From: a virus
Length of the DNA: 64,000 nucleotides
Direction: 5' to 3' (one strand)
IMG/VR virus record: IMGVR_UViG_3300028646_000003
Location: 1 to 64,000 of that record
Shown: positions 1-64,000 of the stretch, one piece after another
Position numbering within the stretch: position 1 is the first letter of the stretch
Layout: every line of letters starts with the position of its first letter
Notes under the pieces: model-generated
Told to the model about the DNA's origin: nothing
Seen by the model: only the letters and a program-made list of their open reading frames with translations
Databases searched by the model: none
Position numbers and translations under genes: made by a program

Positions 1-309
1 TCATCTTTATTACTACATGATACTATTAAGAATGGATTCGAGGATAGTGGACATACTTTATCTGAGCATCCCTTATTAGCTTGTGATTTCATAGAAAATG
101 TATTTAATAAAAATAATTATAATGAAAAGTGTATAACCATTCAAAAAGAATTAATAAAATATTGCATAAAATCACATATGGGTAAGTGGAACATGGATAA
201 AGAAGAAAAAGAGATTTTGCCAAAACCAAAAGCAGAAATTGAAAAGTTGGTACATTTAGCAGATTACATTGCAAGTAGAAAATATATAAATTTCGGTTTT
301 GAGGTGTAG
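1..309 (+). CDS. HD-domain phosphohydrolase, C-terminal part (5' end outside window)
   Basis: The frame is open from base 1 to the TAG at 307-309, so only the last 102 codons are present. Near its left edge it reads LLLHDTIKNG, an HD dyad as in HD/PDEase phosphohydrolases. Later come SHMGKW and HLADYIAS, which resemble the downstream metal-binding His and Asp of the HD fold. HD proteins hydrolyse phosphate esters of nucleotides or cyclic nucleotides; the substrate cannot be told from this fragment. The next gene begins five bases after its stop, so they are probably cotranscribed. The assignment rests on motif reading only. Confidence 0.6.
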   Translation, partial: SSLLLHDTIKNGFEDSGHTLSEHPLLACDFIENVFNKNNYNEKCITIQKELIKYCIKSHMGKWNMDKEEKEILPKPKAEIEKLVHLADYIASRKYINFGFEV

Positions 310-313
310 TAAA

Positions 314-481
314 ATGATTAAATTGTTAAAAAATATTAAAGAATTTATGGAGAATTGTAATAAATTAACAGACGATGGAGGAAGATGTTGCTTGGCTTGT
401 AAGAATCGCAATGGATGTCAAGGAATGACTTGTGATTGGGAATTAAAAACTATTGATGAATGGACAGAAACATTTTTATAA
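314..481 (+). CDS. Small Cys-rich protein, 55 aa
   Basis: Starts at ATG 314 behind the GAGGTG that overlaps the end of the HD gene. The short product has CCLAC and later two more Cys in a C-x2-C...C-x4-C arrangement, which suggests metal binding. A similar small Cys-rich protein with a DGMAC-type end is encoded at 23167-23367. Function unknown. Confidence 0.6.
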   Translation: MIKLLKNIKEFMENCNKLTDDGGRCCLACKNRNGCQGMTCDWELKTIDEWTETFL

Positions 482-564
482 AAAGGATTATTAGAATTTA
501 TTAATATTAACTGCTCAATTATAAAGTTATGGTAAAAGATATTCTTTAAAAAATAAAAAAGTTA

Positions 565-617
565 TACATTAATTTATTAAAATAGTTGTTGACAGTAGGA
601 AGATTTAGGTATAGAAT
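565..617 (+). promoter_or_regulatory. Sigma-A-like promoter with upstream conserved box
   Basis: TTGACA (589-594), a 17-base spacer, then TAGAAT (612-617). Upstream lies TACATTAATTT (565-575), the reverse complement of the box found before other promoters in this window. The same inverted box and spacing recur at 39889-39941. It would drive the omega RNA and iscB. Confidence 0.7.
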
Positions 618-786
618 AATAAATGTACCAAGTAACAAAAAAACTTATTAAAGATAAATGATAATAAATTAATATGATAAAGATAGAAAGGAGAAATTAA
701 ATAAAAAGTATGTTGTCAGTAACCTTACATATTTAATGTGTAAATTAATTTAGAAATAAATGAAATTTATGCTGTCTAGCCTAAGA

Positions 787-960
787 TTTGAAATATGATC
801 TACGTTAAATATAATATCACACCATAAAATGATACCCTAGTTTTATGCAACTGTGTAGGCTCTGTAAACAGTTCTATGAGGTAGGAACAGTCAACCTAGA
901 TTGGAAGTTTAACTTCAAATTATATTTAACATTGGCGAAGGGTAAATAAACTCTAAGGAG
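787..960 (+). ncRNA. Putative omega RNA (HEARO-type) of the IscB element
   Basis: The 170 bases before the iscB-like gene form a structured region. A perfect 12-base stem pairs 804-815 with 919-930. Inside it are hairpins from ATAAAA/TTTTAT (about 834-857), CTG/CAG and GTTC/GAAC arms (about 866-890), and GAAGTT/AACTTC (about 904-916). CCTAG and TAGG segments can pair across the domain, as expected for a pseudoknotted scaffold. IscB omega RNAs are encoded directly upstream of the gene with the guide at the 5' end, so the guide would lie just left of 804. The left boundary is inferred. No covariance model could be run. Confidence 0.65.
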
Positions 961-969
961 GGACGAAAC

Positions 970-2220
970 TTGAGAGTATTCGTTAAAAATTTAAGAGGAC
1001 AAAACTTAATGCCTTGTTCTCAGAGAAAAGCAAGATTATTATTAAAACAGAATAAAGCAAAGATATATTCTTATAATCCTTTTAGTATACAATTATTAAA
1101 ACAAACAGGCGAATCAATACAAGAATGTAATATAGGTATAAATACTGGATATAGATATATGGGATTTGCAATAACAAGTAGCAATAAAGTTTTAATTAAA
1201 GGAGAAATAGAATTAAGGAACAATATAAAAGAGTTGTTATTTTCTAGAAAAGAATACCGAAGAACTCGTAGAAGTAGAAAAACTAGATATAGACAAGCGA
1301 GATGGAAAAATAGAGCAAGAAAGATAGGATGGTTAGCACCTTCTATACAATCAAAAATAGATAATGAAATATTCTGGGTTAATAAATTAAAATATTTATT
1401 ACCTAATTATAATTTAATAGTTGGCATTGGGAAATTTGATACTCAAAGACTTATAAATCCAGATGTGGATAATAAACATGGTGATTTGTACGGATATGAA
1501 AATGTAAAAGCTTATTTAATAACTAGAGAAAATAATAAATGTCAAATATGTGGGAAAACATATGATGGTTTAGGTTGGAGAATACATCATAAAAAAGAAA
1601 GGAATAAGGGAGGAAGTAATAGAGTTGAAAACTTAGCACTAGTACATGAACAATGTCATAAAGATTTTCATGCAGGGCTAATAAAAAAGAAATTTAGAAA
1701 ACCTAAAGAATATAAAGAGACAACATTTATGAATATATTAAAACAACGAATCATAAGTATATTAAATTGCACTGTTACTTATGGTTATATAACTAAAATT
1801 GATAGACAAAATTTAAAGTTAGACAAGTCTCAGTATAATGATGCGATAGCAATAAGTGGAATAAAAGAAATTAAAGAAAATTGCAATGACATATTATATA
1901 TAAAACAAGCTAGAAAGAAAAAGAGAAGTTTACATGAAGGAACGGCTAGAAAAGGGAGAAAAGAACCTAATAGGCAATCCAAAAGAAATTCTAAGAATAC
2001 TAAATGTTCTCATGGATTTTATTTAAACGATAAAGTTGAAGTGTTTGGTAAAGTTGGGTGGATAAGTGGGTTTGCTGGATATGAATGTTACATAAAAGAT
2101 ATAAGTGATAATTATATAGTTACCCAAAATAAAGCTGGGAAAGGCGTATCTCTTAAACTTTTAAAACTTATAAATCATAATAACAATTGGAAATATACAT
2201 ATAAACAAATTAATATATAA
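970..2220 (+). CDS. iscB: IscB-like RNA-guided nuclease with RuvC catalytic residues lost and HNH intact
   Basis: 416 aa, TTG start with GGAGGG seven bases upstream. The N-terminus (KARLLLKQNKAKI) matches the PLMP/RRXRR start of IscB proteins, followed by the Arg-rich bridge YRRTRRSRKTRYRQAR (about 96-111). The HNH domain sits inside the RuvC fold: CQIC (191-194), RIHH (204-207), N221 and CH (229-230). The C-terminus (NDKVEVFGKVGWISGF...) matches the target-interaction domain. In RuvC-I the expected GxDxG reads GINTG, so Asp is Asn58. RuvC-II reads IVGIGKFDTQ, so the expected Glu is Gly152. RuvC-III reads KSQYNDA, so His is Gln288 while Asp291 remains. The family cuts the non-target strand with RuvC and the target strand with HNH, so this protein should only nick. 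It is a stand-alone gene without transposon ends, more like a homing endonuclease than a transposon accessory. Confidence 0.88.
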   Translation: MRVFVKNLRGQNLMPCSQRKARLLLKQNKAKIYSYNPFSIQLLKQTGESIQECNIGINTGYRYMGFAITSSNKVLIKGEIELRNNIKELLFSRKEYRRTRRSRKTRYRQARWKNRARKIGWLAPSIQSKIDNEIFWVNKLKYLLPNYNLIVGIGKFDTQRLINPDVDNKHGDLYGYENVKAYLITRENNKCQICGKTYDGLGWRIHHKKERNKGGSNRVENLALVHEQCHKDFHAGLIKKKFRKPKEYKETTFMNILKQRIISILNCTVTYGYITKIDRQNLKLDKSQYNDAIAISGIKEIKENCNDILYIKQARKKKRSLHEGTARKGRKEPNRQSKRNSKNTKCSHGFYLNDKVEVFGKVGWISGFAGYECYIKDISDNYIVTQNKAGKGVSLKLLKLINHNNNWKYTYKQINI

Positions 2221-2253
2221 AGTATTGACAAGCCAAACTATAAAGAGTAAAAT
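2207..2253 (+). promoter_or_regulatory. Box plus sigma-A-like promoter overlapping the end of iscB
   Basis: AAATTAATATATAAAG (2207-2222), then TTGACA (2225-2230), a 17-base spacer and TAAAAT (2248-2253). The box-to--35 distance of 18 matches other copies. It would transcribe the structured RNA at 2262-2450 and the gene after it. Confidence 0.72.
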
Positions 2254-2261
2254 AAGAGTTG

Positions 2262-2450
2262 TGGTAGATAATAACACATTTACCACAACATACATAAAAG
2301 GAAAATATGCTTTAAAGAGTAGCTAAAACTACTCAAATAGGATAAAGAATGATTTAAGGGTTGATCTCCCCTAAGATTTAAGTAAAGTAGTAATTATTTA
2401 AATCGGAGATGTGCTGAAACGGTAAATTCAGCTATTCTTTAAAGCATATT
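2262..2450 (+). ncRNA. Structured RNA or leader closed by a 12-bp stem
   Basis: Downstream of the promoter at 2225-2253 there is a hairpin TTGTGGTA...TACCACAA (about 2259-2289). A long-range perfect stem then joins ATGCTTTAAAGA (2307-2318) to TCTTTAAAGCAT (2436-2447). Enclosed are GAGTAG/CTACTC (2317-2334), a GGG/CCC hairpin near 2358-2378, and GCTGAA/TTCAGC (2413-2432). This looks like a multi-branched RNA of about 140 bases. It resembles no riboswitch or tRNA I can name; the GCTGAA arm is only superficially like a tRNA D arm. It could be the 5' leader of the gene at 2490 or an independent RNA linked to the IscB element. Confidence 0.5.
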
Positions 2451-2489
2451 ACATGCTAAATAAATTAATATATAAAGGAGAAAATGTTA

Positions 2490-2786
2490 ATGAGGAATTA
2501 TAAAGAAGAAAGACTAAACAAACTAGAATTACAACCATATAATATTGTAGTAGCTGAAACGTCTGAACCAGATTACGAAATGGGTAGAAAAATATTACTA
2601 GAAAGACTTGAAGGTTTAGAATATGGAGAATACGTTTTATTAGAAGGATATCATTGTAGTTGCTATGATTTTGATGAAACAGAATGGGACGCTATAGTTT
2701 ATACTAAAGAAGAATTATTAAAATTAGCTAATGCAGACTATAATAAAAATGATAAGTTTTGGAAATTAGTAAAAATCGCTCTATAA
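2490..2786 (+). CDS. Hypothetical protein, 98 aa
   Basis: ATG 2490 lies nine bases after GGAG; ATG 2484 is in frame but too close to that site. The product is acidic, with a CSCYDFDETEWDA stretch in the middle. No family recognised. A conserved box (AAATTAATATATAAAG, 2462-2477) runs directly into its ribosome binding site, and the structured RNA precedes it. Confidence 0.65.
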   Translation: MRNYKEERLNKLELQPYNIVVAETSEPDYEMGRKILLERLEGLEYGEYVLLEGYHCSCYDFDETEWDAIVYTKEELLKLANADYNKNDKFWKLVKIAL

Positions 2787-2885
2787 TCGTTCAGAATCAC
2801 TAAAAACTGAAAAAATTAGAAACTAACACTGAAAATCAATTATAGAGCAAGTTAGAAAAATGGACAAGATTTAAGAAATTCCAAA

Positions 2886-3070
2886 AACAAGAATGGCTTA
2901 TCTAGGGCGTTACAAAGGTTGAATATCCAAATAAAAGAATAATTTTAACAACTATTCAACAAATTAATGTATAATAAAGTATTAAAAAGTTAACATTGCA
3001 TTAATGATTAGTCTTGTAAGACTAAAATGCGTACTACAATAAATTAATATATAAAGTAAAATAACAGAGA
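2886..3070 (+). repeat. Intergenic repeat element copy A plus two box copies
   Basis: The 338-base gap before the ssDNA-binding-like gene holds AGAATGGCTTATCTAGGGC (about 2889-2907). It also has an inverted pair GTTGAATA (2919-2926) and TATTCAAC (about 2953-2960), and a box AAATTAATG at 2961. Further right is a hairpin TTAGTCT/AGACTAA (about 3009-3027) flanked by GCAT/ATGC. A second box, AAATTAATATATAAAG, lies at 3041-3056. Related elements start near 19857, 22543, 33076 and 38291. Confidence 0.5.
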
Positions 3071-3124
3071 GAATCAAGTGAGTGAGACTAGCTTAAATTC
3101 AAATTAAGAGGAGAGAATTAAATT

Positions 3125-4405
3125 ATGGCAAAGGAAAAAGAAATCACAATCATCAAAAGGGGTAAAGCAGAATTTAATTTAGTAGGGAAGGCTAAAGTAT
3201 CAGGATTTACATTTAAAACAGATATCGAAAGTGGAAAAGAAGGTTCAGACTGGATTTATAATCAAATGAACTTAGGAGTTGAATGTGGAAAAGAAGGTAC
3301 TATATATGCCGATTTAATGGGTGGTTACGGTTCGGAAAGAGAAAATGTTGTATATGTTCACGGTAAAAAGAAAGATGATAGTGGAAGAAATCAAGATGAT
3401 TTTGAAAATGGATTTAAAATAGATTGGGAAGACAGACTAGATGAAGATAACTTTGATTCAATTGGAGAAAGATGTTTTATCACAGTAGGATTAGAAAAAG
3501 ACGATAAGGATAAAACGGTTTATAAGAAGTTTTTAACACCTTATGATGCTATTCAATATGTAAGTGAAAATTTACAAGATGGTACAGTAATAAATATAAA
3601 AGGAGATCTTAAATATAAACTTTATAAAGATACATATTCAGTGAGTAAAGAAATTAGAAGTATTGCATTATCAAATGCCACAGAAGATAAGTTCAAAGCT
3701 ACATTTACACAAACTATTTTTGTAGAATCAGATGCTATTGGAAAACCTGATAAGGAAACAATGACAATTCCTATAACTGGACACATAATAGATTTTGTTA
3801 AAGAATTAAATGGAGATAAAGTAACTAGAAAAGTTAAAAGAAAAGAAAAAGAAGGTTGTAATTTACCATTAGTAAAAGTATTTGATGTAGAAATCGCCGA
3901 AGAAAAAGAAAACACTATGAGATTCTTAAAGCAATTTAAAACTAAAAGCAAAAAGGTAACCGAAATTACGGTTGAAGGTATATTTACTAAAGGTTCTTTA
4001 AATACAGTCGAAGTTGGAGAAGAAGATATTCCAGATGATATCAAGGAACTTATTGAATTAGGAGTTATTGATAAAGATGAGGTTGTTGGTAAAATGGCAT
4101 TTGCAAATGGTTCTAAAAAACCTGAAAGAATGATAATTAAGAAACCTTTCATATCAATGGTTGAGTCTAATGGTAATAAAATACCTAAAATTGCAAAAGA
4201 AGCAGACAAGTATAATGAAGACGACTTAAATCCTTACTTAATTATAGAAGCTTTAGGTGGCAGAGTTATAAAAGCCGATGAAGAGCCTGTTGGCAATAAT
4301 GATACAGAAGACGAAGAAATTGATACCGATGATATAGATGTAAATAAATTAATGGGCGAACAAGATAATGAAGATGGCGACGAAGATTGGTTAAAAGACC
4401 TATAA
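3125..4405 (+). CDS. Putative single-stranded DNA-binding protein, 426 aa
   Basis: First gene of the replication operon. The body is a beta-rich, charged protein with no motif I can name with certainty. The C-terminal 45 residues are very acidic and end in GDEDWLKDL, an SSB-like acidic tip of the kind that docks replication partners. The RecB-like nuclease at 10777 ends in a similar GDGLDWLNDL. Position before a Sak4-like ATPase, helicase and primase fits an ssDNA-binding role, but that is inference from the tail and context. Confidence 0.5.
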   Translation: MAKEKEITIIKRGKAEFNLVGKAKVSGFTFKTDIESGKEGSDWIYNQMNLGVECGKEGTIYADLMGGYGSERENVVYVHGKKKDDSGRNQDDFENGFKIDWEDRLDEDNFDSIGERCFITVGLEKDDKDKTVYKKFLTPYDAIQYVSENLQDGTVINIKGDLKYKLYKDTYSVSKEIRSIALSNATEDKFKATFTQTIFVESDAIGKPDKETMTIPITGHIIDFVKELNGDKVTRKVKRKEKEGCNLPLVKVFDVEIAEEKENTMRFLKQFKTKSKKVTEITVEGIFTKGSLNTVEVGEEDIPDDIKELIELGVIDKDEVVGKMAFANGSKKPERMIIKKPFISMVESNGNKIPKIAKEADKYNEDDLNPYLIIEALGGRVIKADEEPVGNNDTEDEEIDTDDIDVNKLMGEQDNEDGDEDWLKDL

Positions 4406-4442
4406 AATTACATATACAAAAGAATTTAAATAAATGAAACCT

Positions 4443-4473
4443 AGTAAGTATAAATATAATATCTATACTTACT
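4443..4473 (+). other. 10-bp hairpin in the leader of the Sak4-like gene
   Basis: AGTAAGTATA (4443-4452) and TATACTTACT (4464-4473) form a perfect inverted repeat with an 11-base loop. No T-run follows. It may be an RNA-stabilising or regulatory hairpin. Confidence 0.45.
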
Positions 4474-4511
4474 AATATAATAATAAATTAAATATGAAGG
4501 AGATTGATTAA

Positions 4512-5480
4512 ATGTTTAGAAAACCAGCAAAAAGTAAAATAGGTGGAAAATTTTTCGTATATGGATTTTCAGGAGAAGGTAAGAGTTTCTTTGGATTAAC
4601 TTTTCCAAAGATAGGAGCTATAGACTCAGAAACAGGATTAGCTTTCTATGAAGATGAAAATATAAAAATAAATGGTAAAACATATAATAATCTAGCATTT
4701 GTGGATACAACATCTGATTTAGATGAATTAGAAGAAGATTTAGACAATATTATAGAAGGTGATGTTGATATAGAAACGCTTTTAATTGATTCAGAAACAA
4801 AGTTCTATAACACTATGGATATAGGTGCAACAGAAGCTGAAGAAAAGAAAGCTAAGTTAAGTGGGAAATCTGTAGATGCTAGAGCAAAATGGGGTAGAAT
4901 TAAAAATATTAATATGAAATTCCAACAAGCTAAAATTACTGCATCAGCAAAAGGTATTCATATTGTTTCTACAGCACAGGGAGTTGCTATAACTGACAAT
5001 GATACACAAAAGATAATAGGATATAAACCAGATACACATAAATCATTGAAGTTTGATTATGATGTTGTATTAAGATTTTATGTTGAAGAAGATAAAAAAA
5101 CAAAAGAAAGAAGATATTTTGCTGAGGTTATTAAAGATAGAACTCCTGTGACCGAAGTAGGACAAATAATTGAAAATTGTACATATGATGTATGGAAGCC
5201 ATATTTTGATAAAAGAAATGGTGTCGGTTCTGTAACAAGTGGTGCTAATTTTACTAAAGATTTAAAAAATTCAACAGATAGTGTATTAAATAATGCTGAA
5301 CTATCTACTAAACTAGCTAAGGATATAAAAGATTTTATAAGTGAACACAAAACAGAAACTAATATATTAAAACAACTTAAGGCTCTTGCAGATGAATCAG
5401 GTATTGATATGAAAAACTTAGATTTAGAAGAACCTAAGAAATTACAAGAATTTATGACTGCTATTAAAAACATTAAATAA
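4512..5480 (+). CDS. Sak4-like RecA-fold ATPase, 322 aa
   Basis: Walker A is GFSGEGKS at residues 18-25, very near the N-terminus, and a Walker B-like TLLIDSET lies near residue 93. HIVSTAQG near 155 matches the sensor strand of the AAA_24/Sak4 group of phage RecA-like ATPases. These support single-strand annealing or recombination together with the phage SSB. The gene sits directly after the SSB-like gene and before the helicase module. It is followed by a hairpin that could end transcription. AGGAG precedes ATG 4512. Confidence 0.75.
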   Translation: MFRKPAKSKIGGKFFVYGFSGEGKSFFGLTFPKIGAIDSETGLAFYEDENIKINGKTYNNLAFVDTTSDLDELEEDLDNIIEGDVDIETLLIDSETKFYNTMDIGATEAEEKKAKLSGKSVDARAKWGRIKNINMKFQQAKITASAKGIHIVSTAQGVAITDNDTQKIIGYKPDTHKSLKFDYDVVLRFYVEEDKKTKERRYFAEVIKDRTPVTEVGQIIENCTYDVWKPYFDKRNGVGSVTSGANFTKDLKNSTDSVLNNAELSTKLAKDIKDFISEHKTETNILKQLKALADESGIDMKNLDLEEPKKLQEFMTAIKNIK

Positions 5481-5487
5481 AAAAGTT

Positions 5488-5514
5488 AATAGGCGAGTTT
5501 AATTCTCGCCTATT
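5488..5514 (+). terminator. Hairpin after the Sak4-like gene
   Basis: AATAGGCGAG (5488-5497) pairs perfectly with CTCGCCTATT (5505-5514) over a seven-base loop. This is the most GC-rich hairpin in this part of the window. The following T-run is weak (TTCTTAT), so termination may be partial. Confidence 0.55.
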
Positions 5515-5534
5515 CTTATAAAGAGGTGAGTAAT

Positions 5535-6725
5535 ATGAAAAGATTGACGTTAGAAGATATAAAAATAAGATTATATAATAAAAATAAAAATATAGCTATT
5601 CTTGATGATGTGTATATAAACTGTGATAGTGAATTATCTTGTAAGTGTTTGATTCATAATAATATATGGACTACAACTTGGACTAATCTCAATACTGGAT
5701 ATGGATGCCCAATATGTGCTACAGAGAATAAAATAAATACTCGTAGAAAAAATGCTGTAAAAAATAAAAAATCATTTGCAGATATATATCCACATTTTGT
5801 TAAGTATTTTAAAAACAAAGAAGATGCATACAAATACTCATATGGTTCTCATAAAAAAACTATCATTAAATGCGATATTTGTGGAAAAGAAAAAGAAGTA
5901 ACTATTAAAAGTGTACCAATAAATAGTATTTGCTCTTTTTGTAATGATTTTATTCCTTATACAGAGAAGTTTGTATTTAATCTATTAGAACAATTAGGAA
6001 TTGACTTTGATTTTCATAAAACTTTTGATTGGTCTCAAAACAAAGAATATGATTTTTATATACCTGATTTAAATATTTTAATAGAAGCGAATGGACTTCA
6101 GCATTATGAGGAAAGCTTTATTTCCATTAAAGGAGCAAGGAGTTTAAAAGAAGAAATAGAGAATGATAATTTAAAAGAATATTTAGCATTGCAGAATGGA
6201 ATATTAAAACAAAATTATATAACTATTGATTGTAGACATAGTACATTAGAACACATCAAAAATAGCATATTGAACAATGAAAAAATAACAAGTAAATTTG
6301 ATTTGAGTAATATTGATTGGTTAAAATGTGGCGAGTTTGCATGTAGCAATTTAGTAATAACAATATGCAATTTATATAACAATAAACAAGTAAGTAATTC
6401 GGAATTTATTAAATTCATTCAAAATAAATTTAAAATAGCTTATAAAACAGTTTTAAAATACTTAAAATCTGGAACAGAGTCTAAAATATGTGACTATAAT
6501 CCCAAAGACTCTTATAGAAATAATTGGAAATCTAAAAAAGTTATATGTTTAGATAATATGAAAATTTATGAAAGCGTATCATTTTTAAATAACATTTTCT
6601 TAGATGAATTCGGAGTTGTTAGCACCATTAGTGGAATATCTCACGCTTGCCGAAATAAGAAAGAATATAAAAATTTAACTTTTTTGTATTTAGAAGATTA
6701 TTATAGCAGGGAGGAATTGATATGA
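5535..6725 (+). CDS. Vsr-like (EDxHD) putative homing endonuclease with zinc-finger repeats
   Basis: Start at ATG 5535; the in-frame GTG 5526 is part of the AGGTGA binding site. The N-terminal half has treble-clef-like Cys motifs: CPIC (near 60), CDIC (near 118) and CSFC (near 137). The nuclease region reads EYDFYIPDLNILIEANG followed by LQHY, the pattern of Vsr/very-short-patch-repair folds found in phage homing endonucleases of the I-Bth0305I type. The C-terminal third may be a DNA-recognition tail. It lies between two replication genes and is separated from the upstream one by a hairpin, as expected for a recent free-standing intruder. Confidence 0.72.
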   Translation: MKRLTLEDIKIRLYNKNKNIAILDDVYINCDSELSCKCLIHNNIWTTTWTNLNTGYGCPICATENKINTRRKNAVKNKKSFADIYPHFVKYFKNKEDAYKYSYGSHKKTIIKCDICGKEKEVTIKSVPINSICSFCNDFIPYTEKFVFNLLEQLGIDFDFHKTFDWSQNKEYDFYIPDLNILIEANGLQHYEESFISIKGARSLKEEIENDNLKEYLALQNGILKQNYITIDCRHSTLEHIKNSILNNEKITSKFDLSNIDWLKCGEFACSNLVITICNLYNNKQVSNSEFIKFIQNKFKIAYKTVLKYLKSGTESKICDYNPKDSYRNNWKSKKVICLDNMKIYESVSFLNNIFLDEFGVVSTISGISHACRNKKEYKNLTFLYLEDYYSREELI

Positions 6726-7177
6726 GTAAAATGTCCTTACAAGAAAAAGAAGAATGGAATGAGTTGTATGAATATGTGAAGAAAGAAATACTTAGATATG
6801 ACGAAAATATGAAACTTCCCAAAAATTTAATCCTCCGAATACTTGGTCTAAAAAACGGAAAATTCATAGCAAATAAGAAAACTAAAGCATTAGGAGATTA
6901 TTCATTTAAGATAATATTAATGACTTTTAAAATAAATAAATATGAAATAGTAAATGCACTAGCAGATAAAAGTAAATTTAAAGATGAAAGTCATATGATA
7001 AATTATATGATGGCAATTATTGAAAAGAAAATTAATGATACATATAGTAGATTAAATAGATTAGAACAATCACAAATAAAAGGGGAGAATTTAGAAATAA
7101 CTGAATCTGAAAATAAAGCCGAATACAAACAAAAAACAAAAGAAATCAAAAATAGCAGATTAAAGGAGTTATTATGA
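6722..7177 (+). CDS. Hypothetical replication-operon protein, 151 aa
   Basis: Overlaps the end of the Vsr-like gene by four bases (ATGA) and ends two bases before the helicase gene. It is a charged, mostly helical protein with no recognised motif. Its place directly before the DnaB-like helicase suggests a helicase-loader or accessory role, but nothing in the sequence proves it. Confidence 0.6.
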   Translation: MSKMSLQEKEEWNELYEYVKKEILRYDENMKLPKNLILRILGLKNGKFIANKKTKALGDYSFKIILMTFKINKYEIVNALADKSKFKDESHMINYMMAIIEKKINDTYSRLNRLEQSQIKGENLEITESENKAEYKQKTKEIKNSRLKELL

Positions 7178-7178
7178 T

Positions 7179-8690
7179 ATGGTTAAGAAACCAAGTACAA
7201 CTAAAAAAACTGATGTTTCTAAAATCCCTGATGAAGAAATAAAAGCCATAAAAAAGGTGAAAGAATATAAGTTAATATGTGAATCCAACATCGTTTCTAT
7301 ATTATGGAAAGATGCAGACTTGTATTTTGACTATGACTCTTTAACATTATCGCATTTTACATATAATGAATGGAAAGTTTATTTCCAAATAGGACAAGAT
7401 GTAGTTGTAAAAGAGAAAAAGCCAATTCTAGACGAAATAACAATTAATTTATATTTAGAAAAACACAATAAGTTAAAAGTTAAATATGATGAATACGGTG
7501 GATTTACAACAATAGAAAAAGCTAAAGAGTATGTTAAAGTAAAAAATATTGAAGGATATATAGCAGAATTAAATAAATGGAATACAGTTATTAACTTAGT
7601 TAAAAATAGATTTCCAATTGCTGATAGACTAAGTGAATATGTAGATATGACATCTGAAGAAATCTATGATGAATATGAAGCAATTTTGAACCACATATTT
7701 ATAAATGTAGAAGGAGACGATGAAACTTTTACATTAGCTGACGGAATATATGATTTAATAGACGAATTAGATGAAGGTTTAGCAATAGGTTTACCCTTAC
7801 ATAATTCACCATTATTGACGCACGAAACTGGAGGGAACTTAGGTGGAAATATCACATTAATGGGAGGATTATCTGGGGCAGGTAAAACAACTATGTCAAG
7901 AACATTATTACTACCATCTATATTTGAGAATAATGAGAAGATATTAATAATGATTAATGAAGAAGGTAGAAAAAAGTGGCAAAGAGAAATGTTGATATGG
8001 GTAGCAAATAATATTTATAAAAAAGACATTCAAAAATACAAGCTAAGAGATGGTAAATTTGATGATGAATTTAAAACATTTCTAAGAGAAAAATGTGCAA
8101 AGTGGATAGTAGATAGAGGAGATCAAATTATATTAAAGCCTTTTAAAAAATATTCAACAGATAAAGCTATTAAATGTATTAAAAAATATGCTCATTTAGG
8201 TATTAAATATATGATGCTAGACACCTATAAAGCTGACTCAGATACAAAAGATACTGAAGCATTTTGGTTTAATCTTCAACAAAATATGGTTAAGATTTAT
8301 GACACTATAAAAGAAGAAGCACTAAATGTACATATATGGATAACATTTCAATTAGCAAAATCAAGTAGCAAACAAAGATGTTATACGCAAGAAAATATAG
8401 GTTTAGCAAAGAATATTATAGATGTAGCTTCAACTTGTATAATGATAAGAAAATTATTTGAAGACGAACTCGAAGGTGGTAAAAATGAATTAAAAGTATT
8501 TAAAACATCTGGGAAAAGTGGGAAAACAAAAATACCAGTACCATTGGATAAGAATAAGCATTATCAGCTATTATTTGTTGTAAAAAATAGAGAAGGTGGA
8601 TGTAACGAATATGCTATAGTTGTCGAACATGATATGAGTAAAAATATTTATAATGAAGTTGGAATTTGCGTAGTACCAGTAGATTTTTGA
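7179..8690 (+). CDS. DnaB-like replicative helicase, 503 aa
   Basis: Walker A GGLSGAGKTT at about residue 228, followed by ILIMINEEG and a KYMMLDTYKADSD Walker B-like segment near 345. WITFQLAKSS near 386 matches the helicase H3 region (TxQL), and the RecA-fold core occupies roughly 215-480. It would unwind the fork as a ring and cooperate with the primase encoded next. The N-terminal 200 residues are specific to this phage group. AGGAG precedes the ATG and the genes are tightly packed. Confidence 0.78.
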   Translation: MVKKPSTTKKTDVSKIPDEEIKAIKKVKEYKLICESNIVSILWKDADLYFDYDSLTLSHFTYNEWKVYFQIGQDVVVKEKKPILDEITINLYLEKHNKLKVKYDEYGGFTTIEKAKEYVKVKNIEGYIAELNKWNTVINLVKNRFPIADRLSEYVDMTSEEIYDEYEAILNHIFINVEGDDETFTLADGIYDLIDELDEGLAIGLPLHNSPLLTHETGGNLGGNITLMGGLSGAGKTTMSRTLLLPSIFENNEKILIMINEEGRKKWQREMLIWVANNIYKKDIQKYKLRDGKFDDEFKTFLREKCAKWIVDRGDQIILKPFKKYSTDKAIKCIKKYAHLGIKYMMLDTYKADSDTKDTEAFWFNLQQNMVKIYDTIKEEALNVHIWITFQLAKSSSKQRCYTQENIGLAKNIIDVASTCIMIRKLFEDELEGGKNELKVFKTSGKSGKTKIPVPLDKNKHYQLLFVVKNREGGCNEYAIVVEHDMSKNIYNEVGICVVPVDF

Positions 8691-8708
8691 TAAAATGAGG
8701 TGATAAAA

Positions 8709-9782
8709 ATTAATGGTTATGAATTAAAACAGTATATAATAGAAAACAATAAAATTGAATATGTTTTAGAGGAAATAGGATGTACACACATTAAATCATA
8801 TACTAAAGAATATAGGTGTAAAACACCAACACATGATAATTCTACATCTACATCTATAAAAAAAGAATCTCTTTCAATAACTATTTATGGAAAAGATGAT
8901 AAAATAACAGGGGATATATACACTTTAGTTATGGATATTAAATCTTTAATATTTCCTAAAGCTGTTAAATATATACATGAAATATTAGGATTAAAATACT
9001 ATGGAATAAATACTAAATCAGAAACCAAAGAAAAAGTTGATATATTAAAAGTATTTAAAAAGGCACTTAAAAAATATAAAGATTATTATGACGAAGAATT
9101 AAAAGTATTAAGTGAAGATATAACTAAAGAGTATGAACAAATGCCATATATAGAATGGGTTAAAGAAGGAATACTTCCTTGTACTCAACAAACATTCGGA
9201 ATAGGATATAGTGCTAAAAGCAATAGGGTAGTTATACCTCATAGATATTGGTGTGGAAATGAAAATGATTATGTAGGACTTATAGGAAGAACCTTAATTA
9301 AAAATTACGATATGTTTGATATACCGAAGTATTTTCCATTATATAAATATCCTAAAAGTCAAAATCTATATGGATTACAAGAGAATTATAAAGGAATACA
9401 AGAAAAGGGATATACAGTTGTATATGAAAGCGAAAAGTCTACACTTAAACGCCATAGTAAAAAAGACTATACAGGAGTATCATTGTTTGGTCATGAATTA
9501 TCTATAGAACAAGCAAAGATACTTATAAGCCTAAATGTAGATATAATAATTGCTTTAGATAAAGATATTTCTTTAGATTTTGTAAGAAGTATATGTGAAA
9601 TGTTTTATGGAATCAGAAATGTATACTATATTTATGATGAATATGGATTGTTAGGAGAAAAAGAAAGTCCAGCAGACAAACATGAAAAAATCTATAAAGT
9701 GTTATTCAATCGAAAAGTCAAATATAACGAAAATGAACATGAAGAATATTTAAAATACTTAGAATCAAAGGAGATTAAATAA
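8709..9782 (+). CDS. DnaG-like primase, apparent ATT start
   Basis: 357 aa from ATT 8709. A Cys/His set near the N-terminus (GCTHIKS...RCKTPTHD) resembles the primase zinc-binding domain. The TOPRIM fold shows VVYESEKST near 236 (catalytic Glu) and IIIALDKD near 277 (DxD). It synthesises RNA primers for the DnaE polymerase. The AGGTGAT at 8698-8704 is a strong Shine-Dalgarno sequence placed for ATT 8709. The only upstream in-frame alternative, GTG 8700, lies inside that sequence and has no site of its own. The gene ends one base into the ATG of the next. Confidence 0.75.
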   Translation: MNGYELKQYIIENNKIEYVLEEIGCTHIKSYTKEYRCKTPTHDNSTSTSIKKESLSITIYGKDDKITGDIYTLVMDIKSLIFPKAVKYIHEILGLKYYGINTKSETKEKVDILKVFKKALKKYKDYYDEELKVLSEDITKEYEQMPYIEWVKEGILPCTQQTFGIGYSAKSNRVVIPHRYWCGNENDYVGLIGRTLIKNYDMFDIPKYFPLYKYPKSQNLYGLQENYKGIQEKGYTVVYESEKSTLKRHSKKDYTGVSLFGHELSIEQAKILISLNVDIIIALDKDISLDFVRSICEMFYGIRNVYYIYDEYGLLGEKESPADKHEKIYKVLFNRKVKYNENEHEEYLKYLESKEIK

Positions 9783-10807
9783 TGGGTTATTACAAGGAAG
9801 ATAAATTTAATTATTATATTAAAATAATTAAAGATAATAATTCAGATATAAAACTATTTAATAATTCAAAAGACACTTTAACCTTTGAAGAATATAAAGG
9901 CGTAAAATCTTATTATTATATAAAGTGTGATATTTGTGGAACATATGTTAGGAAAACATTAGATAATACTGTTAACAATAAATGTTATACATGTAACGAT
10001 TGTGCTAGTAAGATAACAGGAGATAAAAATAAATTATCATTTAAAAAAGCCATAAAAAGAGTTGAGTTATTAAAATCTGAAATAAGATTAGATCTATCTC
10101 ATTCTATAGTAGAAAAAGAATGGAATAAAGTTATAGATAAATATTGGTTTAAATGTACAAAGTGTGGTCAATGGATGTTTAGAGAATATAGATTATTTGT
10201 TGATAAGGGTGGAAATATTTGTGGAGATTGTGGTGGACAAACCTCATGGGATATAGTTTCTGCCAAAACCAAAATAAAAGAATTAGGAAGTGAATTAATA
10301 AATGATGAATGGTTGGGAGTTGACCATAGATATATGTTTAGATGTATTAAATGTGGTGGTTTAACCAATAAAACTTTTGATAAATTTGTTAATAGCAATC
10401 AGCGTTTATGTAATTCATGTTCTGGATCAAAAGGAGAAATTATTATACAAAAGACATTAGAAGAACATAACATTAAATTTATTCCACAATATAGATTCGA
10501 TGATTTAAGAGGTGAGAATAAACAATTTTTAAAATTTGATTTTGGTATTTTGGATTATAATGATAAATTAAAAAATCTAATAGAATATCAAGGTGAGCAA
10601 CATTATTTTCCAGTAGATTTTGCAAATAGAGGTGAAGAATGGGCTAAGGAGCAATTTCAAAAAAATCAATATAGAGATAATATGAAAAGAGAATATGTAT
10701 CAATTAAAAATATAGAACTATTAGAAATTCCATACTGGGATTACAATAATATAAAAAAGATATTAGGAGGTTTATTATGGGAGAAAGAAAATCAAAAGAG
10801 TATTTAA
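9782..10807 (+). CDS. Vsr-like (EDxHD) putative homing endonuclease, 341 aa
   Basis: Several Cys pairs form treble-clef or zinc-ribbon repeats: CDIC, CNDC, CTKC, CGDC, CIKC and CNSC. The nuclease core is GSKGEIIIQKTLEEH followed by FDFGILDYND and LIEYQGEQHYF. This Glu...Asp...Glu-x-x-Gly-x-Gln-His pattern belongs to Vsr-like nucleases. Its architecture parallels the protein at 5535. It lies between primase and RecB-like nuclease and overlaps the next gene by 31 bases, so its 3' end carries the ribosome binding site of that gene. Confidence 0.72.
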   Translation: MGYYKEDKFNYYIKIIKDNNSDIKLFNNSKDTLTFEEYKGVKSYYYIKCDICGTYVRKTLDNTVNNKCYTCNDCASKITGDKNKLSFKKAIKRVELLKSEIRLDLSHSIVEKEWNKVIDKYWFKCTKCGQWMFREYRLFVDKGGNICGDCGGQTSWDIVSAKTKIKELGSELINDEWLGVDHRYMFRCIKCGGLTNKTFDKFVNSNQRLCNSCSGSKGEIIIQKTLEEHNIKFIPQYRFDDLRGENKQFLKFDFGILDYNDKLKNLIEYQGEQHYFPVDFANRGEEWAKEQFQKNQYRDNMKREYVSIKNIELLEIPYWDYNNIKKILGGLLWEKENQKSI

Positions 10808-12003
10808 ATAAATTAAAAAATAAACTAGGAGTAGATATAATTTATTCATGGTCAAGATATCATTCTTACTGTAATGATAGTTATAGTTATTTATTAAAAT
10901 ATATAAAACACGAGAAAGAAGTAAAAAAGGATGGTATATATGGAGTTTCAGGTAATGTATGCCACGATATCATAGAACGTTATTATCTAGGTGAATTAAA
11001 ATATGAAGATATGCTAAATGAATATGAAGAAAAATTGTTTGAAATGAATGCAATGGAATTAAAATATAATAGAATTGACGAAGAAGCAAATAAAAAGATA
11101 GCAGATAAATATGAAAATAATATAAGATTGTTTTTTCAACAATATAAACCTATTGAAAGTAAAATGGTATTAGAACAGTTTGTAACAATTAAAGTAGGTA
11201 AGTTCTATTTTCAAGGTTATATAGATTTTGTACATAGAGATACAGAAGGTAATTACATAATAGAAGATTTTAAAACTTCAACTATTTACACAGGAGCTAA
11301 AAAAATAGCCGAAGGTGGACAATTAATACTATATTCAGAAAGTCTTATACAAAAAGGAATCCCTTTAGAAAAGATTAAGATTAGATGGAATTTTCTTAAA
11401 TATTGTAGCATTGAAAGTGACTTGTTTAGTATTGATAAGGAAACAAAAAAGAATAAAACAAAAAGTAAAAATTGTTCAAGAGCAACATGGGTAAAAGAAA
11501 GTGAAGGGAATATAAAAAAATGGTTAACCAAAAGTGAGATGTATGATGAATTAGAAATTGAAGATATGATGCAAACTTGTATTGAAAATAATAATTTAGA
11601 AACACTTCCACAAGATATACAAGATAGATTTAGAATGGAAGATTGTTATGTTTACTTAGAATTAACACAAGAAATGATAGATGATTTAAAAGATAATATA
11701 ATCAATACTTTAGAAGATATAGAAATTAAAACTGCTAAGACTAAAGATATATTAAAAACATTAGAAAGTTTAGACAAAATAAAAGATAAACAACAAATTA
11801 AAGAGTTAAATCAAGAAATAGATGAAATGTTTTGGAGTGAAATTGATGCAAGTAAAGAATATTACTACTATAATCTAATGCCTTATACAAGACAACAGCA
11901 CAAACCTTTTGATGAATACTTAAAGGACGTTAATATGTTTGTAGAAGATAGCTTTGATAAAGAAGAAATAGGTGACGGCTTAGATTGGTTAAATGATTTG
12001 TAA
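10777..12003 (+). CDS. RecB/Cas4-like PD-(D/E)XK nuclease, 408 aa
   Basis: Motifs of the RecB nuclease fold: GNVCHDIIERY near 49 (motif I His/Glu), FQGYIDFV (Asp) near 146, IIEDFKTS (D-x-K) near 159, and GGQLILYSE (motif QxxxY) near 176. No four-Cys iron-sulfur set of the Cas4 type is obvious. It would process DNA ends in replication or recombination with the Sak4-like annealer. The C-terminus GDGLDWLNDL copies the acidic tip of the SSB-like protein. AGGAGG lies inside the preceding gene. Confidence 0.72.
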   Translation: MGERKSKEYLNKLKNKLGVDIIYSWSRYHSYCNDSYSYLLKYIKHEKEVKKDGIYGVSGNVCHDIIERYYLGELKYEDMLNEYEEKLFEMNAMELKYNRIDEEANKKIADKYENNIRLFFQQYKPIESKMVLEQFVTIKVGKFYFQGYIDFVHRDTEGNYIIEDFKTSTIYTGAKKIAEGGQLILYSESLIQKGIPLEKIKIRWNFLKYCSIESDLFSIDKETKKNKTKSKNCSRATWVKESEGNIKKWLTKSEMYDELEIEDMMQTCIENNNLETLPQDIQDRFRMEDCYVYLELTQEMIDDLKDNIINTLEDIEIKTAKTKDILKTLESLDKIKDKQQIKELNQEIDEMFWSEIDASKEYYYYNLMPYTRQQHKPFDEYLKDVNMFVEDSFDKEEIGDGLDWLNDL

Positions 12004-12021
12004 GAAAGAGGTTGTTTAAAT

Positions 12022-12783
12022 ATGAGAAAAACTAATAGAATTGGAGAAAATAGTATAAATAAACAAGGATTAAAAATGAAAATAATTGAATATAGAAGGA
12101 ATGATGATATTACAGTAAAGTTTGAAGATGATTATGCTTGCGAAAGCCAATATGTACTTTTTCAAAAAGGTTCTATTAAGAATCCTTACTTTAGAGAAAC
12201 ACAAGGAGTTGGATATATAGGAGAAGGCAAATATAAACCAAGTATTAATAATAAATTAACTATTCAATATAAATATTGGATGTCTATGTTTTATAGGTGT
12301 TATAACGAAGACTATCATAAAAAAGAAAATACTTATATAGATTGTTTTGTTTGCGAAGAGTGGCATAATTATCAATCATTTGGAAAATGGTTTGATGAAA
12401 ATTACTATGAAATAGAAAATGAAGTTATGCAAATAGACAAAGACATACTAATTAAGGGAAATAAAATATATAGTCCAAAGAATTGTGTATTTGTTCCTAG
12501 ATCAATAAATAATTTATTTGTAAAAAACGATAAAGTTAGAGGAAAATATCCTATTGGTGTTACTGAAAGAAACAATGGATATCAAGCAAGATTAAATAAA
12601 AATACAAAAGACATCAAACTAAGAATAAGCTTAGGTGTTTTTGATACTCCACAACAAGCATTTAATGCTTATAAAATAGCTAAAGAGAATTATATTAAAA
12701 AAGTTGCTAATGATTATAAGGGCAAAATACCAAACAATTTATATAATGCAATGATAAATTATAAAGTTGAAATGACAGATTAA
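12022..12783 (+). CDS. HNH-like homing endonuclease with AP2-type DNA-binding domain
   Basis: 253 aa. The middle part (DKDILIKGNKIYSPKNC followed by FVPRSINNLF) matches the phage HNH-like family found beside AP2 domains. The C-terminus (IGVTERNNGYQARL then LGVFDTPQQAFNAY) is a clear AP2/ERF-like DNA-binding domain. It is a free-standing gene between the RecB-like nuclease and the polymerase, typical of an intron-less homing gene. Confidence 0.72.
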   Translation: MRKTNRIGENSINKQGLKMKIIEYRRNDDITVKFEDDYACESQYVLFQKGSIKNPYFRETQGVGYIGEGKYKPSINNKLTIQYKYWMSMFYRCYNEDYHKKENTYIDCFVCEEWHNYQSFGKWFDENYYEIENEVMQIDKDILIKGNKIYSPKNCVFVPRSINNLFVKNDKVRGKYPIGVTERNNGYQARLNKNTKDIKLRISLGVFDTPQQAFNAYKIAKENYIKKVANDYKGKIPNNLYNAMINYKVEMTD

Positions 12784-12814
12784 AAAATTTTATAAAAGAG
12801 AGTGGTGAAATTTT

Positions 12815-14095
12815 ATGGAAGAAAACTACATTGTACATCATTTACATGATGACACATCTAACTGTAATGGATATGCTGATTCATGTACTAAATATGAAGA
12901 ATATATTAAATTAGCAAAAAAATGTGGAATGAAAGCAATAGCATTCAGTAATCATGGTGGTATATATGATTGGATTAAAAAGAAACAATACTGTGATAAA
13001 AATGGAATTAAATATATACATGGAGTTGAATTGTATTTATGTATTAATCTTCAGGACAATACTAGAGGATATCATATAGGATTGTATGGAAAGAATTGGG
13101 AAGGAGTTAAAGAACTAAATACTCTTATGTCAATGGCGACTTCAAAAGGAGTAAAAGAGGATAAATCAGATAGACACATGTATTATAATCCTAGAATATC
13201 ATTTGAAGAACTCATGAATACAAGTGATAATATTATAATTACTACTGCTTGTTTAGCTTCTCCACTATGTAAATTAGGCAATAAAGATATATTAAATGAC
13301 GTAGAAGGTAATGAAACCGAAGAAGGTAGAAAACAATATGAATATAATTTACAAAAAAGAGATGAATTATTACAATGGTTATCTAAACACAATGATAGAT
13401 GTTTTTTAGAGATTCAATATCATAATTGTAATAGTCAAATAGAATTTAATAGTCAATTATATGAATGGTCTAAATTATATAATATACCACTAATAAGTGG
13501 AACAGATACTCATTCATCTAATAAATATAAAGCCGAATGTAGAACAGTTTTACAAAAAGCTAAAGATAGTTTTTATGGAGAAGAAGATGAGTTTGATTTA
13601 ATATGGAAAACATATGATGAATTAGTAGAATCATTTAAAATACAAAATTCCTTACCATTAGAAGTTGTACTTGAAGCAATTAATAATACAAATGTTTTAT
13701 CTAATATGGTAGAAGAGTTTACATTAGATAAAACATTTAAATACCCAAATTTATATGGTAATAATTCAAAATTATTATGGAAAAATAGAATATTTAAAAT
13801 GTTAAAAGATAAAAAGGAACGCAATATTATAGATGTTTCTAAATTAGAAGAATACAAAAAAGCAATATTAGAAGAATTTGATGTAATGTCTAAGTTAGGA
13901 ATGGAAAGTTTTATGATGTTTATGTCAGAACTTATGGAGTGGGCTAGAAATAGTGATATACATTCTAGCCCATGTAGGGGAAGCGTAGGAGGAAGCATTA
14001 TAGCATATATAACTGATATAATTACTGTAGATCCTATTAAGTGGCACACAGTATTTTCAAGATTTTGTAATGCAGATAGAATAAGTCTTGGTGAT
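12815..14095 (+). CDS. dnaE: DNA polymerase III alpha (DnaE type), exon 1
   Basis: 427 codons. It begins with a PHP domain (VHHLHDDTSNCNGYADS, near 7-23) and continues to GRGSVGGS-like SPCRGSVGGS near 389. It ends ADRISLGD at the first catalytic Asp. Joined to the second exon this gives SLGD-IDEDF, equivalent to the PDFDIDF active-site motif of DnaE enzymes, and a complete protein of 1121 aa. The reading frame runs directly into TAA at 14096-14098 within the intron, so unspliced RNA yields only this N-terminal piece. It is the replicative polymerase of the phage. Confidence 0.88.
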
Positions 14096-15354
14096 TAAAA
14101 TAACAAAATAGTTCTAAATAATAAATAAATATGATATAATAAATTAAAATAAAGGAGGTGAGAATTATGAATCAAGAGTATAAAATGAAAATTTCCAAGG
14201 AAACAATTATTGATATATATTATAATGAATATATTAATGGGACTTCTGCTTTAAAATTAGAAGAAAAATATGAATTAAGTAAAGGATATTTATATAGATG
14301 GTTTAATAAACTTGATTTACCCTTAAGAGATAATAGTGTTAATTCTAAACAATACAGTTTTAATGAAAACTACTTTGAAAACATAGATACCGAAGATAAA
14401 GCATATTGGTTAGGTTTTGTATATGCTGATGGCTTTATAACATCTAAAAGAAAACACGCTAATAGAAGTTTAGGAATTTCTTTAGGTATTAAAGACGAAA
14501 GTCATTTGCAAAAACTAAATTATTGTTTAAATAGCAATACACCAGTAAATAAATATATAGAAACTGCTGGATTTGGGATAGGAAATAAATATTGTAGAGT
14601 TATATATGTAAGTAAGAAATTAACAAATGATTTAATAAAACATGGTGTATATGAAAATAAAACTGATATAATAACATCTCCTAATACAATTCCTTATAAA
14701 TATATAAAAGATTTTATTAGAGGATATTTCGACGGAGACGGAAGTATTTGGAAACAAGATAGTAATACACAAGTAAATATTGGTTTCGTTGGAACTAATG
14801 ACTTGTTGCAGTTTATTATGAAGTATTTATTAGATAATAATGCTATATTAAGAGAATATCCTTTGAATAAAAGAAAATCTGAACAAATAGTTAGTAATTT
14901 TAAATTTGGTGGAAATTATAATTCGTTTAGATTTTTAGATTTTATATACAAGGACTCAAATATTTATTTAAATAGAAAGTATCATATTTATTTAGAATTA
15001 AAAGAACACATTGATAGTCACCCTATACAGTAATGTATAGTATAAAAAATTCGGTGAACTTATAAGTATAAGGTGTATAATCAACGAATAGTAATGCTAG
15101 GAAATGAGTATTAATGATTATGCTAACAGGGGAAGCCTTAACGTAAAGACGATGGTAATCCTGTGCCAAGCTTGTAGAGAAATCTACTTGAAGGTCAAAC
15201 GACTAAAATGAGTTGGAATACAACTCTAAGAGGATTAAAGCATGGTGAAAGTCCAAATCCGTAGTGCCGAACTCCTATTTATATAGGATGAAGATATAGT
15301 CTACTCCGACTCTTAATTGAGTGTTAAAGTATTAGGAAACTAACGGTATCAAGG
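14096..15354 (+). other. Group I intron in dnaE, 1259 bases
   Basis: The upstream exon ends in U (GGTGAT) and the intron ends in G (ATCAAGG), as group I introns require. P1 can form between exon GGTGAT (14090-14095) and GTCACC (15017-15022) with a terminal G-U pair. P2 is CTATAC/GTATAG (15023-15028 with 15035-15040). P7 is GACTA (15201-15205) with TAGTC (15297-15301), within a typical AAGATATAGTC context. The whole endonuclease gene lies in the P1 loop and its last codons overlap P1 and P2. Splicing restores the polymerase active site. Confidence 0.85.
14167..15033 (+). CDS. LAGLIDADG-type homing endonuclease inside the dnaE intron
   Basis: 288 aa from ATG 14167 with AAAGGAGGTGAG upstream; the in-frame GTG 14158 belongs to that site. 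Two LAGLIDADG-like helices are visible: YWLGFVYADGF near 78 and FIRGYFDGDGS near 180. An N-terminal helix-turn-helix-like segment (ALKLEEKYELSKGYLYRWF) precedes them. It should cleave intron-less dnaE alleles at the splice junction and so spread the intron. Its 3' end is constrained by the ribozyme because it encodes P1 and part of P2. Confidence 0.82.
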   Translation: MNQEYKMKISKETIIDIYYNEYINGTSALKLEEKYELSKGYLYRWFNKLDLPLRDNSVNSKQYSFNENYFENIDTEDKAYWLGFVYADGFITSKRKHANRSLGISLGIKDESHLQKLNYCLNSNTPVNKYIETAGFGIGNKYCRVIYVSKKLTNDLIKHGVYENKTDIITSPNTIPYKYIKDFIRGYFDGDGSIWKQDSNTQVNIGFVGTNDLLQFIMKYLLDNNAILREYPLNKRKSEQIVSNFKFGGNYNSFRFLDFIYKDSNIYLNRKYHIYLELKEHIDSHPIQ

Positions 15355-17439
15355 ATTGATGAAGACTTTGCTCCAAAAGATAGAATAAAAGTATATAAGT
15401 ATATCATAGAAAGATTTGGAAATAAGAATGTATCATATATATTATCACTTAGTACTATTCAAGATAGAGGTAGTATTGATGTATTAGCCAAAGGATTAAA
15501 TTATAAAGACTTAGATTTAGTTAAACAGATTAAAAATGAATTTGATAATATCTTCGATGAGTATTCTAAAATAATACAAGAAGAAGTTAACTTGGAAGAA
15601 TTAGACAACGCAACTTCTAAATCACCTAATTTTGATGATTACAAATTATATATAAATGTAATTAGAAATAAAGAAAAGTTAAAAAGAGTTAAAGAATTAA
15701 AAACGTTATGGGATACATTAAGAGAAGATAATAAAGAATTATTCTATTACTTTGATGGAATAAAAGGAACAGTTATAGCCAAAGGAAATCATCCTTCTGG
15801 AATGATAGGTAGTCCAATAACTCTATTTGATAATATGGGTGTATTTTATAAAGGAGGAGATGAAGATTTTCCTGTTTCATTTTGTGCTATGAAGGCAGTA
15901 GATTCATTGAATTATGTAAAGTTTGATATATTAGGACTGAAAACTATAGGTGTAATTCAAGATACATATAAATTATTAAATAAAAAATGGGAAGAAGCAC
16001 ATGAAATTAATTGGGACGATGATAATGTGTGGAGTGATATGTTAATTAGTAATGCTGGAATATTTCAATTCGAAGGAGATTATGCATTTGATTTATTATC
16101 TAAATTTAAACCACATGCAATAAACGATATGTCATTAGTAAATGCAAGTCTTAGACCATCAGGAAAGTCTTATAGAAATAGATTAATTAGTGGGGAATTT
16201 AATAAAAATCCATCTGAAATAATAGATAAGTTATTAGAGGCTAATAAAGGATTTTTGGTATTTCAAGAAGATTCGATTGCATTTTTACAAGAAATATGTG
16301 GCTTTAGTGGTTCTTTAGCCGATACTACAAGAAGAGCTATAGGAAAAAAAGACTTAGAATTACTAAAAGAACAACTCCCAAAAATATTAGAAGGTTATTG
16401 TAATAAATCAGATCAACCAAGAGAAATAGCTGAAAAAGAAGCAAAACAGTTTATACAAATAATTTCAGATTCCTCGGAATATCAATTTGGATATAATCAT
16501 AGCACAGGATATTCAATGAATGGTTATATGTGTGCAAGACTAAGATATTATTATCCATTAGAGTATACTACTGCATATTTAAATAATGCTGAAGACCAAG
16601 CTGATATAGATAATGGAATAGCCCTTGCTAAAGCTAAAAATATAAATATACAAAATCCTAAGTTTAGATATTCTAAAGGTGAATACATGTGTGATAAAGA
16701 AACAAATACAATTTATAAAGGTGTTGGATCAATTAAATATTTAAATGAAACATGTGCAAATCAATTATATGAATTAAAAAACAATGCCTATAATACTTTT
16801 ATAGATTTATTAAAAGATATAAAAGAAAAAGTAGATATAAATTCAAGACAATTAACAGCTTTGATTTTATTAGATTATTTTACCGAATTCGGTAAATCTA
16901 AAAAGTTATTAGAAGTATATAACAAATACACTGATTTAAGTAGCAGAAAACAATTCAAAAAAGTTGATTTAATAACAATGGGACTAACAGAGGATATTAT
17001 AAAAAGATATGCTAAAAAAGAAACAGAAAAGATATTTAAAGAAGTTGATGTTGAATCTTTGATAAATGAACTCATAGAAAATATAGAAAACAAAGACGTA
17101 CCTTTAAAAGAAAAAATATCTGCCGAAATAGAGTATTTGGGATATCCGATAACAAAAGTAGAAAATGATAGTTTATATTATGTTATAAAAATAGATGAAT
17201 TTAAAAATAAGAAGTCAATAACAAGATATCTAACAATGTACGATTTACATACAAATGATTTAATAAAATATAAACTATCTGATTTCTTATATTTTTATGA
17301 TAATCCAATTGAGGAAAAGGATATTGTGCAAATAACTAGTGAATCTAAAAAGCCTAAAAAGCATAAAGATGATAACGGAAATTGGAAAGTTGTGCCTAAT
17401 GAATTTAATCTTTGTATAGACTCATGGGTATGTTATTAA
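15355..17439 (+). CDS. dnaE: DNA polymerase III alpha (DnaE type), exon 2
   Basis: 694 codons plus stop, opening with IDEDFAPKDR, which supplies the second and third acidic residues of the catalytic motif. Typical DnaE landmarks follow: VKFDILGLKTIGVIQDT, a FQFEGDYAFDLL segment and FGYNHSTGYSMNGYMCARL. The C-terminal 200 residues are less conserved and may hold the OB and partner-binding region. No separate initiation codon is needed because the exon is joined by splicing. Confidence 0.85.
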   Translation: MDEDFAPKDRIKVYKYIIERFGNKNVSYILSLSTIQDRGSIDVLAKGLNYKDLDLVKQIKNEFDNIFDEYSKIIQEEVNLEELDNATSKSPNFDDYKLYINVIRNKEKLKRVKELKTLWDTLREDNKELFYYFDGIKGTVIAKGNHPSGMIGSPITLFDNMGVFYKGGDEDFPVSFCAMKAVDSLNYVKFDILGLKTIGVIQDTYKLLNKKWEEAHEINWDDDNVWSDMLISNAGIFQFEGDYAFDLLSKFKPHAINDMSLVNASLRPSGKSYRNRLISGEFNKNPSEIIDKLLEANKGFLVFQEDSIAFLQEICGFSGSLADTTRRAIGKKDLELLKEQLPKILEGYCNKSDQPREIAEKEAKQFIQIISDSSEYQFGYNHSTGYSMNGYMCARLRYYYPLEYTTAYLNNAEDQADIDNGIALAKAKNINIQNPKFRYSKGEYMCDKETNTIYKGVGSIKYLNETCANQLYELKNNAYNTFIDLLKDIKEKVDINSRQLTALILLDYFTEFGKSKKLLEVYNKYTDLSSRKQFKKVDLITMGLTEDIIKRYAKKETEKIFKEVDVESLINELIENIENKDVPLKEKISAEIEYLGYPITKVENDSLYYVIKIDEFKNKKSITRYLTMYDLHTNDLIKYKLSDFLYFYDNPIEEKDIVQITSESKKPKKHKDDNGNWKVVPNEFNLCIDSWVCY

Positions 17440-17464
17440 ATAAAATAAAAAGGAATGTGATTAA

Positions 17465-19696
17465 ATGAGTAATGAAGTAAAATTCAAAGCAACGATAATA
17501 AGAAATAGATTTAATAGTGAAGATTTTAAAATATATGTAGCAGATGTTAATAAACAAGTATATAAGGATTTAAAAGGAAATAGAAATAATGAATATATAT
17601 TAGTGGGAAATACTCCTAATCTAATTCCTGATGTAGAATATGATATAACTGCTGTTCCAGAGATAAATAAAAAGTTTGGAATCCAATATAAGGTTTTGAC
17701 AGTAAAAAGAGATAAACCTACTGATTATAATAGTTCAAAAAGTTTCTTAGATGAGATATTAACTAAAGCACAATCAGAAGTTTTGTTATCAGTTTACCCT
17801 AATATAATAGATAAGATTGTGAAAAATGATTTAAGTGATATTGATTTGCAAAAAACAAAAGGAATTAAAGAACCTACATTTGATAAAATAAAGAATAAAG
17901 TCATTGAAAACTTTTGCTTAATTGAATTAGTAGAAGTTTTTGGAGGGCTAATAGATATAAATGTTATTAAAAAATTATACTCACAATACACAAGTGTAAA
18001 TACCATTAAGAAAGCTTTAAAATCAGATCCATATAAATGTTTGTGTAAATTATCAAGAGTTGGATTTAAAACTGCTGATAGTATTTTATTAAATCTAGAA
18101 CAACAAAACATAGATAATCCAGATAAGTTTAAGTTCAAATTTGACTATGATTTAAAATATTCTATTCAAAGAATGAAATCTTGTCTAAATTATATATTAG
18201 AAGAAAATGAATCTAGTGGAAATACAAAAATAGGATTAAAAGAAGTGAGACAACAATGTGGTAAATTAGTTCCAGGGTGTATTAGTTTATTTGTACAAGT
18301 TATTAAAGAAAATAGTGAAGATATTTATGTTGATTTAGAAACCAAGCAAATATCTTCACTAGAAAGTTATAATACTGAAAAGTATATTGCTAGTTTTGTT
18401 AAAGATATGCTTGAAAATCCTATAGTATGGAATATTAATACTGAATTATTTAGAGAAATTGATGATATTAGTATAACTGATGAACAATTATCTACTTTAG
18501 ATATGATGTGTAATAATAATATAGGCATTCTTACAGCTCCAGCAGGAAGTGGAAAGTCGGCTAGTGCTAAAGCATTAATAAATATGCTAGAATCAAATAA
18601 TAAAACTTATAAATTAATGACACCAACTGGTGCTAGTTCAAAAGTTTTAGCAGACTATACTGATAGAAAATGTGGAACTATACATAGACAATTAGAATAT
18701 AAACCAATTAAAGGACAAAATCCTTGGGGATATAATGAAGAACATAAATTGGACGTTGATGTTGTTATAATTGATGAATTTTCAATGACGGATATATTCT
18801 TATTTAAGCATGTGATTGATGCAATTGATATAACTAAAACAAAGATATTATTTATATTTGATTCATTTCAATTACCTTCTGTATCATGTGGAAATGTAGC
18901 ACAAGATTTATTATCTAGTGGAATTGTTCCAACAGTTATTTTAACAAAGATATTCAGATATTCCGAAGGTGGTCTTATGCAAGTTGTAACTAAGATAAGA
19001 GAAAGTGAATCATTTTTACCCAGTTCATTTAAAGGTAATCATATATTTGGAACTAAAAAAGATTTTGTATATAGTGAACTACAACAAGAAAAAATACCTA
19101 AACAAGTTTTAATAATATATAATAAACTAATAAGCGATGGTTATACTCCACAAGATATTATGGTTTTATCATCACAAAACAAGGGAGATTATGGTACAAA
19201 AGCTATTAATAAAATTATACAACAACTTATTCAAAAAGATAAAAAGAATTATTTCTTAATAAGAGGTGATGTGAAATTCTTTAAAGGTGATAAGATAATT
19301 CAAATAACTAATAATTATAAAGCAAAAACTCCGATGGGAAATGAAACATCTATTTTTAATGGGAATACAGGAGTTATCATAAATGTAAATTATAACGATA
19401 TGGATGTTCAATTTGATGATTGTGTAATAACATATGGAAAAGAAGAATTAAATCAAATTGAATTAGGATATTGTATTTCAATTCATAAAAGTCAAGGTGC
19501 TTCGGCAAAACAAGTAATAGTTATAGCACCCAAAGCACATACTTTTATGATGAACTCTAATTTACTATATGTAGCACCAACAAGAGCAAAAGAAAGAGTT
19601 TATATGATGGGAAATATTGCTACTATAAATTCTGCTATTAAAAAGAAAGAAAATCTTAATAGAGATACATGGTTAAGAGAATTATTAATATCTTAG
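17465..19696 (+). CDS. RecD2-like superfamily 1 helicase, 743 aa
   Basis: Walker A APAGSGKSA near 358, Walker B VVIIDEFSM near 434, motif III-like FDSFQLPS near 464. Near the C-terminus are YCISIHKSQGASA (motif V) and LLYVAPTRAKERV (motif VI). The N-terminal region (residues 100-230) looks like the helix-hairpin-helix domains of RecD2 (VGFKTADSIL). It is a 5'-3' DNA helicase for recombination or end processing alongside the RecB-like nuclease. AAGGAATGTGATTAA precedes its ATG. Confidence 0.8.
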   Translation: MSNEVKFKATIIRNRFNSEDFKIYVADVNKQVYKDLKGNRNNEYILVGNTPNLIPDVEYDITAVPEINKKFGIQYKVLTVKRDKPTDYNSSKSFLDEILTKAQSEVLLSVYPNIIDKIVKNDLSDIDLQKTKGIKEPTFDKIKNKVIENFCLIELVEVFGGLIDINVIKKLYSQYTSVNTIKKALKSDPYKCLCKLSRVGFKTADSILLNLEQQNIDNPDKFKFKFDYDLKYSIQRMKSCLNYILEENESSGNTKIGLKEVRQQCGKLVPGCISLFVQVIKENSEDIYVDLETKQISSLESYNTEKYIASFVKDMLENPIVWNINTELFREIDDISITDEQLSTLDMMCNNNIGILTAPAGSGKSASAKALINMLESNNKTYKLMTPTGASSKVLADYTDRKCGTIHRQLEYKPIKGQNPWGYNEEHKLDVDVVIIDEFSMTDIFLFKHVIDAIDITKTKILFIFDSFQLPSVSCGNVAQDLLSSGIVPTVILTKIFRYSEGGLMQVVTKIRESESFLPSSFKGNHIFGTKKDFVYSELQQEKIPKQVLIIYNKLISDGYTPQDIMVLSSQNKGDYGTKAINKIIQQLIQKDKKNYFLIRGDVKFFKGDKIIQITNNYKAKTPMGNETSIFNGNTGVIINVNYNDMDVQFDDCVITYGKEELNQIELGYCISIHKSQGASAKQVIVIAPKAHTFMMNSNLLYVAPTRAKERVYMMGNIATINSAIKKKENLNRDTWLRELLIS

Positions 19697-19708
19697 AAAT
19701 ATAATAAC

Positions 19709-19756
19709 AAATTAATGTAGAAAGTAATTGACAATAAAACAGAATAGTGGTAATAT
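19709..19756 (+). promoter_or_regulatory. Box plus sigma-A-like promoter
   Basis: AAATTAATGTAGAAAGTA (19709-19726), TTGACA (19728-19733), a 17-base spacer ending in AGTGG, and TAATAT (19751-19756). The first 18 bases are identical to the copy at 29046-29063. Confidence 0.7.
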
Positions 19757-19758
19757 TT

Positions 19759-19797
19759 AGATACAGGATAAATTACTAAATCTTGTATCTTATTTTT
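19759..19797 (+). terminator. Hairpin with T-run at the promoter's start site
   Basis: AGATACAGGAT (19759-19769) pairs with ATCTTGTATCT (19780-19790) with one G-U pair, followed by TATTTTT. It fits an intrinsic terminator for the helicase operon, or an attenuator for the promoter whose start should lie near 19763. A second inverted repeat, TTGTGA-GATA-TCACAA, follows at 19827-19842. Confidence 0.55.
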
Positions 19798-19856
19798 ACA
19801 CTTGAAGAACCACAACAATAATCTAATTGTGAGATATCACAAAAACTACATATAAG

Positions 19857-19949
19857 AATGGCTTAAATAGGTACGAAATTTGTTATATATTCCAATAATA
19901 ACCCAATAAAAACGTTATTTTAAGTGAAGTTAATAAATTAATATAAATA
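19857..19949 (+). repeat. Intergenic repeat element copy B with box
   Basis: AGAATGGCTTAAATAGGTAC (from about 19856), an inverted pair AATAAC/GTTATT (about 19893-19919), then AAATTAATATAAATA at 19935-19949 next to the ribosome binding site. Same order of parts as copies A and C. Confidence 0.5.
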
Positions 19950-19966
19950 TAAAGGAGTGAATAATT

Positions 19967-20167
19967 ATGCCAAATAATAATCAACCAAACGGAAGATTAG
20001 GACAAACTGAAACTATGACAAGAAACAATCAAGATGAAAGGCAAGAAAGGTTAAATAGATTATTAAGAAGAAATGCTGAAACAGAGAACCTAGAAATAGA
20101 GAAGAACGTAGAGAGCAAGGGAATAGAGACCCTATATGTTCAAACTCCGAAAGAATTGGAGATTTAA
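19967..20167 (+). CDS. N-terminal fragment of an amidoligase-like gene (upstream frame)
   Basis: 66 aa, AAAGGAGTG before the ATG. It is Arg- and Asn-rich (RLNRLLRRNAETEN). It runs to TAA 20165 while a second frame, open from 20080, continues with a similar Arg-rich segment (NREPRNREERREQGN) and then the conserved amidoligase body. The two frames overlap by 88 bases. They probably encode one protein interrupted by a frameshift, either real, programmed or a sequencing error. Confidence 0.5.
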   Translation: MPNNNQPNGRLGQTETMTRNNQDERQERLNRLLRRNAETENLEIEKNVESKGIETLYVQTPKELEI

Positions 20168-21174
20168 CAACATTAAATACTACTAATGAATTAAGTTTTC
20201 AACAAGAATATTTAACTCAATGGGTTACATCAAGTCCTGAGTTAACAACTACAAGAGGTAGACAGGCAGGAAGATCTTATTTTCATGATATGTCTCCATC
20301 AATGATGTCTTTTGACTTGGCTAATGGTTCATCTATATCAGGATTAAACTATACACCAACTACCACTAAGTATATAAAACATTATAACTATGTTCCAGAA
20401 AAATTTAACTTTCATCATACTGAATTAGATTATAATGAAACATGTGTAAATTTATATATGGGAGTTGAATTAGAAATTGACAATGGTGGAGAATCTGATG
20501 ACAATGCTAAATTTATTCAAGAGTATTTAGGCGAAGATAATTGTTATATAATGCATGATGGTAGTTTGGCTAAAGGATTGGAAATCACAACTCATCCTTG
20601 TAGTTTAAATTATCACAAGTCACTACCATATGAAGGTTTATTTAAAGAATTAAGCAATAAAGATTATAAATCACATGAAACTAAAACTTGTGGATTACAT
20701 GTTCATGTAAATAGAAATTTCTTTGGTGAAGATGCCACATTACAAGATTTATGTATTACAAAGGTTTTATATTTACTTGAAAAGCATTGGGATAATATCA
20801 AAGTAATAGCCCGTAGAGATAGCAGTAGATTTGCTGAACGATTTTTTATGAAAGATAATGAAAGTTTGTTTACTTTACTTGCGAAAGCCAAAGGTGAATA
20901 TGGGCATATGTATAGTAATGCTAAATATCAAATAGTAAATCTACTACATAAAGATACCGTAGAATTTAGGTTGTTTAAAGGAACATTAAAATATGAAACA
21001 TTCATAGCTACTTTAGAATTTGTAAGAAACTTGGTTTATCTATGTAAGAATAAGCCACTAGAACAAATACAAATGACAAGCTTTGAAGAAATTATAACCG
21101 GATTAGATACTGAATATTTAGTTACTTACTTAGAAGAAAGAGGATTAACTTTATCTGATAAAGTTGCAATGTAA
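20080..21174 (+). CDS. Amidoligase-like protein (downstream frame; start unresolved)
   Basis: The frame is open from 20080 after TGA 20077-20079; the first ATG is 20290. The body has YMGVELEID near the start of the fold, GSLAKGLEITTHPCSLNYH and CGLHVHVNRNFF. These match the putative amidoligase family (COOH-NH2 ligase relatives) that ATP-dependently join carboxyl and amino groups. Substrates in phages are unknown. The part before ATG 20290 (GDLTTLNTTNELSF) is well formed protein sequence, so the gene probably extends upstream into the frame of 19967. No ribosome binding site was found for 20290. Confidence 0.65.
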   Translation, partial: NREPRNREERREQGNRDPICSNSERIGDLTTLNTTNELSFQQEYLTQWVTSSPELTTTRGRQAGRSYFHDMSPSMMSFDLANGSSISGLNYTPTTTKYIKHYNYVPEKFNFHHTELDYNETCVNLYMGVELEIDNGGESDDNAKFIQEYLGEDNCYIMHDGSLAKGLEITTHPCSLNYHKSLPYEGLFKELSNKDYKSHETKTCGLHVHVNRNFFGEDATLQDLCITKVLYLLEKHWDNIKVIARRDSSRFAERFFMKDNESLFTLLAKAKGEYGHMYSNAKYQIVNLLHKDTVEFRLFKGTLKYETFIATLEFVRNLVYLCKNKPLEQIQMTSFEEIITGLDTEYLVTYLEERGLTLSDKVAM

Positions 21175-21191
21175 CAATATTAATAATTAAT

Positions 21192-21238
21192 AAATTAATA
21201 TATAAAGCATTGAACAAATTAGAAAGTTATGGTAGTAT
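21192..21238 (+). promoter_or_regulatory. Box plus sigma-A-like promoter
   Basis: AAATTAATATATAAAG (21192-21207), TTGAAC (21210-21215), 17-base spacer, TAGTAT (21233-21238). Box start to -35 is 18 bases, as at 2207 and 29046. It opens the run of small accessory genes. Confidence 0.68.
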
Positions 21239-21266
21239 AGTAATAAGAAAGGAAGTGAAAAATTCA

Positions 21267-21500
21267 ATGCTAATTAAAAGAGCTGGTTATGGAAAAATAA
21301 GAAATGGGTGGGATAACTTATATATTCTATACGAAGATACTGAGACAAAAGTAATAACACTACATACTCCATTTTTAGTCTGTAACCCACATAAAAATGA
21401 TGAAAGATATAATTGGTACTTGAAGTATATAAGAAGTTGTGAATATTATGAATTAGAAATAACTAAAAATGGAAAGAAGTTTGAAAGTGTGTTAAGTTAA
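21267..21500 (+). CDS. Hypothetical protein, 77 aa
   Basis: ATG 21267 is chosen because AAGGAAGTG lies just upstream and the earlier in-frame TTG at 21210 is inside the promoter. Basic, beta-rich small protein with no recognised motif. A hairpin AAAGCTT/AAGCTTT with a short T-run follows at about 21499-21521. Confidence 0.55.
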   Translation: MLIKRAGYGKIRNGWDNLYILYEDTETKVITLHTPFLVCNPHKNDERYNWYLKYIRSCEYYELEITKNGKKFESVLS

Positions 21501-21558
21501 AGCTTGGAATTTATAAGCTTTTAATAAATTAAAAAATATAGAAAGGATTGATAATAAA

Positions 21559-21777
21559 ATGAATGATGAAATAATAGGTTTTAATTTAAGTTTAAATTTT
21601 GGATTTACTAATGATGAAGAACATAAAGAAGTTATTAATAAAATAGAAGATATGATAGACTACTTATTAAAAGGTCAAATTTATACTGGAGCAGTATTAT
21701 TGGGTGGTAAAACTGAATTCATTAGAGAAAATAATGACAAAGGTATTAGAAAAATAAATGAGGAGTGCGAAGATTAA
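21559..21777 (+). CDS. Hypothetical protein, 72 aa
   Basis: Small acidic protein, GAAAGGATTG upstream. Its TAA overlaps the ATG of the next gene (TAATG), so the two are translationally coupled. No family recognised. Confidence 0.55.
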   Translation: MNDEIIGFNLSLNFGFTNDEEHKEVINKIEDMIDYLLKGQIYTGAVLLGGKTEFIRENNDKGIRKINEECED

Positions 21778-22172
21778 TGATTAAATTAGAAGATTTAAAA
21801 ATAGGTGATAACGTATATGGAGTTTGTTTAGACGGAATAGGTATATATGCTGAGTCAGAAGTATATAAAGAACTATTTATGTTAGACGCTTATCCAAAAC
21901 CCTGTGAAGCAATAGCTTGCAATGGAGGACTTAATATACTATATAGGTCAAGTGAGAGATACATATTTAGAACGAGAATAGAAGCTGAAGATTTTCTTGA
22001 AGAATTACGGCTTGAAAAAGCAAAAGAATTACTAAACAGTGAAAAGTTTATTGATAGGTTATTTGAATGTGCTACAAGTATTAAAAGACTTAGTAAATAT
22101 GGAGAGAAAACAATTTATGAATTGGCAGTAAAATTATATAAAGAAAGATTGAGGGATAAGGTAAATGAATAA
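21777..22172 (+). CDS. Hypothetical protein, 131 aa
   Basis: Begins at ATG 21777 overlapping the upstream stop, with GAGGAGTG ahead. The N-terminal part (KIGDNVYGVCLDGIGIY) resembles small beta-barrel domains of phage proteins of unknown function; the C-terminal half is helical and charged. Overlaps the next gene by eight bases. Confidence 0.6.
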   Translation: MIKLEDLKIGDNVYGVCLDGIGIYAESEVYKELFMLDAYPKPCEAIACNGGLNILYRSSERYIFRTRIEAEDFLEELRLEKAKELLNSEKFIDRLFECATSIKRLSKYGEKTIYELAVKLYKERLRDKVNE

Positions 22173-22542
22173 TGATAAATATAGAGTTTGGGATAAAGAA
22201 GAAAAACGCTTTTGGTATTTTACATTACAAGAAATATTGGAAAGAAAAATGTCTTATGAAGGTTCATGGGATTTAAAAATACTGAAAGGAGATAAAACAA
22301 AATATACGGGCTTAAATGATAATAAAGGTAAGGAAATTTATAAAGGTGATATTATCAAAGCTATCAATAGAAATTATGATTGTGAAGAAAACAGAAAAGA
22401 CTATTTTCAGCTATTTGAAGTAACTTATCTTAATGGTTGTTATATGTTTGGTAATTGGAATGCACATGAATTTTTTAATAGTTTTATGTTTAGAGAGATT
22501 GTTGGGAATAAATTTGAAAATCCTGAACTTTTAGAAAACTAA
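22165..22542 (+). CDS. YopX-like protein, 125 aa
   Basis: The order YRVWDKEEKRFWY, then KYTGLNDNKGKEIYKGDII, then a C-terminal VGN..ENPELLE is the signature of the YopX family common in Firmicute phages. The biochemical role of YopX proteins is not established. It overlaps the upstream gene and ends just before repeat element copy C. Confidence 0.8.
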   Translation: MNNDKYRVWDKEEKRFWYFTLQEILERKMSYEGSWDLKILKGDKTKYTGLNDNKGKEIYKGDIIKAINRNYDCEENRKDYFQLFEVTYLNGCYMFGNWNAHEFFNSFMFREIVGNKFENPELLEN

Positions 22543-22610
22543 GAATGGCTATTTTAGGGACTTGTAGACAAGGTAAATTGCTTGTTTTAAATGAAAGTTA
22601 ATAAATTAAA
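22543..22610 (+). repeat. Intergenic repeat element copy C
   Basis: AGAATGGCTATTTTAGGGAC, then inverted ACAAG/CTTGT (about 22567-22586), then TTAATAAATTAAA before an AGAGGTG ribosome binding site. Same order of parts as the elements near 2889 and 19857. Confidence 0.5.
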
Positions 22611-22625
22611 AAGAGGTGAATTAAA

Positions 22626-22880
22626 ATGAAAAATATAATAGGTAGAAAAGCAGTTATTACTAAAATACATGATGGATTAGGAAATGAGGCTAATGATAGT
22701 AAATACATAGGAAAAGCTTATAACCAAGTTGTAAAGTTAGTTATATTAGTACCGAAAACAACAGATTTTTATATTACTGATTTCTTTATTCCAGAATTTA
22801 TAGAAGAAAATAATGATTATATACATTACGGGTTTTTAAAAATTAGTAAAGGCAATATCACGTTATTGGAGGATGATTAA
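22626..22880 (+). CDS. Hypothetical protein, 84 aa
   Basis: Small beta-rich protein, AGAGGTG upstream. Directly abuts the next ATG. No motif recognised. Confidence 0.55.
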   Translation: MKNIIGRKAVITKIHDGLGNEANDSKYIGKAYNQVVKLVILVPKTTDFYITDFFIPEFIEENNDYIHYGFLKISKGNITLLEDD

Positions 22881-23174
22881 ATGAATATGACAACTCAATA
22901 TATAAAACTTAAAAATCTAATTAATATAAATACTCAAAAAGAAGTGTGTCCTCAGTACAATAATAGAAAAGTAGATTATTCAAGATCACAAATCCAAGTT
23001 GATAAACCATTAAAAATAGTAGATACTGATGGAATTTTCTTTTCGCATGAAATGGTAGAAGAAATCTTTGAGGATAATATGTATAGGTTTGAAGTTATGA
23101 CAAGCAGAAAGATATGGTTCTTTGAATATTGTGATGAGAACTGGAATAGAATTGGAGGTAAAATAAATGGCTAA
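22881..23174 (+). CDS. Hypothetical protein, 97 aa
   Basis: GGAGGATGATTAA precedes the ATG and overlaps the upstream gene's end. Its last codons overlap the next gene by eight bases. No family recognised. Confidence 0.55.
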   Translation: MNMTTQYIKLKNLININTQKEVCPQYNNRKVDYSRSQIQVDKPLKIVDTDGIFFSHEMVEEIFEDNMYRFEVMTSRKIWFFEYCDENWNRIGGKING

Positions 23175-23367
23175 ATTTTGCTCACAGGAATGTAAAGACA
23201 TAGGTTCAATTTGTGATTTTTGTATACATTACAAGGATGAATATGAAAATATAGAGGGTAAATTCTCAGGGGAAGGTCTTTGTGATATAGATAATTCAGA
23301 GGTTGATGCATGTGATGGAATGGCTTGTAATAATTTTGAATGTTTTAGAATAACAAAACACGAATAA
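23167..23367 (+). CDS. Small Cys-rich protein, 66 aa
   Basis: Eight Cys in CSQEC, CDFC, LCD, ACDGMACNNFEC arrangements suggest zinc or iron-sulfur binding. The DGMAC end resembles GMTCDWE in the small protein at 314-481. GGAGGTAAAATAA precedes the ATG. Function unknown. Confidence 0.55.
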   Translation: MAKFCSQECKDIGSICDFCIHYKDEYENIEGKFSGEGLCDIDNSEVDACDGMACNNFECFRITKHE

Positions 23368-23507
23368 TATAAATTCAAATCTTGCAGAAATGATAAAAAT
23401 TACGAAAAAATATAATATCAATGCGAATGTTAATTAAAAATAACCAATTCAAATTTGTATTTTAAAGCAATTTGATAATTATATATATAATAAAAGGAGA
23501 TGTAAAA

Positions 23508-23654
23508 ATGGATTTAAATAAAAATTATAAATGGAGTATATTAGAGAATATAGTAACCATGATATGTACAGTTATTATGTGCAAATATGTTAGTATGTGG
23601 GGACTGTTATTCCTCATCAACTTAAACTTTGTGAAATCTTCAATTAAAAAATAA
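23508..23654 (+). CDS. Small membrane protein, 48 aa
   Basis: ATG 23508 follows AAAGGAGATG. One strongly hydrophobic segment (MICTVIMCKYVSMWGLLFL) suggests a single membrane pass. No family recognised. Confidence 0.5.
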   Translation: MDLNKNYKWSILENIVTMICTVIMCKYVSMWGLLFLINLNFVKSSIKK

Positions 23655-23673
23655 TAAAGGAGAATGGTATAAA

Positions 23674-23886
23674 ATGAAAAAGTTCTTGTGTAAAATAGCT
23701 AGTAGAATATTAAAGAAATATGGAATAGTTGAGATTGAAAAAGAAACAAAGATCATGATTCATAATGAGATGTATGTTATAAGTCAATATAGTATACATA
23801 AAAGTTGGAATGGAGATAGTATTAGCTTTGAAGGACTAGATGCAAGTCAGTTTTTAAATAAAAGTATAATTACTTTTGATAAGTAA
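23674..23886 (+). CDS. Hypothetical protein, 70 aa
   Basis: AAAGGAG upstream. Basic amphipathic N-terminus (KKFLCKIASRILKKYG) followed by a beta-rich body. No motif recognised. Confidence 0.5.
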   Translation: MKKFLCKIASRILKKYGIVEIEKETKIMIHNEMYVISQYSIHKSWNGDSISFEGLDASQFLNKSIITFDK

Positions 23887-23953
23887 GAGAATTTAAAAGA
23901 GAAATTTTATTTGGTTTTAATAAATTAATAGAGATAAAGGGAGGGTAAATCAA

Positions 23954-24601
23954 ATTAAAGATTATGTTATTAAAAAAGTATCAAGACAAGAAGCAAAAGA
24001 TATCTTAGAAGAGTTTCATTATCTATCAAAACAGGGCTATTCATTCAGAAGTGGATTCCATTATGGCTTATTCTTAGACAATACTTTAATAGGAGTAGCT
24101 ATATATCATACTTTATCAGTTCCAGAAACGGCAAAAGGTTGTTTTGGATTAGAAAGAAATCAGCAACAAGGTTTATATGAACTAGGTAGACTAGCTTTAA
24201 ATCCAGTTTATTATGAAAAGAACTTAACTTCATGGTTTCTAAGCAGAACAATAAAGTTATTAAGGAAGGATGCAGAAGTCAAAGCAATTCTATCTTATGC
24301 AGATAGCGAATTTCATAATGGATACATATATCAAGCAACTAATTTTAAATATTATGGACTTACTGCTAAGAAATCTGATTTTTGGATATTGCAAGAAGAT
24401 GGTACATACATAAAACATCAGAGAGGTAAAATAAAAGGATTAATTGGAGAACATAGACCACGAACAAGAAAACATAGGTATTTAATTATTTTTGATAAAT
24501 ATTTAAAATGTTTGTGGAAACAAGAGCCTTATCCAAAAGGTGATAATAATTCTACATATAATAAATTAAAATATATTAAGGAGGAAGTTAAATATGATTG
24601 A
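23954..24601 (+). CDS. Mom-like DNA modification protein (GNAT-like), apparent ATT start
   Basis: 215 aa from ATT 23954, placed eight bases after GGGAGGG. No ATG, GTG or TTG occurs in frame before 24389, although the protein is clearly coding. Features matching phage Mu Mom relatives: EFHYLSKQG near 17, YELGRLAL near 75, SYADSEFHNGYIYQATNF near 115 and a GL(T/S)AKKSDFW stretch after it. Mom proteins are acetyltransferase-fold enzymes that convert adenine to a carbamoylmethyl form and so block restriction. The C-terminus (GEHRPRTRKHRYL) is basic, fitting DNA contact. A separate adenine methyltransferase is encoded at 39997. Confidence 0.65.
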   Translation: MKDYVIKKVSRQEAKDILEEFHYLSKQGYSFRSGFHYGLFLDNTLIGVAIYHTLSVPETAKGCFGLERNQQQGLYELGRLALNPVYYEKNLTSWFLSRTIKLLRKDAEVKAILSYADSEFHNGYIYQATNFKYYGLTAKKSDFWILQEDGTYIKHQRGKIKGLIGEHRPRTRKHRYLIIFDKYLKCLWKQEPYPKGDNNSTYNKLKYIKEEVKYD

Positions 24602-24953
24602 TTACATGGTTAGGTATAAGTATTATATAGATGATTTAGAATTTAATAGTGATAGAATTATAACAATTCAAGAAGGTCATATTGAAGATCAAGAACTGCT
24701 AGAAGATGTATTGTTGGAACTATTAAAAGAAGAAATAGATAATGAAAATATTGTATTAATAGATTTTGAAGAATTAACACAAACAGAACAAGCTAACTTA
24801 TATAGAATTACGGCTGACGATGTTTATTATAATGATGAATATATGTACAAAGGTGATATTAATAATAAAGCTGAGAAATTCATAGGTAAAGATATGGAAG
24901 AAGCTTTAGATGTTATTAAAGAATATAATTATAATGTTGATTGGCTTGGATAA
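24594..24953 (+). CDS. Acidic hypothetical protein, 119 aa
   Basis: ATG overlaps the end of the Mom-like gene; AAGGAGGAAG lies inside that gene. Very acidic throughout, ending in NVDWLG. It could be a DNA-mimic or a regulator of its neighbour, but there is no motif to support either. Confidence 0.55.
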   Translation: MIDYMVRYKYYIDDLEFNSDRIITIQEGHIEDQELLEDVLLELLKEEIDNENIVLIDFEELTQTEQANLYRITADDVYYNDEYMYKGDINNKAEKFIGKDMEEALDVIKEYNYNVDWLG

Positions 24954-24992
24954 AATATATTGAATAAATTATAACAGGAGAGTGATTACATA

Positions 24993-27900
24993 ATGATACA
25001 AGAAGATGCATACAGAAATTTATCAGATAAAGAGCAAGCTATATTAAAATTACCAGTATTTTTTGATGGATATGATAATTTTTATCATCCAATAAGAGAG
25101 AGTGTAACAAATTGTAGAGATATATTAGTCGAAATGGATTCTGAAAACGGAATAATAGAGGTGATACTAAATGATGATAATGAAACAATAACAATAAAAG
25201 ATAATGGTTGTGGAATAATTTTAGATGGAGAAAGTAATGGAATTCCCAATTGGCGACATGCTTTTTTAATATTGTTTAGTGGAAGCAAAATGTCAACAGG
25301 CAAAACTTCTGGAGGCACAAATGGCTGTGGAAATACTATAATAAATTATTCTAGTGATTTTATGGATATTACATCAAAAAGAAATGGGAAAATATATCAT
25401 ATACAATTTATAAATGGTGGAGAAATTTCTGTTCCTTTTGAATGCTTAGGAACTACTGAAGAACATGGAACAGAAATAACCTTTAAATTATGTGATAAAA
25501 TATATACTAATACTGTTTTTAATGAAAATGAAGCTAAGGGTATTGTAGAAAGAATAGTTGTTACTAGCCCAAATATAACTTCTATATTTAAATATAAAGA
25601 CCAATGTTATACTTTTAATTTTAAAAATTTATCTAAATACCTAGAGTTTAAAGAAATTAAAGGAGAAATTAATAATATAATAGTTACAGAAAAAGAATAT
25701 GAAAGTGAATTTTATAATATTGATAAGCAAAAAAATGATATAGAAAAAACCAAAATTAATCTAGTAGTTAATTTTTCAAAAGAGAAGGTGTTACATTATC
25801 CATTTTTAAATGGAATTTATATGCCACAACTAGAAGACAATACGGTTCATAGAGGTCTAATAAGTGGTTTTAAAGATTCCATAAACAGCTATTTAAAAGA
25901 CAATAACATGTATGGAAAAGGAGAAAAGCCTATAACATTAAAAGATATTGAGGAAAGTATATCTTATATATGCGATGTAAATTCTACAAATGTATCATAT
26001 ACTTCTCAAACAAAATTCTCAACTAAAAAAGAACTTTATGAAACGACTGTTAAAACATACATAAAGGACTTTTTAGAGATTTATTCAATTGAAAATAAAG
26101 AAGATATGGATAATTTATCAAAAATAATATTAATAAATAAAAGAGCAAGAGAAAAAAGTGAAGAAACTAGGCAAAAAACTAAAGCAAAATTATCTGATGA
26201 AATTAAATTTACAGATGATATAAAAAACTTTAAAAATTGTATAACCAAAGACAAAGACTTAGCTGAGATATACATAGGGGAAGGATCGTCTGCACTTGGT
26301 GGAATATTACAAAGTAGAAAATCATTTTTTCAAGCTGGATTTCATGTAGGTGGTAAAATGTTATCTACTTTAAAAGCCACAGAAAAACAAATTTTTGCTA
26401 ATGAAGTAGTATATAACTTATACAGAGTATTTTGCTGTGGAACTCATTTATATAATTCAAAATTTAATGTGAAAACAAAAGATAAACCACCATTACCTAA
26501 CTTTAATATAGATAATTTCAGATGGAAAAGGGTAATTCTGGCAACCGACCAAGATATAGACGCATATCAAATTAGATGCTTAATTCTGTGTTGCGTATAT
26601 AGAATGTCAAAAGAATTAATAGAACAAGGATATATTTATATTGCTGAAGCACCACTATTTGAAATTACTACTAAAAACAAAGATAAAAAACAAGAAGAAA
26701 CTTTATTCGCTTACACTGATAAAGAAAAAGAAGATATAACCAAAGATTTGGACAGTAAAGGAATTAAATATTATCCACCTGAACGTAATAAAGGTTTAGG
26801 ACAAATGCAAAAAGATACTATGGCTAAAGCTATAATGAATCCAGATACAAGAAGATTGACTCAAGTAACTGTATCAGATATTGAAGCAATGATGGAAGTT
26901 TTTGAATTGTGGTTAGGTGATAACGTAGAAAATAGAAGAGATATGATTACAAATAACTTTGATTATATTGAGCATTTTGATGAGTGTGACAGTAAAGATG
27001 TAGTTCAATTAGTTAATGAGAATTATCTTCCTTATGCAATAGATATAGTTAAAGATAGAGCAATCATCGGAATTGATGGATTCAAACCTTCTCATCGGAA
27101 ATTATTATGGACGTTACATGAAAAAGGATTATATGATAAAAGAACTAAATCAGCTAATATAGTTGGAGATAATATGTCTTATAATGTACATGGTGATGGT
27201 AGTATTTATCAAACCTTAGTTAGAATGGCACAAGATGATACATTACTATATCCTTATGTAAATGGTAAGGGTAATTTTGGGCTACACACTCACAATAGTA
27301 AGGAACTTCAAGAAGCTCACATGAGGTATACTGAAGCTGGTGCATCAAATATTAATAAAGAATTTTTTAAGGATATTAATAAAAATGCAGTTGAGTTTAT
27401 GCTAAATTATGATGGGCAAAAACAAGAACCGAAATTATTGCCAACAACTTTTCCTAATTTGTTAGTTAATTATAATGAAGGTATCGCTGTAGGAATGGCA
27501 AGTAAAACTCCATCATTTAATCTTAATGAAGTAATAGATACAACAATTGCATACATATCAAGCAAGGATATCAATGTATCTGATTATTTAATTGCACCAG
27601 ATTTTGCAACAGAAGGTGAAATATTATATGACAAAAATGAATTAGAAGATATTTATAATATGGGGAAAGGAAATGTAACGTTACGTGCAAAATATAAAGT
27701 TGTTGATAATAATATAATAATCACACAAATACCATATAGCACAAATATTGAAGCAATAGTCGCAAGAATTAAAGAATTATGTTCTGATAAAAACTTATCC
27801 TATAAAGCTATAACAAATGTTATAGATACAACAGAATTAAGTGGAATATCAATTACTATAGAAGTGAAAAAGAACACCAATACTGATAAATTAATGTCAT

Positions 27901-29039
27901 TATTATATAAAAATACTCCTTTGGAATCTAAACAATCTTTTAATATGAATATCATATGTTTAGATGGAAAACCAAAAGTATTAGGAATAAAAGGAATATT
28001 AGATGAATGGTTGATATTCAGAAAAACATGTATAAAAAATGTATTATCTAATGACATCAATACAAAATCAAAATCATTACATCTATTGAAAGGATTAGAA
28101 AAGGTATTATTAAATATAGACAAAGCTATAGAAATTAATAGATATAGTGAAGAAAATCAAATAATACCAGAATTAATGAATGAATTCAACTTAGATGAAA
28201 TACAAGGAAAATATGTCTATGATATGAAATTAAGAAACATAAACAAGAAATACATTGAAAATGAAATAAAAGATATTCATGCATTAGAAGATGATATCAA
28301 AAACTTAGAATATAAATTAGAAACTGATTCAGAGATTGATAAGATGATTATATCAGATTTACAAAGGGTTAAAAAAGAATATGGACAACCTCGTAAAACA
28401 GAAATAATCTATGAAGATAAAGTGAAAGAAGTAAAACAAGAAGATCTAATTGAAGACTTTACAGCTACACTAATATTTACGAAAGAACAATATTTTAAGA
28501 AAACACGTAAATATAACGAAACTCAAAAAATTAAAGACGATGATGAAGTTAAAACAATAATACAATGTAGTAACAAGGATAAAGCTATCTTTATTTCAAA
28601 TCAAGGGAATGCTTATTTCTTAAATCTATGGGAAATCAATGAAAAGACACCAAGTACCATAGGTGACTTCTTACCAAATTTATTGCCACTAGAAAAAGAT
28701 GAAAACATAATAGGAATGTTGACTACTAACCAATATAAGGGAGAAACAGTATTAATGTATCCTGACGGGCATTTGGTTATAATACCATTAACCTCATATG
28801 CTACTAAACAAAATGCTACTAGATTAAAGAATAGTTTAGCTAAGAAATTAGGATTACCAATATTAATAACTCAAATAACTGAAGATATAGATATTGAATT
28901 AACTGATAATTTTGGTAAGACTAAAATGGTAAATACCACAGGATTAAATAGGAAAGACAGTAGAAACGCACAAGGTATAATAATTTGGAACTCTAAGAAA
29001 AAGGATTGGAATTTAGTATCTGCTAAAATTATAAAATAA
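24993..29039 (+). CDS. Single-chain type II DNA topoisomerase (GyrB-GyrA fusion), 1348 aa
   Basis: The N-terminal half is GyrB-like: ATPase motifs KDNGCGI near 70 and GGTNGCGN near 106. The TOPRIM domain has IGEGSS near 428, ATDQDID near 516 and NKGLGQMQ near 598. Without a stop the chain continues into a GyrA/ParC-like half: PYAIDIVKDRAIIGIDGFKPSHRK near 680 and the active-site Tyr in HMRYTEAG near 779. A C-terminal region from about 1150 resembles a pinwheel domain. One polypeptide thus carries both subunits, as in eukaryotic topoisomerase II. It would relieve supercoils or unlink replicated phage DNA. AGGAGAGTG precedes the ATG. Confidence 0.88.
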   Translation: MIQEDAYRNLSDKEQAILKLPVFFDGYDNFYHPIRESVTNCRDILVEMDSENGIIEVILNDDNETITIKDNGCGIILDGESNGIPNWRHAFLILFSGSKMSTGKTSGGTNGCGNTIINYSSDFMDITSKRNGKIYHIQFINGGEISVPFECLGTTEEHGTEITFKLCDKIYTNTVFNENEAKGIVERIVVTSPNITSIFKYKDQCYTFNFKNLSKYLEFKEIKGEINNIIVTEKEYESEFYNIDKQKNDIEKTKINLVVNFSKEKVLHYPFLNGIYMPQLEDNTVHRGLISGFKDSINSYLKDNNMYGKGEKPITLKDIEESISYICDVNSTNVSYTSQTKFSTKKELYETTVKTYIKDFLEIYSIENKEDMDNLSKIILINKRAREKSEETRQKTKAKLSDEIKFTDDIKNFKNCITKDKDLAEIYIGEGSSALGGILQSRKSFFQAGFHVGGKMLSTLKATEKQIFANEVVYNLYRVFCCGTHLYNSKFNVKTKDKPPLPNFNIDNFRWKRVILATDQDIDAYQIRCLILCCVYRMSKELIEQGYIYIAEAPLFEITTKNKDKKQEETLFAYTDKEKEDITKDLDSKGIKYYPPERNKGLGQMQKDTMAKAIMNPDTRRLTQVTVSDIEAMMEVFELWLGDNVENRRDMITNNFDYIEHFDECDSKDVVQLVNENYLPYAIDIVKDRAIIGIDGFKPSHRKLLWTLHEKGLYDKRTKSANIVGDNMSYNVHGDGSIYQTLVRMAQDDTLLYPYVNGKGNFGLHTHNSKELQEAHMRYTEAGASNINKEFFKDINKNAVEFMLNYDGQKQEPKLLPTTFPNLLVNYNEGIAVGMASKTPSFNLNEVIDTTIAYISSKDINVSDYLIAPDFATEGEILYDKNELEDIYNMGKGNVTLRAKYKVVDNNIIITQIPYSTNIEAIVARIKELCSDKNLSYKAITNVIDTTELSGISITIEVKKNTNTDKLMSLLYKNTPLESKQSFNMNIICLDGKPKVLGIKGILDEWLIFRKTCIKNVLSNDINTKSKSLHLLKGLEKVLLNIDKAIEINRYSEENQIIPELMNEFNLDEIQGKYVYDMKLRNINKKYIENEIKDIHALEDDIKNLEYKLETDSEIDKMIISDLQRVKKEYGQPRKTEIIYEDKVKEVKQEDLIEDFTATLIFTKEQYFKKTRKYNETQKIKDDDEVKTIIQCSNKDKAIFISNQGNAYFLNLWEINEKTPSTIGDFLPNLLPLEKDENIIGMLTTNQYKGETVLMYPDGHLVIIPLTSYATKQNATRLKNSLAKKLGLPILITQITEDIDIELTDNFGKTKMVNTTGLNRKDSRNAQGIIIWNSKKKDWNLVSAKIIK

Positions 29040-29045
29040 TATAAT

Positions 29046-29092
29046 AAATTAATGTAGAAAGTATTGACAAGCTATTATCTAGATGTTAAACT
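29046..29092 (+). promoter_or_regulatory. Box plus sigma-A-like promoter
   Basis: AAATTAATGTAGAAAGTA (29046-29063), TTGACA (29064-29069), 17-base spacer, TAAACT (29087-29092). Starts a transcript for the small genes after the topoisomerase. Confidence 0.72.
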
Positions 29093-29128
29093 AATATTAA
29101 CCAGTAAAGGAAATGAGGTGGTGAAAGA

Positions 29129-29431
29129 ATGTCAGCAGATGAACTACTACAAATGATATGGGAATATTGCAATACCAATACAAAACTCACAATAGAAACT
29201 ATAAATGAATTTATAGTACAAATTACAGACAATCCAAAACAATTAGCTTATGACTTGTCAGAAAGACTTGAAGAATGGTCATTGGATAAAGAGAAATGTC
29301 CCTTATGTGGAGAAGATATAGTGCAGTTGGGAAGAAATACTCAATCTAGTGAATATTTTGGGCAACCAACAAATGAGATAGAAAATATATACGGTTGTGA
29401 GAGCCTAAGTTGTGGATACATAAAAAATTAA
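29129..29431 (+). CDS. Zinc-ribbon-like hypothetical protein, 100 aa
   Basis: ATGAGGTGG precedes the ATG. The C-terminal part has CPLCGED and GCESLSCGYI, a four-Cys zinc-ribbon arrangement. Helical N-terminus. Function unknown. Confidence 0.6.
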   Translation: MSADELLQMIWEYCNTNTKLTIETINEFIVQITDNPKQLAYDLSERLEEWSLDKEKCPLCGEDIVQLGRNTQSSEYFGQPTNEIENIYGCESLSCGYIKN

Positions 29432-29469
29432 AACAAATTAATATAAATAAAAACATCAAAGGAGATGTT

Positions 29470-29805
29470 ATGATGAAACATAAAATAGGAGAAATAGTAA
29501 CAATAACAGATGATTTTGAAATAAAAGGTGCAATAGATAATAACAATACAATATTAGTCAAGAGTGGAGATACAGGCTTTATTGATTCAAAAGGATTAAT
29601 TCATTATATGACAGGAAAAGCCAGAGGAAAAATTCAAAATATAGAGGATATAGAAGTAAAAGGGTATGATTATGAATCTATTTCTAAACTAATTTATAAA
29701 AGACTCAATGCTGAATATGATATTGGAGAAATGTTAGAAAATGAAGATATAGACAAAATTGACTTTATGGAAACTATAGAAGATATGTTAAGTGATATTT
29801 TATAA
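29470..29805 (+). CDS. Hypothetical protein, 111 aa
   Basis: Starts at ATG 29470 (or 29473) after AAAGGAGATG. A box copy (AAATTAATATAAATA, 29435-29449) overlaps the end of the upstream gene. The first 60 residues look like a small SH3-like barrel (IGEIVTITDDFEI); the C-terminus is acidic and helical. Confidence 0.55.
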   Translation: MMKHKIGEIVTITDDFEIKGAIDNNNTILVKSGDTGFIDSKGLIHYMTGKARGKIQNIEDIEVKGYDYESISKLIYKRLNAEYDIGEMLENEDIDKIDFMETIEDMLSDIL

Positions 29806-29827
29806 TAAATAAAGAAGGCGAATTAAA

Positions 29828-30070
29828 ATGAATAAAGCATTATTACAAGAAAACAAAATCTACTGCCCAATATGTGAACAATCAAACTATCAATTAACAA
29901 GCGATTATAAATTAGTTGAAATAGAAAACAATAAATACGTAGAATTTGTAGCAAGATGCTTAACCGATGGTTGTAACGAAAAGTTTTATTTTCAGAGTGA
30001 TATAGGAATAAACAATCATTTTAACTTTGACAGAGACAAAGAGATTGAGATTAAAGATGAAATACTATAA
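29828..30070 (+). CDS. Zinc-ribbon-like hypothetical protein, 80 aa
   Basis: CPICEQ near residue 13 and CLTDGCNEKF near 53 form a plausible four-Cys zinc site. AAGGCGAA upstream is a weak ribosome binding site. Function unknown. Confidence 0.55.
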   Translation: MNKALLQENKIYCPICEQSNYQLTSDYKLVEIENNKYVEFVARCLTDGCNEKFYFQSDIGINNHFNFDRDKEIEIKDEIL

Positions 30071-30120
30071 GAATTTGATAAATAAACTATATTTCCTCAG
30101 ATAAATTTGACAATTTAGTG

Positions 30121-30150
30121 TTGACAAGGGTAGCCAACAACAAATAAATT
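30121..30150 (+). promoter_or_regulatory. Promoter candidate for the chemoreceptor-like gene
   Basis: TTGACA (30121-30126) followed after 18 bases by TAAATT (30145-30150). The -35 is perfect, the -10 is weak. No conserved box at the standard distance. Confidence 0.5.
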
Positions 30151-30174
30151 ATTAAATACGAAGGAGTATATAAG

Positions 30175-31041
30175 ATGATGAAATTATTTAAAAATGAAAA
30201 AGGTATAAAAGAAGCAAGAGAATCAATGGAAAAACTAATGAATGAAAAATTAGAAATAATCAAAAAGGAAAATGAGAACAAAATAAATAAATTAGAATTA
30301 CAAAATAACGAACTAAATACAGAGTTAGAAACCAAGAATAAGCTATTTGAAGAATATAAGAAATCAGTACAAGAAATAACCTTAAGACTATTAAAAGATA
30401 CTGAATCAATTAGTAATGCCATTGATTCCTCAGCAAGTATATCAGAGGAGTTTACGGCTACAGTAGAAGAGATCAACGCAACTATATTTAACATAGCCGA
30501 AAGAGTTAATAGTGCATACGAAAGTGCTAAAAACAATGGTGGAATAATGGATAAATTTAGTAGCGATATTGAAAATATTTATGATAATGCGAATGATTTA
30601 AATATTAAAATGCAAGATATTTCTAAAATAACAGAAGCTATTAAAGAAATTGCAAACCAAACAAATCTTTTATCATTAAATGCAAGTATAGAATCTGCCA
30701 GAGCTGGGGAATATGGCAAAGGGTTCTCAGTTGTAGCAGATGAAATTAAAAAGTTAGCAGAACAATCAAAAGGTTTTAGTTCTACGATAAGCCAAATAAT
30801 AAAAGAACTTCAAGTTATGGTTACTACTATACTTACAAAGACTGAAACTGGAAAAGAAAATAGCATAAAATTAAAACAAAGTAGTATAACTAGAATTGCT
30901 AATATAGAAGAAATTAATATTAGCATGAGTGATACATCTGCTGGAATGGAAGAAATATCAGCAGGAATTCAAGAACAAACTGCAAATATAGTTGAAATAG
31001 CTAATGAAATTGAGAAGGTACTAAAATTAATCAAGATATAG
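30175..31041 (+). CDS. Soluble methyl-accepting chemotaxis protein signalling domain, 288 aa
   Basis: Residues 10-70 form a coiled coil. Residues 75-288 read as an MCP signalling domain, with the conserved hairpin tip near 152-182: [19 protein letters not shown] followed by [16 protein letters not shown]. In bacteria this tip binds CheA and CheW. There is no membrane segment and no sensor domain. The flanking helices are shorter than in whole receptors, so it resembles a minimal cytoplasmic receptor. The phage could use it to change host chemotaxis or motility signalling; that is inference. AAGGAGTATATAAG precedes the double ATG and a private promoter candidate lies upstream. Confidence 0.82.
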
Positions 31042-31078
31042 TTAAATACCGATATACATAAGAAAGTGAGTTGATTAA

Positions 31079-31669
31079 ATGCTGAATAGGACAATGCGTT
31101 TGTCAGTGGTATTATTATCAAGTAGTTTACTATTTATAATGCCAACAAATGCAAAGATACCATTCGTGGCAAATAATATTAAAGAAGAATTTAAAGTTAA
31201 CGAAATGGTACAGATAGACAATTTAGGATTAGTTAAAAATCCCATACAAATACAATATGAAAAAGATAAATTAGAAAGCGATAAGATTAAAACTGAGAAA
31301 CTTAAACAAGAACAATTAGAGAAAGAGAAAATAAATGAACTTCAATGGCAAGAGTTTGTATTAACTTACTATGGAGTATTGGAAAGTGAATGTGGTAAAA
31401 CAGATGGAATTACAGCTAGTAACAAACGAATTTCTCGTGGAATGGTAGCGAGTCCACCTCATATACCTTTTGGAACTAAAATAATTATTGATGGTAACGA
31501 GTATGTAGTTGAAGATAGGGGAAGTAGCAAATATATAAAAGTTAATAATGATGGAAGTATTAGATTGGATGTTTATACTCCTAGGCGTGAATCAGAATCA
31601 GATAGTCAATATAAAAAGAGAATTCAATCTTACGGAGTTGATAGAAAAGTTGGATATATTGTTAAATAG
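31079..31669 (+). CDS. Secreted 3D-domain protein (cell-wall active), 196 aa
   Basis: A signal peptide is evident (RTMRLSVVLLSSSLLF followed by a PTNAK cleavage-like site near 26). A coiled-coil linker (60-95) leads to a 3D domain: FVLTYYGVLESECG, RGMVASPPHIPFGTK, VVEDRGSS and IRLDVYTP. This double-psi barrel is shared with MltA-type and Rpf-like peptidoglycan lytic enzymes. Of the three namesake Asp, the first position reads ASP-P rather than VDP, while the EDRG and LDVY aspartates are present. It probably acts on the host wall. AAAGTGAGTTGATTAA precedes the ATG. Confidence 0.75.
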   Translation: MLNRTMRLSVVLLSSSLLFIMPTNAKIPFVANNIKEEFKVNEMVQIDNLGLVKNPIQIQYEKDKLESDKIKTEKLKQEQLEKEKINELQWQEFVLTYYGVLESECGKTDGITASNKRISRGMVASPPHIPFGTKIIIDGNEYVVEDRGSSKYIKVNNDGSIRLDVYTPRRESESDSQYKKRIQSYGVDRKVGYIVK

Positions 31670-31686
31670 AAAGGAAGGTGAAATAT

Positions 31687-31830
31687 ATGATAAATGGACA
31701 AACATTGTATGTAAGGTACAATCCATCAGGACAAGTAGTTAGAGTTGCTAGAGAAGGATACCAAGCAATGTACGTATACATAAATAATAAGCAAGTTTTA
31801 GTACCGATGTATAATTTGAGTGAGCTTTAA
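31687..31830 (+). CDS. Small hypothetical protein, 47 aa
   Basis: AAGGAAGGTG upstream of ATG 31687. Compact beta-rich peptide (YVRYNPSGQVVRVAREGYQ). Follows the 3D-domain gene by 17 bases. Function unknown. Confidence 0.5.
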   Translation: MINGQTLYVRYNPSGQVVRVAREGYQAMYVYINNKQVLVPMYNLSEL

Positions 31831-31859
31831 TTTTAAATTAAATAAAGAAGGTGGAACAA

Positions 31860-32048
31860 ATGCAAGAAATAGAATATGTTGATTTCCAAACTGCTAGAAA
31901 ATATATGGATAATGGCGGTAGATGCAGATTTAACAATAAAGAATACTTTATTAGAGATGGAGACTTATATTTAACTTATTTGACTAAACCAATGGTTACA
32001 AGTTTGTCTTTAAAAATGCTAGATTCAAAGAGATGGATACTATTATAG
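31860..32048 (+). CDS. Small hypothetical protein, 62 aa
   Basis: ATG 31860 follows AGAAGGTGG; the in-frame GTG 31851 is part of that site. No motif recognised. Confidence 0.5.
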   Translation: MQEIEYVDFQTARKYMDNGGRCRFNNKEYFIRDGDLYLTYLTKPMVTSLSLKMLDSKRWILL

Positions 32049-32076
32049 TCATTTAACTGATGAAGGAGTGATAATA

Positions 32077-32235
32077 ATTAATAAAAAATTATGTCTAAAT
32101 ATTCAATTTTCTAATTTGCTATTGAAGATGAATGATGAAGATATGGAAGAAGTATATAAATTATTATATAAAATCAACAAGAGACAAACGCAAGAAAATA
32201 AAGAAAAGATGGGAGAATATAATAATGAAATTTAG
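32077..32235 (+). CDS. Small protein with apparent ATT start, 52 aa
   Basis: GAAGGAGTGAT (32062-32072) is a strong ribosome binding site followed four bases later by ATT 32077. The frame stays open for 52 codons, ending KMGEYNNEI. The first in-frame ATG would leave only about 35 codons and has no binding site. The Shine-Dalgarno-to-ATT geometry is the same as at the primase gene. Helical, charged product of unknown function. Confidence 0.5.
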   Translation: MNKKLCLNIQFSNLLLKMNDEDMEEVYKLLYKINKRQTQENKEKMGEYNNEI

Positions 32236-32247
32236 GAGTGAATGAAT

Positions 32248-32463
32248 ATGGGAAGTCAAATGCAAAAGTTTTTAGACAAAGAAAAGATATTAGTAGAAAG
32301 TAACAAATTTAAACAATATCAAAAGGATTTTGAAACTCAAATTCGTGAGGCTGACAATGAAAAGCTTAGACAATATTTCTTAGAATATTCTGAGAGTCAA
32401 GAAGACGGAAAGTTATTGCAAGGTGCGTTTGAGTTTATGCAATGGATAATAGCTAATAAATAA
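32248..32463 (+). CDS. Hypothetical protein, 71 aa
   Basis: ATG 32248 is nine bases after AGGAG; ATG 32242 is in frame but too close. Charged, helical protein. No family recognised. Confidence 0.55.
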   Translation: MGSQMQKFLDKEKILVESNKFKQYQKDFETQIREADNEKLRQYFLEYSESQEDGKLLQGAFEFMQWIIANK

Positions 32464-32489
32464 AGAATAGAGATAAAAGGAGAATAAAT

Positions 32490-32765
32490 GTGAGTTATAA
32501 AGATAATGAAACAGTAAATATTACACTAGAAAGATATGAAGATTTGAAAGAATCATCTGAATGTTTATATAAGCTAATAAATTCTTTAGCAAATAGTTCT
32601 ACAATAACACCAAATAAAGAATTATTAATAAATAAGGAAAAGATTAGAGATGTCTATATTCAAGCAGATAGAATGTTATATATGCATTGTTTAAAACTAG
32701 GAAGTAAGTATGATGATGTTGAATTAGAAAATATTAAATTTAAGAAAGTTGAGAGTGATAAATAA
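32490..32765 (+). CDS. Hypothetical protein, 91 aa, GTG start
   Basis: AAAGGAG then GTG 32490; the overlapping ATG is out of frame and stops at once. Helical protein. Its TAA overlaps the next ATG (TAATG). Confidence 0.55.
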   Translation: MSYKDNETVNITLERYEDLKESSECLYKLINSLANSSTITPNKELLINKEKIRDVYIQADRMLYMHCLKLGSKYDDVELENIKFKKVESDK

Positions 32766-33040
32766 TGAATATTAAAAATGAAAACTTATTAAATGTTACA
32801 TACAACAATTTATCTAATTGTAAAGACTTAAATAATGAACTAAAAACATGGGGAATAAGTATTTGTGTCAATGGAGTATTACGAGATATTAATGATATTT
32901 TAATCGAGTTATCAAAGACATTAAAAGAATTGGTATTAGATGTCAAGCAAAGAGAAAATATCAAAAGTTATATTTGCAGTTTGTTAGGTGGTCTTAAATA
33001 TAGAGAGTCTATATTGATATTAATGAATAAATTATACTAG
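32765..33040 (+). CDS. Hypothetical protein, 91 aa
   Basis: Translationally coupled to the upstream gene through TAATG. Helical, Leu-rich product; no motif recognised. Confidence 0.55.
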   Translation: MNIKNENLLNVTYNNLSNCKDLNNELKTWGISICVNGVLRDINDILIELSKTLKELVLDVKQRENIKSYICSLLGGLKYRESILILMNKLY

Positions 33041-33059
33041 ATTTGTTAGAATTACAAAA

Positions 33060-33155
33060 AATCTCATTTTCAACAATGGGGCTATAACTAGCTTACAGAG
33101 GTTGGATATTAACATAAAATGCTGATTTTAACAACTGTTAATAAATTAAAGCTAG
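33060..33155 (+). repeat. Intergenic repeat element copy D
   Basis: AATGGGGCTATAACTAGC (from about 33077) forms GCTA/TAGC. It is followed by ATTAACA/TGTTAAT arms (about 33108-33140) and AATAAATTAAA before the ribosome binding site. Copy E at 38291 shares the GGGGCTAT-ACTAGC core. Confidence 0.5.
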
Positions 33156-33172
33156 AAAGGATTGAATAAATC

Positions 33173-33520
33173 ATGAAAAAATATTACAAATTAGAAACTG
33201 GCGATATTAATTTACAAGACTTATTATCATCTAGAACATATACAAATCCATATGGATTCAATCAATGTATTTACTGTGATAAAGACGTAGAATCTAGTGA
33301 TTGGAGAATATTTAAAATAAAAGATCAATCTCAATGGGTAACACCAACTAGATGCGATTGTGAAGGTGCTAAAAAGGAACTTGACTATAAATTAAATTTA
33401 GTTGAAGGATTATCTGAATTGGACAATTTAATTGATGAAAAAGAATTAAATAAAAAGATATTTAAAAATATTACTCTAGAGAACCAAAATGACTTTGAAG
33501 AATTTGAAGAAGAAGACTAA
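33173..33520 (+). CDS. Cys-containing acidic protein, 115 aa
   Basis: CIYCDKD near 35 and RCDCEGAKK near 63 form a possible zinc site. The C-terminus is very acidic (FEEFEEED). GAAAGGATTG upstream. Function unknown. Confidence 0.55.
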   Translation: MKKYYKLETGDINLQDLLSSRTYTNPYGFNQCIYCDKDVESSDWRIFKIKDQSQWVTPTRCDCEGAKKELDYKLNLVEGLSELDNLIDEKELNKKIFKNITLENQNDFEEFEEED

Positions 33521-33593
33521 ATCATAATGAGGTGAACTAAAAATAGCTTATATAATAAAATAAAAGAAATAAACATATTAAGGAGTGATTGAA

Positions 33594-33773
33594 ATGTTGA
33601 AAGCAATAATAAAATTTATAGGTTCAGTTATCACATTTTTAATAGCATTAGCTATTTTAGATTATTTTAAAGCAGATGTTTTTATGTACTTTGTGGTTGG
33701 AGTAATAGCGTCAGTGATCTCTAACGGCATAGATAATATTGTAGATAATACAACAATAAAAATAAACAAATAA
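33594..33773 (+). CDS. Small membrane protein, 59 aa
   Basis: ATG 33594 after AAGGAGTGATTG. Two hydrophobic segments (IKFIGSVITFLIALAIL and MYFVVGVIASVIS) suggest a membrane hairpin. Holin-like in size, but it sits in an accessory region far from the lysis gene. Confidence 0.5.
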   Translation: MLKAIIKFIGSVITFLIALAILDYFKADVFMYFVVGVIASVISNGIDNIVDNTTIKINK

Positions 33774-33797
33774 TATAGGAAGAGAGTGATTTGAAAG

Positions 33798-33977
33798 ATG
33801 TCAATGATATTAAATCCAGACATTAAAAAGAGAAAAGAAGTAGCAATGAAAGTTTTAGCAAATAACAAATATTGTCCATGCATGATTATTGAAAATGAAG
33901 ATACTAAATGTCCATGCAAAGATAAAAGAGAAAAAGACATTTGTATATGTGAACTTTATATTAAGGAGGAAATTTAA
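33798..33977 (+). CDS. Ferredoxin-thioredoxin-reductase-like small protein, 59 aa
   Basis: Contains YCPCMI, KCPCKD and ICICELY. The CPC...CPC...C-x-C set is the cluster-binding pattern of the ferredoxin:thioredoxin reductase catalytic subunit. The gene abuts a glutaredoxin gene and the anaerobic ribonucleotide reductase, so a role in thiol reduction for that pathway is plausible. Too short for a separate ORF call, but AGAGAGTGATTTG precedes the ATG. Confidence 0.6.
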   Translation: MSMILNPDIKKRKEVAMKVLANNKYCPCMIIENEDTKCPCKDKREKDICICELYIKEEI

Positions 33978-34199
33978 ATGATTTTATTAATTGGAAAGAA
34001 AAATTGTTCAGCCTGTAATATGACTAAAACAGTTTTAAAAAATAAAGGTATTGAGTTTGAATATAAATTATTAAATGATTTACCACAAGAAGAACAGGAT
34101 TTTTATATAAACTTAGCACAAGAAAGTAACATGCTATCATTACCATTAATAGTGGTTGATAATAAATTAAAAACATTACAAGAAATAATAAACAATTAG
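33978..34199 (+). CDS. Glutaredoxin-like protein, 73 aa
   Basis: GKKNCSACNMTK near residue 6 supplies a CxxC redox site and SLPLIVVD near 53 the cis-Pro loop of the thioredoxin fold. AAGGAGG overlaps the end of the upstream gene. It may supply electrons to redox enzymes such as the reductase next door, or act as a general thiol reductant. Confidence 0.75.
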   Translation: MILLIGKKNCSACNMTKTVLKNKGIEFEYKLLNDLPQEEQDFYINLAQESNMLSLPLIVVDNKLKTLQEIINN

Positions 34200-34215
34200 A
34201 AGGAGAGATAATATT

Positions 34216-36141
34216 ATGTACTTAAAAATAAGCTATGAACAAGAATTTGACGATTTAATGATGTATTTAAGGGGTAAATATCCAAGTGAATTATTCGATA
34301 TGGACGGAATAGGCGTACAATTAGACTTAGCCAAATTCTCAAAAAGTTTCTTTAGTAAAAAAGTAAAAACTACTACTGATATATCAGTAGATCAAAATAG
34401 TAATGTAGATGACGTTTCAGTAATTAGTTATTCAACTGAATTGAAAAAACCTTTTGAAAAAATAAACAGTTATTATATGATGTGGAAAGAATCCAAATCT
34501 TTATATGGATTAGGATTTGCAAATAATATTGTAGAAAGAAATTTAACGGGAGATATTTATATAAACGACTTTATAGGAGTAGGAGGAGGATTACCATATT
34601 GTTATAACTATTCTACATACGACATTATGATGAATGGACTTAGTATGGTAAAGAAAATACATAGTGTACCACCTAAATATCTAACAGCTTTTAAATCTCA
34701 ATTAGAACAATTTGTAGTAGTTGCAAGTAATTCAACTCTAGGTGCTTGTGGATTAGCTGATTTATTAGTAGTAATGAGTTACTATGTTAAAAATATATTA
34801 GTAAATAAAAGAGATGAACATTTTTCTTTTGTAACTGAAGAAGATTGTTGGAATTATGTTGATTCACAATTAACATCATTTATCTACACAATTAATCAAC
34901 CAATGAGAGGGAATCAATCTCCATTTACTAATGTATCAATTTATGATGGTAGATTCTTAGATAAAATGATTAATGACTACATATTCCCAGATGGTAGCCA
35001 TCCTGATAGAGAAGTAGTTAAGAAGATGCAAAACCTATATCTAGACATTATGAATAGAGAACAAGAAAGAACTCCAATTACGTTTCCTGTTACAACAGCA
35101 TGTTTCAGCATAAATGACAATCAGGAACTACAAGATATAGGGTTTGTTAATTACATAGCAAAAAAGAATATGAAATTTGCTTTTATAAATATGTATATGG
35201 GTAAGACTAGCACATTATCTTCTTGTTGCAGATTACGCAGTGAAACTACTAATGAATATTTTAATAGCTTTGGAAGTGGTTCAAGTAAAATTGGTAGTTT
35301 AGGAGTTTGTACAATTAATTTACCTAGATTATCAATAAAATATCAAAATGATCAAGCAAAATTTATGGAAGAATTAGCTTTATTAGTTGAGATGTGTGCA
35401 AAAATTAATAATACAAAAAGAAAGATAGTTCAAAAAAGAATAGACAATGGTAATCATCCACTATATGATTTAGGCTTTGTAGATATTAACACTCAATATT
35501 CAACTTGTGGAATTAATGGATTCAATGAGGCAATATCATATTTAGGAGAAGATATAAAAACAGAAAATGGAATGCAATTAGGATTAGAAATCATAAACAT
35601 AATAAATACTGTTAATGATAAAATGCAAAAGAGATTTAAAACTCCTCATAATTGTGAACAAATTCCAGCAGAAAATGTATCAATTAAACTAGCATCAAAA
35701 GACCAATTATTAAAATATCAAACAGAATACAATTTATATTCAAATCAATTCATACCATTAATAGTAAATGCAGATTTATTAGATAGAATTAGACTACAAG
35801 GAACATTTGATAAACATTTCTCTGGTGGATCTATAATGCATATTTCTTGTGATGAAAGATTAAATAACGTAGAAGATATGAAATTGTTAATTGAAACATG
35901 TGCAAAACAAGGTGTAATATATTTTGCAATAAATTATTTATTAAGAAAATGTGAAAATGGTCATATGACAGTAGGTTCAGATAATATTTGCCCTATATGT
36001 GGTGCGGAAATAGTAGACTTCTATACCAGAGTGGTCGGTTTTCTTACAAATATTAAAAACTGGCACAAAGTTAGAAGAGAAGAAGATGCTCCGAATAGAC
36101 AAATGTACAATACTGAATCCATAGGAAAGGCTAGTAAGTAA
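34216..36141 (+). CDS. nrdD: Anaerobic ribonucleoside-triphosphate reductase, 641 aa
   Basis: Class III reductase. The core has FPVTTACFS near 294 and SSCCRLRS near 336, supplying active-site cysteines. The C-terminal zinc site is KCENGH...CPICG (about 577-595). The glycyl-radical loop is RVVGFL near 605-610, a close variant of RVVGYL. It makes dNTPs from NTPs without oxygen, which fits a strictly anaerobic host. It is coupled to its activase gene, whose ATT overlaps this stop. AAGGAGAG precedes the ATG. Confidence 0.88.
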   Translation: MYLKISYEQEFDDLMMYLRGKYPSELFDMDGIGVQLDLAKFSKSFFSKKVKTTTDISVDQNSNVDDVSVISYSTELKKPFEKINSYYMMWKESKSLYGLGFANNIVERNLTGDIYINDFIGVGGGLPYCYNYSTYDIMMNGLSMVKKIHSVPPKYLTAFKSQLEQFVVVASNSTLGACGLADLLVVMSYYVKNILVNKRDEHFSFVTEEDCWNYVDSQLTSFIYTINQPMRGNQSPFTNVSIYDGRFLDKMINDYIFPDGSHPDREVVKKMQNLYLDIMNREQERTPITFPVTTACFSINDNQELQDIGFVNYIAKKNMKFAFINMYMGKTSTLSSCCRLRSETTNEYFNSFGSGSSKIGSLGVCTINLPRLSIKYQNDQAKFMEELALLVEMCAKINNTKRKIVQKRIDNGNHPLYDLGFVDINTQYSTCGINGFNEAISYLGEDIKTENGMQLGLEIINIINTVNDKMQKRFKTPHNCEQIPAENVSIKLASKDQLLKYQTEYNLYSNQFIPLIVNADLLDRIRLQGTFDKHFSGGSIMHISCDERLNNVEDMKLLIETCAKQGVIYFAINYLLRKCENGHMTVGSDNICPICGAEIVDFYTRVVGFLTNIKNWHKVRREEDAPNRQMYNTESIGKASK

Positions 36142-36605
36142 TTATAAACATATTAGCTACTCAATATACTTTAAGTAGAAAAGCCTTAGAAATATATGTG
36201 GCAGGGTGTAAGGGCAATCCCCATTGCACCAATTGCCACAATCCTGAATCATGGAACTTTGATATAGGTGATTTATATGATGAGGTGTATTTTGAGAAAA
36301 TAAAAACTAAAGTTCAAGATTTTGATAATATGATAACTTCAATACAGATATTTGGAGGAGAACCTAACGACCAAAATCATGTAGAGTTAGAACAAATGCT
36401 AAGAGATTTAAAAACACTCAATAAGGAAATATGGTTATTTACTAGATATGATTTAAAAGACTGCCCTAAATTTGAACTAAAATTATGTGATTATATTAAA
36501 ACTGGAAGGTATATTGAAGAATTAAGTTGTACTATTAATTTACAATACGGTATTCACTTGGCAACAGAAAATCAACATATTTATAAAAAGGGGTTAAATT
36601 ATTAA
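36141..36605 (+). CDS. nrdG: Anaerobic ribonucleotide reductase activating protein, apparent ATT start
   Basis: Radical SAM activase of NrdD. The cluster motif reads VAGCKGNPHCTNC, a C-x5-C-x2-C spacing that differs from the common C-x3-C-x2-C. It is followed by HNPESWNF and FGGEP. The first usual start, GTG 36198, would remove the beta strand before the cluster. The frame extends back as NILATQYTLSRKALEIYV to ATT 36141, which overlaps the nrdD stop as TAATT. AGGAAAGG lies about ten bases upstream. 154 aa in that reading, a normal length for the family. Confidence 0.8.
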   Translation: MINILATQYTLSRKALEIYVAGCKGNPHCTNCHNPESWNFDIGDLYDEVYFEKIKTKVQDFDNMITSIQIFGGEPNDQNHVELEQMLRDLKTLNKEIWLFTRYDLKDCPKFELKLCDYIKTGRYIEELSCTINLQYGIHLATENQHIYKKGLNY

Positions 36606-37172
36606 ATGGAAGAAGAATTTAAAGATATAGTTGGATTTGAAGGTAAATATCAAATATCAAATTTTGGAAACCTTAAAAGTTTAGCAAGAATAAATATGCA
36701 AAATAGATATATGAAAGAAAGAATATTAAAACCATCCAAAGATAAAGATGGATATTTAAGAATTGGATTATCTAATGGAAATAGAGGTGATTGCACATAT
36801 TATAGAATAAATAGACTCGTTGCTGAATATTTTATTACTAATCCTTTAAATTTACCACAAGTTAATCACATAGATGGAATAAGAGCTAATAATATTTATA
36901 CCAACCTTGAATGGTGTGATGGTGCTTATAATCAATGGCACAGATGTCATGTGAATAATAATCCTCCAGATAATGATTATAAAAAGAAAGGCGTAAAAGC
37001 TACATTGTTAGATAAAACAGTAATGATATTTGATTCATTAGTTGAATGTGGAGAATACTTTAATACTTCTTCATCTGCTATAAAGAATAAATTATACGGA
37101 AAATCAAGTAATCCAACAACAAGAAGTAAGACTAATAAATTATATGGTATATTTTTTGAATGGGCAAATTAA
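36606..37172 (+). CDS. NUMOD4-HNH homing endonuclease, 188 aa
   Basis: Starts with FKDIVGFEGKYQISNFGNLKS, a NUMOD4 motif, then VNHIDGIRANNIYTNLEW, the HNH core with conserved His and Asn. The C-terminal part (LLDKTVMIFDSLVECGEYF) resembles a NUMOD1 DNA-binding helix. It is a free-standing intruder directly after nrdG with no spacing, like I-HmuI-type phage nucleases. Confidence 0.8.
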   Translation: MEEEFKDIVGFEGKYQISNFGNLKSLARINMQNRYMKERILKPSKDKDGYLRIGLSNGNRGDCTYYRINRLVAEYFITNPLNLPQVNHIDGIRANNIYTNLEWCDGAYNQWHRCHVNNNPPDNDYKKKGVKATLLDKTVMIFDSLVECGEYFNTSSSAIKNKLYGKSSNPTTRSKTNKLYGIFFEWAN

Positions 37173-37244
37173 TAAAAGTCTGAATAAATCAGATACTTTA
37201 TTACAATTCAATAAATTAATTCAATATATAAGGAGAGAAGAAGA

Positions 37245-38051
37245 ATGAAATATAAAATAAATGTAAGTTTGTTTTCAGAAAATTACATAGAGGTAGAAGC
37301 AGATTCTCACGAAGAAGCTAGAAGATTAGCATACAATGAAAAATATAATATTATGTCAGAACAATTCAAGAATATTGGAGTATCACTTACTGATGATAAT
37401 GGTGAATATAGAAATTTAAGTGATATCCTAGAGGATATGTCTAAGAAATTTAATGAAAACATCAAAAATGATAAATTAGAAGGAGAGAATAAAATGAATA
37501 AATCAACAATTGAAATGGACGTATTACCATTAGGGGCAGAAGACACAGGTGAATCAATAACAGGAACTATGAAACAAGTAAACAACAAAATGACATTACA
37601 AGTAAGATACATAGATAAAAATATTACACCTATGGAAAAGATTGATGGTGGGGATTTAGTTGATATTAGAGTTAGTAGAGTATTTAAAAATGGAGAAGAA
37701 ACAATTTTCCCTTGTAAATATAGTTTTGGAGATACTTTATTCTTTAAATTAGGTTTCGCCATGAAAATGCCACCAAACAAAAAAGCTAATGTATATCCTC
37801 GTTCAGGAATGTTTAAAAATTATGGATTTTTATTAACAAACAGTGTCGGTCAAATAGATAATAGATTTCAAGGAAATGATGATGAATGGTGTGCAATGGT
37901 ATGGTGTACTAGAGATGGCGTAATAAACTACGATGATAGAATATTACAATTCGAAGTAGTTGATAGAGTTATGGAAAATGTTGAATTTGAAATAGTTGAA
38001 CAATTAGGCGATGTAAATCGTGGTGGATATTCTAGTACGGGAACTAAATAA
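37245..38051 (+). CDS. dut: dUTPase with an N-terminal extension; second start at 37494
   Basis: Residues 84-268 are a trimeric-type dUTPase: RSGMF near 187 (motif 2), GQIDNRFQG near 203 (motif 3, with Phe where Tyr is usual), DRILQFEVV near 230 (motif 4), and RGGYSSTGTK at the end (motif 5). It removes dUTP and supplies dUMP to the thymidylate synthase. Residues 1-83 are a separate domain, beginning like DpnD/PcfM small proteins (IEVEADSHEEARRLAY). Inside the gene AGGAGAG followed by ATG 37494 could start the 185-aa dUTPase alone, so one gene may give two products. Confidence 0.8.
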   Translation: MKYKINVSLFSENYIEVEADSHEEARRLAYNEKYNIMSEQFKNIGVSLTDDNGEYRNLSDILEDMSKKFNENIKNDKLEGENKMNKSTIEMDVLPLGAEDTGESITGTMKQVNNKMTLQVRYIDKNITPMEKIDGGDLVDIRVSRVFKNGEETIFPCKYSFGDTLFFKLGFAMKMPPNKKANVYPRSGMFKNYGFLLTNSVGQIDNRFQGNDDEWCAMVWCTRDGVINYDDRILQFEVVDRVMENVEFEIVEQLGDVNRGGYSSTGTK

Positions 38052-38068
38052 TTAGGAGGTATTTAATT

Positions 38069-38281
38069 ATGGAAGAATTAAAATTTACTTATAAGAATTG
38101 GAAAGACGAAATATCAGAAAGAAGAGCATATACTCAGTCAATAAAAATCTATTATGGAGAAGTTGAGTGGCACAAAGGAGAACAATGGTTAATGGTAGCA
38201 TTTGATATTGATAAGCAAGATTATAGAACATTCGCAATTAGAGATATTATTGGTGAGTTTCCATTAGATTTTATAAAATAA
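38069..38281 (+). CDS. Conserved phage protein, WYL-like, 70 aa
   Basis: FTYKNWKDEISERRAY, EVEWHKGEQWLM and FAIRDIIG match a small domain common in phages that resembles the WYL ligand-binding fold. TAGGAGGT precedes the ATG by the usual distance. Role unknown. Confidence 0.6.
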   Translation: MEELKFTYKNWKDEISERRAYTQSIKIYYGEVEWHKGEQWLMVAFDIDKQDYRTFAIRDIIGEFPLDFIK

Positions 38282-38290
38282 TAGGTTTGA

Positions 38291-38370
38291 GAATGGGGCT
38301 ATGACTAGCCTAGATTTCTAAATATTCTAATAAAATAAAATAATACTTTTAAATGATTATGATAAATTAA
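38291..38370 (+). repeat. Intergenic repeat element copy E
   Basis: AATGGGGCTATGACTAGCC, with a perfect GGCTA/TAGCC hairpin, followed by an AT-rich stretch and GATAAATTAAA. Closest relative is copy D. Confidence 0.5.
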
Positions 38371-38394
38371 AAAAATTGAAAGAAGGAATGAAAA

Positions 38395-38655
38395 TTGAAA
38401 GAATTTTTAAAAGAACATTGGACTGAAGTCTTCGGTACAATTACTGGATTAGGACTTATGATCTATTCTGCAATTACCAAAGATATAATATGGTTTAACT
38501 TTGGTATCTTAATAACGTATATGCACTTAAACAACTTTAAAACAGATTTAGATAATAAGAAAATCAAAGATTTAGAAGAACAATTATCAAATACACAAGA
38601 ATTATTAAATAGATTAGCAAAAGTAATTCTTAAAGGAATTGAAGGAGGTAACTAA
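38395..38655 (+). CDS. Small membrane protein with coiled coil, 86 aa, TTG start
   Basis: TTG 38395 follows AAGGAATG. A hydrophobic stretch (VFGTITGLGLMIYSA then IIWFNFGILITYM) spans the membrane once or twice. It is followed by a heptad-rich tail (IKDLEEQLSNTQELLNRLA). No family named. Confidence 0.55.
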   Translation: MKEFLKEHWTEVFGTITGLGLMIYSAITKDIIWFNFGILITYMHLNNFKTDLDNKKIKDLEEQLSNTQELLNRLAKVILKGIEGGN

Positions 38656-38680
38656 TAAATAAAACAAATTATAATAAATT

Positions 38681-38709
38681 AAGACAGATTAAATAAAATA
38701 GTCTGTCTT
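38681..38709 (+). terminator. Hairpin, possible weak terminator
   Basis: AAGACAGA (38681-38688) pairs with TCTGTCTT (38702-38709). Only a short T content follows, so function is uncertain. Confidence 0.35.
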
Positions 38710-38764
38710 ACACAAAAGTATAGAAAGCAGGTGATAAATAAATTAAATAAAGGAAGTGTATTAA

Positions 38765-39106
38765 ATGTTAATAATATTATATATTATACTAATTTATATC
38801 CTATTAGGCTCAGTAATTTATCTTATAGGACAAAATTTACATACTAAAAACAGCGGAATATTAATGCTTTATTATTACTTAGTATTAATGTTTGGAATGG
38901 CAATAGACTTGATTATATACCTTGATGATTCTTTGATCCCAACAATTAAGAATAAAACAGATATCTTTTGGGTTAAAAGACAATATAATAAATTCTTAAA
39001 GATAAAAGATTTAACTGAAGACGATAAGCAACTTATTATTAAAGCTAAAAATGAAATGGTTAGATTTCTTAGTAATGTAGACGGGGTACAAGATGATGAA
39101 GAATAA
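38765..39106 (+). CDS. Membrane protein, 113 aa
   Basis: Two N-terminal membrane segments (ILYIILIYILLGSVIYLI and GILMLYYYLVLMFGMAI) and a charged cytoplasmic or external tail. AAAGGAAGTG upstream. Overlaps the next gene by 14 bases. Confidence 0.55.
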   Translation: MLIILYIILIYILLGSVIYLIGQNLHTKNSGILMLYYYLVLMFGMAIDLIIYLDDSLIPTIKNKTDIFWVKRQYNKFLKIKDLTEDDKQLIIKAKNEMVRFLSNVDGVQDDEE

Positions 39107-39815
39107 ATTAATTAAGTTTATTGTTAACTTTGTAATATCAGGTTTAGTATGTGTTTTAATGATAACTTCAATATTTGCATATAAATCACATACTACTAAA
39201 ACTTTAACACAAGTCCCACAAACTCAAATTTCACAACAAGTACAACAGTTTAGAGTTATTTCCAGTAAAGATGTTATAGACCATTTGAATAAGGAAAATA
39301 GCTTGAATGTATTTAGTGGTGAAATAGGTGCTACAAAAACATTTACAAATAAAGATATTCCAAGTGATGACGTAAATATGAATTGGATTAATAAGTGGTT
39401 TGAAAATCATAGTTCTAAAGAGATTACATATAACAATAGATATAAATTTTTATTTGCATATGATTTAAGTACTCCTAAAGTTACTTGCAATGATGGGGTT
39501 ATAAACATTCAAATTAGTCCAAATAAATTAAGTTTGATAAGTATAGAACAATTAAATCAAGCAAGTTCTGAAAAAGTGAAACTTTTTGAATCCAATTTCC
39601 AACCATATCAAAGAGATGCACTTAACATGAGAGTCAAAGAATTGACTAGAAATACAATAATGTCAGATCAAGACTATAGAGCAGAAGCAATAGAAAATAC
39701 AAAAGATAAACTTCGAGAAAATTTGAAAGCTTTTCTAGGAGATGATATAAAGGTAAATTTCACAGAAACAACGTATGATGTAGTACAACAAAATGATGTT
39801 TCACTAAATAGTTAA
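39093..39815 (+). CDS. Membrane-anchored or secreted protein, 240 aa
   Basis: One N-terminal hydrophobic segment (FIVNFVISGLVCVLMITSI) acts as a signal anchor or signal peptide. The rest is a soluble domain with no recognised motif. Coupled to the upstream membrane gene by overlap and followed by a strong terminator, so the pair ends a transcription unit. Confidence 0.6.
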   Translation: MMKNKLIKFIVNFVISGLVCVLMITSIFAYKSHTTKTLTQVPQTQISQQVQQFRVISSKDVIDHLNKENSLNVFSGEIGATKTFTNKDIPSDDVNMNWINKWFENHSSKEITYNNRYKFLFAYDLSTPKVTCNDGVINIQISPNKLSLISIEQLNQASSEKVKLFESNFQPYQRDALNMRVKELTRNTIMSDQDYRAEAIENTKDKLRENLKAFLGDDIKVNFTETTYDVVQQNDVSLNS

Positions 39816-39842
39816 TTTACAATAAAATAAATACATATTTTT

Positions 39843-39876
39843 AAGAGTAGTTAGGAACAATTAACTACTCTTTTTC
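39843..39876 (+). terminator. Strong intrinsic terminator
   Basis: AGAGTAGTTA (39844-39853) pairs with TAACTACTCT (39862-39871), followed by a run of five T. Confidence 0.85.
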
Positions 39877-39888
39877 ATATATTCTTTA

Positions 39889-39941
39889 TACATTAATTTG
39901 TTAAAATAAGTATTGCATTATTTTGGCACTAGTGGTAAGAT
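39889..39941 (+). promoter_or_regulatory. Inverted box plus sigma-A-like promoter
   Basis: TACATTAATTT (39889-39899), TTGCAT (39913-39918), 17-base spacer ending in AGTGG, TAAGAT (39936-39941). The inverted box starts 24 bases before the -35, exactly as in the promoter at 565-617. A forward box AAATTAATATAAATA follows at 39962-39976, next to the ribosome binding site. Confidence 0.7.
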
Positions 39942-39996
39942 TAATTTGTGGTTAAAATAACAAATTAATATAAATAATAAAGGAGATGTTAAATGA

Positions 39997-41550
39997 ATGT
40001 TTACTGACAATGACCAATTCTACCCAACCCCTAAAAACTTAGTTTTTAAAATGTTAGATAAGATATCAGAAATAAGAGGCTTTAAGTACGTTCTCGAGCC
40101 GAGTGCTGGTAAGGGAAATATCATTGAATACTATAAGGAATATTACGATAAACAATATTCTAATAAATTTTGGTCGGGAAATAATAGGGCAGAGAAAGAC
40201 TTAGTATTTGATGTAATAGAATTAGATGAAAACTTAGCAAATCTATTAAGAGGGAAAGGTTACAATCTTGTACATGATGATTTTCTTACATATGATCCAC
40301 AAAGATTTTATGATTTAATAATTCTAAATCCTCCATTTGAACAAGGAGATAAACATTTTTTACGATGTTTGGAAATTCAAAAACGAATAGGTGGTCAAAT
40401 TGTAGGTTTGTTAAATGCAGAAACCATAAAAAATCCATATAGTAATACAAGAAAAGAATTAATAAATCAAATACAACAATACAATGGAAAAATAGAATAT
40501 ATTCAAAACGCCTTTAGTGATTCAGAACGAAAAACAGATGTAGAAACTGCTTTAATATACATAAATGTTCCAATGCAAAAAGATGAATCTATATTTGAAA
40601 GACATTTTAAAAGAGATAATCCTGATATAGATGTTGATAATTTTCAAGCATTACTTCCCCAAATGACAAAACTTCAATCTTTAGTATTAGAGTGTGATAT
40701 GGTTAAAAAAGCAACTACAGAATTATTTAAAGAAAAAATGAAAATAAATAAATTATTAAATGGGTTTGGAATAAGTTCTGGTGTTAGCATATGTGATGAT
40801 ACATCGACTCCTAAACAATTATCAATCAATGACTATTTAGACAAGACTAATTTACAATATTGGAACAAATTTATAGAAGAAACTGATTTTAAAAAGAAAT
40901 TACCATCTAAATTAAGAGATAATTTTAATTGCAATATGGAAAAACAAAGAAATATATCTTTTAACATGAATAATATTCACTATTTCTATGAACAATTAAT
41001 ACAAGCTATTCCAAAAAGTTATGAAGAAACTGTTGCAAAAGTTTTTGAAGATCTCACTTATAAGGGGTATTATTCAGATTCAACATGGAATAGCAATATT
41101 TATTTATACAGTGGTTGGAAAACTAATAGTTGTTATAAGATAAATAAGAAATCAATTATAAGATACTATGGAGATTATTTATATAGAGTTCCCGATACAT
41201 TAAAAGATTTAAATATCATCTTCAATAACATACAAGGCGATAGTTATGATATAGACAATAGAGATATAATAGAATCTATTAAAAAATGTGAAAAGAATAT
41301 TGATACACCTCACTTTTATTTATCGAGTTTTAAAAAGGGTACAATTCACATAGTATATAAAGATAAAAGAGCATTAGAGATTTTTAATATTTTAGCAGGA
41401 AAGGGCTTAAACGCATTACCTCCAGACTTTGGGCAAAAGAAATATTCAGACATGAACGAAGAAGAAAAACAATTAGTTAAAGATTTTGATTTGACAGTAC
41501 AGGAATATAATGGATTAGGTATAACAAATAATTATTTAAGATTAGAATAA
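39997..41550 (+). CDS. DNA adenine methyltransferase-like protein (DUF4942-like C-terminus), 517 aa
   Basis: Class I methyltransferase. EPSAGKGNII near 32 binds S-adenosylmethionine and ILNPPFEQGD near 109 is the catalytic NPPF motif of N6-adenine enzymes. The C-terminal 300 residues, with QYWNKFIEE and LYSGWKTNSCYKINKK, resemble the DUF4942 region found with such enzymes. It probably methylates phage DNA against restriction. AAAGGAGATG precedes two ATGs; the first (39993) is a four-codon dead end, so 39997 is used. Confidence 0.78.
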   Translation: MFTDNDQFYPTPKNLVFKMLDKISEIRGFKYVLEPSAGKGNIIEYYKEYYDKQYSNKFWSGNNRAEKDLVFDVIELDENLANLLRGKGYNLVHDDFLTYDPQRFYDLIILNPPFEQGDKHFLRCLEIQKRIGGQIVGLLNAETIKNPYSNTRKELINQIQQYNGKIEYIQNAFSDSERKTDVETALIYINVPMQKDESIFERHFKRDNPDIDVDNFQALLPQMTKLQSLVLECDMVKKATTELFKEKMKINKLLNGFGISSGVSICDDTSTPKQLSINDYLDKTNLQYWNKFIEETDFKKKLPSKLRDNFNCNMEKQRNISFNMNNIHYFYEQLIQAIPKSYEETVAKVFEDLTYKGYYSDSTWNSNIYLYSGWKTNSCYKINKKSIIRYYGDYLYRVPDTLKDLNIIFNNIQGDSYDIDNRDIIESIKKCEKNIDTPHFYLSSFKKGTIHIVYKDKRALEIFNILAGKGLNALPPDFGQKKYSDMNEEEKQLVKDFDLTVQEYNGLGITNNYLRLE

Positions 41551-41561
41551 AATATTTCAAC

Positions 41562-41609
41562 AAATTAATATATTAATGTGTTGACAAAAGAATCCAAATA
41601 TATTATTAT
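41562..41609 (+). promoter_or_regulatory. Box plus sigma-A-like promoter
   Basis: AAATTAATATATTAATGTG (41562-41580), TTGACA (41581-41586), 17-base spacer, TATTAT (41604-41609). Drives the small gene at 41699 and the ligase. Confidence 0.72.
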
Positions 41610-41698
41610 ATACATATGGACACAAATAAGTTCCAATTAATGAAATAGATATAAAAATAATACATAAATAATAAATTAAATAAATGGAGGTAGATTAA

Positions 41699-41851
41699 AT
41701 GTTGAAAAATGAATTTAAGAATACTGGTGAACTAGGTTTGGAAGATATATATAACTATAATGATTGGACGTATTCATTAGAATATATGGAAATGGCAAAG
41801 GCTTATAATCTACAAGAAGATAAAAAATGTGAATTAAAAGAAGCTATTTGA
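41699..41851 (+). CDS. Small acidic protein, 50 aa
   Basis: TGGAGGTAGATTAA precedes ATG 41699. Product ends KKCELKEAI. A box-like AAATTAATGTAAATT begins right after the stop. Function unknown. Confidence 0.5.
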   Translation: MLKNEFKNTGELGLEDIYNYNDWTYSLEYMEMAKAYNLQEDKKCELKEAI

Positions 41852-41896
41852 CAAATTAATGTAAATTATAAATTAAAATATAATAATGAAGGAGAT

Positions 41897-43003
41897 ATGA
41901 AAATGGAAAAAGTAATAAGAATTATAAATAAATTAGAAAGTACAAGTAGTTCAAATGATAAAATATCAATAATACAACAGAATAAAGATAATGAAGACTT
42001 TACTAAAATATTATATTATACATACAATGATAGTCTTCAGTTTGGATTCAGCGAGAAGAAACTTAGAGAATTACTAAAGAGCTATTTAGAAAATTCAACA
42101 TTCTATGTAGGACATTTATGGATTAATGGATTTGAAATGCTTGATACACTTTCAAAATCAAATATCAATGATAGCCTACGAAAAGAAGTTTTAGAATTTT
42201 TATCAAATTGTGATTACGAAGAACAAGAACTATGGATTAAGGTACTTACCAAGGATTTAAGATGTAATATATCAGGGAAAAGCATAAATAAGGCTATCAA
42301 AGGATTAATACCAGAATTTAATATCCAACAAGCATATCCGATTCATAAATATCCATTAAAGAAAGGCACTTGGATTTGTTTAGAAGAAAAACTTAATGGT
42401 ATAAATTGTTCATACGTAAATGGAATAATGTTAAGTAGGCAAGGTAAAGAGATATCAAACTTAGATCATATAATTAAACAATTAGAACAACTAAGTTTTG
42501 AAGGATACTATTTCAATGGAGAATTAGTTAGAAAGAATATAGACAATATTTCAAATGGTGAGAACTTTAGATTAACAACTTCAATCGTAAATTCAGATGT
42601 GGAAGATAAAACTATGATAGATTTAATTGTATTTGATTTATTACCTATAGATGAATTCTTTGCAGGAAAAAGCAAATTGAAATATAAAGATAGGCTAAAA
42701 CAATTAAGACAATTAAAAGCAGATGCAGTTGAAAAGGGACTAGCTAATTTGGATATACCAATTGTATATTATGAAGGAACAGACATATCTGTGGTAGATG
42801 AATATTTAGATTTAGCAATATCACAAGATAAAGAAGGTTGTATGGCTATAAAGGATTGTGAATGGAAAAATAAACGTCACAATGGCATATTAAAGATTAA
42901 AAAGTTTATGACTGCTGATTGTAAAATAATTAATTATGCAGAAGGAGAAGGAAAATATAAAGGAGTTTTAGGTTCTTTTATAATAGATTATAAAGGTAAT
43001 TAA
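41897..43003 (+). CDS. ATP-dependent DNA ligase, cut short by an in-frame TAA
   Basis: 368 aa. The nucleotidyltransferase motif reads EEKLNGINC (residues about 166-174), with the adenylated Lys and an Asn where KxDG has Asp. GYYFNGELV (motif III) and KEGCMAIKD (motif IV) follow, then ILKIKKFMTADC (motif V). The frame stops at TAA 43001-43003 in the OB-fold, yet the same frame continues for 63 codons (43004-43195) with FPTFVCIREEG, a motif VI-like end. Without readthrough the enzyme lacks the OB end needed for adenylation. GAAGGAGATG precedes the start. Confidence 0.75.
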   Translation: MKMEKVIRIINKLESTSSSNDKISIIQQNKDNEDFTKILYYTYNDSLQFGFSEKKLRELLKSYLENSTFYVGHLWINGFEMLDTLSKSNINDSLRKEVLEFLSNCDYEEQELWIKVLTKDLRCNISGKSINKAIKGLIPEFNIQQAYPIHKYPLKKGTWICLEEKLNGINCSYVNGIMLSRQGKEISNLDHIIKQLEQLSFEGYYFNGELVRKNIDNISNGENFRLTTSIVNSDVEDKTMIDLIVFDLLPIDEFFAGKSKLKYKDRLKQLRQLKADAVEKGLANLDIPIVYYEGTDISVVDEYLDLAISQDKEGCMAIKDCEWKNKRHNGILKIKKFMTADCKIINYAEGEGKYKGVLGSFIIDYKGN

Positions 43004-43195
43004 GTTTCTGTTGGTTCAGGCTATTCAGATGAACAACGTCAAGAATATTGGACAAACCGTGATAAATACATAGGTAGAATTTTAGAGGTTAAGTATAAAG
43101 AAGAAACTATGGATAAGAAAACCAAGTTAATAAGTTTACAATTTCCAACCTTTGTGTGTATTAGAGAAGAAGGAAAACAAATAAGCTATAATTAA
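43004..43195 (+). pseudogene. Continuation of the ligase frame after the TAA
   Basis: 63 sense codons beginning VSVGSGYSDEQRQEYW and ending EEGKQISYN before TAA 43193. It has no start codon or ribosome binding site and completes the ligase OB fold. It is therefore the rest of the same gene, separated by one stop codon. Confidence 0.7.
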
Positions 43196-43212
43196 AAAAG
43201 AGGTGATTAAAT

Positions 43213-43488
43213 ATGAGTGGAATTTCATGGAATGAAGTAGGTATGACTACTAAAAAGGTATTTAAATATTTAGATTCAATTGATTTATTACCTTATATAA
43301 ACGAATTCAAAGAAAAAGACTTATACGATTTAATGGAAAAATTAGAAGAGATTTATGACTATAAAGATGAATTTTCTGAGACACTTTTTGATTATATAAA
43401 AGTTAGTGAATTCGCTGAATATCTAAACAAAAGATATAATTTAAATATAAAAGAAACTGAAATAATAAGTTCTTACTATTATATTTAA
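43213..43488 (+). CDS. Hypothetical protein, 91 aa
   Basis: AAAGAGGTGATTAA upstream. Helical, acidic protein (KFLKYLD...YEFKEKDLYDLMEKLEE-like run). No family recognised. Confidence 0.55.
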   Translation: MSGISWNEVGMTTKKVFKYLDSIDLLPYINEFKEKDLYDLMEKLEEIYDYKDEFSETLFDYIKVSEFAEYLNKRYNLNIKETEIISSYYYI

Positions 43489-43586
43489 CAATAGTAAAAT
43501 AACAGAGCCAAATAAAAGTTAAATTTTAAATAAATAAAATAGTACGTTTTGTGCAGAAATCACGAATTATAGGAGGGATAAATACA

Positions 43587-43685
43587 ATGTATACATTATG
43601 CTTAATAAATGGTTATAACTATCACTATTTTAATGACAAACTACTTAGCATAAGTAAAAATAATTGGGTACTTAATATATTATAA
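43587..43685 (+). CDS. Very small protein, 32 aa
   Basis: AGGAGGGATAAATACA gives ATG 43587 a good ribosome binding site. The peptide (YTLCLINGYNYHYFND...) has no known relatives that I recognise. Confidence 0.4.
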   Translation: MYTLCLINGYNYHYFNDKLLSISKNNWVLNIL

Positions 43686-43689
43686 AAGG

Positions 43690-43848
43690 GTGGAAGATGC
43701 AATGGATACAGGAAAAGCTATGGCGATTATAAAAGAAAAAGCAACAATAATAGGATTCCTTGATTTCTAGGTACATGAAAATGTCCTTGATAGAGAAAAT
43801 GCCGACAATTTAAAACAGTATTTAGAATGGTTAGCTAAACAAATTTAG
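43690..43848 (+). pseudogene. Small gene interrupted by an in-frame TAG
   Basis: From GTG 43690 (or ATG 43702) the frame reads MDTGKAMAIIKEKATIIGF and continues to TAG 43768-43770. It then runs on as VHENVLDRENADNLKQYLEW to a second TAG at 43846. The downstream part is well formed protein without its own start. It is either a decayed gene, a sequencing error or a suppressed amber. The ligase TAA lies 0.8 kb upstream. Confidence 0.5.
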
Positions 43849-43904
43849 TTCGCAATGCTAATAAATCAAATAAAAATAATGAGGGTAAAGGGGATATATT
43901 AAAA

Positions 43905-44192
43905 ATGAATAATTCATGTAAACAAATTGAAGTAGAATATCAAAACCCAACAATAATGGACTTAATGGCTGAAATTGACAGGCTTACACAGGAATTATCA
44001 GAAGTTAAGGCTGAGAATTATATGTTGAGAAATGACAATATATTATTACATAATAGTATTGAACAAAAATATGAAGAAAGTTCACAAGAAGAAGGTGATC
44101 TAAGTATGCTAGAAGAATATGAAGACAAATATTTAACTGATGTAGACGCATATTTAGAAGCTTTTGATAATATTAGTTTAACAAGGTTATAA
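43905..44192 (+). CDS. Coiled-coil protein, 95 aa
   Basis: Residues 15-50 form a heptad pattern (LMAEIDRLTQELSEVKAEN), the rest is acidic. AGGGGATAT upstream is weak. A box copy (AAATTAATATATAAAG, 44195-44210) follows the stop and precedes thyA. Confidence 0.5.
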   Translation: MNNSCKQIEVEYQNPTIMDLMAEIDRLTQELSEVKAENYMLRNDNILLHNSIEQKYEESSQEEGDLSMLEEYEDKYLTDVDAYLEAFDNISLTRL

Positions 44193-44238
44193 ACAAATTA
44201 ATATATAAAGTAATAATAAGAATGGAGAATGAAAGAAT

Positions 44239-44730
44239 ATGATAAGTAATTATGAAGTTCAATATATGAATATAGTTAAAAATATAATAGAATATGGATA
44301 CTACGATAATAATAGAACAGGTATGCCAACATATAAACTACCACATCAAATAATACAAGTGGATTTACAAAAGGAGTTTCCTATATTAAAAACTAAACAG
44401 GTGGCTTTTAAAACAGCTACAAAAGAAATGTTATGGATATGGCAACAACAGTCAAATGATGTTACATTATTACAAAATCAAAATGTTCATATTTGGGATG
44501 AATGGGTTGATAAGAATAATACTATAGGAAAAGCTTATGGGTATCAAATAGCAAAATATAAACAACTTGATAAACTTATTGAAACTTTAAAAACTAATCC
44601 ACAAGATAGAAGAATGATTATTTCTTTATGGAATATTGAAGATTTACCAGAAATGCAATTACAACCTTGTTGTTATCAAACTATTTGGGATGTGACAGAT
44701 GGTAAACTGAATTGTATGCTTATACAACGT
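44239..44730 (+). CDS. thyA: Thymidylate synthase, exon 1
   Basis: 164 codons. [12 protein letters not shown] near 23 and [11 protein letters not shown] near 71 are typical of ThyA. The active-site Cys lies in [12 protein letters not shown] near 147, where the usual His after it is Cys. The exon ends CMLIQR at 44730, and the next in-frame codons run into a stop in the intron. Joined to exon 2 it gives [13 protein letters not shown], matching the conserved RSxDxxLGxPFN. The enzyme makes dTMP from dUMP; its cofactor product is recycled by the DHFR encoded next. Confidence 0.88.
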
Positions 44731-45925
44731 TTGTAAAAGAGCGTCTTTAGGTAGTAATACCTATCGAAAACCCTGTTAAACGGGGAAACTCTTATATTTA
44801 TAAGACAATCCCGTACTAAATATTATTATTTGTGTTATTAAAATAAAAAGGAGGTGAATAAATAATGATAGGAACGTATTTTATAAAAAATTTACTTAAT
44901 AATAAATTTTATGTAGGTCATTCAGTTAATATAAATCAAAGATTTAATTCTCATAAGTCAGCACTAAGAAAAAATAAACATCATAATAAGCACTTGCAAA
45001 GAGCGTGGAATAAATATGGTGAAAATAATTTTGAATTTGAAATCTATAAAATTTGTAATACAGAAATTGAAAGTATAGAAATTGAACAATATTATATAGA
45101 TAATTATAAAGATATGTTATATAACATATCTAAAAAGGCTAAAGATGGTGGTGATTTGTTATCGTATCATCCCAATAAGAAACTAATTATAGAAAAAGGA
45201 TTAGAAACTAGAAAAGAAAATATGTCTAAAATGTCAAAAGAAGAACTAAGCAATACATACGGAAGAAAAGGAGAAGATAATGGAATGTATGGCAGACATC
45301 ATTCTGAAAAATCGAAAAATAAAATTTCTCAAAAAAACACAGGTGCTTATCGAGACATAAAAGGAAAAACTTATTATGAGTTCTTTGGAGAAGAAAAGGC
45401 TGTCGAAATTAAAAATAACTTATCTGATAAAGCAAAATTAAAAATTGGAGAATTAAATAGTTTTTATGGGAAACATCACTCTGAGGAATCGAAAAATAAA
45501 ATTAGAGAAAAACAATTAGGAAAGAAACCTCCTAACATGAAAAAAGTAAAAATAGAAGAAGATGAATACGAAAGTCTAACCGAAGCTTCTAGACAACTAG
45601 GGGTGACACCTACAACAATATTAAATAGAATAAAATCAAAAAACTTTCCTAATTATTATTACATATAAAAACACAAATAATAATTAAATGTCTAACGACT
45701 ATCGAAAGCATGTTTGATAAATATAAAAGGTTATTAAATAGAAGCGAGTAGAGTACCCCTCAAGTTATTGGAGGTTGCATAATGCAAGGTGACGGGAAAA
45801 GCAGGGAATCCTATCTGAAATACTAATAGGATTGTGATATAGTCTTTTCTATATAGTAATATATAGCAGTTTCAATTAATGGAGTTGAAACGGGTAAGGT
45901 TTAACGAACCTTATTGAAAATAGAG
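44731..45925 (+). other. Group I intron in thyA, 1195 bases
   Basis: The exon ends in U and the intron in G (AATAGAG). A short P1 can form from exon ACGT and GCGT (44741-44744). The core starts with ACCCTGTTAAACGGGG (P3-P4 region) and AATCCCGTACTAAAT before the endonuclease gene, so the gene sits in a P6-like loop. After it come GACTA (45697-45701) and TAGTC (45840-45844), the P7 strands, in a GTGATATAGTC context. Splicing restores the PFN-containing half of the enzyme. Confidence 0.85.
44865..45668 (+). CDS. GIY-YIG homing endonuclease inside the thyA intron
   Basis: 267 aa. GTYFIKNLLNNKFYVG at residues 3-18 is the GIY-YIG motif, with SVNINQRFNSHK after it. Two NUMOD3 motifs follow (NGMYGRHHSEKSKNKIS and NSFYGKHHSEESKNKI) and a NUMOD1/IENR1-like end (YESLTEASRQLGVTPTTI). 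This is the architecture of I-TevI-type intron nucleases. AGGAGGTGAATAAATA precedes the ATG. It should cut intron-less thyA. Confidence 0.88.
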   Translation: MIGTYFIKNLLNNKFYVGHSVNINQRFNSHKSALRKNKHHNKHLQRAWNKYGENNFEFEIYKICNTEIESIEIEQYYIDNYKDMLYNISKKAKDGGDLLSYHPNKKLIIEKGLETRKENMSKMSKEELSNTYGRKGEDNGMYGRHHSEKSKNKISQKNTGAYRDIKGKTYYEFFGEEKAVEIKNNLSDKAKLKIGELNSFYGKHHSEESKNKIREKQLGKKPPNMKKVKIEEDEYESLTEASRQLGVTPTTILNRIKSKNFPNYYYI

Positions 45926-46315
45926 TCAGGAGACATTCCATTGGGCGTTCCCTTTAATACAACGCAATATGCAGTTTTAACTCATATGATTGCACAAGCT
46001 ACTGGATTACAAGTAGGGCAACTTACTCATATTATAAATAATGCTCATATCTATGAAAATCAAATTGAAGGCATGAGAGAACAATTAGAAAGATATGAGA
46101 GGTTACAAAGTTGTGTATATAATTATGATACTTATAATGAATATTATAAAGATATAACGCACGAAGAATATAGTAAATTACAAGATATTTATTCTATAAC
46201 CCCTAAACTAAAATTAAATCCTGACATAACTAATTTTTATGACTTCACCATAGACGGTATTGCTTTAGAAGATTATAAAAATATGGGAATTATTAAAATG
46301 AAAGTGAGTGTATAG
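45926..46315 (+). CDS. thyA: Thymidylate synthase, exon 2
   Basis: 129 codons plus stop, opening [18 protein letters not shown], the conserved folate and phosphate-binding region, and continuing [19 protein letters not shown]. It ends one base before the DHFR start codon. No start codon of its own is needed because it is joined by splicing; total enzyme 293 aa. Confidence 0.87.
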
Positions 46316-46316
46316 A

Positions 46317-46790
46317 ATGTTATCTATTATAGTAGCTATTGATCTTAACGGTGGAATTGGAAATAACAATGAATTATTGTTTCACGTTAAAGAAGATATG
46401 AGAAGATTTAAAGAATTAACTACGAATCACAAAGTAATTATGGGCAGAAAAACATTTGAAAGTTTGCCGAATGGTGCATTACCTAATAGAACAAATATAG
46501 TGTTAAGTCGTTCTAAAATGGGACTAGATGAGGAATTAGACATATGCTATATGAATATTGATATGGTTCTAGAAGAGTATAGAGATTCAAATGAAGAAGT
46601 GTTCATTATAGGTGGAGGAGAGATATACAGCCAATTATTGCCTTATTGCAATAAGATTTATTTAACTATCGGATTTGGAGAATTTGAAGCTGATACATTC
46701 TTTAATTTTAATAAAGATGAGTGGGAGATAGATGGATTATCTACAATGCACAATACATTTGCTTTTTACAATTATAAGAGAAAGGAGTAA
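46317..46790 (+). CDS. folA: Dihydrofolate reductase, 157 aa
   Basis: LSIIVAIDLNGGIGNNNEL (with a shortened Met20-like loop) then HKVIMGRKTFESLP, RTNIVLSR and VFIIGGGEIYSQL are all standard DHFR motifs. It regenerates tetrahydrofolate used by the adjacent thymidylate synthase. ATG 46317 follows the TS stop by one base; the in-frame GTG 46308 overlaps that gene and is less likely. Confidence 0.88.
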   Translation: MLSIIVAIDLNGGIGNNNELLFHVKEDMRRFKELTTNHKVIMGRKTFESLPNGALPNRTNIVLSRSKMGLDEELDICYMNIDMVLEEYRDSNEEVFIIGGGEIYSQLLPYCNKIYLTIGFGEFEADTFFNFNKDEWEIDGLSTMHNTFAFYNYKRKE

Positions 46791-46796
46791 ATACAA

Positions 46797-47168
46797 GTGG
46801 CTGATTATAATGAAATAATAAATGATCTAATTGAATTATTGCACAAGATAGACGTATTTAAAACAAGAGCTGAAAAATATTATAGTGAGTGTGCTGACAA
46901 CATGGAATTGGGTGAAATATATGCTTATAAACAATCTGGTAAATTAGTATCTGAACTATTAGAAAAATATAAAAGTGCTAATATATCAATAAACGACTAT
47001 ACCATAACTAAATTAGCTAAAACTAAAACAATGCAAGAAATAATAGACACTATAGGTTCTGAAGTATGTCCTAGTGTATATGGACTTGTAGATTTTAACC
47101 AATACCAATGTGACGAATATAATTGTGAAACTTGTTGGGAATGTGCTTTAAGGGATTCAGGTATTTAA
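46797..47168 (+). CDS. Hypothetical Cys-containing protein, 123 aa, GTG start
   Basis: AAAGGAGTAAATACAA precedes GTG 46797, six bases after the DHFR stop. Helical N-terminal part; the C-terminus (QCDEYNCETCWECALRD) has a four-Cys cluster that probably binds metal. No family recognised. Confidence 0.6.
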   Translation: MADYNEIINDLIELLHKIDVFKTRAEKYYSECADNMELGEIYAYKQSGKLVSELLEKYKSANISINDYTITKLAKTKTMQEIIDTIGSEVCPSVYGLVDFNQYQCDEYNCETCWECALRDSGI

Positions 47169-47196
47169 TTTAAAGATGATGTTATATAATTTACAC

Positions 47197-47225
47197 TTCA
47201 CAAACAAACAAATGTTCGATATAAT
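47197..47225 (+). promoter_or_regulatory. Promoter with a LexA-like box in the spacer
   Basis: TTCACA (47197-47202), 17-base spacer, TATAAT (47220-47225). The spacer holds CAAACAAATGTTCG (47205-47218). This matches the Gram-positive LexA/DinR consensus CGAACRNRYGTTYG at all but one position. Binding there would block the -10. Confidence 0.45.
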
Positions 47226-47260
47226 GTTATTATTATATATTGAATAAGGAAGTGCAATTT

Positions 47261-47524
47261 ATGAAGGTTGTAGCGAAAAACATAGAAGTAATAGCTTACT
47301 TTACTGAAGAAGGGAAGATAACTCCTTTAAAGTTTAGGATTAAAAATGAAAATGGTGAATATCAAACTATAAAAATAGAAAAAGTTGTAGATACTAAGCT
47401 CGAAAGACTTTGTGGCAACAATGCAAAAGTATTTACATGTCAAAGCAATATTGATGGGATAGTGAAAATATATGAAATAAAATTCATAATAGAAAGTAGT
47501 AATTGGATACTATTTAAAATTTAA
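47261..47524 (+). CDS. Hypothetical protein, 87 aa
   Basis: ATG 47261 follows AAGGAAGTG; an in-frame TTG at 47240 is upstream of that site. Beta-rich small protein (EVIAYFTEEGKITPLKF). Last plus-strand gene before the convergent junction, under the promoter with the LexA-like box. Function unknown. Confidence 0.6.
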   Translation: MKVVAKNIEVIAYFTEEGKITPLKFRIKNENGEYQTIKIEKVVDTKLERLCGNNAKVFTCQSNIDGIVKIYEIKFIIESSNWILFKI

Positions 47525-47603
47525 AATAATAATGAATAATATCCAATACATAGGTCATACTATTATTATAAACCATTGCTTTAGGAAAACTAAAAAATGA
47601 AAA

Positions 47604-47687
47604 AAATAAGGGAGTCTAAATATAGATTAGATACTAATTGCAAATTAATGCAAAAAATATTTAAATTATATTTAGACTCCCTTAAAA
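47604..47687. terminator. Large inverted repeat at the convergent junction
   Basis: TAAGGGAGTCTAAATATA (47607-47624) pairs perfectly with TATATTTAGACTCCCTTA (47667-47684) around a 42-base loop. It is the best candidate for a bidirectional terminator for the plus-strand block, though the T-run is short. Confidence 0.55.
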
Positions 47688-47790
47688 TTGTAATTATTTA
47701 CCTCATAACGACATGTTGCTTATCCGATTTTCGTATGTTATTATTAGATTGGAACTAATTTAGTGGTATTTTCAAGCGATATTACTATAA

Positions 47791-47827
47791 AAAGAAGTGG
47801 CTTATAAATTTAAGTTGCTTCTTTTTA
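47791..47827 (+). terminator. Intrinsic terminator
   Basis: AAGAAGTGGCTTA and TAAGTTGCTTCTT form a 13-bp stem with three G-U pairs, followed by TTTTTATTT. Confidence 0.65.
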
Positions 47828-47857
47828 TTTGAACTTTAATTTATTTTTAAATGTGTA

Positions 47858-47960
47858 TTGACTTTGATTGAAATAGTGATATAATTGTTTTATGGATATA
47901 TTTTGTTTGTTATTATATGTCCTAAAGGTGAGATTACTTGAGAAAGTAGTCTCTTTTTAT
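47858..47960 (+). ncRNA. Promoter-terminator unit, candidate small RNA
   Basis: TTGACT (47858-47863), 16-base spacer, TATAAT (47880-47885), start expected near 47892. A 10-bp hairpin GAGATTACTT/AAGTAGTCTC (47930-47953) with a TTTTTATTTT tail ends the unit. The resulting RNA would be about 65 bases with no credible coding frame, antisense only to the very end of the minus-strand XhlA-like gene. The rest of 47525-47956 shows no gene. Confidence 0.45.
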
Positions 47961-48325
47961 TTTAATCCAAGATATGTTAAAATTCCACCAACAATCATAG
48001 ATGCTATAACCCAAAATTGTTTAGTATTATAAAATTTCATTTCATTATTTATTTTATTACTTTCAGTTTTTATTCTTTCTTCTTGAGATTCTTTTGCCTT
48101 AAAGTAATCAAACATTTCTTTGGTAAAGTTATTTAATGTATTTTGTTGTTTTTCAGACTGCTTCATTTGATCTTTTGACTGTTCTGCCATTAATAGTTTA
48201 ATTTCTGCTTGAGAGCGTGAAATCCCAGCTAATTCTAACCTTTGTTCAACATCACTTTCCTCAAGTCTTCTTAGTCTTGCTTCATGGTCTGATAATTGTT
48301 TGTCTATGTAATTATTTTCGTCCAT
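47957..48325 (-). CDS. XhlA-like hemolysin/lysis-associated membrane protein, 122 aa
   Basis: N-terminal coiled coil (DHEARLRRLEESDVEQRLEL...) and one C-terminal membrane segment (FWVIASMIVGGILTYLGL), the layout of XhlA-type proteins that assist phage holins and endolysins. GAGGAGGAA precedes the ATG on the minus strand. No endolysin gene is seen in this window. Confidence 0.65.
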   Translation of the reverse strand: MDENNYIDKQLSDHEARLRRLEESDVEQRLELAGISRSQAEIKLLMAEQSKDQMKQSEKQQNTLNNFTKEMFDYFKAKESQEERIKTESNKINNEMKFYNTKQFWVIASMIVGGILTYLGLK

Positions 48326-48663
48326 ATATATTCCTCCTCAAAATTTTAATTTATTTATTCATTGTTAACACATTCCTTTTCTTTAAGATTAGTGAATTAT
48401 AATATATTGATTTATATAAAGAGTATAATTATTTTTAATTTTGGTTATTATAACAGAGTAGAATTGATTATTGATTTAGAGTGTTGTTCTTTGGTAATTG
48501 ATTCTACAATATTTTAACCTTTTATATTTTAAATTGATAGATAATAGATACTGATAAAACCTAATCTTGTGGATTTTAATAGTTTCGATGAGGTTAGGTT
48601 TTATTGCTATTTGTTTTTTATTTTTGCTATTGTAATCATTTAAAAGAGTGGTTTTAAAAGGAG
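48326..48663. other. Intergenic, terminator for the recombinase and AT-rich leader
   Basis: AAAACCTAA (about 48567-48576) and TTAGGTTTTA (about 48593-48602) form an inverted repeat. It would end minus-strand transcription of the recombinase at 48664. The part nearer 48400 is AT-rich with a possible minus-strand TATAAT, but no clear -35. No gene seen. Confidence 0.5.
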
Positions 48664-49632
48664 TTAAATATCAAACTTTAGCATTTCTTGTTTTAAAGAT
48701 TCGGTATCTTCTTGCAAATAAAAATCTTTTGTTACACCCGTTGATCTATGGGATAACGCCTTCGAGACTGCTTCTAGACTCATACCTGCTTTATATCTAA
48801 GGTCACTGCCACTATGTCTTAAATCATGCATGGATAATTCAGGTTCATTGATAATAGCCCCTATTTGTTTTATCCATGTACTTTTAAATTGTCCAACTGA
48901 AGCTTGTCTCCACCCATTATAATTAGTAACAAATAAATGCTCACATTCAATTCCTTTTTCTTTTCTTTCATTCAACCATTGTTTAATTAATTCTATACAT
49001 CTATCATTGAGATTGAACGTAATAGAATATCCTTCTTTTTCGATTACATCTCTTATAACCCTATTTTCTAAGTCAATCTGGTCTAATCTAATAGTAGATA
49101 TAGCATTAACTCTAGCCATAGTAAATAACCCTAATTCAAATACTAATGTTAATTGAGTATTATTTCTTTCTTTTAATCCTTCTCTTATCGTTTCTACTTG
49201 TTCTTGTGTTAGAAATACTCTTTTTATTTCATAAACTCCTTTTTGAGCTTTAGGTCTTTCTAATAAATCTACTACATTTTCTTTGATTTTTCTTTTCTTT
49301 TTATAATATAGATATAATGATGAGATACTAGACAGTCTACGTTGCATACGTCTATCTTTATTTTCAAATACGCTTTGACATAGTGCAAGAAAATCTTCAA
49401 CAACATCTGCCATTTCCTCAGTTTCAAAATCAAATATGTATTTATTATCATAATTTTTTAATATAAAAACAAAGAATTGGTTTATATCTGAAGTATATGA
49501 ATTCTTAGAGGACTCAGCTAACTGTCTTTTCCCATTAAGATATTTCCTCCAAAGTTCTTTATTTTGTGGATTTATTTGTTCTATCAATTTTGGAGTTGTA
49601 TATTGAACATGTTTTCTTTTTTCTTTTGCCAT
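48664..49632 (-). CDS. Tyrosine recombinase (integrase family), 322 aa
   Basis: Catalytic elements of the family: TMARVNAIS near 177 (first Arg), MHDLRHSGSD near 269 (His-x-x-Arg) and ALSHRSTG then DFYL near 290-305 (His and nucleophile Tyr). An N-terminal SAM-like domain (SSKNSYTSDINQFF) precedes. It would integrate, resolve or circularise phage DNA. It is the downstream member of a two-gene unit with the DUF1064 nuclease. Confidence 0.8.
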   Translation of the reverse strand: MAKEKRKHVQYTTPKLIEQINPQNKELWRKYLNGKRQLAESSKNSYTSDINQFFVFILKNYDNKYIFDFETEEMADVVEDFLALCQSVFENKDRRMQRRLSSISSLYLYYKKKRKIKENVVDLLERPKAQKGVYEIKRVFLTQEQVETIREGLKERNNTQLTLVFELGLFTMARVNAISTIRLDQIDLENRVIRDVIEKEGYSITFNLNDRCIELIKQWLNERKEKGIECEHLFVTNYNGWRQASVGQFKSTWIKQIGAIINEPELSMHDLRHSGSDLRYKAGMSLEAVSKALSHRSTGVTKDFYLQEDTESLKQEMLKFDI

Positions 49633-49633
49633 A

Positions 49634-50170
49634 TTATATCAAGTCCTTTCTTAATTGTTTTATTTTGTCTTTTTTTTTACTAACATTCTTATCTTTCTCA
49701 GCTTTTAATTTGTCCCTAACTTCTTTCCTAGCTTTCTTTTCACTTTTCTTTTGTTTAACTAATTCAGTGTACTGTTTCTTTTCTATTTTATCTTCTAAGT
49801 TAAACCATCTGCTATCATATGTAACAATTAATTCAAAACGTGTATCTTGATTTAAGTATTTAAACATCTTTATCTTGCACTTACTTTCATTTGTAATATT
49901 ATAAAGACTACCTTTTACATCAACAACGACTAGTTGACCATCTCTAATAAAGCTCATATCAGAAATATATTCCATTTTACGAATTCCTTTATTTTCGTAG
50001 TGGGAATCTTTAAAGGCTGGCACTAATAAGAAAGGTTTTTGTCTATCTAAATTGTTTATCTCTCCTTTCTCTTGTTGCTTTAATAGTTCATTCCAATATT
50101 TCCATTCTGTTGTGCTGTCGAAAATTCCCCATTTAGGATCATCAACTTTTTTACTTGAATATTTGCCCAT
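49634..50170 (-). CDS. DUF1064-like nuclease, 178 aa
   Basis: Start taken at the ATG of MGKYSSKKVDD (minus, CAT 50168-50170), which has AGAAAGGA upstream. DSTTEWKYWNELLKQQ, then ISDMSFIRDG and LVVVDVKGSL form the Asp...D-x-K pattern of the DUF1064 PD-(D/E)XK family. Such proteins are frequent beside phage recombination genes and may act as Holliday-junction or branch nucleases. The C-terminus is a long Lys-rich coiled segment. Confidence 0.7.
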   Translation of the reverse strand: MGKYSSKKVDDPKWGIFDSTTEWKYWNELLKQQEKGEINNLDRQKPFLLVPAFKDSHYENKGIRKMEYISDMSFIRDGQLVVVDVKGSLYNITNESKCKIKMFKYLNQDTRFELIVTYDSRWFNLEDKIEKKQYTELVKQKKSEKKARKEVRDKLKAEKDKNVSKKKDKIKQLRKDLI

Positions 50171-50281
50171 ATCCCCATTCCTTTCTAATTCAATTTTTAT
50201 AATTCCACGCAACAAAAAAGAGCTTGTACAATTCATACAAACTCTAAAAATAATCTAATATTTAATTTTAATATCTTTGGC

Positions 50282-51106
50282 CTAATCCAAATCTTCTATA
50301 ACATTTAATAATTCTTCTTTACTCTTTCTGGTATAAATCCGAGTTGTTTCAATACTACCATGGCCACATAAATCGGCTACAATATCAATGGCCAAACCAG
50401 AATCTATTAACCGTTTTGCATATTGATGGCGAAATGAATGTGCATGATTTTTCTCCTTTTTTACATTGGCCAACTTACCATATTTCTTTAAAACTTTATC
50501 TACACCACTTCTAGTCATATGGCCACGAGTTCCTACAAACAGGTAATCACAACCTTTATTCATTCGGCCCAATCTACAATAATTTAACCAAACATCATTC
50601 AAGGCCTTGGGAATAAATACAGATCTAATCTTATTTCCCTTGCCAACAATTTGTATTGTATTACTATGTATGTCTTTTATTTGAAGTTGTAGCATTTCAC
50701 TTATTCTTAGGCCAGTCAATTCCAATGTTTTTACTATGGCCAACGTTCTATAATCCTTCTTGGCCTTAGCAATATCAATTATATTTTCTATATCAGCCTT
50801 ATTAATTACATTCTCTAAGAAATTCTGTGATTGTATTTTTACTTTTGTAGTTGTGGCCGACACTTCAATAAAAGCAAAGAATTGATGTATGGCCACAAGT
50901 TTTCTATTGGCCGAAGTAGGAGATAAGAATCTTTCATATAATAAATATTCTTTGTAGGCCTTCATTGTATCATTGTGAAATTCTAATATCTTATTTTCTT
51001 TTGCATAGGCCATGAATTGATTTATATCTCTCATATAGGCCTCAATAGTCTTATTACTTTTTTCTTGCTTGGCCAAGTATTCTCTAAACATTTGTAAATT
51101 ATTCAT
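50282..51106 (-). CDS. XerC/D-like tyrosine recombinase with dense GGCC sites, 274 aa
   Basis: ELTGLRISEML near 132 (Arg), HSFRHQYAKRL near 218 (His-x-x-Arg) and LCGHGSIETTRIY near 241-253 (His and Tyr nucleophile) define a tyrosine recombinase. Strong TGGAGGTA ribosome binding site. Its DNA is unusual: 17 GGCC words lie in the gene or at its stop, one more upstream at 51202. Some fall as xxG-GCC (Ala) and others as GGC-Cxx (Gly). Ala codons are mostly GCC preceded by codons ending in G, unlike neighbouring genes. The separate composition suggests an independent origin or direct selection on the word. Confidence 0.82.
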   Translation of the reverse strand: MNNLQMFREYLAKQEKSNKTIEAYMRDINQFMAYAKENKILEFHNDTMKAYKEYLLYERFLSPTSANRKLVAIHQFFAFIEVSATTTKVKIQSQNFLENVINKADIENIIDIAKAKKDYRTLAIVKTLELTGLRISEMLQLQIKDIHSNTIQIVGKGNKIRSVFIPKALNDVWLNYCRLGRMNKGCDYLFVGTRGHMTRSGVDKVLKKYGKLANVKKEKNHAHSFRHQYAKRLIDSGLAIDIVADLCGHGSIETTRIYTRKSKEELLNVIEDLD

Positions 51107-51426
51107 CTTTATATACCTCCATAACTATTATACCATGTTTTGGACTGATAATCTTAGTTATGTATCGAATTTAAAACAAAAATCCTAATTCTTAATGTTG
51201 TGGCCAGTATAAATATGAAAGTATTATCATTAATTCTAATTCTATTACGCCAATATTTTTAGACTTTCTTTTACCTTTAATACAATTGAATTTAAATGGC
51301 ATTCAAAAGCAGAGTTGCAAGTAGAATAACTTTTTCGATTTTATAAAAATGAATGGTTCTGTGGTGTTTATCAAAAATATATGTTATAATATTATATTAA
51401 CCACATAATCATCCTAAGGAGAAGCA
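51107..51426. other. Divergent intergenic region
   Basis: Minus-strand TATAAT (51127-51132) lies near the start of the recombinase with no good -35. Plus-strand TATAAT near 51388-51394 precedes the small gene at 51427. A GGCC word sits at 51202. No other gene is seen. It is a plausible place for a regulatory or attachment site, but no repeat identifies one. Confidence 0.4.
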
Positions 51427-51540
51427 ATGGAATATATATGTTTATCAATAAGTTGTTTGATTCTATTTATGCTAGGTCGTATAATTAATAAGTTACGGCA
51501 TGTCAGCCGAAATATTGATAATAAAATTTTCAATGATTAA
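51427..51540 (+). CDS. Small membrane peptide, 37 aa, on the opposite strand
   Basis: AAGGAGAAGCA precedes ATG 51427 and a TATAAT-like -10 lies about 30 bases upstream. The peptide has one hydrophobic segment (ICLSISCLILFMLG) and a basic tail. It is the only plus-strand gene in the minus-strand block and ends at its own terminator. Type I toxin-like in shape, but there is no antitoxin evidence. Confidence 0.5.
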   Translation: MEYICLSISCLILFMLGRIINKLRHVSRNIDNKIFND

Positions 51541-51562
51541 ATGAATCCAATTTACAAACACA

Positions 51563-51598
51563 AATAAGAGCAAGATTATAATATCTCTTGCCCTTATT
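51563..51598. terminator. Bidirectional terminator
   Basis: AATAAGAGCAAGA and TCTTGCCCTTATT form a stem with one mismatch, between the small plus-strand gene and the end of the large minus-strand fibre gene. Confidence 0.65.
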
Positions 51599-51612
51599 AC
51601 ATTAATTTATTA

Positions 51613-54600
51613 TTACATTATAAACACATATCCAATAATTTTATTTCCAACAACTATCTTGCATTCTAAATCAGATAAACTTCCTAAAACTTCTATTTTA
51701 GAACTCAAATCATTATTATAAGGAGTCCTAGTTATTATTTTACAACTTAATTCTGAAATATTTGATACTGAAATAATACCATTTAAATCATTAGTAGGAG
51801 TAATCTCTACTTTATTATCTAAGTCATTGTATTCATTTCTTCTAACTTTAATCTTACAAGAAATATCTCCTTTAGCAACTCTAATTATACAATCTAAATT
51901 TTCTACTGATATAATATCAATTTTTGAATTTAAATCAATTTCTTTAGTATTCCTTATTTTAATTACTGAATTTAAATAAGATGGTTTAATAACATTAATC
52001 TTACTATCTAAATTATCATTTGCTATTATATTGATTTTTGAATTAAGATCAATATCTGAATATCTTCTAACTTTAATAGTAGAACTTAAGTTTGCGTGAT
52101 TGGTTACTTCTATTAATGAATCTAGATTATTATAAGTAGTTACTATGATTTTAGAATCTAATTCTGAATCCCAAGTGTTTCTTACTTTAATTATACAACC
52201 TATTAATTCATTTGTTAGAACATTGATTACACAATTTAAATCGCTACGTTGAGTTACACTTAATTTATTATTTAAATCTAAAACGTCATTTCTTCGTACT
52301 ATAATACTTGAATATAACTCACTTGTAGGTGTAACTTTAATTATACTAGCTATATCAGGATTATTTACTATGATTTTGCTATTAAGTTCTTTGTATTCAT
52401 TTCTTCTTACTACAACTTTAGAGTCTAATGATAATATTTCATTTCTTCGGACAATTAAATTACTATCAATATTATCTATTTCATTACGTTTTACTGTTAT
52501 GATAGAATTTATATACGGATTATTTACAATAATTGTACTTGATAATTCATTTATTTCATTTAATCTAACTTTTAATAAGGAATCTAAATTATTTTCTTCA
52601 TTCCTTTTTACAACTAGTTTACAATCTAAATCTCCACGAATAACAGTAATTTTAGAATCTAAGTATCCATTATTATTTACGACCAAAGATGAATCTAAAT
52701 CGCTTTCTAAATTATAATTAGGTACAGTAATTGAACAACTTAAATCTTTATTTTCAACACTCATTACGAATATTTTACTTAAAAAATCATTAGAAACATT
52801 ACTCTTTACTGTAGTATCAAAATACTCTATTTCTAAGGTAGGTGGATAAACACTTTCCCTAGAATAAAGCCTTAGTCTTTGTTGAATTGACTCATCAAGT
52901 GATTTAATTATAAATCCATTTTGTAGCATACTACCATTGAACCAATTATCAATTATATACATTAAGTCAATTTCTATAATACTTCCACTAACGCTAGAAA
53001 CAGCTTTTATTGTACTTAAAGAATCTTCTTGATTATTCCAAGTTATATCATTTTCATACCAAGAATCTTTTACTTCATCTAATTGAATACCACTTGTATA
53101 ATAAGACGTATTACTATGTAATTTTAAAATAGCCTTTGTAAATACCCTAGTTGTAGGTATCCCACTTAAATCAAACTGTAAGAATGAGCGATATAATTCT
53201 CCACTATTATTACCAACATACATATCAATTTCGCTACCATAGTTGAATGTAGGTAATTGACTTCTGGTATAAGCATCTTGTACCGGCTTTAATGTCAAAT
53301 TAACTTTAGGAGCTGGTAATATATCTACAATACCAAACATTCTATTGGAAGGTCTAGTCTTGATTATAGAATTTAAATCCTCAGTACCTTCATTAATTAC
53401 TAAGATAGTAGAATCTAAATCATTAGTATCTGTAATGTATACAAACATCTTACTTGAGATATCGTTTTTACCATCGACAAATCTTACATGAATAGTTGAA
53501 TTTAAATCAATATTTTCATTTCTTCTGACTAATACATTTGAATTGATATCAGTTATATCATTTCTTCTAACTGTAATCTGTGAATCGAATTCATTGTTGT
53601 CATATCTTCTGACATTCAAGATACAATCTACTGTAGACATATCTCTTACTGTTATTTTAGTTGATAAATCTTTTGCAGAAGGTATTCTAACAGATATTTT
53701 AGAATTTAATTCTTTATAATTGGTAACTTTTATTTTACTTAAGAATTCACTTGTTGGAGATATTTTTACTATTCCATTGAAATCATCATCTAAATATCTT
53801 CTTACTTTTATTATAGAATCAACTTCGCCCTTACTAACTAAAATCTTACAACCCAATTCTTCAAATAATGAAATTAAAATTGTACTATCAATGCTACCAT
53901 CGTCATATCTTCTTACATTAATTATGGAATTTAAATCATTATCTTCAGACCTTCTAACTTTAATTGTAGAATCTAAGTCATTGGTAAACATAACTAAAAT
54001 TTTACTATTTAATTCATTAATGTCGTATCTTCTGACTTTAATTATCGAACTTAACTCATTATAATTATACCTTCTAACTGTTATCTTTGATGATAATTCA
54101 CTAAATCTTGTGGTAGATATTGTGCAATTCAGTTCACTTACATCTTTTCTTCGTACTATTATTTTAGAGTTTAAATCTTTATATTCATTACGTCTTACTG
54201 CAAGTTTACTAACTAAGTCTAAAATATTAGTAACTTTAATATTTGAATTTAGTTCACTAATATCATATCTTCTAACTTTCACCTTACAATCTAAATCCTT
54301 AATTTGTGTAACATTTATAATACAAGGCATTTGATAATTATTAACTACAGTTATTTTACAACTAATATTAGGTTGGGATACTGCAACTTGTGAATTGAAA
54401 TCTCTAGCAGTATTTATTTTAACTTTTATTATAGAATTTAAATTAACTCCTGTTGCAACATTGATTTTACTATTTAATGCGTCTGTTAATACTTGTAATT
54501 TACAATCTAAATAACTATTATTTCTAACTGTTATTGTACTATCTAAATCATTATTAAAATCATATTCAGGAACTATTATAGTACAATTTAATTCATTTTT

Positions 54601-55401
54601 TGCAGGTATTTTTACACTTATTTTACTATTTAATATTGCTGACCCATAGCTAGGAGGATTAGGGTTAAAATACTCAACTTCCAATATAGGAGTAAAACTT
54701 GATTCTCTTGAATAAGTTCTACCATATTGATTATAAGTTTCGTCTGAAGATTTAAAAACAAATCCTGTTTGGAATCTATTTCCTTCGTACCAATCAATAA
54801 TACTATTTGTAACATCACAATATATATATTTCTGACCTAGTGAAGTTCCACCTTGGAATGTTTCAAGTAGAGTTCCCATTGGAGGTTGGTTATCCCATGT
54901 AATATCATTTTCATCAAAACTATTTAAACATTCGTATACTTCTAAGTTAGGAATAAAATTATCAGTACTTATCCTAGTTGCTTTTATTGTTGCTTTTGTT
55001 ATTATTAAACCTTTTTGTAATCGAAGTAAATTAAAGTCCATGAATGTTCTAAATATTCCATCAAAAGAAGATGAATAACCAACTAATAAATCTTTTTCTT
55101 TTCCGTAATTTAGAACTGGTTGGTCTGATCTCACGAATGCATCTTTTAAGCAAGGTATAATTTGAGTTATTTTTTGTGTTTTGACTATATCTACAGTACC
55201 AAACATTTTGTTCTTTATTGGAATAGTTAAGGTACTTGATAATGAAACATTTTCGTCTTGTACTGATTCATCATTATATCTAACTGTAATTGTACTATTT
55301 AAATTATTGACAGAATCTATATCAATTTTTGCATAAGCTTCATTTTGAACATTACTTCTATTAATTATTATATATGAATTTAAGTCGTTATCATATTGCA
55401 T
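51613..55401 (-). CDS. Giant DNRLRE-repeat structural or adhesin protein, 1262 aa
   Basis: The protein is a duplicated unit. A DNRLRE-type domain lies at about 84-247 (CLKDAFVRSDQPVLNYG ... DITWDNQP) and a second at about 700-862 (VQDAYTRSQLPTFNYG ... DITWNNQE). After each comes a long array of short beta repeats of about 14-17 residues, with a consensus like LNSKIxVRRNE, roughly fifty units in all. Cys in some units (LDCKL, LSCKI) varies. It is probably a fibre or host-surface adhesin on the virion. First of four large minus-strand genes with the same direction; its promoter is not visible here. Confidence 0.72.
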   Translation of the reverse strand: MQYDNDLNSYIIINRSNVQNEAYAKIDIDSVNNLNSTITVRYNDESVQDENVSLSSTLTIPIKNKMFGTVDIVKTQKITQIIPCLKDAFVRSDQPVLNYGKEKDLLVGYSSSFDGIFRTFMDFNLLRLQKGLIITKATIKATRISTDNFIPNLEVYECLNSFDENDITWDNQPPMGTLLETFQGGTSLGQKYIYCDVTNSIIDWYEGNRFQTGFVFKSSDETYNQYGRTYSRESSFTPILEVEYFNPNPPSYGSAILNSKISVKIPAKNELNCTIIVPEYDFNNDLDSTITVRNNSYLDCKLQVLTDALNSKINVATGVNLNSIIKVKINTARDFNSQVAVSQPNISCKITVVNNYQMPCIINVTQIKDLDCKVKVRRYDISELNSNIKVTNILDLVSKLAVRRNEYKDLNSKIIVRRKDVSELNCTISTTRFSELSSKITVRRYNYNELSSIIKVRRYDINELNSKILVMFTNDLDSTIKVRRSEDNDLNSIINVRRYDDGSIDSTILISLFEELGCKILVSKGEVDSIIKVRRYLDDDFNGIVKISPTSEFLSKIKVTNYKELNSKISVRIPSAKDLSTKITVRDMSTVDCILNVRRYDNNEFDSQITVRRNDITDINSNVLVRRNENIDLNSTIHVRFVDGKNDISSKMFVYITDTNDLDSTILVINEGTEDLNSIIKTRPSNRMFGIVDILPAPKVNLTLKPVQDAYTRSQLPTFNYGSEIDMYVGNNSGELYRSFLQFDLSGIPTTRVFTKAILKLHSNTSYYTSGIQLDEVKDSWYENDITWNNQEDSLSTIKAVSSVSGSIIEIDLMYIIDNWFNGSMLQNGFIIKSLDESIQQRLRLYSRESVYPPTLEIEYFDTTVKSNVSNDFLSKIFVMSVENKDLSCSITVPNYNLESDLDSSLVVNNNGYLDSKITVIRGDLDCKLVVKRNEENNLDSLLKVRLNEINELSSTIIVNNPYINSIITVKRNEIDNIDSNLIVRRNEILSLDSKVVVRRNEYKELNSKIIVNNPDIASIIKVTPTSELYSSIIVRRNDVLDLNNKLSVTQRSDLNCVINVLTNELIGCIIKVRNTWDSELDSKIIVTTYNNLDSLIEVTNHANLSSTIKVRRYSDIDLNSKINIIANDNLDSKINVIKPSYLNSVIKIRNTKEIDLNSKIDIISVENLDCIIRVAKGDISCKIKVRRNEYNDLDNKVEITPTNDLNGIISVSNISELSCKIITRTPYNNDLSSKIEVLGSLSDLECKIVVGNKIIGYVFIM
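51640..54600 (-). repeat. Tandem-like repeats encoding LNSKIxVRRNE units
   Basis: Two blocks, about 51640-52780 and 53330-54600, encode the repeat arrays of the fibre protein. Coding units are 42-51 bases and degenerate at DNA level, with recurrent words encoding D/E-L-N/D-S-K/T-I and VRR-N/Y. The arrays could expand or contract by recombination. Confidence 0.65.
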
Positions 55402-55456
55402 TTCATTTTCTCACATCCTTTCTCATTGTATTGAGCCATACGATGTCTACATTTTA

Positions 55457-57031
55457 TTAAACTGGTTCACAAATCGCATCTATTTCAAATATTCCACCTG
55501 TCCCACTAGAATGTACGTCACTCGTGATACGACAAAAAAACTCTTTACTTTCACCGTCTTGTAATATAAAAGGAAAATTTAATTGAGTTAATGTATCTGC
55601 CCCTTCTGGTACAAACGAAGAGTCTTTTGCTATATGCAACTCATAATTTACCACGGTATCAGATTTTACTGTTATAAATGTATTCTCTACTGGATATCCA
55701 TAGTCATTTTCAATCAATATTCTCTTTACGTCACTAGTTTGACCAGCAGTTAGAGTGCCAAAATCAAGCATCTCTAAAATATTTCCATGTGCATCTGAAT
55801 AAAACCCTGATACTTCATCTTTAAACATCAAATTTTTATATTTTCCAATAGAATTAAGCGAATATGCAAGTGTGCCTCCTACATAATCCTGTATTTCAAA
55901 TTTTATTGTATTTTGTTTGTTCAATATTAAATCATCACTTGTCCAACTATGTTCTATATAATGAGGTACGTCAAAATATTCAGTATAAGATGGTGTACTT
56001 AAATCCTCAGTATATGGATATTTTTGCACCCCATTTATCAACATTCTATATCTAATTTTGTCTCCATTAATATCATCGAGTGACCCAGAAACACTCCAAT
56101 TATCAGATAAAATACTTGAAAATATGGGATTGTTATTTACCATATTTAAAGATTTTGTAATAGAATAAACTAATCCCCTAGAATCTTTGACAGATAAAAT
56201 AATAATATTATTACCTACTTTGAAATCTAAATAATTATACGTGTGTGCAATTTGTTGAATTTGTTCTCCATCTAGCCAATCAGACCATCCGTTATTGCCT
56301 TCAAAGTCAATAAATATCCCATTGATAGTAATCTTATATTGAAATAAATCGCCTTCTAAATCTTGCAAATCTGCTGATAATTTTATATTTGTTCTATATA
56401 ATGTTGTATCAGGACTAATTGTTAAATTACTAATTGTAGGAGATGAATTAACAGGATATGTGGTAATTAAATTATTTATTTGCGGACTTAACATATTGCT
56501 TTCCGAATACATATATACTGCATAATCTAATGTTCCACGCTTAAACCACGCATTTATATCGCCATCTAATATATTATTAACTTCTAGTCTTGTCATTCCT
56601 TTTGTATCAATATCACTTAATAATACTTGTTGCCATACTCCACTTTTAAATGTCCACCAAGAATTTCTGCCATCTTTAGAAAATAAGAACTTAGACATTA
56701 ATTGAGCTTTAATATTTAATATTACACTTGGAACTACTGTATCACTCCAACATAATAATTTAGGACTATCAATAACAAAAAATGGTTTATATGTATTAGA
56801 TGTATTAAATATTAAATTTAGATTTGTAGATTTATCAGACCAAGTAATAAATTCTACTTGGTCTTCATCTAAAGTTGACCATTGTGCTTCAGTTATAGAA
56901 TTTATTGATGAAATACCAAAATCAATAAAGTTTTGTTTTGTAAGTGGTTCTACTAATATAGAGTCTACCCAACTAGTGCCATTAAAAGTTAATAGTTTTC
57001 CAGCTAAAGTTTTAACAAATGTATATTCCAT
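55457..57031 (-). CDS. Modular tail-fibre protein with Ig-like domains, 524 aa
   Basis: Start at the ATG of MEYTFVKTLAG (minus, CAT 57029-57031) because AAAGGAGGTATCTCTTT lies directly upstream. N-terminal module with PLTKQNFIDFGI, then two Ig-like modules marked by LQDLEGDLFQYKI and LDDINGDKIRYRMLING, and a C-terminal beta domain ending near DAICEPV. The whole C-terminal 330 residues are paralogous to the end of the 986-aa protein at 59734. Presumed virion surface protein. Confidence 0.65.
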   Translation of the reverse strand: MEYTFVKTLAGKLLTFNGTSWVDSILVEPLTKQNFIDFGISSINSITEAQWSTLDEDQVEFITWSDKSTNLNLIFNTSNTYKPFFVIDSPKLLCWSDTVVPSVILNIKAQLMSKFLFSKDGRNSWWTFKSGVWQQVLLSDIDTKGMTRLEVNNILDGDINAWFKRGTLDYAVYMYSESNMLSPQINNLITTYPVNSSPTISNLTISPDTTLYRTNIKLSADLQDLEGDLFQYKITINGIFIDFEGNNGWSDWLDGEQIQQIAHTYNYLDFKVGNNIIILSVKDSRGLVYSITKSLNMVNNNPIFSSILSDNWSVSGSLDDINGDKIRYRMLINGVQKYPYTEDLSTPSYTEYFDVPHYIEHSWTSDDLILNKQNTIKFEIQDYVGGTLAYSLNSIGKYKNLMFKDEVSGFYSDAHGNILEMLDFGTLTAGQTSDVKRILIENDYGYPVENTFITVKSDTVVNYELHIAKDSSFVPEGADTLTQLNFPFILQDGESKEFFCRITSDVHSSGTGGIFEIDAICEPV

Positions 57032-57069
57032 AAAGAGATACCTCCTTTCTTTTAAAAATATTAACCATT

Positions 57070-59709
57070 TTAAGCTAATTGTTTCACCCATATTAAGCAG
57101 TTTCTTTCCGATCTTGACCCTTCGTAAGCCGATGAATCATGAGATATACAAGCTTCACTAGAGTAGTTCATTATTAAATAATAAGCAGTTGCATTAGTAG
57201 ACGGGAAACTTGTACTGCCCCATGTACTCAAAGCACTTCCGTAATTTGTTGCATTTGCACCATATCTTCCCGTACTTGTACCATTTTTTGCATCTAAATA
57301 AAGAGGATAATACATATAAATAGTTTGATAAGAATCTTGTACAGTTCCGTATCTTGGAGAATCTGATATATAAGGTGTATTTTGTCTAAAGTAAATTGGT
57401 AAAGTTTTAAAACTAGGGTTATTAGGTCTATCAACCTTAATTATACTCTTTGATAAATCTTTTCCTCGTAATGCATTTATAACATCGTCACCTAGTTTAC
57501 ACATGGTTGTACTTGCTGACAATACAGGTAATGTTCCACTTGATGTTGCCATTGTAGTTAATGTTCCTTTTACTCCTGTGTTAAGTACCAACATCCATGC
57601 TCCATCATTATTAGATGTATTCATATCACAATAAACATCTTGTATTACTGTTGGTTTCACTAATTTTATGTTTCTAATTTCTGTGTTTGTTCCTACTGTA
57701 TTACACATATATAATAATAAATGTCCAGAAGTAGCTAATGTTTTTGTTATAGTATATGTCTGCCAATCAGATGTTCCGACTAAAGTAGCATTAAATGTAT
57801 TATCATTAACTCCATCATTATCAATAGCAAAAGTTCCATTTCCTTTATATTCAAATGATAGTGTACATGTGCCTGATAAAACTACCATATCCCAATAACC
57901 ACACCATGATGTGCTTTTTAATCTTATCCATTTTTGACTAGAGTCTACTGTTTCATATCTTGTAGCATCTTGATATAAAGTCCATATACCACAGGCGTCA
58001 TAAGGTGTTGGTTTTATTCTATATATGCCACTACCTGTATCTCCCATATACACATGACTTCCATCTGTTGGTCTAAGATATTCTTCAGCAGATTTTGCAT
58101 AAGTCCCATCACTCCACGCCCTATATGTACCAAAGTTTACAATACCATTGGAATAAATAGCACTTTTAACTCCATTATACTTTGATAAATTTACTATTTG
58201 TCTATATAAATATCCATCACCCAAAACACCTTTATTCGATGGAACAAATCTTGCAATATTCATATCAGCAAATAATAGATTTAAATTAGTAACATCATTA
58301 TTTTGGAAGTCTAATTGAGTTGGATTTTGATTGCCTATATCTACATAACCCGTACCTTTAAAAGTATATACTTTATCGTCTGTTTGGATTAAAGTATTTC
58401 CATTAGAAATCACCATTCCATTCAACTCAGTGAATCTATCAGAATTTATATCATACGTATATTTAGTTCCTGTTCCTACTATCATATCTGTTTCCATGTC
58501 TTCTACAAGTGTAGTAGATTGAATGGAATCATCTGTTCCTGTTATTGCTATACTATTTATTTTCCTTTTTCCAATTGTCTTTAATTGTGAATTGTCATTA
58601 GATATTACTATATCAGTACCATATCCAATTAAAGATAAACCATTTTCATTACAGTTTGAATTATTGTTTGTCATCGTATATTCGGAATTAAAATCAAAGT
58701 CTCTTTGAGAACTTGTACTATCTCTGTCTTCTTTATAAACATTATATGTCCCAAGTCTATATAAATAATTTTCTACACTTAAAACATCTATATATAAAGT
58801 ATTTTTGCCTGAATTAAAAGCACTTTGAGGAATTGCCATTTGAATATCATATGGAGTTGTTGTTAATAATGTATATCCACTTGATGGATAATATTGAATG
58901 CCATTTATAAATATTTTATATTGAGTTTGAGTTCCAAAATCTGTATCTATTGTACATTTTAATAAACTATCATTATTATTTTTATATGTCCATATATTGC
59001 TTGGAATAATTTCTGCTTTATCAAATTCACAAATTGGATCTAAATCAACTCCACCCGTTGCCCAAGTACCATTAACAATTATCCCATTATTCCCATTAAC
59101 TACGTCAGTTATCGTAGTTCCGTTTCCTTCATTAAACTTCCAATAAGCAATTAAATTATTTTCATTTCCTTTTAATTGTTTCTTTCTATTATCTTTAATT
59201 TGTGTTAATGTTCTTTCAATATTCCACATTCTTACATTATCTAAATATCCATTAAACATAGAATATGCTGAATTTACTTCTGTTGTACTTCCAAAATATA
59301 ATGGATAAGGTTGAACTAAAGTATCGACTCCTACTGTAATAGCAATACTAAACCATAAAGCGTCATTTAAATAAAGTTTAAGAATACCTGTATCTCTATT
59401 AATAACTCCTGCTATATGATACCAAGTATTCGCCACCATTACAGGAGTTATAGTATCACTCCATAAAATTTCTTGAGTTCCGTCTAACTTTTCAGTTCCT
59501 AAATACATACGTCCTGTACTATGTACCCACATACTATATTGCCTAGCATTTCCTTTATAAATAATTGGCATCCAAGTATTAACAAAAGAATTTATCTTAA
59601 TATCAAACTCTATAGTCATTTGTCGCAATGGGCTTAATGAGTTAGAATGTGGAATTGTAACATTTGTTGTTCCACCAAATTTTAAAGCATATGGATTATT
59701 AATTGCCAA
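57070..59709 (-). CDS. LamG-domain tail or adhesin protein, 879 aa, TTG start
   Basis: TTG start with TAGGTGATATT upstream on the minus strand. Residues 10-215 are a concanavalin-like LamG domain (MTIEFDIKIN..., TWYHIAGVIN, YLDNVRMWN, LIAYWKFNEGNGT), which in such proteins binds sugars. A second part (220-430) shares a module with the protein at 62719 (DRDSTSSQRDFDF, LSLIGYG). The C-terminal 400 residues are unlike the other tail genes here and could be the receptor-binding part. Confidence 0.65.
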   Translation of the reverse strand: MAINNPYALKFGGTTNVTIPHSNSLSPLRQMTIEFDIKINSFVNTWMPIIYKGNARQYSMWVHSTGRMYLGTEKLDGTQEILWSDTITPVMVANTWYHIAGVINRDTGILKLYLNDALWFSIAITVGVDTLVQPYPLYFGSTTEVNSAYSMFNGYLDNVRMWNIERTLTQIKDNRKKQLKGNENNLIAYWKFNEGNGTTITDVVNGNNGIIVNGTWATGGVDLDPICEFDKAEIIPSNIWTYKNNNDSLLKCTIDTDFGTQTQYKIFINGIQYYPSSGYTLLTTTPYDIQMAIPQSAFNSGKNTLYIDVLSVENYLYRLGTYNVYKEDRDSTSSQRDFDFNSEYTMTNNNSNCNENGLSLIGYGTDIVISNDNSQLKTIGKRKINSIAITGTDDSIQSTTLVEDMETDMIVGTGTKYTYDINSDRFTELNGMVISNGNTLIQTDDKVYTFKGTGYVDIGNQNPTQLDFQNNDVTNLNLLFADMNIARFVPSNKGVLGDGYLYRQIVNLSKYNGVKSAIYSNGIVNFGTYRAWSDGTYAKSAEEYLRPTDGSHVYMGDTGSGIYRIKPTPYDACGIWTLYQDATRYETVDSSQKWIRLKSTSWCGYWDMVVLSGTCTLSFEYKGNGTFAIDNDGVNDNTFNATLVGTSDWQTYTITKTLATSGHLLLYMCNTVGTNTEIRNIKLVKPTVIQDVYCDMNTSNNDGAWMLVLNTGVKGTLTTMATSSGTLPVLSASTTMCKLGDDVINALRGKDLSKSIIKVDRPNNPSFKTLPIYFRQNTPYISDSPRYGTVQDSYQTIYMYYPLYLDAKNGTSTGRYGANATNYGSALSTWGSTSFPSTNATAYYLIMNYSSEACISHDSSAYEGSRSERNCLIWVKQLA

Positions 59710-59733
59710 AATATCACCTACTTTTATATTTTA

Positions 59734-62694
59734 TTAAATTTTATCTGCACTTGCTATAACTTTAAATACTGTTTTAGGAGTGTCTGAAAAATCATTATTT
59801 GCTTTTACCTTAATGTAAACATTTTTACTTTCTCCGTCTAACATCACATTATTGAAATTTATAGTATTTGTATTTGTCAAAAATGAAGTATCTTTACATA
59901 AACAAACTTCATATTCCAATTGACTATCATCTACTTCTACTTTTACATTTTGTACTGCATAACCATAATCATTTTCTAACACGATAGTTTTTATTTCAGA
60001 TTCTTCACCTACTTGTATATTATTAAAGTCAATATATTTTAATAGTTGTCCCATATCATTTGAATAGTAATTCCCATCAGTATCTTTTATCATTAAGTTT
60101 TTATATTTTCCTATAACATCATTAAAACTATAAACTTGCTTTGTGTGTAATTCATCCATTATTTCTATTAATATAGTATTGTTTTGATTAAATATTAAGT
60201 CCCCACTATTCCAAGAATAATTAACGTTTATAGGGCAATCTAACCACTCACTATATGTAGGATTAACAAAATCACTTGTATGAGGATATTTTTGAATTCC
60301 ATTTATCAATACCCTGTATCTCACTTTATCAGAATCATCATCATTAATTACCCCACTTAAAGACCAATTATCGTGAGTGAACATAGTAAGATAAGGTGCA
60401 GTATCCATAACTATAATAGTATTTATAAAATCATAATGAAGTCCCCTATCATCTTTAACTGAAAATTGTATAATATTTTCTCCAACATTTAAATCAGTAT
60501 ATGGAATATCATAAGTTATATGTTGAAGGTTTATTCCATCTGTAAAATCTGACCACCCACCATTATTTAAATTATCAATTACATTATCGTTTACTAATAC
60601 TTGATATGAAATAGTATCTCCTTCTAAATCTTGTACGTCAGCAGAAATAGTTATCATTCCATTGTGTAAATTGGTTGGAGTAATATTAAAATTACTTACT
60701 ATTGGATATTGATTGGGTTCAAAGTTAATTGTAATATTTTTTACAAAGTTAGATACTTTTACAGGATTTTGAGATTTCATTCCTATCATTAAATCAATAT
60801 ATCCTCGTTGAAACCATTGATTCCATTGACTTTCTGTTATGTTTTGAACCCGTGCTTTTGTCATACCTTTATCGAATATTTCTGAAGATAACGCATCTTG
60901 AAAACTGCTACCATTAAAGTATTGCCATGTATTTTTATTATCTTTTGAAATTAAATATCTTACATTTGTATCTGTTGTCACATTCATTTTCAACGTCATA
61001 TCTGTTGTCCCTGAATTCGTTCCCCAAGTGTATATCTGTGGATTGTTTAACCAATATATAGGATTATAACTTGGCACAGTAAGATATACCTTTGGTATTT
61101 CAGTCATAGAGTCAGTCCAAGTTATTACTTCAAATGAATTAGATAAAGTTTGCCATGCAGTTGCATCAACTAAACCTAGATTAGAAATTCCTTTTGTAGA
61201 GAAATCAGTATATACCAAAGGTTCTATTAATCCAGTATCAACAAATTGCTTAGTTATGCTATTGTAATTCATTATTTTTCCATTATATTTTATAAAACTA
61301 TAAACAATTCCACTTCCAAATACTACATTATTAAGAGTACCATTAGGTGTATAGAGTGAAGTATCAATAAAGGCTGGATATACTGGTGCAGTTAAACTTG
61401 TATATATTAATACATTGTTTTTATAATATTTGACTTTACTATTTTCATACGATATTTTAAAAATATCTCCTATTGCATATGTTCCAAACGTTCCTATACT
61501 TGTTCCTTTTTCATATATTGCTAATACAGAATTAATTTGTAAATACCATGCAAAGGTTATATCGGTATAACTATTGTTTGCATTAGAATTATTAAAACCA
61601 ATCATTCTATATGACGTAGTTTCACTTGCAGTAAAACTCATTGTCACATTTCCACTAGCAATCGATTTTGTAGATATTGCACTAGAAATCCAATCTGCTG
61701 TAGTATTGGTTTTAGTTAAATTATTATTTGTTGTAACAACTCCAACTAAAGAAGTCCATACTACATTTGTTCTTTGTGATATTTCTACCATTTGAATACT
61801 TCCACATGATTTACTTAGTTTACCAATATCTACTACTTTTCTATAAACTTTTCCTACACTTGAATTCAATAAATCTCTTTCATAAATCATAGTTTGTGAA
61901 TTTGTTGTAGTGTTTGTAGTCCAAGTAGTCATATCATATAAACCATTATCTACAAAATTCTGTTTAGCCAATGGTTCAATCAACCCAGTATCAACCCATT
62001 CATTGTCAACAAATTTATAGTATTTATCATTATCTTTTATAATAGAATAATATTCATCTAAATTTACTTCTCCTGCCACCCAACTTATTGTTCCTGTAAG
62101 TGTTCCATTTCTTGCATAAGTTGTTGAGTCTTTTACTATCGTTCCTATTCCCTCATCGCACTTCCAATATCCAATTAATGTTGAAGTGTTTTCTGATACT
62201 ATTATTGAAGACTTCATATATCTTTGTATACTTGCTTGACTTCTTGCAACATTCCATAGTCTAAATTCATCAAAGTCACCCCATGTTTGAGAACCGTCTC
62301 CCCAATACGCACCGATTGACCTAATATCTGATTTTGATTGTCTAGCTAAAGTTCCTACTAAAACACCATCAATATAATATTTTTGTGTATTATTTTCTCC
62401 AACTATGGCTATATGATGCCAACCGCTACTTAATGTACTCATTACAAACCCAGTATCGTTAAAACCTGTACCATTTATGTTGTCATACATACCTAAATGT
62501 AGATTAGACCTTTGAACTATAGTCTGATGATCTCCAGCATTTCCCCTTGTTAATGTATTCCAAGAAGCTTGAGATGCTAATGGATATTTAAATAAACATT
62601 CCATTGTCCATGAAGTAGGCAATGCTATATTAGGCACAGATAAATATCCACTACCATTGGTAGGTCTTAAGAAATAAGGATTGCTATTTGCCAT
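59734..62694 (-). CDS. LamG and Ig-module tail or adhesin protein, 986 aa
   Basis: TAGGTGATTATAT precedes the ATG. LamG domain at about 1-215 (MECLFKYPL, GWHHIAIVG, WGDFDEFRLWN, LIGYWKCDEGIGT). PLAKQNFVDNGL near 238 and PLVYTDFSTKGI near 500 repeat the connector module seen at the start of the 524-aa protein. Residues 650-986 are Ig-like modules (VQDLEGDTISYQV and INDDDSDKVRYRVLING), paralogous to that protein. The three genes look like reshuffled versions of a common set. Confidence 0.68.
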   Translation of the reverse strand: MANSNPYFLRPTNGSGYLSVPNIALPTSWTMECLFKYPLASQASWNTLTRGNAGDHQTIVQRSNLHLGMYDNINGTGFNDTGFVMSTLSSGWHHIAIVGENNTQKYYIDGVLVGTLARQSKSDIRSIGAYWGDGSQTWGDFDEFRLWNVARSQASIQRYMKSSIIVSENTSTLIGYWKCDEGIGTIVKDSTTYARNGTLTGTISWVAGEVNLDEYYSIIKDNDKYYKFVDNEWVDTGLIEPLAKQNFVDNGLYDMTTWTTNTTTNSQTMIYERDLLNSSVGKVYRKVVDIGKLSKSCGSIQMVEISQRTNVVWTSLVGVVTTNNNLTKTNTTADWISSAISTKSIASGNVTMSFTASETTSYRMIGFNNSNANNSYTDITFAWYLQINSVLAIYEKGTSIGTFGTYAIGDIFKISYENSKVKYYKNNVLIYTSLTAPVYPAFIDTSLYTPNGTLNNVVFGSGIVYSFIKYNGKIMNYNSITKQFVDTGLIEPLVYTDFSTKGISNLGLVDATAWQTLSNSFEVITWTDSMTEIPKVYLTVPSYNPIYWLNNPQIYTWGTNSGTTDMTLKMNVTTDTNVRYLISKDNKNTWQYFNGSSFQDALSSEIFDKGMTKARVQNITESQWNQWFQRGYIDLMIGMKSQNPVKVSNFVKNITINFEPNQYPIVSNFNITPTNLHNGMITISADVQDLEGDTISYQVLVNDNVIDNLNNGGWSDFTDGINLQHITYDIPYTDLNVGENIIQFSVKDDRGLHYDFINTIIVMDTAPYLTMFTHDNWSLSGVINDDDSDKVRYRVLINGIQKYPHTSDFVNPTYSEWLDCPINVNYSWNSGDLIFNQNNTILIEIMDELHTKQVYSFNDVIGKYKNLMIKDTDGNYYSNDMGQLLKYIDFNNIQVGEESEIKTIVLENDYGYAVQNVKVEVDDSQLEYEVCLCKDTSFLTNTNTINFNNVMLDGESKNVYIKVKANNDFSDTPKTVFKVIASADKI

Positions 62695-62718
62695 ATATAA
62701 TCACCTACTTTCTTTTAA

Positions 62719-64000
62719 TTATTTTCTTAATGTTGTAATATTGTTTACATTCTTATATTTATTTATTTCTAAATCTTGTGTCCATATAATTCCAGAATCT
62801 ACTGTTTGATAATTATTCATATCTCTTACATAATCTAAAACCTCAGTTATATCATCTTTACCTTCAATATCAATATCAATAATCTTAGCTTTTCCTTTTG
62901 TATTAATGTGAGAATAATGATTTGTAGTTGCAATATTTTGACCATAGCCTTGCAATGTAATTCCACCATCTACATCAAACTTTATATTATTATTGTCTAA
63001 ATTCCATTCTGAAGCATATAGTGTACTTCTATTCATAGAATTTGTATCTCTATTTTCTTTAACAACATTATATATAAAGGTTGATTGATTATTATCTGAA
63101 TCAGTAATATAAATTATTAATGGATTATCTCCCACATTTAACTTTGTGTAATCTATTTGAAAATTTATATAATTAGTTAATGGAGATATGAAATCTGTAC
63201 TAGTAATAATATCACTATTTATTTTTGCAATATATTTTATATTTTTATCTGCGATATGTTTGAATTTTCCATTAAATGTTACTAACTCTGTAAGTTCATA
63301 CCACAAATTAGATGAATATATATCTAGTTGCTGAAAGTCTCCTATTTGTTTTGGATATGAATATGTAGATACTGGGATATTGTACTTATAAGCTAAATAG
63401 GTTTCTACTAGTTGCCTATCTGAATCTGTTAAGGCTGAATTATACACAATCAGTTCTGCAATATCTCCATCAGAAAATTCGCTAGTTGATAAATGTCCAT
63501 TTAATGATAGTCCATTAGGTGCTGTTACTCCTGCTGTACTATTTGAAAATATAGTACCATTCTCATAGGCTTTTGAAGCTATTGATCCACCTTGAATGAC
63601 ACAATCATAAATATAAGGCGTTGTGTTTGAGAGTGGATTTCCTGAAGATACAGAAGTCCATCCTTCAAAATAAGATCTTTGTCTTCCTCCACTATGAAAT
63701 CCTAAAAGCCAATTGTTAGATAGTCCAGACAACATTCTTCCATTTGTTACACCATTTTGTTTTGCAACATAAAAAACTGTTACAGGATTTGAAAAAGTAT
63801 AAGCTAATGTCATTGTTTGTGTTGAGGAAGCAGTAAATCTAACTACTGGATAACCGTTCAATGCATTATATACTAATAGTGGTTGTTGTGTAGTAGCACT
63901 TTGTGTAAAGTTTAAATTATTACCACTTTTGTCATACCATACTGGTACATTACTATTATTAGCTAACCCCGTGCTATCTGCTGAAATCCATGTTTTTAGA
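62719..64000 (-). CDS. LamG-like tail protein, partial (N-terminus beyond window)
   Basis: The frame is open to base 64000 with no start needed at 63861, so the gene continues off the right edge. The visible N-terminal part (VPVWYDKSGNN, YPVVRFTASS, FSDGDIAELIVYN then SDRQLVETYLAYKY) is a concanavalin-like LamG domain of the type found in phage and secreted proteins. The C-terminal part shares the NRDTNSMNR...GYGQNI module with the 879-aa protein. Confidence 0.65.
   Translation of the reverse strand, partial: LKTWISADSTGLANNSNVPVWYDKSGNNLNFTQSATTQQPLLVYNALNGYPVVRFTASSTQTMTLAYTFSNPVTVFYVAKQNGVTNGRMLSGLSNNWLLGFHSGGRQRSYFEGWTSVSSGNPLSNTTPYIYDCVIQGGSIASKAYENGTIFSNSTAGVTAPNGLSLNGHLSTSEFSDGDIAELIVYNSALTDSDRQLVETYLAYKYNIPVSTYSYPKQIGDFQQLDIYSSNLWYELTELVTFNGKFKHIADKNIKYIAKINSDIITSTDFISPLTNYINFQIDYTKLNVGDNPLIIYITDSDNNQSTFIYNVVKENRDTNSMNRSTLYASEWNLDNNNIKFDVDGGITLQGYGQNIATTNHYSHINTKGKAKIIDIDIEGKDDITEVLDYVRDMNNYQTVDSGIIWTQDLEINKYKNVNNITTLRK

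What the first reader, a model, noticed from the sequence alone, without database searches (positions are those of the whole stretch)
787..2220. Stand-alone IscB with all but one RuvC catalytic residue lost and HNH intact: a probable natural RNA-guided nickase
Seen: RuvC-I has GINTG (Asn58 for Asp), RuvC-II has IVGIGKF (Gly152 for Glu) and RuvC-III has KSQYNDA (Gln288 for His). The HNH residues His206/His207, Asn221 and His230 and the Cys pair are kept, as are the Arg-rich bridge and the target-interaction domain. Known: in IscB, RuvC cuts the non-target strand and HNH the target strand. Inference: coordinated loss of RuvC with a preserved HNH and omega RNA points to selection for nicking, like phage HNH homing nucleases that nick. 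A programmable homing element would be a different use of the IscB system from transposon-linked forms.
Basis: partly seen in the sequence, partly recalled or inferred. Interest (0 to 1): 0.92.

Follow-up and report, generated by a model that had tools for sequence, protein, structure and literature searches.

The report
Phage IscB with dead RuvC, intact HNH
A phage carries an RNA-guided DNA-cutting protein (an IscB, a relative of the ancestor of Cas9) in which one of the two cutting sites has lost three of its four key residues while the other is intact, and its guide RNA exactly matches sibling phages that lack the gene, so it probably nicks rivals' DNA instead of cutting both strands.

Summary
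Confirmed: window 970-2220 encodes a 416-aa IscB with its omega RNA at 715-950. RuvC residues D58, E152 and H288 are N, G and Q; D291 and the HNH site (H206/H207, N221, H230, Cys ligands) are kept. In a survey of 129 relatives almost all keep D/E/H/D, including the closest (L117, 62% identical). No relative has the same three changes, but RuvC-dead, HNH-intact IscBs arose separately in Sporosarcina (two species, dN/dS 0.19), Metabacillus and a Desulfobacterales MAG. Of six departures at 79 conserved columns in the window protein, three hit the four catalytic residues (p=0.001). New: the 16 nt just 5' of the omega RNA (guide, 699-714) match exactly in sibling phage contigs L039 and L040, in the same intergenic region, where IscB is absent; the carrier lacks that segment and has no self-target with fewer than 3 mismatches. 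Most likely an RNA-guided target-strand nickase used for homing or inter-phage competition. Against: the sibling site does not fit the clade's flanking motif (about NTTRAA), the lineage is a singleton evolving somewhat faster, and nothing was tested in vitro. One RuvC-dead IscB has been reported before (PMC10910872), so this is a new variant, not a new kind.

The parts
970..2220 (+). iscB: 416-aa IscB; PLMP/N-terminal domain, RuvC-I, Arg-rich bridge, RuvC-II, HNH, RuvC-III, target-interaction domain
   Evidence: AlphaFold model pLDDT 85.5 matches IscB structures, best 8csz E 2.8e-26
715..950 (+). omega RNA scaffold (HEARO RNA, RF02033)
   Evidence: 90.1 bits, gathering 83; sister L117 85.8 bits. 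Consensus fold with covariation. GTCA at 715 is the crisp left end of related mobile copies
699..714 (+). putative 16-nt guide AAATAAAAAGTATGTT, directly 5' of the scaffold
   Evidence: exact match in L039:4861-4876 and L040:911-926; no other site with fewer than 3 mismatches in the 130-kb record; 0 of 20000 shuffled intergenic regions gave an exact match
1141..1143 (+). RuvC-I catalytic Asp replaced by Asn58 (AAT)
1423..1425 (+). RuvC-II catalytic Glu replaced by Gly152 (GGC)
1831..1833 (+). RuvC-III catalytic His replaced by Gln288 (CAG); Asp291 (1840-1842) kept
1540..1671 (+). HNH domain core (residues 191-234): C191, C194, H206, H207, N221, H226, C229, H230 present
   Evidence: Pfam HNH E 4.2e-9; 0 of 8 conserved HNH columns changed
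589..617 (+). likely promoter TTGACA-17-TAGAAT for omega RNA and iscB; same hexamers in the IscB-less sibling
   Evidence: 11 of 12; L039 sequence; consensus match only
663..682 (+). left copy of the phage intergenic repeat AAATTAATATATAAAG (imperfect); left edge of the cassette
2207..2222 (+). right copy of the phage repeat, overlapping the iscB stop; stands where most relatives have a transposon right-end hairpin

Best explanation
An IscB taken over by a phage in which RuvC is inactivated and HNH kept. The phage transcribes omega RNA and iscB from its own promoter; the ribonucleoprotein binds a site complementary to the 16-nt guide and HNH nicks only the target strand (the minus strand in L039, the template strand of the downstream gene). 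The matching site lies in the same intergenic region of sibling phages that lack iscB, and the carrier does not have that segment, so it is spared. The nick would either start copying of the cassette into the sibling (nick-driven homing) or handicap it during co-infection. Shown: sequence, residues, omega RNA, guide match, absence of a self-target. Inferred: RNP assembly, nicking, use against siblings.
For: RuvC D/E/H replaced, HNH intact. Departures at conserved columns fall on the catalytic residues (3 of 6; hypergeometric p 0.001; none in HNH, N-terminal or TID columns). Omega RNA scores no worse than that of the RuvC-intact sister L117. Pairwise dN/dS with L117 0.31. Exact guide match to the IscB-less locus of L039/L040 and no self-target. 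Independent RuvC-dead, HNH-intact IscBs elsewhere: well supported branches force at least 4 label changes of RuvC-dead forms on the tree, one pair under purifying selection with a conserved guide. Setting: the same phage has other homing-type endonuclease genes missing from siblings. Precedent: phage HNH endonucleases that nick, home and handicap rivals (PMC3428280; PMC11620839); a published IscB with inactivated RuvC and active HNH, suggested to be a nickase (PMC10910872).
Against: The bases after the sibling site (TTATGT) do not match the right-flank motif of the clade (about NTTRAA), and the conserved YKQ motif of the target-interaction domain is GKG here, so recognition may be altered or lost. 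The guide could simply be a relic of an old insertion site. The window branch is about twice as long as its sister's (0.54 against 0.27; relative-rate 36 to 21, p 0.06), with extra changes in HNH and TID too. Only one sequence of this lineage is known. No biochemical evidence.
Confidence: 0.45

Rival explanations
1. RNA-guided DNA-binding regulator: the RuvC-dead IscB binds a leader or promoter region and blocks transcription, as nuclease-dead TnpB (TldR) does; HNH is kept for folding or target locking, not for cutting.
For: Parallel with TldR (PMC13418256). The sibling site lies in the leader upstream of a gene. L134, a viral relative, has lost HNH as well as RuvC residues but keeps its ORF and omega RNA. 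Most RuvC-dead cases lack the transposon right end. Sporosarcina keeps one guide in two species, matching an accessory flagellin start in one of them.
Against: HNH catalytic and zinc residues are untouched here and in three other RuvC-dead lineages. No target in the carrier's own genome. The flagellin match lacks the expected flanking motif and has no counterpart in the second Sporosarcina species.
Confidence: 0.25
2. Decaying gene: after losing its mobile ends the IscB is under relaxed selection and RuvC was lost first; no current function.
For: Longer branch, extra changes in HNH and TID relative to L117, altered YKQ motif, missing right end, single known sequence.
Against: 416-codon frame, start, ribosome site, promoter and omega RNA all intact; losses concentrated on catalytic residues (p 0.001); dN/dS 0.31 with the sister; a separate RuvC-dead lineage preserved across two species.
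Confidence: 0.22
3. RuvC still works because other residues supply the active site.
For: D291 is retained.
Against: Alignments with 129 relatives and solved IscBs show no gap or shift at the three motifs and no new acidic residue replacing the lost ones there. N, G and Q are not expected to serve as the metal-binding Asp and Glu or the His (established knowledge of RNase H-fold nucleases).
Confidence: 0.04

Closest known systems
IscB (OMEGA system; OgeuIscB, TbaIscB; NF040563)
   Same: Domain order, fold, HNH, bridge helix, TID and omega RNA just upstream of the gene
   Different: Three of four RuvC catalytic residues replaced; transposon right-end hairpin missing; phage promoter and repeat at its edges
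Cas12-linked IscB with inactivated RuvC and active HNH (PMC10910872)
   Same: Same combination of dead RuvC and intact HNH, suggested there to be a nickase
   Different: That one accompanies an inactive Cas12 and an HTH protein; no TnpB/Cas12f-type protein (PF07282) was found in this phage record.
Phage-encoded RuvC-inactivated type II-C Cas9 (PMC10910872)
   Same: Phage gene, RuvC inactivated, HNH active
   Different: A Cas9 thought to capture host crRNAs as an anti-CRISPR; here IscB with its own omega RNA
TldR, nuclease-dead TnpB repressors (PMC13418256)
   Same: Phage co-option of a transposon RNA-guided nuclease with RuvC loss
   Different: TnpB lineage, no HNH; here HNH is intact and no target in the carrier was found
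Nicking HNH homing endonucleases of phages (I-HmuI, I-BasI, I-PfoP3I, PhiPA3 gp210)
   Same: Phage HNH enzymes that nick the intron-less allele or a rival phage
   Different: Those read DNA by protein; here targeting would be by RNA guide
IsrB (OMEGA nickase)
   Same: Single-nuclease relative that nicks
   Different: Mirror image: IsrB has RuvC and lacks HNH, so it nicks the other strand

Membership tests
IscB | Sequence match to the IscB family model and IscB fold | tested here: met
   NF040563 296 bits against 175; RRXRR E 1.6e-52; Foldseek 8csz E 2.8e-26
IscB | HNH inserted between RuvC-II and RuvC-III with catalytic residues | tested here: met
IscB | Complete RuvC catalytic set (D, E, H, D) | tested here: not met
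   N58, G152, Q288, D291. By descent it is an IscB; as a two-strand nuclease it fails this test
IscB | Omega (HEARO) RNA upstream with guide from the left flank | tested here: met
   715-950; guide 699-714 matches sibling loci
IscB | RNA-guided double-strand cleavage | not testable with these tools
   Predicted absent because RuvC is inactivated
Homing endonuclease element | Present in some alleles and absent from sibling alleles at the same locus | tested here: met
   L039 and L040 lack it in the same intergenic region, though the cassette edge and the matching site are not at one point
Homing endonuclease element | Enzyme targets the empty allele and spares the occupied one | tested here: inconclusive
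   Exact 16-nt match in L039/L040, none in the carrier, but the adjacent motif TTATGT is not the clade's NTTRAA
TldR-like RNA-guided repressor | All nuclease activity lost | tested here: not met
   HNH residues intact, judged by sequence only
TldR-like RNA-guided repressor | Guide matches a promoter or leader in the host or carrier genome | tested here: inconclusive
   No target in the carrier; host genome unknown

The most novel reading that the evidence does not exclude
RuvC-dead, HNH-intact IscBs are a recurrent functional class, arisen about four times in phages and bacteria, of domesticated RNA-guided target-strand nickases or regulators; the phage form here is an RNA-guided counterpart of nicking homing endonucleases, programmed against sibling phages.
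Probability: 0.4. Interest if true: 0.85.

Novelty: new variant of a known kind. Interest (0 to 1): 0.7.

Why it matters
If it nicks, it is a compact natural RNA-guided target-strand nickase (416 aa), the strand preference wanted for base editors and so far made by mutating IscB or Cas9. It would also show that phages use a programmable, RNA-guided version of homing or interference competition, and that RuvC loss is a repeated route by which IscB leaves transposons for other work, parallel to TldR from TnpB.

Tried and rejected
Peptide-pattern scans with the window protein alone found no close relative in viral or genome contigs; alignment queries were needed. A scan for the guide followed within 8 nt by GTCA gave 14 stretches; only L039/L040 are kin of this phage, the other 12 are unrelated phage stretches without IscB and are taken as coincidence. 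The Sporosarcina guide matching a flagellin start was at first a striking lead; it is rated weak because the main flagellins do not match, the second species has no target, about one match with 2 mismatches is expected by chance in such a genome (my estimate from the counts), and the flanking motif is missing. The link between RuvC loss and a missing right-end hairpin is suggestive only (Fisher p 0.03, rows related, crude motif). Single-sequence folding gave a useless model (pLDDT 33). No TnpB/Cas12f partner in the record. Distant blastn of the leader and omega RNA against named phages: no match.

Full report
What is there. Window 970-2220 (+) encodes a 416-residue IscB (TTG start, AAGGAGG ribosome site). 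Family models, solved structures by sequence and an AlphaFold model (pLDDT 85.5) that matches IscB structures best (8csz, E 2.8e-26) agree. The window is the first 64 kb of a 130-kb IMG/VR virus record with DNA polymerase, topoisomerase II, helicase, primase and integrase genes. Upstream lies the omega RNA (HEARO, 715-950, 90.1 bits); the RuvC-intact sister L117 scores 85.8, so the RNA is no more degraded than hers.

The residues. PMC9640706 gives the OgeuIscB catalytic residues as D61, E193, H340, D343 in RuvC and H247 in HNH. The alignment pairs them with N58, G152, Q288, D291 and H207.

Is the loss targeted? Among 79 columns conserved in at least 95% of RuvC-intact members of the clade, the window departs at six: D58N, E152G, H288Q, plus F112W, I166V and G168N. 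Three of six on the four catalytic columns has p = 0.001. No conserved column of HNH, the N-terminal domain or the target-interaction domain is changed, although the less strictly kept YKQ motif of the latter is GKG. dN/dS against L117 is 0.31. On the tree the window joins L117 with full support, with an end branch of 0.54 against 0.27, and the relative-rate count is 36 to 21 (p 0.06): some relaxation is likely.

Not alone. No relative has the same three changes, but RuvC-dead, HNH-intact IscBs occur in Metabacillus fastidiosus (L087: H, Q, Y, D), two Sporosarcina species (L085, L088: K, E, L, D or E) and a Desulfobacterales MAG (L094: N, K, H, N); a viral relative, L134, has RuvC residues lost and HNH deleted. 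The six dead rows need five changes on the tree, at least four forced by well supported branches. The Sporosarcina pair has dN/dS 0.19 and shares 17 of 18 guide bases while the next 18 bases upstream share 7, so at least one RuvC-dead IscB is maintained. All of these keep the HEARO RNA.

The guide. In related mobile copies the element begins exactly at GTCAA, the first base of HEARO, so the guide is the 16 nt before 715: AAATAAAAAGTATGTT. Contigs L039 and L040, from different metagenomes and about 85-92% identical to the window downstream, lack iscB and carry this 16-mer exactly, in the same intergenic region (L039 4861-4876); the two are identical there, so they count as one allele. In 20000 Markov shuffles of that region no exact match arose. 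In the carrier the next best site has 3 mismatches, and such sites are as frequent as for the reversed control. The cassette (about 683-2206) sits between two copies of a phage intergenic repeat (AAATTAATATATAAAG), and the roughly 123-bp segment that holds the target in L039 is absent from the carrier. The arrangement spares the carrier and addresses the sibling. The join is not a simple insertion at the target, so later recombination through the repeats is assumed.

The difficulty. Right ends of related mobile copies finish at NTTRAA, which by IscB logic is the target-adjacent motif; L117 ends at CTTAAA. The bases after the L039 site are TTATGT. Either the window protein reads another motif (its YKQ motif is changed), or the match is only a relic of where the element once sat. 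This is the main reason for a confidence below one half.

Mechanism. With RuvC inactive and HNH intact, the expected product is a nick in the target strand. Phage HNH enzymes that nick are known to drive homing (PMC3428280) and to handicap a co-infecting phage (PMC11620839), and this phage carries further endonuclease genes that siblings lack. Binding without nicking (TldR-like, PMC13418256) and early decay remain open.

What is known. PMC10910872 already reports an IscB with inactivated RuvC and active HNH next to an inactive Cas12, suggested to be a nickase, and a phage Cas9 of the same kind. PMC9755519 reports that over 16% of HEARO fragments are likely viral. New here, as far as the searched library shows: a stand-alone phage example with an identified sibling match for its guide, and evidence that this kind of loss has happened several times.

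Noticed in passing
L085:2224-3775, L088:2222-3775: Sporosarcina RuvC-dead, HNH-intact IscB in two species with the same downstream genes, dN/dS 0.19, with a conserved guide that resembles the start of an accessory flagellin gene (L151:1501) in one of them; flanking motif not fitting.
   Followed up: partly
L087:353-1914: Metabacillus RuvC-dead IscB (D58H, E152Q, H288Y) directly before a methyl-accepting chemotaxis protein gene.
   Followed up: partly
L134:4755-6023: Viral IscB with the HNH domain deleted and RuvC residues changed (E, E, Y, N), omega RNA kept; a helix-turn-helix, repressor-like gene lies upstream. Possibly a nuclease-free RNA-guided regulator.
   Followed up: partly
window 12815-17439: DNA polymerase gene split in two (12815-14098 and 15592-17439) around a LAGLIDADG-type endonuclease ORF (14158-15033); 15276-15359 resembles sequence in or next to terminase genes of Twort-like Staphylococcus phages, probably a group I intron. 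Rfam gave no intron hit.
   Followed up: partly
window 5526-6725, 9782-10804, 12022-12783: Three further ORFs, two of them HNH homing-type, that are absent from otherwise collinear sibling contigs (L039, L181).
   Followed up: partly
window 2207, 2462, 3041, 21192, 44195 and about 30 imperfect matches: Intergenic repeat AAATTAATATATAAAG, some copies followed by a TTGACA promoter box; seems to bound exchangeable gene cassettes.
   Followed up: partly
window 2304-2445: Structured-looking untranslated stretch between iscB and the next gene (terminator-like hairpin at 2413-2432); partly shared with L039. Function unknown.
   Followed up: no

Follow-up and report, generated by a model that had tools for sequence, protein, structure and literature searches.

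A dense GGCC array over one recombinase gene in a phage genome otherwise almost free of the word

The GATC clusters at oriC of E. coli and at pac of phage P1 are regulatory clusters of methylation sites, HIP1 in cyanobacteria is a word that is super-abundant genome-wide, and in the CpG islands of vertebrates a word that has been lost throughout the genome is dense at selected units. The avoidance of restriction words by phages has so far been treated as pure escape. Such avoidance is the subject of a study by Rusinov et al. 2018 (PMC6286503), and for SPbeta-type phages a methyltransferase, MtbP, is described that methylates GGCC (PMC8270828).

In this paper, we describe a phage record of 130,085 bases (IMG/VR record IMGVR_UViG_3300028646_000003), bases 1-64000 of which are referred to as the window, i.e. 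the whole stretch of 64,000 bases under analysis. Its genes run rightward until ~47.5 kb and leftward from ~48 kb. The record has 19 GGCC sites, and eighteen of them lie within 927 bases of 31.6% G+C (50279..51205, no strand), hereafter the island, which covers the gene of a tyrosine recombinase. We regard this observation as firm: it is real, exact and very unlikely to have arisen by chance.

The island and the loss of GGCC around it

An earlier note on this DNA had given 18 positions for the word, had seen none elsewhere in the window, and had put the number expected at fewer than one. All 18 positions are correct (50279, 50362, 50390, 50468, 50521, 50566, 50603, 50710, 50738, 50762, 50855, 50891, 50909, 50957, 51008, 51038, 51071 and 51202), and an exact word count finds only these in the 64,000 bases of the window, all inside 50279..51205. 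The other 66,085 bases of the record contain a single GGCC, at 93579, so the word is not equally common elsewhere, a point that the note had left to genome-wide counts. Sixteen sites lie inside the recombinase gene and two flank it: the outer upstream site (51202..51205, no strand) is non-coding and stands 96 bases before the ATG, and the outer downstream site (50279..50282, no strand) has its last base pair in common with the TAG stop codon. The word occurs in the two codon phases that had been noticed before, with 12 sites read as xxG-GCC (Ala) and four as GGC-Cxx (Gly), in addition to the one over the stop codon and the one upstream.

Several lines of evidence show how exceptional this density is. 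The gene is enriched in GGCC ~34-fold over its base composition, and the island shows a local excess of a methyltransferase word. Among the residue pairs that permit GGCC without a change of the protein, 16 of 19 carry it in the recombinase, vs 1 of 1149 in 111 other genes. Synonymous resampling with the codon usage of the phage (20,000 draws) gave a mean of 0.31 GGCC, in keeping with the expectation of fewer than one, and a maximum of 4, and resampling with the recombinase's own codon usage gave a mean of 4.75 and a maximum of 13, against the 16 observed. In a scan of all 4-, 5- and 6-mers over all 1-kb segments of the record, the extreme outliers were GGCC and the longer words that include it; the log10 p of local clustering is ~-50 for GGCC and ~-8 for the top word neither containing nor overlapping it. 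Chance is ruled out as the origin of the island by this word scan and by the resampling. Furthermore, identical copies of the island sequence are found in two further IMG/VR contigs, which speaks against an assembly error.

The enrichment is specific to the tetranucleotide. In the island, 18 of the 20 GGC triplets and 18 of the 20 GCC triplets (90%) are parts of GGCC, compared with 20-35% in eight stretches (34-42% G+C) taken from clostridial genomes rich in GGCC; codon bias therefore fails as an explanation. The same had been argued earlier from the two codon phases, and it is borne out by the alanine codons, as GCC is chosen for 12 of 13 alanines after a G vs 1 of 6 after other bases (Fisher p 0.003). 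The avoided palindromes also remain low within the island (GCGC, CCGG and CGCG 0, GATC 1). Taken with the usage of permissive pairs and the resampling, the 90% share rules out both codon preference and a shift in G+C. No longer motif was seen around the sites. The transcript of the island shows no excess of RNA folding (z -0.48), and this value, together with the lack of any Rfam match in 47000-52000, rules out RNA structure as the cause.

The key context, which the earlier note had missed, is the purge of GGCC from the rest of the phage. In the record minus the island there is one GGCC, whereas a Markov estimate predicts 36.5 and base composition 44, so that an orthodox Type II word is strongly under-represented genome-wide, and GCGC, CCGG, CGCG and GATC are likewise depleted, a joint pattern typical of restriction avoidance. 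GGTC and GACC, into which GGCC would be turned by deamination of cytosine, are not in excess in the record outside the island, which rules out deamination as the source of the purge; the loss thus looks like selection against the word.

The recombinase, its neighbours and its homologues

The gene within the island (50282..51106, - strand) encodes a XerC/D-like tyrosine recombinase of 274 aa, and its earlier designation as a recombinase is upheld by Pfam matches to Phage_integrase (PF00589, 1.1e-31) and to a SAM-like N-terminal domain (PF02899, 3.4e-10). It scores below the cut-off of the NCBIfam XerA/XerC/XerD models (152 bits vs 330-335) and hence is no XerC/XerD equivalog. The residues R134, K156, H223, R226, H249 and Y258, which we take to be the catalytic R-K-H-R-H-Y set of tyrosine recombinases, are all present, and the gene is intact-looking as judged from its sequence. 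A terminator-like hairpin, identified by a consensus match only, lies just 3' of it (50219..50245, - strand). As the island extends over one gene plus flanks and is followed by this hairpin, it appears to correspond to one transcription unit. A promoter scan of the island region gave matches no more numerous than in shuffles, and a search for an inverted-repeat or att-like layout around the gene found only weak AT-rich repeats. The adjoining gene downstream (49634..50236, - strand), for a DUF1064 protein that is Holliday-junction-resolvase-like by PHROG, has no GGCC, nor does the gene of a second tyrosine recombinase (48664..49632, - strand), homologues of which occur in IMG/VR contigs taken for SPbeta-like phages.

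The recombinase has relatives in only three viral contigs (L001-L003), and its matches in genomes are at most ~30% identical. The closest homologue, in contig L003, is 67-68% identical and has the same gene neighbourhood, with synteny on both sides and a DNA similarity that continues past the gene end. There is no GGCC in the 13,333 bases of this contig. A conserved non-coding element of 46 bases (51252..51297, - strand), which lies outside the island, is 89% identical in L003 (1798-1843); it stands upstream of the recombinase in both phages, at a distance of ~145 bases here vs 660 in L003.

Twenty recombinases were aligned, i.e. ours, that of L003 and 18 outgroups. The 19 permissive residue pairs of our protein are an ordinary number among them (range 9-22); as the other homologues are equally permissive, the anomaly lies in the use of these places and not in their number. 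Seven of the alanines coded through GGCC (12, 33, 50, 66, 115, 168 and 239) are replaced by another residue in L003, and at these positions no more than one of the outgroups with a residue there (14-18 of them) has alanine. These seven alanines look derived, so the protein has followed the DNA word. A comparison with homologous recombinases had been proposed beforehand as a check on the pattern, and it cuts both ways: a homologue without the pattern does exist, in L003, but what it shows is that the island is a derived state and not an ordinary feature of the family.

Geobacillus virus E3 and other purged phages

A second island was found in a control scan, in Geobacillus virus E3, which is described as a temperate phage (PMC8303945). 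Ten GGCC lie in 140352-141180, at the end of its linear record, and one elsewhere in the 141,298 bases. The gene GP201 has five GGCC at nine permissive pairs, a number reached in 0 of 20,000 resamplings, and its non-coding flanks have another five vs 0.09 expected; directly downstream of it there is a hairpin with one GGCC in each arm. In this island, 87% of the GGC and GCC triplets are inside GGCC. A family search with GP201 gave no match, and the gene is not a recognisable recombinase, so that an island seems not to need one. It also weakens the idea, put forward in the earlier note, that GGCC has an active role in recombination. The only relatives of GP201 are E3 itself in the viral contigs and a homologue in SPbetaL8 at 33% identity; the latter has no GGCC, and SPbetaL8 as a whole has an ordinary number (34 in 40,510 bases). 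In L137, a relative of E3, the GP201 unit is lacking beside the same neighbour gene, so the unit is accessory in E3, and its strand skew is unlike that of the adjoining early region. The core proteins shared by E3 and our phage are mostly 22-45% identical. The positions of the two islands relative to the terminase and to the strand-switch points do not match, which speaks against a role of both as a packaging or origin site.

Further features were seen along the way. In E3 (L036, 6015-9465), a DGQHR-domain gene, annotated as a DNA sulfur modification protein, lies between two integrase genes. In our window, the protein of 970-2220 (+ strand) has RRXRR and HNH domains (PF14239, PF01844) and is presumably IscB-like; in its first RuvC-like motif, GINTG, the usual aspartate may be missing. 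Thymidylate synthase is in two pieces (44239-44736 and 45914-46315, + strand), both of which match the E3 enzyme, with an ORF between them (44865-45668), an arrangement that is probably due to an intron carrying a homing endonuclease. DNA polymerase III alpha is likewise split (12815-14098 and 15592-17439, + strand; both pieces match E3), with an ORF at 14158-15033 that probably marks another intron or an intein-like insertion.

The frequency of islands was surveyed in 21 phage records, taken in full or almost in full, a record being called purged if the observed number of GGCC outside any island was at most about a tenth of that expected. Fifteen records are purged, i.e. ours, E3, PJN02, vB_BcoS-136, G012, G016, G008, 2S-4, LW81, G009, SEP9, TR-TP2, LC76P1, KKP_3916 and Sundance, and they are not independent, since some are probably related (the counts of PJN02 and 2S-4 are very similar). 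An island is present in two of the 15, ours and E3, and absent in 13. The other six (GR1, LIBA6276, G011, G014, G021 and G022) are neither purged nor carry an island; a cluster at the end of G011 was rejected as a third island, being a patch of 50% G+C. G009, G011, G014 and G021 are shorter contigs, and 131 bases of KKP_3916 and 1,117 of G022 were left out. Many large Bacillota phages among the records surveyed are almost without GGCC, and in LW81, vB_BcoS-136, G012, Sundance and LC76P1 no GATC is observed where 426-590 are expected.

A C5 methyltransferase (PF00145) or a HaeIII-type endonuclease was found in none of 15 records (14 purged ones, including ours and E3, and the contig of L003), the search covering these two kinds of protein and not N4-cytosine methyltransferases. 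If the acting protein is of those kinds, it would therefore be the host's. The purged phages seem to escape GGCC restriction by being without the word.

Possible causes and comparison with known systems

We tentatively favour the reading that selection has built the GGCC sites into a dense word array over one transcription unit, which would address that unit to a GGCC-specific protein. As the word is nearly absent elsewhere, any such protein would be expected to act on the recombinase unit alone. The likeliest reader would be a putative restriction-modification system of the host with GGCC as its word, because it would account for the purge and, at the same time, supply an enzyme specific for GGCC. 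In host-methylated DNA, i.e. a prophage or adapted progeny, the unit would be methylated at up to 36 cytosines, and in unmethylated DNA it would be bound or cut. The GGCC state of the host would then control the recombinase unit, in the manner of a density-coded epigenetic switch. More generally, and with somewhat greater reserve, a purged word might have been re-used as a private address, by which a host restriction-modification enzyme or another word-specific protein sees one unit, with at least two phages having built islands independently over different genes; a regulatory logic shared by our phage and E3 is what we infer from these two cases. Among the three causes suggested in the earlier note, binding or methylation sites for control would be the best. 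Against the selected array stand the 13 purged phages of 15 that have no island, and a real objection to the switch is that a restriction target in one gene should carry a cost whenever the phage enters a restricting cell that is unmethylated. No protection was found.

Among the alternatives, the most serious is a foreign word bias, i.e. a recent arrival of the unit, as yet unpurged, from a lineage with GGCC super-abundant genome-wide. The accessory look of the GP201 unit, missing from L137 and with a deviating strand skew, fits such an origin. Gene order around our recombinase is shared with L003 on either side, however, and a scan for three close GGCC sites in a draw of 391 genomes of one clostridial class, Bacilli being left out, gave at most 265 triple matches, far below the density expected of an island-like genome. 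One of the highest (G027, 170 matches) is of 65% G+C, and a dense low-G+C stretch in another genome (G310, L199) was rejected as a run of N. Stretches from 14 of the 391 were looked at more closely (that of G056 is all N), and the triplet signature of the island is in none of the five taken at 34-42% G+C, where the share is 20-35% vs 90%. Transfer from a source with another word bias, which had been among the first suggestions, is thus weakened, and for our gene, with its vertical placement, more strongly than for the accessory unit of E3; we consider it unlikely. Still less likely, in our opinion, is an array for a phage or host protein that binds GGCC outside restriction-modification, as a silencer or in nucleoid structure, partition or packaging, with density as the code. 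A purge elsewhere with saturation in one unit is the address that a binder of short words would need, and no extended motif would be called for; the differing positions in our phage and E3, on the other hand, make a joint role in packaging or at an origin less likely, and no helical phasing was found among the sites of the island. We know of no non-restriction binding protein of such a kind that reads GGCC density.

Two further explanations have to be weighed against the selected array. The unit might be excisable by restriction, in that a GGCC enzyme cuts almost only here and the unit is removed or replaced while the rest is joined by its blunt ends or recombined. The outer sites do bracket the recombinase on both sides, the remaining genome is nearly immune, and the phage has an ATP-dependent DNA ligase of its own; but two sites would be enough, phages usually die or pay a price when both strands of their chromosome are cut, and no deletion junction is seen among the identical copies, so that we hold excision to be improbable. 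Most improbable of all is a mutational or conversion process that writes GGCC into one unit and leaves it to protein constraint which copies survive. It would agree with the sites in the non-coding flanks and with the changed amino acids, but the L003 positions homologous to our GGCC differ in many ways and show no single substitution type, and to our knowledge no process that writes GGCC into one unit has been described.

If the selected array is the true explanation, phages would exploit restriction-modification systems as signals, and host defence would become a gene-specific epigenetic input. Our recombinase runs opposite to avoidance, its protein apparently bent to gain the word, and E3 provides a second island, over a different gene. 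Further cases could be searched for in purged genomes by the share of GGC and GCC triplets that lie inside GGCC. A description of such an island was not found in the open-licence papers searched. The pattern fails the defining features of plain restriction avoidance, of genome-wide word excess and of codon bias.

The comparison with known systems bears this out. A HIP1-like word would be over-represented genome-wide, and the remaining 129 kb of our record have one more GGCC. CpG islands resemble our island in the loss of the word and in its local density, the cause of the loss being different and no reader being known here, so that they serve as an analogy only. The SPbeta-type phages are likewise large Bacillota phages under GGCC restriction pressure; they are described as methylating the word through MtbP (PMC8270828), whereas in our phage and E3 a C5 methyltransferase is missing and the escape seems to lie in the absence of the word. 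With the restriction-site avoidance treated by Rusinov et al. 2018 (PMC6286503), our genome shares the near absence of GGCC outside the island, but one of its genes is enriched and not merely left unpurged, an exception of which no instance was found in that study, whose main text has neither "GGCC" nor "cluster". Plain avoidance would leave no enriched region, and here 18 sites stand in 927 bases. The GATC clusters of oriC and P1 pac share with our island the local density of a four-base methyltransferase word; they are short non-coding or control regions, whereas our array spans a whole coding gene, with amino acids changed, in a genome purged of the word elsewhere.
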